NCBI GenBank assembly: GCA_031268685.1
Contig: JAIRWW010000078.1
Location: 1 to 21,991, forward strand
DNA length: 21,991 nucleotides
DNA from: Azoarcus sp.
Lineage (GTDB): Bacteria; Pseudomonadota; Gammaproteobacteria; Burkholderiales; Rhodocyclaceae
Direction: 5' to 3'
Below, one piece after another: positions 1-21,991 of the stretch. The notes beneath the pieces are model-generated. The model was not told where the DNA came from and did no database searches. It worked only from the letters and a program-made list of their open reading frames with translations. How positions within the stretch are numbered: position 1 is the stretch's first letter; the number at the start of each line of letters is the position of its first letter. The position numbers and the translations under genes were made by a program.

Positions 1-267
1 GGCATCGACTCGTGCAATGACCGTTAGGCCCGCCAGCAGCGACGCTAGCAAGGCAAGTATACCCGCCCATTCAGGATAGCTGTTGAATGAAGCGGCCCCA
101 GCAATGGCGGCCAGCGCCGTGGCCGGAATACCCAGCCAATTGTTACGCTGCTCCCACGCAGCCTCGGCATTGAAGTGGCTTTTGCTGGAATACATCGCGT
201 CTTCCTCGATCCGCTCGGCCTCGCGGCACAGGGCGGAAATCATATCTTTGACTTGGATTTCGCTCAT
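1..267 (-). CDS. SLATT-type two-TM protein (partial, C-terminus beyond window)
   Basis: Eighty-nine codons are visible from an ATG at 267, open to the window edge. The protein starts MSEIQVKDMISALCREAERI, continues with a polar segment (EEDAMYSSKSHFNAEAAWEQRNN), then a hydrophobic segment around residues 44-60 (WLGIPATALAAIAGAASF) and a second at about 67-84 (WAGILALLASLLAGLTVIA). This matches the SLATT layout: a short helical head, then two transmembrane helices with a W-L-G-I-P-A motif. SLATT proteins are known as predicted membrane effectors in nucleotide-dependent conflict systems. A strong Shine-Dalgarno (GGGAGAAAAGG) lies just before the ATG, and hsdR ends 25 bases upstream, so it should be the last visible gene of the RM operon. 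Family assignment is by pattern only; a pore-forming role is inference. Confidence 0.75.
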   Translation of the reverse strand, partial: MSEIQVKDMISALCREAERIEEDAMYSSKSHFNAEAAWEQRNNWLGIPATALAAIAGAASFNSYPEWAGILALLASLLAGLTVIARVDA

Positions 268-292
268 GACCTTTTCTCCCATTCAGGTTTGT

Positions 293-3200
293 TCACGCCG
301 ATACCCTCGCCTGCGGCGGCACGGGTGGATTCGTGCCAGGGCGATAGGTCGAATCGAACACCATGTCCGCCAGCCAACGGTTGAAGTTGGCGTTGTCGCT
401 GAACTGCTTGAATAGTTCGGTGTGGTCGTCCAGCAGTTCCAGCACCACGCGGTTGAGCGCCTTGTCGTGCTCCAGCCGCGCGTTCTGCTTGCCGGAATTG
501 GCCTGCGCGTTTCGGTACGCCTTGTCCTGCGCCACGCGCGCCGGGATTTCCTCGGTGATGACTTGTCTGATCTTGTCGGCATCGTGCCATTCGATGTCGC
601 CGAACAGGTCGTTGAACTGCTTGATGACGTTCGAAAGCTTGTCCAAGTCCGGTTCGCCGCCACCGCCACCGCCACCCGAAGGCGGCGGTTCGACGAAGGC
701 ATCCACATCGTCCAGAGCCATCTTCATTGCCGCCTGCGCCTGCGCGCGATAGCTGTCCATGTCGATGGCTTCCAGCACGCCCTTGGAGATGTCTTCCTCC
801 TTCGGCGCGGGCAACTTCGGGATCAGGAAGTTCAGGAAGATCGACAGCTTCTCCCAAGCCGGATGCCCGTAAGGCAGGATCGCCGACAGAAAGCCGTAGC
901 TGCGCACGAACGCTTTCGCCTTGCCCTTGAACTTGACTTGATCGTCCTCGCCGAGCTTGTCGGTGTATTCGGCCACGCAGACATCGAGAATAGGGTCGAG
1001 CTTGTCGCGGTCGGCGCCGGCCAGATACAGCGCCACGAAGTCGTCCACTTGGCTGCCGCTGTAAACCTGCTGCGCGTCCAGTTCGCTCTTGAGGTCGTGC
1101 AGTTTGTTCGGGTCGGTTTCGCCATCCTGAACCGTGGCGCGGTAATACTCCTGAAACGCCGCCTTCACGGCTTCGGCGTTGTCGGCGAAGTCCAGCACAA
1201 AGGTGTCCGCCTTCTGCGGGTGCGCCCGATTCAGGCGCGAGAGCGTCTGCACCGCCAGCACGCCAGCCAGTGGCTTGTCCACGTACATCGTGTGCAGCAA
1301 CGGTTCGTCGAAGCCGGTGACAAACTTGTTGGCGACGATCAGGAAGCGATACGGGTCAAGCTTCAGCTTGGCTGGAATGTCCTTGCTCGGGAACCCGTTG
1401 AGGTCGGCCTCGGTCTTCTTCGAGCCGCCGATCTCGAAGTCGCCGGAATACGCAACGATAGCCTTGTATGGGCTTTTGATCTCGGCAAGATAGTCCGACA
1501 CCTCGCGCCAGTAGTCGATGGCCCGCGCGATGCCGTTGCAGACGATCATCGCCCGCGCCTTGCCGCCGATCTTCTTCGCGCCGATCACCTGCGCGGTAAA
1601 GTGATCGACCATGATTTCGGCCTTGCGGCGGATGGCCTTGTCGTGCGACTCGACGTAGCGCCGGATTTTCTTCAGCGCCTTCAGCTTGTCCACCTGCGGG
1701 TCGTCCTCGATGGTTTTGGCGACGTGGTAGAAGCTGTCCACCGGCGTGTAGTTGGCGATCACGTCGAGGATGAAACCCTCCTGTATCGCCTGCTTGGTGG
1801 TGTAGGTCAGATCTTCCGGCGAGCGGAACTGCACCTTGTCGCCCACCGTCAGCCGTTCGCCGAACAACTCCAGCGTCTTGGTCTTCGGCGTGGCAGTAAA
1901 GGCGTAGTAGCTGGCGTTGGGCAGCAGCTTGCGCGATGCAATGCGCTTTTCGATTTCCGCATTCACCGCGTCCTGCGTGGAGTCTTCCTCGAAATCTTCT
2001 TCGTCGATCTTGCCGACGACCGATCCACCGAGAGCCTGATGCATCTTGGCCGTGGTCTTGCCGCCCTGACTGGAATGCGCCTCGTCGATCAGCAACGCGA
2101 ACTTCTTGTCACCCAAGTCGCCCAACTCGTCGAGGATAAAGGGGAACTTCTGCACCGTGGTGACGATGATCTTCTTGCCCCGGCGCAGGAAGTCGCGCAG
2201 TTCCTGCGCGTTGTCCGAATGGCTGAGGATCGAGGCCACATGGTCGTAGCCCTTGATGGTCTTGTGAATCTGGGTGTCCAGCGCGCGCCGGTCGGTGATG
2301 ACAATGACCGAATCGAACTGCGCCAGCGAGTCATCCGCCGCTGTTTTTAGTTCCACCAACTGGTGCGCCAGCCACGCAATGGTGTTGCTCTTGCCGCTGC
2401 CCGCCGAATGCTGCACAAGGTAGCGTTTACCCACGCCGTCGGCGCGACTGCGCCGCAACAGCGCGCGCACCGTGCGCAACTGGTGGAAGCGCGGGAACAC
2501 CGGCTTGCGCGTCTTGCGCTTCCTGCCGCTGGCGTCTTCTTCCTCGTCCTCCACCACCTGCGCGTAGTTCTCGATGATGTTGGCCAGCGAATCCTTCACC
2601 AGCACCTGCTTCCACAGGTAGTCGGTTTTGATGCCATTGGGGTTGAGCGGGTTGCCCGCGCCGCTATTCCAGCCTTGGTTGAACGGCAGGAACCACGAGG
2701 CCTTGCCCTTCAGCTCGGTGCAGAAGCGTACTTCGGCATCGTCCATAGCCATGTGCGCGATGCAGCGGCCCGGCTGGAACAGCAACTCCTTCGGGTCGCG
2801 CGTGGTCTGGTATTGGACGATGGCGTCCGCTACTGTCTGTTTGGTGAGCGAGTTCTTCAACTCGAAGGTCAGCACCGGCAGGCCGTTGATGAAAATCACC
2901 AAGTCCAGTTCGTTACCCGAATCATTGCTGTAGCGCACCTGCCGGGTGACGCTGAAGATGTTCTTGCCGAAGGCTTCGGCGGCGCTGGCGTTGCCCGGCG
3001 TCGGCAGCAGCTTGTAGAGATCGACCGTCATCGGCCCGTGGCTCACGCCCTTGCGCAGCACATCCACCACGCCGCGCTTGGCGATCTCGCCTTGCAGCCG
3101 GTGCAGGAACTGCGTGCGCTGGATGCCATCGACGGCGAGGTTCAGCGTTTCCACCGCCTTGGGCTGCGTGGCGTGCAGAAAGGCCAGCAGCTTCGCCACG

Positions 3201-3379
3201 TCCAGCGCCACGTCGCGGTTGTAGTCGCTGGCCCGGCCCAGCGCGTAGCCGCCGGGCGCATACACGGCCTCCGGTTTAGCAACGGCATTCGCGGGAACAG
3301 GCGGATGCTCGCTGATGCCCGCCAGATGGCGCACGATCAGCCGCTCCAGGCCCGATTCGCTGGTGTCGGTCTGTTTCAT
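293..3379 (-). CDS. hsdR: Type I restriction enzyme R subunit (HsdR)
   Basis: The 1028-residue protein is the translocase and endonuclease of a type I RM complex. It cuts unmodified DNA after ATP-driven translocation. The N-terminal nuclease carries the PD-(D/E)XK signature: D159 in NELDLVIF and E173-L-K175 in TFELKN. The SF2 motor shows Walker A SAGSGKS (325-331), DEAH (432-435), TATP (495-498) and a late SRLNRAHP arginine-finger motif. A Gly-run linker (PPPSGGGGGGGEPD) precedes the C-terminal helical domain that binds the methylase. The ATG at 3379 is chosen over the longer frame because it overlaps the stop of the upstream nuclease gene as ATGA, has a GAGGA ribosome site, and gives a normal HsdR length. 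No disrupting mutation is seen. Confidence 0.95.
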   Translation of the reverse strand: MKQTDTSESGLERLIVRHLAGISEHPPVPANAVAKPEAVYAPGGYALGRASDYNRDVALDVAKLLAFLHATQPKAVETLNLAVDGIQRTQFLHRLQGEIAKRGVVDVLRKGVSHGPMTVDLYKLLPTPGNASAAEAFGKNIFSVTRQVRYSNDSGNELDLVIFINGLPVLTFELKNSLTKQTVADAIVQYQTTRDPKELLFQPGRCIAHMAMDDAEVRFCTELKGKASWFLPFNQGWNSGAGNPLNPNGIKTDYLWKQVLVKDSLANIIENYAQVVEDEEEDASGRKRKTRKPVFPRFHQLRTVRALLRRSRADGVGKRYLVQHSAGSGKSNTIAWLAHQLVELKTAADDSLAQFDSVIVITDRRALDTQIHKTIKGYDHVASILSHSDNAQELRDFLRRGKKIIVTTVQKFPFILDELGDLGDKKFALLIDEAHSSQGGKTTAKMHQALGGSVVGKIDEEDFEEDSTQDAVNAEIEKRIASRKLLPNASYYAFTATPKTKTLELFGERLTVGDKVQFRSPEDLTYTTKQAIQEGFILDVIANYTPVDSFYHVAKTIEDDPQVDKLKALKKIRRYVESHDKAIRRKAEIMVDHFTAQVIGAKKIGGKARAMIVCNGIARAIDYWREVSDYLAEIKSPYKAIVAYSGDFEIGGSKKTEADLNGFPSKDIPAKLKLDPYRFLIVANKFVTGFDEPLLHTMYVDKPLAGVLAVQTLSRLNRAHPQKADTFVLDFADNAEAVKAAFQEYYRATVQDGETDPNKLHDLKSELDAQQVYSGSQVDDFVALYLAGADRDKLDPILDVCVAEYTDKLGEDDQVKFKGKAKAFVRSYGFLSAILPYGHPAWEKLSIFLNFLIPKLPAPKEEDISKGVLEAIDMDSYRAQAQAAMKMALDDVDAFVEPPPSGGGGGGGEPDLDKLSNVIKQFNDLFGDIEWHDADKIRQVITEEIPARVAQDKAYRNAQANSGKQNARLEHDKALNRVVLELLDDHTELFKQFSDNANFNRWLADMVFDSTYRPGTNPPVPPQARVSA

Positions 3380-4476
3380 GCGCCGTCCTCTTTCTTCTTG
3401 CCCGGCAGCAGCGCCTTGCGCCGTGCCACCTGTTCGCGCGCGCTTTCCAGCAAGGTGTGAATCCGGCGCTCGAACACAGGGCGTTCGGGGAACACTGTCC
3501 AATATTCGGCCACCATGATCTTGTCCCGATCCAGCGGCAGCAGTTCAATCTGCTCGCGGCTTTTTTCGGCGCACAAAATCAGGCCAATGGGCGCGTTTTC
3601 GCCTTCCTGCCGCTCGTAGCGGTCGAGCCAGCCAAGGTAAAGCTCCATCTGTCCCTTGTGCTTGGCCTCGAACTTCCCGATCTTCAATTCCACCGCCAAC
3701 AGGCGCTTGAGCCTGCGGTGGAAGAACAGCAGGTCGAGGTAGAAATCCTCGCCGTCGATGATCATGCGCTTCTGGCGTTCGACGAAGGAAAAGCCGCCGC
3801 CCAGTTCCAGAATGAACGCTTCCAGCTCACGCAGGATGGCGGTTTCGAGATCGGCTTCCAGATAGCCGTCGCGCAGCCCCAGCACGTCCAGCAGATAGGG
3901 GTCTTTGAAGGTGTTCGGTGGAATGTTGGAACTTTCCGGCAATTGCGCGTTGGCGATTTCTTTGCGCTCGAAGGCTTTGCGTGTGATGAGGTGACGCAGC
4001 CCGTCCCGGCCAAGCCGCCGGGATGCCGCTTCATTCAGATAGAACAAGCGGGCTTCGGGTGTTTTCAGCGGCAGCACCTCCACCACGTGCGCCCAGCTCA
4101 ATTGTGTAGCGGGCCGCGACACAATCTCGAAGTTGGGGAACTGCTCGGCGAACTGCATCATGCGGCGCAGGTTGCGCGCCTCGTAGCTGCGCCCGTAGCT
4201 GGCGGCCAATTGTGTAGCGAGCCGCGACACAATCTTCTCGCCGTATTCCGCGCGCTCATCGTGCAGAATTTCGCGGTTGATGCGCTGACCGATGCGCCAG
4301 AACAGATGCACCGTGGCGCTGTTGGCCTGCCGTATCAGGGCGCGGCGGGTTTCTTCGATGTAGCCCGCGACCGTGGCGAACAGATCGTTCGACGGCGCAA
4401 GCGCGATGGCCTGTCCTGCCTTCTTCGCGGGCTTCTTTGCAGGTGTCTTGCGGGTGGTTTTCTTACTCGTCGCCAT
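3376..4476 (-). CDS. DUF1016 family PD-(D/E)XK nuclease (YhcG-like)
   Basis: The 366-residue protein has a Lys-rich tail (MATSKKTTRKTPAKKPAKK), then the DUF1016 N-terminal helical domain (about 30-170, including RNLRRMMQFAEQFP and QLSWAHVVEVLPLK) and the C-terminal nuclease domain. The nuclease shows D248 in FYLDLLFFH and E263-L-K265 in AVELKIGKFE, the expected PD-(D/E)XK residues. Genes of this family often sit inside type I RM operons; their exact role there is not settled. The start at 4476 overlaps the end of the NADAR-HsdS gene by 14 bases, and the stop overlaps hsdR, suggesting translational coupling. Oddity: the peptide IVSRxATQL occurs twice (82-90 and 118-126), encoded by two near-identical palindromic DNA units, annotated separately. 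Confidence 0.9.
   Translation of the reverse strand: MATSKKTTRKTPAKKPAKKAGQAIALAPSNDLFATVAGYIEETRRALIRQANSATVHLFWRIGQRINREILHDERAEYGEKIVSRLATQLAASYGRSYEARNLRRMMQFAEQFPNFEIVSRPATQLSWAHVVEVLPLKTPEARLFYLNEAASRRLGRDGLRHLITRKAFERKEIANAQLPESSNIPPNTFKDPYLLDVLGLRDGYLEADLETAILRELEAFILELGGGFSFVERQKRMIIDGEDFYLDLLFFHRRLKRLLAVELKIGKFEAKHKGQMELYLGWLDRYERQEGENAPIGLILCAEKSREQIELLPLDRDKIMVAEYWTVFPERPVFERRIHTLLESAREQVARRKALLPGKKKEDGA
4099..4127. repeat. Palindromic in-gene repeat, copy 1
   Basis: A 29-bp unit inside the DUF1016 gene. It contains a near-perfect inverted repeat: ATTGTGT and ACACAAT arms with an inner GCG/CGC pair around a 3-base centre. It differs from copy 2 (4207-4235) at one position (G at 4112 versus A at 4220) and encodes IVSRPATQL on the minus strand. 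Confidence 0.85.
4207..4235. repeat. Palindromic in-gene repeat, copy 2
   Basis: Second copy of the 29-bp palindromic unit, with 28 of 29 bases identical to copy 1 and offset by exactly 108 bases (36 codons), so both are read in the same frame. It encodes IVSRLATQL. Confidence 0.85.
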
Positions 4477-6559
4477 CGGCGCTCTCCTCGGCGGGTTCGG
4501 CTTCATCATCGCCCAGCGCGGCCAGAACGTCGTCGTTGACGGCGTCGTCCGGGCCGGGCTGCCAGCCGCGCAGGTCAATCTGGCCGGTGACGGCATCGGC
4601 GATCAGGCGGTCGCGGTATTCGCGGATGAGGGCGATTTCGCTCCGAATCCTCTTGATGGCGGCATCCTGTTCTGCTGTCGCTGTTTGAAGCATGTCCAGA
4701 ATCCGATCCTGCTCGTCCAGCGGAGGGAGAGCGATTCGGAAGTTCTTGACGAAGCCGAGCGGCACACGCTGCTGGCCTGCGGCTCCTGTCATCGCATCGG
4801 CTCCGAGAACGCGGAACGTCCTGAGCGACAACAGCTTCGCCAAGAATGCCGGTCGAATTCGCCGCTCCGCTGCCCTGAGCACGATGAACTCCGTTGTGCC
4901 AAAGCCGATCTCGGTCGGTAGCGTATCGAGCAACCCGCCTTTCCCATTCTCGAAACACGGCGTGATCTTCGCCATCACCACATCGTTGCGGCGGAAGTAG
5001 GTGTAGCCCTCCCAAACCTCCGAGGTCTTTTTTTTTTCAACGCCTTGCAGCTTCCCATCCGTCGTGATGCACTCCATCGGAAGGAACGACACCGAGGCGT
5101 CGCTGAGGCGAAATGCAGTGCTTTCCGATCGCGACGGATTAGACACCGCAACATGCTTGAGCCTGCACGTTTCCCAATGCGCTGGGATGCGCGGAATCCA
5201 GTCGATTCCTGAGTTGCGCTTCTCCGTGGCAGCATCAAGACCTTGTGTCACCGCGCCTTCGATGATGGTTTGCTTCTGTTCGGTGAGCAGGCCGATGAGT
5301 TCGCGCTTGGCCTTGATGAAGCGGGCGATGTGCGCGTCCTGCGCACGCAGGTAGGCGACGATCTGGTCTTGTTCGGGGCGCGGGGGTTGAATCAGTGGAA
5401 TGTCGAGAAACTGGTTCGGATACAGGCGCAGGCGCGAGGCACGGATGCCAGTAGAACGCCCGATGTATTCGGCGACGTAGGCGCGAGTGCGCAGCAGGTA
5501 GTCGAGATAGGCCGGATTGAAGCTATCTGCGTTGTGCGGACGATAGACGCCATAAGCCGGGCTGACGATACCCGCGTGCTTGGCCGCGCCAAGCGCCGCC
5601 ATCCACGCCCACAAGGTATTGATAACGATGTCGCCCGGACGGCACAGCTTGGAGCCGACATAGCTCGCCGCCTTGAACATAGTGACGTTCTTCTGGCTGC
5701 GCGGCGTGACGCCAGTGAGGTGCGAGACGGACAGCAATTCCTCCTGCCCGGTGCGCGAGCGTTCGTCCACTTCGCGGAAGAAAGTCTTGGCGCGCTGCTC
5801 GTTCCAATGCTGCGGCACGGGCGGCAGCCAGCGCATACGCGCCGGGCGATAAGCTTCGTATGCCACTTCGCCGGGTGAGGCTGCAACCGGAGCCACCACC
5901 GCCTCGACGCTGACGGCAGCATCCGCGCCAAATAGGGAGCCTTGCTCCTGCTCGTCGGCAACCTGTGGCTGCGGTGAAGCTGCCGCCACTTCAATCGGTT
6001 GCCCGAACAGCAGGAATTGCGGGATGTCCGGCGGCGCAATGTCCAGCGCCACGTCACGCCCTTGCTGCTTCACCTGCTCGCGGAGCTCCATCAACAGCCT
6101 GCCCAGGACGTTCATGCCGACCAGCGTGCCGCCGTCGTCAACGACCTTGGCTCCCCAAAAATCGTCCTTGCGCGATTCCTCGACGATGGGGCGGTCGCCG
6201 GTTCTCAACAGCAGTTCGCTGAAGCTGTTCCAGTTGTTGGCCAGCTTCATGCGCAGACACCAGCGCATGAAGCGCACGCGCACCTGATCCCAATCGGGGC
6301 GCGAATCCTTGCGGTAGGGCTTGCTCCGCATCTTGGCCGTCATCGGGCTGATCTGGCCGATGATCATTTTCTGCACGTCGGGCAGGTGCGGGAAGCGGCA
6401 GACCTGATACAGCGCCTCGGAGGTCAGTACCCGCACGCCGTTCACACGGATGGGGTAGCCCCCGGCCATGTTGGAAAGGCCGCCGAACGGCTCGTCGGTC
6501 TTGAGAAAGACGACGCTGTCCTTTCGGCTGTAGGTGCGGGTCTGATCTTGTCCGCCCAT
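4463..6559 (-). CDS. hsdS: NADAR domain fused to type I specificity subunit (HsdS)
   Basis: The 698-residue protein is one uninterrupted frame. Residues about 14-162 form a NADAR (YbiA-like) domain: FGGLSNMAGGYPIRVNG, the TSE motif with E48, ISPMTAKM, RPDWDQVRVRFM, DDFWGA and GMNVLGRLLMELREQ line up with E. coli YbiA. NADAR enzymes are N-glycosidases or ADP-ribosyl hydrolases. A Pro/Ala-rich linker of about 75 residues follows. HsdS begins near 241 with two target recognition regions (RMRWLPPVPQHW and IDWIPRIPAHW), each followed by a long spacer helix (EQDQIVAYLRAQDAHIARF and EQDRILDMLQTATAEQDA). The ATG at 6559 shares one base with the upstream stop (TGATG) and has a GGAGG site. The longer reading into the upstream gene is a shadow. 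The fusion is unusual; the joint function is unknown. Confidence 0.93.
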   Translation of the reverse strand: MGGQDQTRTYSRKDSVVFLKTDEPFGGLSNMAGGYPIRVNGVRVLTSEALYQVCRFPHLPDVQKMIIGQISPMTAKMRSKPYRKDSRPDWDQVRVRFMRWCLRMKLANNWNSFSELLLRTGDRPIVEESRKDDFWGAKVVDDGGTLVGMNVLGRLLMELREQVKQQGRDVALDIAPPDIPQFLLFGQPIEVAAASPQPQVADEQEQGSLFGADAAVSVEAVVAPVAASPGEVAYEAYRPARMRWLPPVPQHWNEQRAKTFFREVDERSRTGQEELLSVSHLTGVTPRSQKNVTMFKAASYVGSKLCRPGDIVINTLWAWMAALGAAKHAGIVSPAYGVYRPHNADSFNPAYLDYLLRTRAYVAEYIGRSTGIRASRLRLYPNQFLDIPLIQPPRPEQDQIVAYLRAQDAHIARFIKAKRELIGLLTEQKQTIIEGAVTQGLDAATEKRNSGIDWIPRIPAHWETCRLKHVAVSNPSRSESTAFRLSDASVSFLPMECITTDGKLQGVEKKKTSEVWEGYTYFRRNDVVMAKITPCFENGKGGLLDTLPTEIGFGTTEFIVLRAAERRIRPAFLAKLLSLRTFRVLGADAMTGAAGQQRVPLGFVKNFRIALPPLDEQDRILDMLQTATAEQDAAIKRIRSEIALIREYRDRLIADAVTGQIDLRGWQPGPDDAVNDDVLAALGDDEAEPAEESADGDE
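5028..5037. repeat. Ten-base T/A homopolymer inside hsdS
   Basis: Ten T on the plus strand, ten A in the hsdS coding strand (GAA AAA AAA AAG, peptide EKKK), in the second target recognition region. Loss or gain of one base would truncate this region. The run is out of keeping with the GC-rich surroundings. Confidence 0.8.
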
Positions 6560-7590
6560 CAGAGATCGCCTCCGAAATCGGCGAACATCCTTCTTATCGC
6601 CGTCTGCGTGTTCGTGGTGCGCGGGAACAGCGGATACCACGGCGCATCCACCCAGAACGCCAGCGGCGTGTTGTTGGGGCAGTTGCGGTAGGTGACGATG
6701 AGCGAGCCAAAGCCCAGCGTTTCCAGCGTCATGTGCCCCAATGGGCGCTGGGTGTCTCCGAGACTGGGGCAAATCTGGCGGATGCGGACACCGGCCTTCA
6801 GAAACTCCTGCTCCAGCAGAATCTTGGCCGCGTCGCTGGAGAACAGGTTGGCGGTGCCGGGGTTGCCTGCGGTTCTGAGCATGGGCTGATACCGCATGGC
6901 ATCGACGTAGGCTTGCACCGCCGGATCGTTCGGGATCGCGGTCGGGCGCAGCACGTCCGCCGATGTGCTGTAGGCGCGCCTGTCCTCCAACTCGATGGCA
7001 TGCCACCAAGTGATGCCGACCTTCTTCCCAGAAGCCCTGATGACTTCCTGAATTTTGCCATTCGCGTAGTACTGCCCGCCGCTGTGCTGGGCGATGCAGA
7101 TCACATGCACCGTTGCCTGCGCGGGCGCGTGGTTACGAATCCAGTTCTCCAGATCGCGCCGCACGCGATTGCCGGTGAAGATGCCGTCATCCAGATAGAT
7201 GAACACTTCGTCGCCTTGCCCGCAGTCGCCGATGCCGATGCCATGCCCATCTTCCAGTTGCTCGGAGAACAAGGCGAGCATGTCGGTCTGGCTACTGCCG
7301 CCACCCTGAATGTCGAGAAAGCTGGCGGATCGCCAGAACTTGTCGGGCTTGTCGCCGGTGAGTTTCTGCGTGTGCATCGCGTCACGGAGAAACTTGGCCA
7401 CGCCCTTCTTCGAGAAGTAGATGTTCTTCAAGACGTGGTCGATCTCTTGCAGAATGGGCAACTGCACGGCAGCGTCGAACTGCTGCACCCAACGCCCGAC
7501 GTGGTCGGGGATGGGCTGCGGGAGCGAGTCGCCCCGGTAGTCTTGAATCGTGTTGGCGATGGACGCCAGAAGGTCGGTGCGCTGACTCAT
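6559..7590 (-). CDS. Phosphoribosyltransferase-like protein of a conflict system
   Basis: The 343-residue protein is not a housekeeping enzyme. Residues 128-140 (EVFIYLDDGIFTG) match the PRPP-binding loop of type I phosphoribosyltransferases: hydrophobic strand, two acids, then a T-G turn. The N-terminus carries a helical part with WVQQFDAAVQLPILQEIDHVLKNIYFSKK, seen in PRTase-like proteins of defence loci. The C-terminal part (FGSLIVTYRNCPNNTPLAFWVDAPWYPLFPR) resembles the tail of the same group. The start at 7590 overlaps the hsdM stop as ATGA, and its stop shares a base with the NADAR-HsdS start. Its place between hsdM and hsdS suggests it works with the NADAR domain on a ribosylated or PRPP-linked metabolite, but no substrate can be read from the sequence. 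Whether it is catalytic is uncertain. Confidence 0.75.
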   Translation of the reverse strand: MSQRTDLLASIANTIQDYRGDSLPQPIPDHVGRWVQQFDAAVQLPILQEIDHVLKNIYFSKKGVAKFLRDAMHTQKLTGDKPDKFWRSASFLDIQGGGSSQTDMLALFSEQLEDGHGIGIGDCGQGDEVFIYLDDGIFTGNRVRRDLENWIRNHAPAQATVHVICIAQHSGGQYYANGKIQEVIRASGKKVGITWWHAIELEDRRAYSTSADVLRPTAIPNDPAVQAYVDAMRYQPMLRTAGNPGTANLFSSDAAKILLEQEFLKAGVRIRQICPSLGDTQRPLGHMTLETLGFGSLIVTYRNCPNNTPLAFWVDAPWYPLFPRTTNTQTAIRRMFADFGGDL

Positions 7591-9965
7591 GCCGGGACGC
7601 CTCCCACGATCTTGTGCAGCAAACCTTCGGTCTGCTGCTCCAGTTTCAGGATGTCGGCGCGGATTTCTTCCAGCGTGCGCAGCGGCGCGGGGCGGTAGAA
7701 GTAGCGGGCGAAGGAGATTTCGTAGCCGATCTGGGTCTTCTCGCCGTCGATCCACGCATCGCCCGCGTGCGGCAAAACTTCGCGCCGGAAGAACGCTTCG
7801 ATACCGCCCGGCTCCTTCAGCGGCACCTGTTCGGTGTCGCGCAGTTCGGTGTCAGGCTCGTACCAGACAACTTCGCGACGCACACCTTCTCCGACCAGAT
7901 AACGTCCGTCGAAGCCCGGCTTGAAGCTCGCGTCTGGCTTGAGCCTGTGCCGCTTGGCGACCACCGGCGGCGCAATTTCGTCGCGCCAGCTCACGGCCTT
8001 GAAAATAACCTTCTTGTCCGCTGCGGAAGGTTTCCTGTCGTGCGCTTTCATCGCCGCGTCGAACTTGTCACGGAAGACGTTGTGGTCGTCGAATACGGCG
8101 TCGCCCAAATCCTTCTGCGCCAGCAGCGCCAGTTCGACCAGCGTCTTGTCGCGTTGCCATGTCGCCGCGTCCAGCAGCTTCTTGCGGCGCTTTTCCGGCA
8201 CGGCCTTTTGGGCGCGCGCGCTGGCATCAAAATCCTCGTCGCCGCTGTCGGTGTCCTCGTCGTCATTCTCGCCCTTGAGCCACGCCTCGATTTCAGGCTT
8301 CAGCTTGGCGAAGTCGGTGTAGAGCTTGTCGTCATGTTGAGCGTAAATCTCCGCACGCAAAGCTTCATCGCCCGATGCAAAGTGCAGGGTTTCGATGGCC
8401 GACGGCTTCAACTGGCTTTTCAGGCGCAGCGGGCGTTCGACGGTGATCTTCCAGTAGCCGAAGTCCTGCGTGTCGAACCATTTGGATTCGGCGGTTTCCT
8501 GCGCTTCGCCCAGATACAGGTCGAGAATGCGCTGGATGTCACTTTCCGAGAGTTCGCAGTTCTTCTTGCCGAGGTTGCGGCGCAGCGGCGCGAACCAACC
8601 GCTGGCATCGATCAACTGCACCTTGCCGCGCCGATGTTCGGCCTTGCGGTTGGCCAACACCCAGATATAGGTAGCGATGCCGGTGTTGTAGAAGATGTTG
8701 AGCGGCAGGGCGATGATGGCTTCCAGCCAGTCATTTTCCAGCACCCAGCGGCGGATGTTGCTTTCGCCCTGACCCGCGTCGCCTGTAAACAGCGCCGAGC
8801 CGTTGTGGACGAGGGCGATACGGCTGCCGAGCGCGTTGTCGTGCCGCATCTTAGAGAGCTTGTTCACAAGGAACATGAGCTGTCCGTCGCTGGAACGGGT
8901 GATGAGCCTGAATTCGGCCTCGCCGCCATGCTGGACGATGAAGCGCGGGTCGTTGAAACCCATTTTGCCACCCATGCGGTCGAGGTCGGTTTTCCAACTC
9001 TTGCCATAGGGCGGATTGGAGATCATGAAATCAAATTCGCGGCTGCGGAACTGGTCGGCGGAGAGCGTGGATTTGTCCGCGCCGCCGACGATGTGTTCGG
9101 CTTCATCCCCTTCGCCCTTCAAGAGCAGGTCGGCCTTGCAGATGGCGTAGGTTTCGGGGTTGATCTCCTGGCCGAAAAGATGCACAGCGACCTCTTTTCC
9201 GTGTTCATCGGCCAGTTCCTGCAAGACCTCCTCAGCCACGGTCAGCATGCCACCAGTGCCGCAACTGCCGTCATACAAGGTGTAGGCGCCGGACTGGATG
9301 CGCTCGGCCACGGGCAGGAACAGCAACTTCGCCATGAGCTTGACGACATCGCGCGGCGTGAAGTGCTCGCCCGCCTCTTCGTTGTTTTCTTCGTTGAAGC
9401 GACGGATCAGTTCCTCGAACACGGTGCCCATGCCGTGATTGTCCAGCGGCGGCAGTTTGATGCGCCCGTCGGCGTCCTTGATGGGCAAGGGCGAGAGATT
9501 GATTTCGGGGTCGAGGAAGTCTTCGATCAGATAGCCGAGGACGTGGGCGTCCACCAGCGTCTGAATCTGGTCGCGGAATTTGAACTTGGCGAGGATTTCC
9601 TGCACGTTGGGCGAGAAGCCATCGAGGTAAGCGATGAAGTCCTCGCGCAGACGCTGCCCCTGGCTGCTTGCCTTGAGCCTGGTCAACGTGAATTCGGAGG
9701 TGTTGTAGAAGGCTTGGCCCGCCGCCATGCGAAGCGCGCCGTCCTGCTCGGCCACCCTGTGCGCATCGAGGAACTTCTTGCGCTCCAGCACAGTCTGCTT
9801 GGCGGCTTCGAGCACGGCGTCCAGCCGCCGCAATACGGTAAAGGGTAGGATGACGTCACGGTACTTGCCGCGCACATAGACATCGCGCAGGCGGTCGTCG
9901 GCGATGTTCCAGATAAAGTCGGCGATCCACTTGATCTGGCTTTGGTCGTGTTGTTTTTTCTGCAT
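7587..9965 (-). CDS. hsdM: Type I DNA methyltransferase subunit (HsdM)
   Basis: The 792-residue protein transfers a methyl group from SAM to adenine N6 at the site chosen by HsdS. It shows the HsdM N-terminal helical domain (IKWIADFIWNIADDRLRDVY), HFTPRDVV (201-208), the SAM loop DGSCGTGGML (232-241) and the catalytic NPPY (317-320). It is much longer than the usual 500-540 residues: the C-terminal third holds an acidic stretch (ENDDEDTDSGDEDFD), then a domain ending YFYRPAPLRTLEEIRADILKLEQQ. The ATG at 9965 is chosen because the family often begins MQKKQHDQ and a GGAGAA site lies about 10 bases upstream; two in-frame ATGs at 9992 and 10013 are alternatives. It is the first gene of the operon. 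Confidence 0.95.
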   Translation of the reverse strand: MQKKQHDQSQIKWIADFIWNIADDRLRDVYVRGKYRDVILPFTVLRRLDAVLEAAKQTVLERKKFLDAHRVAEQDGALRMAAGQAFYNTSEFTLTRLKASSQGQRLREDFIAYLDGFSPNVQEILAKFKFRDQIQTLVDAHVLGYLIEDFLDPEINLSPLPIKDADGRIKLPPLDNHGMGTVFEELIRRFNEENNEEAGEHFTPRDVVKLMAKLLFLPVAERIQSGAYTLYDGSCGTGGMLTVAEEVLQELADEHGKEVAVHLFGQEINPETYAICKADLLLKGEGDEAEHIVGGADKSTLSADQFRSREFDFMISNPPYGKSWKTDLDRMGGKMGFNDPRFIVQHGGEAEFRLITRSSDGQLMFLVNKLSKMRHDNALGSRIALVHNGSALFTGDAGQGESNIRRWVLENDWLEAIIALPLNIFYNTGIATYIWVLANRKAEHRRGKVQLIDASGWFAPLRRNLGKKNCELSESDIQRILDLYLGEAQETAESKWFDTQDFGYWKITVERPLRLKSQLKPSAIETLHFASGDEALRAEIYAQHDDKLYTDFAKLKPEIEAWLKGENDDEDTDSGDEDFDASARAQKAVPEKRRKKLLDAATWQRDKTLVELALLAQKDLGDAVFDDHNVFRDKFDAAMKAHDRKPSAADKKVIFKAVSWRDEIAPPVVAKRHRLKPDASFKPGFDGRYLVGEGVRREVVWYEPDTELRDTEQVPLKEPGGIEAFFRREVLPHAGDAWIDGEKTQIGYEISFARYFYRPAPLRTLEEIRADILKLEQQTEGLLHKIVGGVPA

Positions 9966-10005
9966 AGAATCGAGTTCTCCGGTACTGGACATCCGTAACC
10001 GGCCA

Positions 10006-10045
10006 ATATTCACAATTTTGCATCGTACATCATCAACTCGATGAT
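10006..10045 (-). promoter_or_regulatory. Possible promoter and operator of the RM operon
   Basis: The 131-base gap between the recombinase and hsdM is AT-richer than its flanks. It contains a perfect inverted repeat ATCATC-5-GATGAT (10029-10045). On the minus strand TTGATG (10036-10031) is followed, after about 18 bases, by TGAATA (10012-10007), a weak -35/-10 match. The palindrome overlaps the -35, as an operator would. Weak evidence; no controller protein gene is seen. Confidence 0.3.
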
Positions 10046-10096
10046 TTTATGTGTTCAATCCTGGCTTCTGGAAAACGGACATGGCCACGAGCACAA

Positions 10097-10960
10097 TCAG
10101 GTACCCAAATAAACTGATGTTACCGCTATTCGCTCGTGTCCCAGTTCCCGGCTGATGCTTTGCCTCGCTTGGGCATCCTGTGTACGTTGCCCCTTCGTCA
10201 GGGAACAACGCGACGGTCCACCCGCCGCAGGCGCTTTCCATCCGGTCAGTGCTTCATAGCGCATTTGCGCGTAGCGATGCCGCAGTCCGTGCATGTTGGA
10301 GAGCCCCGCCGCCTTGCACTGCCCATCGTAAATGTTCCGTTGCTGGATATAGGTCTTGTGCGCCGGGATCAATGACCCTGGGCCCGCCAGCCGGTGGGCT
10401 TCGTCGAGTACGGCGCGTTGTTCCAGCGTTGTAATCGGCACCGTCCGCTCGCGCCCGCCCTTTGTCCATGAGCCCTTGAGGGCGATATAGCTGTCGCGGT
10501 CGGCATAGCTGGGCCGGAACTTGATGGATTCTTCCCGGCGCACCCCAAAGGCTGCCTGTAACCGAAGGCTCATGCGCACATATGGATCGGCGATCCTGTC
10601 CAACCCATCGCCCAGTTCCTTTGCCTTGTTCTCGCGGGACACATAGTGGCGTTCGGGGATGCCCAATTGAGTGTTCTCCGCCGGAAGAATGCCCGCCTTG
10701 CCGATTTTTTCGGCCCACCAGCGCAGGTGTGAAAGGCGGTTCTTCAATGTGCCAGTGGCCAGACCCTCTGCCTGCCAGCGTTGCAGCAGGACGTCGACAT
10801 GTTTGCCCTTGAGCGAGGTCGCGCGCATCTGCCGGAATCCTGCCTCATGCAGTTGGCGAGCCGCGAGAGTTAGAAAGCCTTGGCGGTCAGCCTGCGTGGC
10901 ATGGCTACCATCACGATTGCGCTGGCAAAGCTGGCGCAGAGTGTAGGTCAAGTCGTCCAT
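10097..10960 (-). CDS. Tyrosine recombinase / integrase
   Basis: The 287-residue protein has an N-terminal SAM-like core-binding domain (about 1-110) and a C-terminal catalytic domain with the tyrosine recombinase residues: R141 in AAFGVRREE, a probable K167 in SWTKGGRERTVPI, H224-x-x-R227 in HGLRHRY, H275 in LGHERI and nucleophile Y284 in TSVYLGT, three residues from the end. The pattern fits the Phage_int_SAM_2 plus Integrase_1 class carried by genomic islands. The ATG at 10960 has GGAGAAACC upstream. It is codirectional with hsdM and lies 131 bases before it, with a tRNA-Pro 1.2 kb further upstream, so it is the likely integration enzyme, past or present, of this island. All catalytic residues appear intact. 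Confidence 0.9.
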   Translation of the reverse strand: MDDLTYTLRQLCQRNRDGSHATQADRQGFLTLAARQLHEAGFRQMRATSLKGKHVDVLLQRWQAEGLATGTLKNRLSHLRWWAEKIGKAGILPAENTQLGIPERHYVSRENKAKELGDGLDRIADPYVRMSLRLQAAFGVRREESIKFRPSYADRDSYIALKGSWTKGGRERTVPITTLEQRAVLDEAHRLAGPGSLIPAHKTYIQQRNIYDGQCKAAGLSNMHGLRHRYAQMRYEALTGWKAPAAGGPSRCSLTKGQRTQDAQARQSISRELGHERIAVTSVYLGT

Positions 10961-11292
10961 TCAGGTTTCTCCATCGTTTGTCTGTTACAGGTTCTGAGAA
11001 GCAATCGGTCAGTGTTTTTGCCAGATCGCCAGAGCGAAATCCCCGAAGGGCAAAGGCCAGGCGCTCAGTTCGCCTGTTGTCTCGAATGAGGCATCCGCCT
11101 TGCTTCCTGTGGGAAGGCCGGGCGGAGGGAGTGCAAGATGACAATGCGATGGGCTAGGATGAAGTCCTCCTGCGAAGTGAGATAAACGAATCGGCACAAA
11201 CCGGGGATAAAAGAACGCGATGGCGCCTGGATGGCGACGGGCTGGGAGAACCCGGTCGGCGAAAAATAAGGCTCTGCCCTTGGGTTGGGCGG

Positions 11293-11510
11293 CGCGCTGA
11301 AACGAGCCGAAGCGCGTCTGGACGGTTCCGTCCGGAGGGCCGGGTCGGCGCTTGCAGGAACCTGCGCCGTGGTTTCCGGTATGAACCTACCGGCAGGTTG
11401 TTGCAGTGTGCTGGGGCATCATCACGCGCGCAAGAATAAATAGGATATTGCGCCACCCCTATTTATTGCGGCATCCCGTGGGGCCGTCACTGCGGCGGCA
11501 GTGACGGCCC
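11293..11510. other. Cluster of six consecutive hairpins
   Basis: Stem-loops, in order: CGCGCT/AGCGCG (11293-11316), GGACG/CGTCC with GTTC loop (11320-11333), CGGC..GCAG/CTGC..GCCG (11346-11369), CCGGTA/TACCGG (11376-11393), AATAAATAGG/CCTATTTATT (11435-11467, 13-base loop) and a perfect 13-bp stem GGGCCGTCACTGC with a 4-base GGCG loop (11481-11510). No U-run follows the last, so it is not a standard terminator. The density suggests a structured RNA or a recombination/replication site; which strand is active cannot be told. Confidence 0.5.
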
Positions 11511-11886
11511 TGTTGGCGCTATCGGCCCCTGTTGCAGGCTTAAATTCTGCGGCAGCACAGGCATGCCCAGCATCTTTCGAATGGCGGCGAGATGTCGCCG
11601 GGCGACTTCCGGGGATGTGGGTTCGCCGGATACTGTTGCAGGGATCGTCTATTTTTTGACTGTTGCAGACGTCGATCCACGATTGTCTGCGGCAGGTACA
11701 TCAATGCAAGTCTGCTGGTGCAGCGTCAGGCGTTCGTCGAAAAGACCAAGGGAGGATGGGGCAGGATGCGGCGTGACAGGACTCCATAAAAACCAGCGTG
11801 CTGGCCGTGGGAACCGTCATATCGTCCGAAAAAGATTTTCAAGGCAGCAAAGAATAGGAGTCTCGTGCACACCGCTTTTTATGGGA

Positions 11887-11902
11887 GTCCACAGGCGTCC
11901 AC
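11887..11902. repeat. Tandem GTCCAC pair
   Basis: GTCCAC at 11887-11892 and 11897-11902, one helical turn (10 bp) apart. Possibly an integrase arm-binding site near the tRNA; too short to be sure. Confidence 0.35.
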
Positions 11903-12066
11903 TTACATCCATTTAGCATGGAAGACAATATTGCCTTGGTTATCCAGAGGGCAGGCTTTCGATGCGATCTTTTGGCATAGATTGATGCAGTTATCGACGG
12001 GCACCCTCTGTGGCCTGCGTAGGCGATCCCGTTACGTCACCCAAACATCCCTATTGTGCGCGGATA

Positions 12067-12088
12067 GTTTACCCCTTGGTTTACCCCT
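12067..12088. repeat. Tandem GTTTACCCCT pair next to tRNA-Pro
   Basis: Two identical 10-base units at 12067-12076 and 12079-12088, 12 bp apart and 58 bp from the tRNA 3' end. Paired direct repeats in this position are what arm-type integrase sites of tRNA-inserted islands look like. Function inferred from position. Confidence 0.45.
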
Positions 12089-12094
12089 GAAGCC

Positions 12095-12137
12095 CAAACA
12101 AAAGAAATGGCTTACAGTCTTTCGATTGCAAGCCATT
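12095..12137 (-). terminator. Possible terminator downstream of tRNA-Pro
   Basis: On the minus strand AATGGCTT (12137-12130) pairs with AAGCCATT (12113-12106) across a 16-base loop and is followed by a T-rich run (TTTCTTTTGTTT). It starts 8 bases after the tRNA 3' end. The loop is long, so the call is moderate. Confidence 0.4.
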
Positions 12138-12145
12138 GATTTCAT

Positions 12146-12223
<78 letters not shown>

Positions 12224-12277
12224 CACGAGGGCGTGATTGTAGCAAATCGCCCGGAACTTGCCAGAGAAATTCGCGTT

Positions 12278-13348
12278 TCAGCCCTCGCCGCCTTCCCAGG
12301 CGAAGCCAACCCGCTTCACGTTGCACAGCAATTCGTAAGAAATCGTGCCCACGGATTGCGCAACGCTGTTAACGGAAATCTGCTTGCCCCATAGCTCGAC
12401 CGTGCTGCCGATATCCGCTTCCGGCACATCGGTAAGGTCGACGGTCAACATGTCCATAGATACTCGCCCGATCAATGGGGCAGGCTGGCCGTCGACTGCC
12501 ACGGGAAGCTGCTCGGGCGCAGTGCGCGGGTAGCCATCGGCATAGCCAATGGCTACCAGACCGACCCGCGTCCGCCGCGGAGCGATGAAACGCGCGCCAT
12601 AGCCGAGCGGATCGCCGACCGACAGTTCGCGCACGGCTACGACCTGACTTGTCAGCGTCATTACAGGGAGCAGCCCGTGGCTTTCTGCCGGAAGCGGATC
12701 GGCTCCGTAGAGCATGATGCCGGGGCGCGCCCAGTCGCGGTGTGAATCCGGCCAGGCGAGGATTGCACCGGAATTGGCAAGGCTGCGTTCGCCGGGCAGG
12801 CTGCGCGTGGCGGCGTCGAACGTGCGGATCTGTTCGGCGGTGGCCTCGGCATCCGGCTCGTCGGCGCGGGCAAAATGCGTCATGAAGCCGCAGTCTTTTA
12901 CTTTGCCGCCGATGATGAGGCGCTTCCAGATTACACGTACCGCAGCGGGAAGGAATCCGGCGCGGTTCATGCCGCTGTTGACTTTGATCCAGACGCGCAA
13001 TGGCGCGGGCAGCGGTGTTTTCTCGATCATTTCCACCTGCGCCGGGTGATGAACCGCCAGCCACAGCTTGTGCTTGGCAGCTTCAAGCAATTCGGCGGCA
13101 TCGAATACGCCTTCCAACAGCAGGATCGGCGCTTCGATGCCGTTGGCGCGCAAGGCAAGCGCTTCTTCGAGAAACGCGACCGCATAGCCATGGGCTTCGT
13201 CGGCCAGCGCCCGGGCACAAGCGATTGCGCCATGTCCGTAGGCGTTGGCCTTGACCACGGCAAAAACTCGCCCGCCGTGTAGCTGGCGGGCAAGGCGGTA
13301 GTTGTGGCGCAGAGCGTCAAGGTCGATCAATGCACGCGCGGGTCGCAT
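12278..13348 (-). CDS. alr: Alanine racemase
   Basis: The 356-residue PLP enzyme interconverts L- and D-alanine in the cytoplasm, supplying D-Ala for peptidoglycan. The PLP lysine is K33 in [11 protein letters not shown]; the second catalytic base is Y250 in PLGYGARF. The barrel motifs MTHFARAD and [11 protein letters not shown] and the C-terminal signature [15 protein letters not shown] are present. Length is normal for the family. The ATG at 13348 begins [16 protein letters not shown], the usual start; no strong ribosome site precedes it. It is followed by tRNA-Pro on the same strand. It matches the chromosomal backbone rather than the island. Alr versus DadX cannot be decided without catabolic neighbours. 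Confidence 0.96.
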
Positions 13349-13451
13349 GGGAAGGCCATGGGATCATGACGAAAGCAGTTGATGATGGTGCGCCATTCCG
13401 CTAAAGCTGGCAACTGCAAAAAAACCGTAATCCAAACCTTATTTCAAAAAT

Positions 13452-13480
13452 GTTTCAATCCACGCCCGTAACCGGGCGAC
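13452..13480. other. Single CRISPR-repeat-like unit (orphan)
   Basis: A 29-base stretch begins GTTTCAATCCACG and ends CGGGCGAC, with a 6-bp stem CGCCCG/CGGGCG around TAAC. On the minus strand it ends GTGGATTGAAAC, the conserved 3' end of type I-C-like CRISPR repeats. Only one copy is present, and no spacer array or cas gene is in the window. It may be a relic of a lost array or a chance match. Confidence 0.4.
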
Positions 13481-13520
13481 AAGGCTGGTGCAGGGTTACG
13501 CCCCTCCCGTGCCCGATTAT

Positions 13521-13538
13521 CCCCCTGAAGGAAGGGGG
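13521..13538. other. Small hairpin in alr upstream region
   Basis: CCCCCT and AGGGGG pair around a 6-base loop. No U-run follows, so it is not a clear terminator. It sits between the CRISPR-like unit and the IS relic. Confidence 0.3.
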
Positions 13539-13557
13539 CCAACCGGAATTAGTTTAG

Positions 13558-13845
13558 ATGAATAATTTAACCGGACAGGGCAATCGCACGAATGCTTTTG
13601 TCGTACACGTTGCCGCTTTTTCGTTTACGCATAAAGGTTTACAAGGGGGCTGTTCCCAGGCAATTCGTGGCAGAAAGGCCGACTATGTCCTGGCGGTCAA
13701 AAACAATCAGCCCAAACTCGCCGAAGCGATAAGCAATTTCTTCACGCAGTTTCGCTCGGCCCCTCCTGCCGTGACCCCGCACAGTTTCCACGAGCAGATC
13801 GAGAAAGATCATGATGGCCGTATCGAGCATCGCCGCTTTGTTTAG
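13558..13845 (+). pseudogene. Truncated ISAs1-family transposase fragment
   Basis: This 95-residue frame carries the middle of an ISAs1-type DDE transposase: GCSQAIRGRKADYVLAVKNNQPKLAEAISNFF, then EKDHDGRIEHRRFV. In full-length members this block lies in the middle of a protein of about 370 residues. The N-terminal half is missing, and the first 25 or so residues are not transposase-like. There also seems to be a short internal loss just before QAIRGRKADYVL, and the frame stops right after the EHRR motif. It is therefore a dead fragment inside a deleted insertion sequence. Confidence 0.8.
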
Positions 13846-13885
13846 CATGGAGGTGTAGCGGCAAGCTGTATTCGTGCGATTGCCC
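13578..13885. mobile_element. Internally deleted insertion-sequence relic
   Basis: Perfect 16-base inverted repeats GGGCAATCGCACGAAT (13578-13593) and ATTCGTGCGATTGCCC (13870-13885) bound the transposase fragment, giving a 308-bp element. This size and structure suggest an ISAs1-type element that lost most of its gene but kept its ends, MITE-like. Target-site duplication is not obvious. Confidence 0.65.
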
Positions 13886-13906
13886 GCTATGCGGGCGGGC
13901 GGGCCA

Positions 13907-13933
13907 TTGCAAATGGGCCGCAGCATGTAAAAT
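13907..13933 (+). promoter_or_regulatory. Possible promoter of the TlpA-like gene
   Basis: TTGCAA (13907-13912) and TAAAAT (13928-13933) with a short 15-base spacer, 66 bases before the ATG. Reasonable hexamers but sub-optimal spacing. Confidence 0.3.
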
Positions 13934-13998
13934 GCTCGTCCGCGCTTGTCGCGCGGCTTTGAAGGACATGTTCGTATTAAAGCGTTGGTGTTTTAGCG

Positions 13999-14496
13999 AT
14001 GAAAATTCGTATTTTTGCTGTACTCGCCGTCGTCGCGCTTGCCGTGGCCGGTTTCTTTGTCCATGGCGCCAAGCCGCTGGCTCCTGACCTCGATTTCACT
14101 ACTTTGCAGGGTGAGCGCATTGATACCGCCGCGTTGCGCGGCAAGGTGGTGCTGCTGAACTTTTGGGCTACGTCTTGCGCGGCTTGTATCGCTGAAATGC
14201 CGAAATTGGTCGAGACTCACGATAAATTTGTCGCCCTCGGCCTGGAAACCGTTGCTGTGGCAATGAGTTACGATCCAGAGGCGCAAGTGCGCGCTTATGT
14301 GGACAAAAACGCGCTGCCGTTCAAGGTCGTACTTGATTCCGGGGAGATGGTGGCGCGCGGCTTCGGTGGCGTGCGCTTGACGCCGACTACTTTCCTCATT
14401 GATCGCCGGGGGCGAGTCGTGCATAAGTATTTGGGCGAGCCGGATTTTCCAGCTTTGCACGCTTTGCTGGAAAAGTTGCTGGCGGAAGCTGCTTGA
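13999..14496 (+). CDS. TlpA-like thiol-disulfide oxidoreductase
   Basis: The 165-residue protein has an N-terminal signal anchor (about 4-22) and a thioredoxin fold, so it acts in the periplasm, probably tethered. The active site is C60-A-A-C63 in NFWATSCAACIAEMPKL; the cis-proline is P129 in RLTPTTFLIDRRG. The family reduces or exchanges protein disulfides, for example in cytochrome c maturation, but no partner gene is adjacent. The motif SCAAC lacks the Trp that usually precedes the first Cys, a variant I recall from betaproteobacterial homologues. The ribosome site is weak. It is convergent with the DUF3298 gene, 50 bases away. Confidence 0.88.
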   Translation: MKIRIFAVLAVVALAVAGFFVHGAKPLAPDLDFTTLQGERIDTAALRGKVVLLNFWATSCAACIAEMPKLVETHDKFVALGLETVAVAMSYDPEAQVRAYVDKNALPFKVVLDSGEMVARGFGGVRLTPTTFLIDRRGRVVHKYLGEPDFPALHALLEKLLAEAA

Positions 14497-14509
14497 GTCC
14501 GTCCGAAAG

Positions 14510-14531
14510 GCGCGGGTTGCTGCTCCCGCGC
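14510..14531. terminator. Hairpin between convergent genes
   Basis: GCGCGGG and CCCGCGC form a perfect 7-bp stem with an 8-base loop in the 50-base gap between the two convergent stops. There is no U-run on either side; a bidirectional terminator is plausible from position. Confidence 0.4.
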
Positions 14532-14546
14532 TATCCGGCTGTGCGG

Positions 14547-15473
14547 TTACGGAATGTGGGCCAGGATGCCGGGCTGTACGATGCCTTGCAATTCGTGTTT
14601 GGCGATGAAGATTTCCGGGGTACCCAGCGTGCGCGGGCCGATCTCGTACATGGCGTAGCCGAAAATCAGTCCGCCGTCCTTGGCTATGCGCCAGTTTTTG
14701 CTCAGATGAAAAGCGAACGTGGGCGCAGTGAGATGTTCTTCGATTGCTGCGGCGTCCGTCATGCCGTCCTGCGCTTTCAGGTAGGCGCGAAATGCCTTGC
14801 GCTGGAGTGTTTCAAGTGCTTTTTCCTGGCCGGGCAGGATGAGATCGCCGAATGTCAGGATTTTATGTTTGCCGGTGTCGATCACGATGGAGCCGCCCGA
14901 TGGGCCGGGGGGGTGTGCTTCGCCTTCACGCGATAAGGTATAGCTCAGGCAGAGTTGCAACAATGGGCCGAAGTGTTCCGGCCAGGGGCTGTCCGCTTCC
15001 TGCGAGCGGTTGTTTTCGTCGCAGCCCGCCAGCGATGCCGAAAAGTCGATCATGGAGAGATCTTTCTTGTCGTGAGCATTATCGCTGCTGCTGCGAACCA
15101 GATCTTTCAGTAGTTCCAGGTAACGGGCTTTCACGTCTTTGCCGGGAGCGAGGGGGGGCAGTTGTTTTTTGCCCAGCGCTTCGGAGAACATCGGCAGGAT
15201 GACCGATTTGGCAACCAAATGGTCAAGCCAGGGCTTCTTCGGCATTTGTATATATAATATTTTGGCCGTGGAGCAGGTGTAGTTTGGTCCCACGGCATTG
15301 GCGCGCTCTTCCGGGCACAAGCCGGCGTGCAGCGTCCTGAACTCCGTGACGAACTCCGCGTCGGTGTCGGTGTCGGTGTCCGCGCGGGCTGTTCCGGATA
15401 ACAGGACGACGCTCAGGGCGGCGAGCGCGAGCAAGCCCGCATGGTACGGTAAGACAGGGAAAAATCGACTCAT
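14547..15473 (-). CDS. Exported DUF3298 / RsiV-like protein
   Basis: The 308-residue protein starts with a signal peptide (MSRFFPVLPYHAGLLALAAL..., cleavage likely after TARA) followed by an Asp-Thr repeat. The C-terminal domain (LSKNWRIAKDGGLIFGYAMYEIGPRTLGTPEIFIAKHELQGI) is the DUF3298 pattern, as in B. subtilis RsiV and PdaC, which bind lysozyme or act on peptidoglycan. The part around KILYIQMPKKPWLDHLVAKSV fits the preceding DUF4163-type region. The start at 15473 is preferred over 15500 because GGAGA lies 6 bases upstream and the signal peptide follows at once. It lies 23 bases after mrcA on the same strand, so probably in its operon. No anti-sigma domain is visible, so the name RsiV would be misleading; the role is unknown. 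Confidence 0.72.
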   Translation of the reverse strand: MSRFFPVLPYHAGLLALAALSVVLLSGTARADTDTDTDAEFVTEFRTLHAGLCPEERANAVGPNYTCSTAKILYIQMPKKPWLDHLVAKSVILPMFSEALGKKQLPPLAPGKDVKARYLELLKDLVRSSSDNAHDKKDLSMIDFSASLAGCDENNRSQEADSPWPEHFGPLLQLCLSYTLSREGEAHPPGPSGGSIVIDTGKHKILTFGDLILPGQEKALETLQRKAFRAYLKAQDGMTDAAAIEEHLTAPTFAFHLSKNWRIAKDGGLIFGYAMYEIGPRTLGTPEIFIAKHELQGIVQPGILAHIP

Positions 15474-15496
15474 GATTGTCTCCGGTTCAGGTGACG

Positions 15497-17878
15497 TCAT
15501 TGCCCGAACAGCCGTTCTTCGACTGGCGCTGGCCGTTGCTGCGGCGTGCGCGTGGGCGGGGTGCGCCGTTCGCTGGCTGGCGGCAGGCCGAACAAAGAAC
15601 TGAACCAGTCGGAATCTTCTTCTTCTTCTGGCGCTTCTTCCAGGGCGGGCGGTTCGTTTTCTGCGTAATAGATGTCTTCGCGGCTGCCGTTTCCGGCTTT
15701 TGCGCTGCTTATGCCCGAGGGGCGGGGAAGCGGTGTTTCCTGGGTTTTGGCCAGGGCGGTGCGCATGTAGTTTATCCAGATCGGCAGCGCCGCAGTGCCG
15801 CCGGTCTCACCCCGGCCAAGGTTGCGCGGGGTTGGAAAGCCTATCCATGAGACAGCGACGATTTGCGGGTTGTAGCCGCAGAACCAGGCGTCGACGTAAT
15901 CGTTGGTCGTGCCGGTCTTGCCCGCGAGGTCGCTGCGGTTGAGGCTGCGGGCGCGAGCGGCGGTGCCGCGGCGCACGACGTCTTGGAGCATCGAGGTCAT
16001 GATCCAGGCGTTGCGCGCGTCGATGACCTGTTTCGCGTTTGCGCCAGCGATCTGCGGTGTGGCGCGGGCAATGGGTTTGTTGTTGCTGTCGAGGATTTCT
16101 TTGATGACATACGGGTTGATGCGAAAGCCCCCATTGGCGAATACGGCGTAGGCGGTCGCCATTTCCCACGGTGTGACCGAGCCTGCGCCCAGCGCCATGG
16201 TCAGGTATGGGGGGTGATGGGCTGTATTGAAACCGAAACGGCTGATGTAGCTCTGGGCGTAGCGTGGCGTTATGCTTTCGAGCAGCCGGATGGCCGGGAT
16301 GTTTTTGGAGTGCGCCAGGGCGTCGCGCAGGGTGATGATGCCGCTGAACTTTCCATCGTAATTGTGCGGCGTCCATTCGTGTCCGGTGATGCCGCCCGCG
16401 GGGTAATACAGGGGTTCGTCCGCGATCAGCGTGCCTGGAGCGTAGCCGCGTTCGAGGCTGGCGGAGTAGATGAAGGGCTTGAAGCTGGAACCCGGCTGGC
16501 GCTCCGCTTGGGTGACGTTGTTGAATTGCTTGCGGTTGTAGTCGAACCCTCCCACCAAGGCGCGAACGGCGCCGCTGTGGGCGTCTATCGACAGCAGGGC
16601 GGCCTCGACGTCCGGGAGTTGGGTGAGTTCCCAGCCTTTGGCGGTATTGCGGATTCGCACCAGCGCGCCCCGGCGTATTCTGCGCGCCTGTGGCGCTTTG
16701 TCGTTCAGCATGGGGGTGGCGAAGCGCAGGCCATCGCCCGTGATCTGGATGATTTGGCCGTTGCGGTAGACCGTGACTTCTTTTGGCGCGGCCTTGATTA
16801 CGACGGCTGCGAATAAATCTCCGTAGTCGCGCGCTTGGGCGATTTCTTCGTCGAGCGTTTCTTCGTCCAGGGAATCGGAGGACAGGATGAGGAATTTTTC
16901 CGGGCTGCGGTAGCCGTGGCGGCGGTCGTAATCCATGACGCCTTGGCGAAGGGAGGTGTAGGCGGCTTCCTGTTCGGCGCGTGTGATGGTGGTGATGATC
17001 TTGAGACCGGCTTGGTAGGCATGCTCGCCGAATTGTTCGACGGCGATCTGGCGCGCGATTTCGGCGACGTATTCGGCATGCACCGGACTGACGACGCGGG
17101 GATCGAGGGCGGCGCTGCCGGAAGCCGTTCGCAGGGGGGCGTCTGCGGCTTGCTTGTATTGGGCTTCGGTAATGAAGCCCGATTCAAACATGCGGCGCAA
17201 TACGTAGCGTTGCCGCTGTTGTGCGCGCGAGGGGTTGGCGATGGGGTTGATCCGGGTGGGGGCTTGTGGCAAGCCGGCGAGCAGGGCGGATTCTGCCAGG
17301 GTGAGGTCAGCGAGCGGCTTGCCGAAGTAGATTTGGGCGGCGGCGGAGAATCCGTAGGCGCGCTGGCCGAGGAAAATCTGGTTGACGTAAAGTTCAAAGA
17401 TCTGATCTTTGCTGAGGTTGTTCTCGATTTTGAGCGAGAGCAGGATTTCGTACAGCTTGCGGCTGTAAGACCTTTCCCGCGTCAGGAAGAAGTTGCGCGC
17501 CACCTGCATGGTGATCGTCGAGGCGCCCTGTCCGCGTGAGCCGGAGCGCAGGTTGTTGATGAACGCGCGCGCAAGGCCCACAGGGTCGATGCCCATGTGG
17601 TTGTAGAAATTTTCGTCTTCCGCGGCGAGCAGGGCCTGCTTGAGCTGGAGGGGGACGTTCTGGATTTTGACCACAGTCCGCCGTTCTTCGCCGAATTCGC
17701 TGATCAGGTAGCCGTCGGCGGTGTAGACGCGCAGGGGCACGCGGGGCCGATACTCGGTCAGGGCTTCCAGTGAAGGCAGTTTGGGCCAGGCCAGCATGGA
17801 GATAACGGCCAGTGTGGCTATGCCGATCACCATCAGCGCCAATAGTGCGGCGATTGGGTAAAGAAACCAGCGCATCAT
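15497..17878 (-). CDS. mrcA: Penicillin-binding protein 1A
   Basis: The 793-residue bifunctional peptidoglycan synthase has one N-terminal TM helix (about 5-30). The glycosyltransferase domain carries catalytic E87 in AAEDENFYNH and GASTITMQVARN (118-129). The transpeptidase carries S464-x-x-K467 in QPGSSFKPF, S524-K-N526 and K654-T-G-T657. Between them is the OB-like insert of class A PBPs (about 330-420). The tail is acidic then Pro/Arg-rich. The start is taken at 17878 (MMRWFLYPIAAL) because the TM helix begins there; the second Met at 17875 is equally possible, and no good ribosome site exists. The 58-residue upstream extension is not PBP-like. It is divergent from pilM, as in many beta- and gammaproteobacteria. 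Confidence 0.96.
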   Translation of the reverse strand: MMRWFLYPIAALLALMVIGIATLAVISMLAWPKLPSLEALTEYRPRVPLRVYTADGYLISEFGEERRTVVKIQNVPLQLKQALLAAEDENFYNHMGIDPVGLARAFINNLRSGSRGQGASTITMQVARNFFLTRERSYSRKLYEILLSLKIENNLSKDQIFELYVNQIFLGQRAYGFSAAAQIYFGKPLADLTLAESALLAGLPQAPTRINPIANPSRAQQRQRYVLRRMFESGFITEAQYKQAADAPLRTASGSAALDPRVVSPVHAEYVAEIARQIAVEQFGEHAYQAGLKIITTITRAEQEAAYTSLRQGVMDYDRRHGYRSPEKFLILSSDSLDEETLDEEIAQARDYGDLFAAVVIKAAPKEVTVYRNGQIIQITGDGLRFATPMLNDKAPQARRIRRGALVRIRNTAKGWELTQLPDVEAALLSIDAHSGAVRALVGGFDYNRKQFNNVTQAERQPGSSFKPFIYSASLERGYAPGTLIADEPLYYPAGGITGHEWTPHNYDGKFSGIITLRDALAHSKNIPAIRLLESITPRYAQSYISRFGFNTAHHPPYLTMALGAGSVTPWEMATAYAVFANGGFRINPYVIKEILDSNNKPIARATPQIAGANAKQVIDARNAWIMTSMLQDVVRRGTAARARSLNRSDLAGKTGTTNDYVDAWFCGYNPQIVAVSWIGFPTPRNLGRGETGGTAALPIWINYMRTALAKTQETPLPRPSGISSAKAGNGSREDIYYAENEPPALEEAPEEEEDSDWFSSLFGLPPASERRTPPTRTPQQRPAPVEERLFGQ

Positions 17879-18319
17879 GTATCTGTGTGAAATGGGATGG
17901 AGGCCATTATATCTGGAGGATGGGGCTTTCCCTCGCGGCGGCAAGGGGCAGGGGAACGATTGCAGGAACTCTGTGTTTTGTGCTTCAGCGTGAAATTTAC
18001 GCTTGCCATCCGATGTTATTGATACAGCATTGTTTTTGCCGCTTCGCCGCACTGTAGCTGCGGATACTGCGTTTCGTGTCGCGGGCTGCGGCGTTCATGC
18101 AATGGTGTCGGGGAGGGCGGGTCGTGGCGCTGCCCAGTCGTGAATTCTTGTCCATTCCAGACCGAGAAGAATGTCACTTCATGTAGCTTTTGCAGTGAAT
18201 ACTAGCTTGTAGCACGTTTAAAGCCGGGCTTACACTGGCTGCGCATATTGTCGTCAATAAACGCTTCGGGACGTATTCGACGCGCCTGCCTGAATGTGAA
18301 GAAATAAAAGGGTTTTTTC
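17879..18319. other. Divergent intergenic region between mrcA and pilM
   Basis: This 441-base interval must hold promoters for both transcription units. TTGCAG near 18188 and AT-rich stretches at 18215-18265 may belong to the pil promoter, but no convincing -35/-10 pair stands out. No gene is recognised; the short frames inside are shadows. Confidence 0.5.
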
Positions 18320-19393
18320 GTGATCGATACTTCGTTCTTTCGTGTGAAATCACGCCAGCTCGCTGGTCTCGATATTTCATCTTCATCGGTCAAGCTTCTG
18401 GAACTGGCGGCAGGCGAGCGGAACAGCCTGCGCGTGGAGCGTTACGTAATCGAGGCGCTTCCGCGTGGGGCCGTGATGGACGGCAATATTGCCAATTTCG
18501 ATGCCGTGGCCGGAAGCGTGCGGCACGCACTGCGGCGATTCGGTTCCGGGATCAAGAACGTTGCCATCGCCTTGCCGACGTCCGCCGTATTCACCAAGAA
18601 AATCATCCTGCCCGCCGGTTTGCGTGAGTTGGACATGGAAGCGCAGGTCGAAGCCGAGGCCGCCCAATATATTCCGTTCGCACTCGATGAAGTCAATCTC
18701 GATTTCCAGATCATCGGCCCGGCGGGCACGCCCGGCGAGGTCGAAGTGCTGGTGGCGGCCTCGCGCAAGGAAAAGGTCGAGGATAGGGTCGGCGTGGTGG
18801 AAGCCTGTGGCTTGAAGGTGGGAGTGGTCGATGTCGAATCCTTGGCGCTCGAAGCCGCTTTTGATCTGGCCGTGCGGCAATTGCCGGGCGCGGGCGAAGG
18901 CAAATTGATAGCCTTGGCCGATGTTGGGGCGGCGGTGATGAATTTCACGGTTTTTCGCAATGGGCAAAAAGTTTATTCGCGCGAACAGGCTTTCGGCGGC
19001 AATCATCTTACCCAGGATATCGCCCGCCAATATGGCATGAGCCTGGATGAAGCCGAAGCGGCCAAGCGCACGAATGGTCTGCCCGACGAGTATGCGGCGA
19101 ATTTGCTGCAACCGTTCATGGAAAACTTGTCGCTTGAAGTGTCGCGCGCTTTGCAGTTCTTTTTCACTTCCACGCAGTACAACGAAGTCGATGCCCTCAT
19201 GCTTGCCGGGGGCGGGTCTGTCATCCCCGGATTGCCGGAAATCGTCAGCGGACGCACCCAGGTACATGCGCTTCTGGCCAATCCTTTCATGGGCATGCTT
19301 CCGCCGCAAAAAAATGGCGCGAAAAAGTTGATGGCCGACGCGCCCTCCCTAATGGTGGCCTGTGGCCTGGCCTTGCGGAGATTCGACGCATGA
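18320..19393 (+). CDS. pilM: Type IV pilus assembly protein PilM
   Basis: The 357-residue actin-like ATPase is a cytoplasmic part of the pilus alignment complex; it binds the short N-terminal tail of PilN. The fold's first phosphate loop is LDISSSSVKLLEL (17-29), the second IALADVGAAVMNF, and the adenosine motif is LAGGGSVIPGLPE. The start is GTG at 18320 with AAAAGGG upstream; the sequence then runs IDTSFFRVKSRQLAGLDIS, as expected for PilM. The stop overlaps pilN (ATGA), opening a coupled operon. Confidence 0.96.
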   Translation: MIDTSFFRVKSRQLAGLDISSSSVKLLELAAGERNSLRVERYVIEALPRGAVMDGNIANFDAVAGSVRHALRRFGSGIKNVAIALPTSAVFTKKIILPAGLRELDMEAQVEAEAAQYIPFALDEVNLDFQIIGPAGTPGEVEVLVAASRKEKVEDRVGVVEACGLKVGVVDVESLALEAAFDLAVRQLPGAGEGKLIALADVGAAVMNFTVFRNGQKVYSREQAFGGNHLTQDIARQYGMSLDEAEAAKRTNGLPDEYAANLLQPFMENLSLEVSRALQFFFTSTQYNEVDALMLAGGGSVIPGLPEIVSGRTQVHALLANPFMGMLPPQKNGAKKLMADAPSLMVACGLALRRFDA

Positions 19394-19971
19394 TCCGGAT
19401 CAATCTTCTCCCGCACCGTGAAGAAAAGCGCAAGGAGCGGCGCAAGCAGTTTTATACGGTCTTGGCAATGATGTTCATGCTGGGGACCTTCGTCTGGCTG
19501 CTGGTGCATATGGTCAATGCCCGGCACATCGACAACCAGGATGCGCGCAACCGATATATCGAAAGCGAAATCGGCAGGCTTGATGATGTGATAGTCGAAA
19601 TCAAAGACTTGCGGGGCCAGATCGACAGATTGCTCTCCCGCAAGCAGGTAATCGAGACCTTGCAGAGCAACCGGGCCGAGACCGTGCATCTTTTCAACGA
19701 ACTGAGCGCACGTCTGCCGGTGGGCGTTTATTTGACCGCGGTGACGCAGTCGGACAGCAAAATTACATTGAAAGGCTATGCGCAATCCAATGCGCGCGTG
19801 TCGCAGTTGATGGTCAACCTCAACGAATCGCCGTTATTTACTGGAAATACCGAAGTCGTCAAGAGCGAGGCGGAAACGCTCAATAACCTGCGCGTCTACA
19901 GTTTCGAGATCAACGTTTATATCAAACATTCCAGCGCGCCGGCGGACGAGGCGGCGGATACCGCAGCATAG
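19390..19971 (+). CDS. pilN: Type IV pilus assembly protein PilN
   Basis: The 193-residue inner-membrane protein begins with the PilM-binding motif MIRINLLPHREEKRKERR, followed by one TM helix (about 22-43), a coiled segment (RYIESEIGRLDDVIVEIKDLRGQIDRLLSRKQ) and a periplasmic ferredoxin-like domain. It forms a heterodimer with PilO. The start overlaps the pilM stop by four bases. Length and order are normal for the family. Confidence 0.96.
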   Translation: MIRINLLPHREEKRKERRKQFYTVLAMMFMLGTFVWLLVHMVNARHIDNQDARNRYIESEIGRLDDVIVEIKDLRGQIDRLLSRKQVIETLQSNRAETVHLFNELSARLPVGVYLTAVTQSDSKITLKGYAQSNARVSQLMVNLNESPLFTGNTEVVKSEAETLNNLRVYSFEINVYIKHSSAPADEAADTAA

Positions 19972-19987
19972 CGGCAAGGATAGCGGC

Positions 19988-20644
19988 ATGAACTTCGATT
20001 TCCAACGACTACAGAACGATTTCCAGGGGCTGAATTTCAATGACCCCGGCGGCTGGCCGCCTGCGCCCAGGATCGCTGCTTTTGCGGTGGTACTGGCCGC
20101 CGTGCTCGTGGCCGGGTGGCTGCTCGACTGGTCGTCGCAATGGAGCACACTGGAACAAAGCCGGGAAAAAGAGCAGCAATTGCGCGAAGGTTGGGTCAGC
20201 AAGAAGCGCCAGGCCGTCAATATTGATGAATACCGCAGGCAACTCTCCGAGATCAACCGCCAACTGGAGACCCTTGTCAGGCAGCTGCCCGGCAAGGCCG
20301 AGATGGAATCCTTGCTCTCGGACATAAATCAGGCCGGGCTTGGGCGTGGACTGCAATTCGATTTTTTCAGGCCAGCCAAGGACGATATCAAGGAGTTTTA
20401 CGCAGCGGTGCCCGTGCAGATCAGCGTGACAGGCAGCTATCACAGCCTTGGCGAATTCGCCAGCGACATCGCCCGCATGCCTCGCATCGTAACCATGAAA
20501 AACATGGTGCTTACGGCAGCTGGAACCTCCCAGGGCAAGAAAGCCGCTGCCAGCGACGGGCGTTTGAAGCTGGATGCTACAGCGGAAACCTACCGCTATC
20601 TCGAACAAGATGAACTGGCGAAGCAGCAGGGAGCGAAAAAATGA
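19988..20644 (+). CDS. pilO: Type IV pilus assembly protein PilO
   Basis: The 218-residue protein has a short cytoplasmic part (MNFDFQRLQNDFQGLNFNDPGGWPPAPRI), a TM helix at about 29-47, a coiled coil (SREKEQQLREGWVSKKRQAVNIDEYRRQL) and a periplasmic domain with the PilO pattern FFRPAKDDIKEFYAAVPVQISVTGSYHSLGEFASDIARMPRIV. It pairs with PilN and links to PilP. AAGGA lies before the ATG, 16 bases after pilN. Confidence 0.96.
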   Translation: MNFDFQRLQNDFQGLNFNDPGGWPPAPRIAAFAVVLAAVLVAGWLLDWSSQWSTLEQSREKEQQLREGWVSKKRQAVNIDEYRRQLSEINRQLETLVRQLPGKAEMESLLSDINQAGLGRGLQFDFFRPAKDDIKEFYAAVPVQISVTGSYHSLGEFASDIARMPRIVTMKNMVLTAAGTSQGKKAAASDGRLKLDATAETYRYLEQDELAKQQGAKK

Positions 20645-21177
20645 AAGGCGCGCTGGCTGTCGCGATGCTGTGCGCCGCCTTGTTGCTAGGCTGCGTGGGC
20701 GAGAACGATCAAGAAGACATCCAGAAATGGATGGAAGAGCAGGCTGTAGGGATGCACGGCGCGGTCAAGCCTTTGCCGGAGGTCAAGATTTTTCCGGTGG
20801 TCGACTATATGTCCGCGGAGGCGCCTGAACCGTTCGATGTGGTCAGGCTGGAACCGGCGAAACCAGAAAAGCAGCATATCGACGATCCGCGTCTAAACCC
20901 TGACCGGCAGCGTGAACCTCTGGAGGCTTTCCCGCTGGGATCGCTGAAAATGGTCGGAGTACTGGCGAAGGACAAAGAAACTCATGCGCTCATTCAGGCT
21001 GGCGATGCGCTATATCAAATGCGAGTAGGTAATTTCATGGGGCAGCATTACGGGAGAATCATCGCGATTACCGAAGATAAGGTGGAGCTTCAAGAATTGG
21101 TCGAAGACCTCAACGAAGGTTGGATCGAACGTAGCAATACATTGCAGCTGCAAGAGCGGCAGGAGGCGGAAAAATGA
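20641..21177 (+). CDS. pilP: Type IV pilus lipoprotein PilP
   Basis: The 178-residue protein carries a lipoprotein signal with lipobox LLGC (Cys18), so it is lipid-anchored in the periplasm. A disordered linker follows, then the HR-type beta domain (PLEAFPLGSLKMVGVLAKDKETHALIQAGDALYQMRVGNFMGQHYGRIIAITEDKVEL) that contacts PilQ. It bridges the PilMNO inner-membrane complex to the secretin. The start overlaps pilO and the stop overlaps pilQ, both as ATGA. Confidence 0.96.
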   Translation: MKGALAVAMLCAALLLGCVGENDQEDIQKWMEEQAVGMHGAVKPLPEVKIFPVVDYMSAEAPEPFDVVRLEPAKPEKQHIDDPRLNPDRQREPLEAFPLGSLKMVGVLAKDKETHALIQAGDALYQMRVGNFMGQHYGRIIAITEDKVELQELVEDLNEGWIERSNTLQLQERQEAEK

Positions 21178-21991
21178 ATAAGCGAATCGGCGCGTTGCTG
21201 CTATCGGCGGCGGCGGTCGGCATGTTCGTGCCGGCAATAACGGCATGGGCGCAGGCAAGCGATCCGCCTTTGGCCAGTCCTGGCGCTTATCTCAATAGCA
21301 TTCAGGCGCTGGAAGTCGCCGAAGATGGCAGCACGGTTTTCGTGCGCCTGACCACGCAAACGCCTCTGGCGGCGATTCCCGCCAGTTTCACAGTAGCCAA
21401 TCCGCCGCGCATCGCGTTCGATTTTCCCGCTACGGCCAACGGGCTTGGGCGGGGCGTGCAAAGCATAGAGCGCGGCGATTTGCGTAGCGCCAACATCGTC
21501 CAGGCCGGCGACCGTACCAGGCTGGTGCTCAATCTGGCGCGTTTGCCGTCCTATCACATCGGCATCGAAGGCAATACCGTGACTATCGCCCTCGCCTCGG
21601 GCGGCGCCCCGGCAGCGGCATCGTCTTCCGGTACGCCCGCTTTCAGCCGGGTCGGCGCTCCCGCTTCCATTAGCCCGGCTGTTGCGTCGGCCGCTGCGGG
21701 GCAGAGCATAAGCGACATCAACTTTCGCCGTGGCGCGGGCGGGGAGGGCAGGATCATCGTCCAACTCTCCCGTGCGGACATCGGAATCGACGTGCGCCAG
21801 CAAGGCGGCAAGCTGTTAGTGAGCTTCCCCGGAACGGTATTGCCGGACAACCTGCGCCGCCGCTCCGACGTAACCGACTTCGGCACGCCGGTAACGCACT
21901 TGCAGGCCGAGCAGCAAGGCGGCAATGCCCGCCTGACCGTGACGCCGAGCGGATTGTGGGAACACAACGCCTATCAGAGCAACGATCAGTT
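21174..21991 (+). CDS. pilQ: Type IV pilus secretin PilQ (partial, N-terminal part)
   Basis: The first 272 codons are visible; the gene runs off the window. A signal peptide (MNKRIGALLLSAAAVGMFVPAITAWAQA) is followed by two AMIN domains, the first around 40-140 (YLNSIQALEVAEDGSTVFVRLTTQTPLAAIPASFTVANPPRIAFDFP) and the second around 180-270 (ISDINFRRGAGGEGRIIVQLSRADIGIDVRQQGGKLLVSFPG). AMIN domains bind peptidoglycan and place the outer-membrane secretin. The Ala/Ser/Pro-rich linker between them is normal. Secretin and N domains lie outside the window. Confidence 0.95.
   Translation, partial: MNKRIGALLLSAAAVGMFVPAITAWAQASDPPLASPGAYLNSIQALEVAEDGSTVFVRLTTQTPLAAIPASFTVANPPRIAFDFPATANGLGRGVQSIERGDLRSANIVQAGDRTRLVLNLARLPSYHIGIEGNTVTIALASGGAPAAASSSGTPAFSRVGAPASISPAVASAAAGQSISDINFRRGAGGEGRIIVQLSRADIGIDVRQQGGKLLVSFPGTVLPDNLRRRSDVTDFGTPVTHLQAEQQGGNARLTVTPSGLWEHNAYQSNDQ

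Follow-up and report, generated by a model that had tools for sequence, protein, structure and literature searches.

The NADAR of a PRTase-NADAR pair annotated as anti-phage is built into a type I restriction-modification system

NADAR proteins are described as N-glycosidases that act on riboflavin intermediates, and also on guanine-ADP-ribose in DNA. The known members, as far as reported, cleave the bond between ribose and the base amine, not that between base and deoxyribose. In the published DarT1-NADAR (DarTG1) and YarT-YbiA pairs (PMC11543638, PMC11125620), the neighbouring enzyme is an NAD-dependent ART, and NADAR acts as the antitoxin. Another pair, DS32_1/DS32_2, is already known from NCBIfam, whose descriptions label it anti-phage; by naming alone, NCBIfam DS32 is taken to be the DefensePredictor system DS-32 (PMC13092281). 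Here the NADAR of this named pair is built into a restriction-modification system. Our literature search, with preprints, most subscription papers and supplements outside its scope, found no published NADAR-HsdS or NADAR-HmaB, and searching PMC12839542 for the terms, in its main text, gave neither.

The fusion gene occupies positions 4463..6559 (−) of the window, the whole 21,991-nucleotide stretch of Azoarcus sp. DNA that was analysed. As an earlier note on this DNA had read it, the gene is a single open frame from ATG to TAA, encoding 698 amino acids, and its product is confirmed to consist of a complete NADAR domain joined through a linker to an HsdS with two TRDs. The NADAR domain (residues 16-163; 6071..6514, −) contains E48, R55, W90, R94, E127, D132, W135 and N150, and the motifs named in that note (TSE with E48, RPDW, DDFWGA and GMNVLGRLLMELR) were all found. 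The note had also proposed a profile search and a protein model, and both agree with its assignment. Pfam NADAR matches residues 18-163 (E 2.1e-22, 80.6 bits against a gathering score of 35.1), and NCBIfam DS32_2 (NF053876) matches residues 8-189 with 276.6 bits, above its cut-off of 240. In the HsdS part (residues 233-671; 4547..5863, −), PADLOC Specificity_I covers residues 233-671 and the Pfam Methylase_S match is limited to residues 556-642. The AlphaFold2 model of the whole protein has a mean pLDDT of 78.7 and matches the NADAR structures 2b3w and 8bau (target TM 0.73 and 0.63). It also matches solved HsdS chains, the ten best at target TM 0.37-0.61 and with a large rmsd over the flexible whole. 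Within the linker (residues 164-232; 5864..6070, −), residues 194-232 fall below a pLDDT of 50 and are predicted to be disordered.

HsdM, the two-TRD HsdS and HsdR are all present in one operon, as the profile matches and the model show. In this complete type I system, the subunit that recognises DNA carries a NADAR whose catalytic residues are conserved. Profile matches identify hsdM (methyltransferase subunit; 7587..10013, −), hsdR (restriction subunit; 293..3382, −, with the start codon position chosen by us) and an accessory gene for a DUF1016/YhcG PD-(D/E)XK nuclease (PADLOC PDC-S02; 3376..4476, −). The cargo of such operons varies: GmrSD, McrBC, Schlafen-AlbA, DUF1828/1829 or DUF1016, each a separate ORF. 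In contrast to canonical type I systems, the window has a phosphoribosyltransferase gene between hsdM and hsdS and a NADAR on HsdS; the close type I operons of three relatives (G125, G136 and G334:C48) are organised as hsdM-hsdS-hsdR and lack this PRTase-NADAR module.

The gene directly upstream of the fusion, absent from the earlier note, encodes a PRTase-CE phosphoribosyltransferase (DS32_1) of 343 amino acids (6559..7590, −). It scores 206 bits with Pfam PRTase-CE and 417.4 bits with NCBIfam NF053875 (DS32_1; cut-off 250), and it has the phosphoribosyltransferase fold and a conserved PRPP loop, YLDDGIFTGNR. Its start overlaps the hsdM stop (ATGA) and its stop overlaps the start of the fusion gene (TGATG): the PRTase comes first, with the adjacent NADAR translationally coupled to it. 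Because both proteins exceed their DS32 cut-offs, a DS-32-type pair is shown to lie between hsdM and hsdS, with the N-terminus of HsdS as the point where the NADAR is attached. An E. coli pair that was inspected shares both Pfam domains, in identical order; it stands alone in a lambdoid prophage, whereas the window's NADAR is fused to HsdS in a type I operon. Like the DarT1- and YarT-linked enzymes as published, the window's NADAR lies beside a possible ribosyl-transferring enzyme acting on nucleic acid and keeps most catalytic and phosphate-binding positions. Unlike them, its neighbour is a PRPP-type PRTase, and it has changed adenosine contacts, a clamp-type motif and the HsdS fusion. According to Pfam, its direct neighbours are PRTase-CE upstream and DUF1016 downstream, with no DarT or ART gene directly beside it.

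Among 80 related loci, NADAR is fused to HsdS in 41, stands alone in 31 and is fused to a DUF1156 methylase (HmaB, of Hma systems) in 6; close relatedness among many of the rows inflates these counts. Since 41 loci carry NADAR-HsdS, the fusion is genuine and not a sequencing accident; 88 NADAR proteins longer than 600 amino acids, the window's own included, also occur among the best-listed protein-search matches. The six methylase fusions relate the module to the Hma/DUF499 'BR' systems as described (PMC8565338; PMC12839542), where the partner is the methylase instead of HsdS; the window itself is not Hma. None of the 47 fusion loci (41 HsdS and 6 DUF1156) has NADAR joined to HsdR or a helicase. 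A PRTase followed directly by a whole NADAR occurs in 78 of the 80 loci; the other two lie at contig ends, with the NADAR start visible in L022 and no NADAR in L054. In 369 genomes of the class and 398 of the phylum, two overlapping samples, the genomes in which one family exceeds its cut-off are also those in which the other does, 4 and 3 respectively with the window's own in both, and the two lie side by side in every one of them. The wider NADAR family does occur without a PRTase: nine plasmid matches to NADAR (E up to 1e-20) include just three whose record also holds a PRTase match. The earlier note was thus right about the fusion but described an incomplete unit, the actual one being PRTase plus NADAR, which also exists alone or fused to DUF1156/HmaB.

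Key catalytic residues of the NADAR are conserved. E48, E127, W135 and N150 are kept in all 79 NADAR rows, across the three architectures (L022 and L054, at contig ends, and L081, a piece of the window, were dropped from these counts and from the tree). Aligning the protein with 8bau and 2b3w places E48, R55 (Lys to Arg) and E127 at the catalytic positions, reported as E88, K95 and D171 in C7 NADAR and E43, K50 and E125 in P. nicotianae. The catalytic-lysine position, R55, is Arg in 78 of the 79 rows. The published K-to-R mutant of E. coli C7 NADAR retains hydrolysis in vitro and fails to rescue cells from DarT1; the effect of E88A, equivalent to E48 here, was minor in vitro. Of the adenosine contacts, the Y84 position holds Tyr in none of the 79 rows and the D86 position holds Arg in all of them, changes that a phosphoribosyl ligand would allow. 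As the PRTase is inseparable from this NADAR and the adenosine contacts are changed, we favour a phosphoribosyl substrate over ADP-ribose; the ADP-ribose-type signal invoked by the earlier note is less likely. YbiA-type and phage NADARs are reported to take ADP-ribose off guanosine in vitro as well, so that the pocket alone does not identify the substrate.

A Q-x-x-L-F motif resembling sliding-clamp-binding peptides is C-terminal in many standalone NADARs and retained in the fused linker. In the window it is QGSLF (residues 206-210; 5930..5944, −), predicted to bind the sliding clamp; the motif family is described in PMC4703070, and here the QxxLF-type peptide lies in the disordered part of the linker. 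In the window, L001-L005 and L007, a QFLLF close to the domain is a second match to the pattern, beside the QGSLF that each of them has. After the domain, QxxLF occurs in 87 of 88 long fusions, in none of 25 other NADARs, and in 54 of 91 standalone-size proteins, where shuffled sequences give 1.5%. These 91, the proteins of at most 260 amino acids with a domain match out of 120 listed, may include pieces of fusions, and three of the 54 matches are QFLLF close to the domain in shortened entries, leaving 51. The strict motif is absent from 17 of the 31 standalone tails and from all six DUF1156 fusions.

The reading we favour, tentatively and at somewhat less than even chances, is that PRTase and NADAR act on DNA as writer and eraser, in the manner of a toxin-antitoxin unit. 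The PRTase would transfer 5-phosphoribose from PRPP to an exocyclic base amine, and NADAR would hydrolyse the N-glycosidic bond of that mark, as the DarT1-linked NADAR is reported to do with ADP-ribosyl-guanine and YbiA with riboflavin precursors. Standalone NADARs would dock on the sliding clamp through their C-terminal QxxLF and so keep replicating self DNA clean. In the window, where NADAR would belong to the HsdM/HsdS complex, the eraser would travel with the methylase and, riding on the self-marking complex, would guard it. Should a phage disable or overwhelm that complex (by DNA mimics or incoming unmethylated DNA), PRTase marks would persist and replication would halt, the module serving as a second line that protects the restriction system. 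This logic is comparable to that of PrrC in EcoprrI. The fusions, all to the modification side (41 to HsdS, 6 to a DUF1156 methylase), support the writer and eraser; the guard role has to be assumed in addition, because standalone DS-32 pairs lack HsdS. To our knowledge, DNA phosphoribosylation and such a writer chemistry have not been described.

NADAR might instead be the effector, an N-glycosidase that breaks down some essential nucleotide or cofactor once the restriction complex encounters foreign DNA, with the PRTase as brake or product salvage. The reported activity on riboflavin intermediates and the co-occurrence of PRTase and DS32-type NADAR are consistent with this, and of the two proteins NADAR is the more conserved (61-74% identical to the window in 15 HsdS-fused loci, L049-L079, versus 40-48% for the PRTase). 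We consider it unlikely: in the characterised pairs, DarT1 and YarT make NADAR the antitoxin, the fusion is on the modification side, and a clamp-type motif would be odd in a metabolite enzyme.

Its placement on HsdS and the reported action on guanine-ADP-ribose in DNA would also suit a NADAR that strips phage- or host-made ribosyl or ADP-ribosyl groups off bases and thereby makes the DNA readable and cleavable for the type I enzyme, the PRTase handling the released group or marking DNA for it. This is decidedly unlikely given the 31 standalone and 6 DUF1156-fused NADARs without HsdS, and the one E. coli pair inspected, which has no restriction genes within 6 kb. The earlier note's base editing at the recognition site is supported in part: reversible chemistry on DNA bases is our leading idea, but its tie to the recognition site is less supported, because in L001-L008 NADAR is 89-92% identical to the window while linker and HsdS are only 40-58% identical, and because standalones lack HsdS. 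That the adjacent PRTase makes a nucleotide signal, of ADP-ribose or phosphoribosyl type, which NADAR binds or hydrolyses to switch methylation or restriction, perhaps through the linker, has a slim chance: E48, E127 and W135 are conserved beyond the needs of a mere sensor, and the pair exists without HsdS.

A slimmer chance still goes to the restriction operon being a nest for defence cargo, such as the varied genes above, and the fusion having no joint function. The other cargo is in separate ORFs, whereas NADAR is in frame with HsdS or a methylase, and the PRTase tree requires the HsdS label to change 8 times, with starred branches forcing at least 4 of these changes. A NADAR cutting base-sugar bonds at unmethylated sites is most improbable, for all that base-excision restriction enzymes exist and NADAR is an N-glycosidase: PabI has its own HALFPIPE fold as described (PMC10273834), known NADARs spare the base-deoxyribose bond, and the HsdR domains are all present (Pfam).

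Returning to the writer and eraser, the findings tie the defence pair to DNA. With the same NADAR type fused to two different DNA-methylation machines and a clamp-type motif, the substrate search narrows from an ADP-ribose derivative down to some mark that (replicating) DNA would carry; the partner PRTase suggests PRPP as donor, and the recurrence of NADAR-HsdS in many bacteria hints at reversible DNA marking. In its fullest form, which is rather unlikely though not far-fetched, PRTase-CE would be a PRPP-dependent phosphoribosyltransferase of DNA or nucleic-acid bases, and DS-32 NADARs dedicated erasers, which the sliding clamp, HsdS or a methylase would bring to self DNA; methylation-based defences would thereby be self-guarded, poisoning replication when a phage knocks them out. 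If true, this would add a DNA modification, reveal how restriction enzymes can be guarded, and provide a simple assay (PRPP plus DNA, mass spectrometry) for the roles of NADAR and PRTase in immunity.

A further likeness, counting in favour of the writer and eraser, is to type III-A retrons, given that PRTases are termed effectors in type III retrons (PMC12548924). No reverse transcriptase occurs among the six window genes scanned with Pfam, and the window's partner is NADAR, not the winged-helix protein described there; the PRTase matches the PADLOC PRTase_III-A model over residues 265-329 only, with 43.5 bits at best.

The NADAR-hsdS gene of the window is a single frame of 698 codons on the minus strand (6559-4463), open throughout. 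In profile searches its product matches Pfam NADAR at residues 18-163 and HsdS models at residues 233-671; the uninterrupted joining of NADAR to a two-TRD HsdS, claimed in the earlier note, is borne out. Residues 8-189 also exceed the cut-off of the NCBIfam family DS32_2, ‘NADAR family anti-phage protein’. Both parts appear in a protein model: a NADAR fold and a two-TRD HsdS, separated by a disordered linker (194-232; mean pLDDT of the model 78.7). Foldseek with this model retrieves solved HsdS chains as well as NADARs 2b3w and 8bau.

The operon runs on the minus strand in the order hsdM, PRTase, NADAR-hsdS, DUF1016/YhcG nuclease (PADLOC PDC-S02; 3376-4476) and hsdR. Overlaps link hsdM to the PRTase gene (ATGA) and the latter to NADAR-hsdS (TGATG). 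The PRTase, of the PRTase-CE type, has a PRTase fold and scores above the cut-off of DS32_1, ‘phosphoribosyltransferase-like anti-phage protein’. With both proteins over their cut-offs and in this operon position, the module is a DS-32-type pair within a type I operon. The pair itself is already known by name. A search of published journal articles, mainly open-access ones and their main texts, turned up nothing on either NADAR-HsdS or NADAR-HmaB; the main text of a 2026 BREX/DUF499 survey, which catalogues back-up nuclease effectors, contains neither NADAR nor PRTase (PMC12839542).

The module comes on top of an otherwise ordinary type I system. HsdM matches at E up to 1e-100 occur in 39 of 369 genomes, and only three of them, in G000, G200:C45 and G334:C38, lie beside a PRTase. 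In G125, G136 and G334:C48, with 81-82% identity in HsdM, the ends of hsdM and hsdS overlap and hsdR follows, after two other ORFs in G125; G334 contains both operon forms. There are HsdS proteins without NADAR, about 472 aa long and as much as 92% identical over 67% of the query, that start where the linker of the fusion stops. Cargo is found between hsdM and the PRTase (GmrSD-type genes, loci L013 and L049) and between NADAR-hsdS and hsdR (McrBC in L031, Schlafen-AlbA in L032, DUF1828/1829 in L009). A 598-aa gene occupies the former position at L013:7160-8956, L049:7161-8957 and L030:2691-4487; it is GmrSD_N-type in L013 and L049, the two covered by the classification.

A PRTase alignment was scanned against one genome per species, and the best 80 of 82 loci were kept. 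A whole NADAR directly follows the PRTase in 78; the other two (L022, which shows a NADAR start, and L054) end at contig ends. The architecture of the window recurs in other genomes, as the earlier note had proposed to check: NADAR is fused to HsdS in 41 of the 80 loci. It is standalone in 31, and in six (L026, L033, L035, L039, L073, L076) its partner is a DUF1156 methylase. PADLOC, which covered parts of these six, assigned to HmaB the two fusions run, those of L026 and L033, and, among the genes run, found HmaA-type helicases in L033, L035, L039, L073 and L076 and HmaC in L033, L039 and L076. In a quick tree of the PRTases, the HsdS label must change 8 times, and starred branches force no fewer than 4 of these changes. 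Rows with the DUF1156 fusion do not cluster and require 6 changes, of which at least 2 are forced. PRTase and NADAR above cut-off share genomes, side by side, in 4/369 of the class sample and 3/398 of the phylum sample, both counts including the window's own genome. DS32_2 has one match per genome in 12 genomes of chosen loci. The single E. coli pair inspected is located in a lambdoid prophage. A Klebsiella pair exceeds both DS32 cut-offs, and its NADAR part, used as query, has a DNA match in 62/5426 E. coli genomes (66% among the matches listed).

The Thermaurantiacus NADAR at L018:10032-10790 is standalone and has no tail motif, and the PRTase beside it branches from within the PRTases of HsdS-fused loci; this is possibly a lost fusion. 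On a Vibrio parahaemolyticus plasmid (L115:3105-4600), a NADAR directly behind a Dam-family adenine methylase forms another NADAR-methylase pairing, with 198 bits to DS32_2, under the cut-off, and no PRTase match.

E48, E127, W135, G136 and N150 are invariant in all 79 NADAR rows, which represent the window and 78 loci, and R55, at the catalytic-lysine position, is R in 78. The same lysine-to-R change in E. coli C7 NADAR is described as retaining hydrolysis in vitro and losing cellular rescue from DarT1. Ligand contacts were read from the alignment to ADP-ribose-bound P. nicotianae NADAR (8bau, whose numbering follows). At the distal ribose, E43 and E125 are retained, and the phosphate residues are kept or conservatively changed: R stands at the K50 position, K or R at R79 in 78/79, W at W89 in 78/79, R (76) or K (3) at R93, W at W133 in 79/79 and D at D130 in 73/79. 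Both adenosine contacts are altered, the Y84 position being Tyr in 0/79 and the D86 position Arg in 79/79. YbiA, like these NADARs, has Arg at the latter, and its described substrates are riboflavin precursors. Those precursors are phosphoribosylated. The pattern fits a phosphoribosyl ligand, short of proof. In the PRTase, the PRPP loop Y[LI]DD..F[TSG]G is kept in the listed variants, and the two D, the F and the G never vary across 51 aligned sequences.

The linker carries QGSLF at residues 206-210; despite the disorder of this region, none of Q206, L209 or F210 varies among 46 fused proteins. In the locus set, Q-x-x-L-F lies behind the domain in 35/42 HsdS fusions (window included), 14/31 standalone NADARs and 0/6 DUF1156 fusions, and in 1.0-2.3% of shuffled sequences. 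Of the proteins in the search set, 87/88 long fusions have the motif, as do 54/91 proteins of up to 260 aa, on which the shuffle control was run (1.5%); 41 of these 54 have it within 12 residues of the C-end, and 0/91 inside the domain. It occurs in 0/25 other NADARs. Near misses are QSLSLF, ending the E. coli pair NADAR, and QILLL, near the end of the Klebsiella one. Comparable clamp-binding peptides are QADMF, QLDLF and QLSLPL (PMC4703070), and clamp binding by the linker or tail is predicted from this likeness.

A PRTase forms the same type of bond as NADARs break, with 5-phosphoribose. NADARs take ADP-ribose off guanine and are antitoxins of DarT1 and YarT (PMC11543638, PMC11125620); in type III retrons, PRTases are termed effectors (PMC12548924). 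In combination with the clamp-type motif and with NADAR being fused to two different DNA-methylation machines, this suggests, as a tentative best reading, that the PRTase would write a mark on DNA and the NADAR would erase it while travelling on the self-marking (methylation) complex. Gene order, the fusion, the coupling of PRTase and NADAR, the conserved residues and the motif are observed; the identity of the substrate, the assignment of toxicity to one half of the pair, clamp binding and a guard role are inferred.

An integrase gene (10097-10960, minus strand; Phage_int_SAM_2/Integrase_1 domains) separates the operon from a tRNA-Pro(GGG) gene (12146-12222, minus strand), which makes the operon a possible island at this tRNA; a search of the window for a repeat of the tRNA-Pro region found none. 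ORFs resembling the DUF1016/YhcG nuclease are present in locus L002 and in G136, there within the operon that lacks the module (L150).
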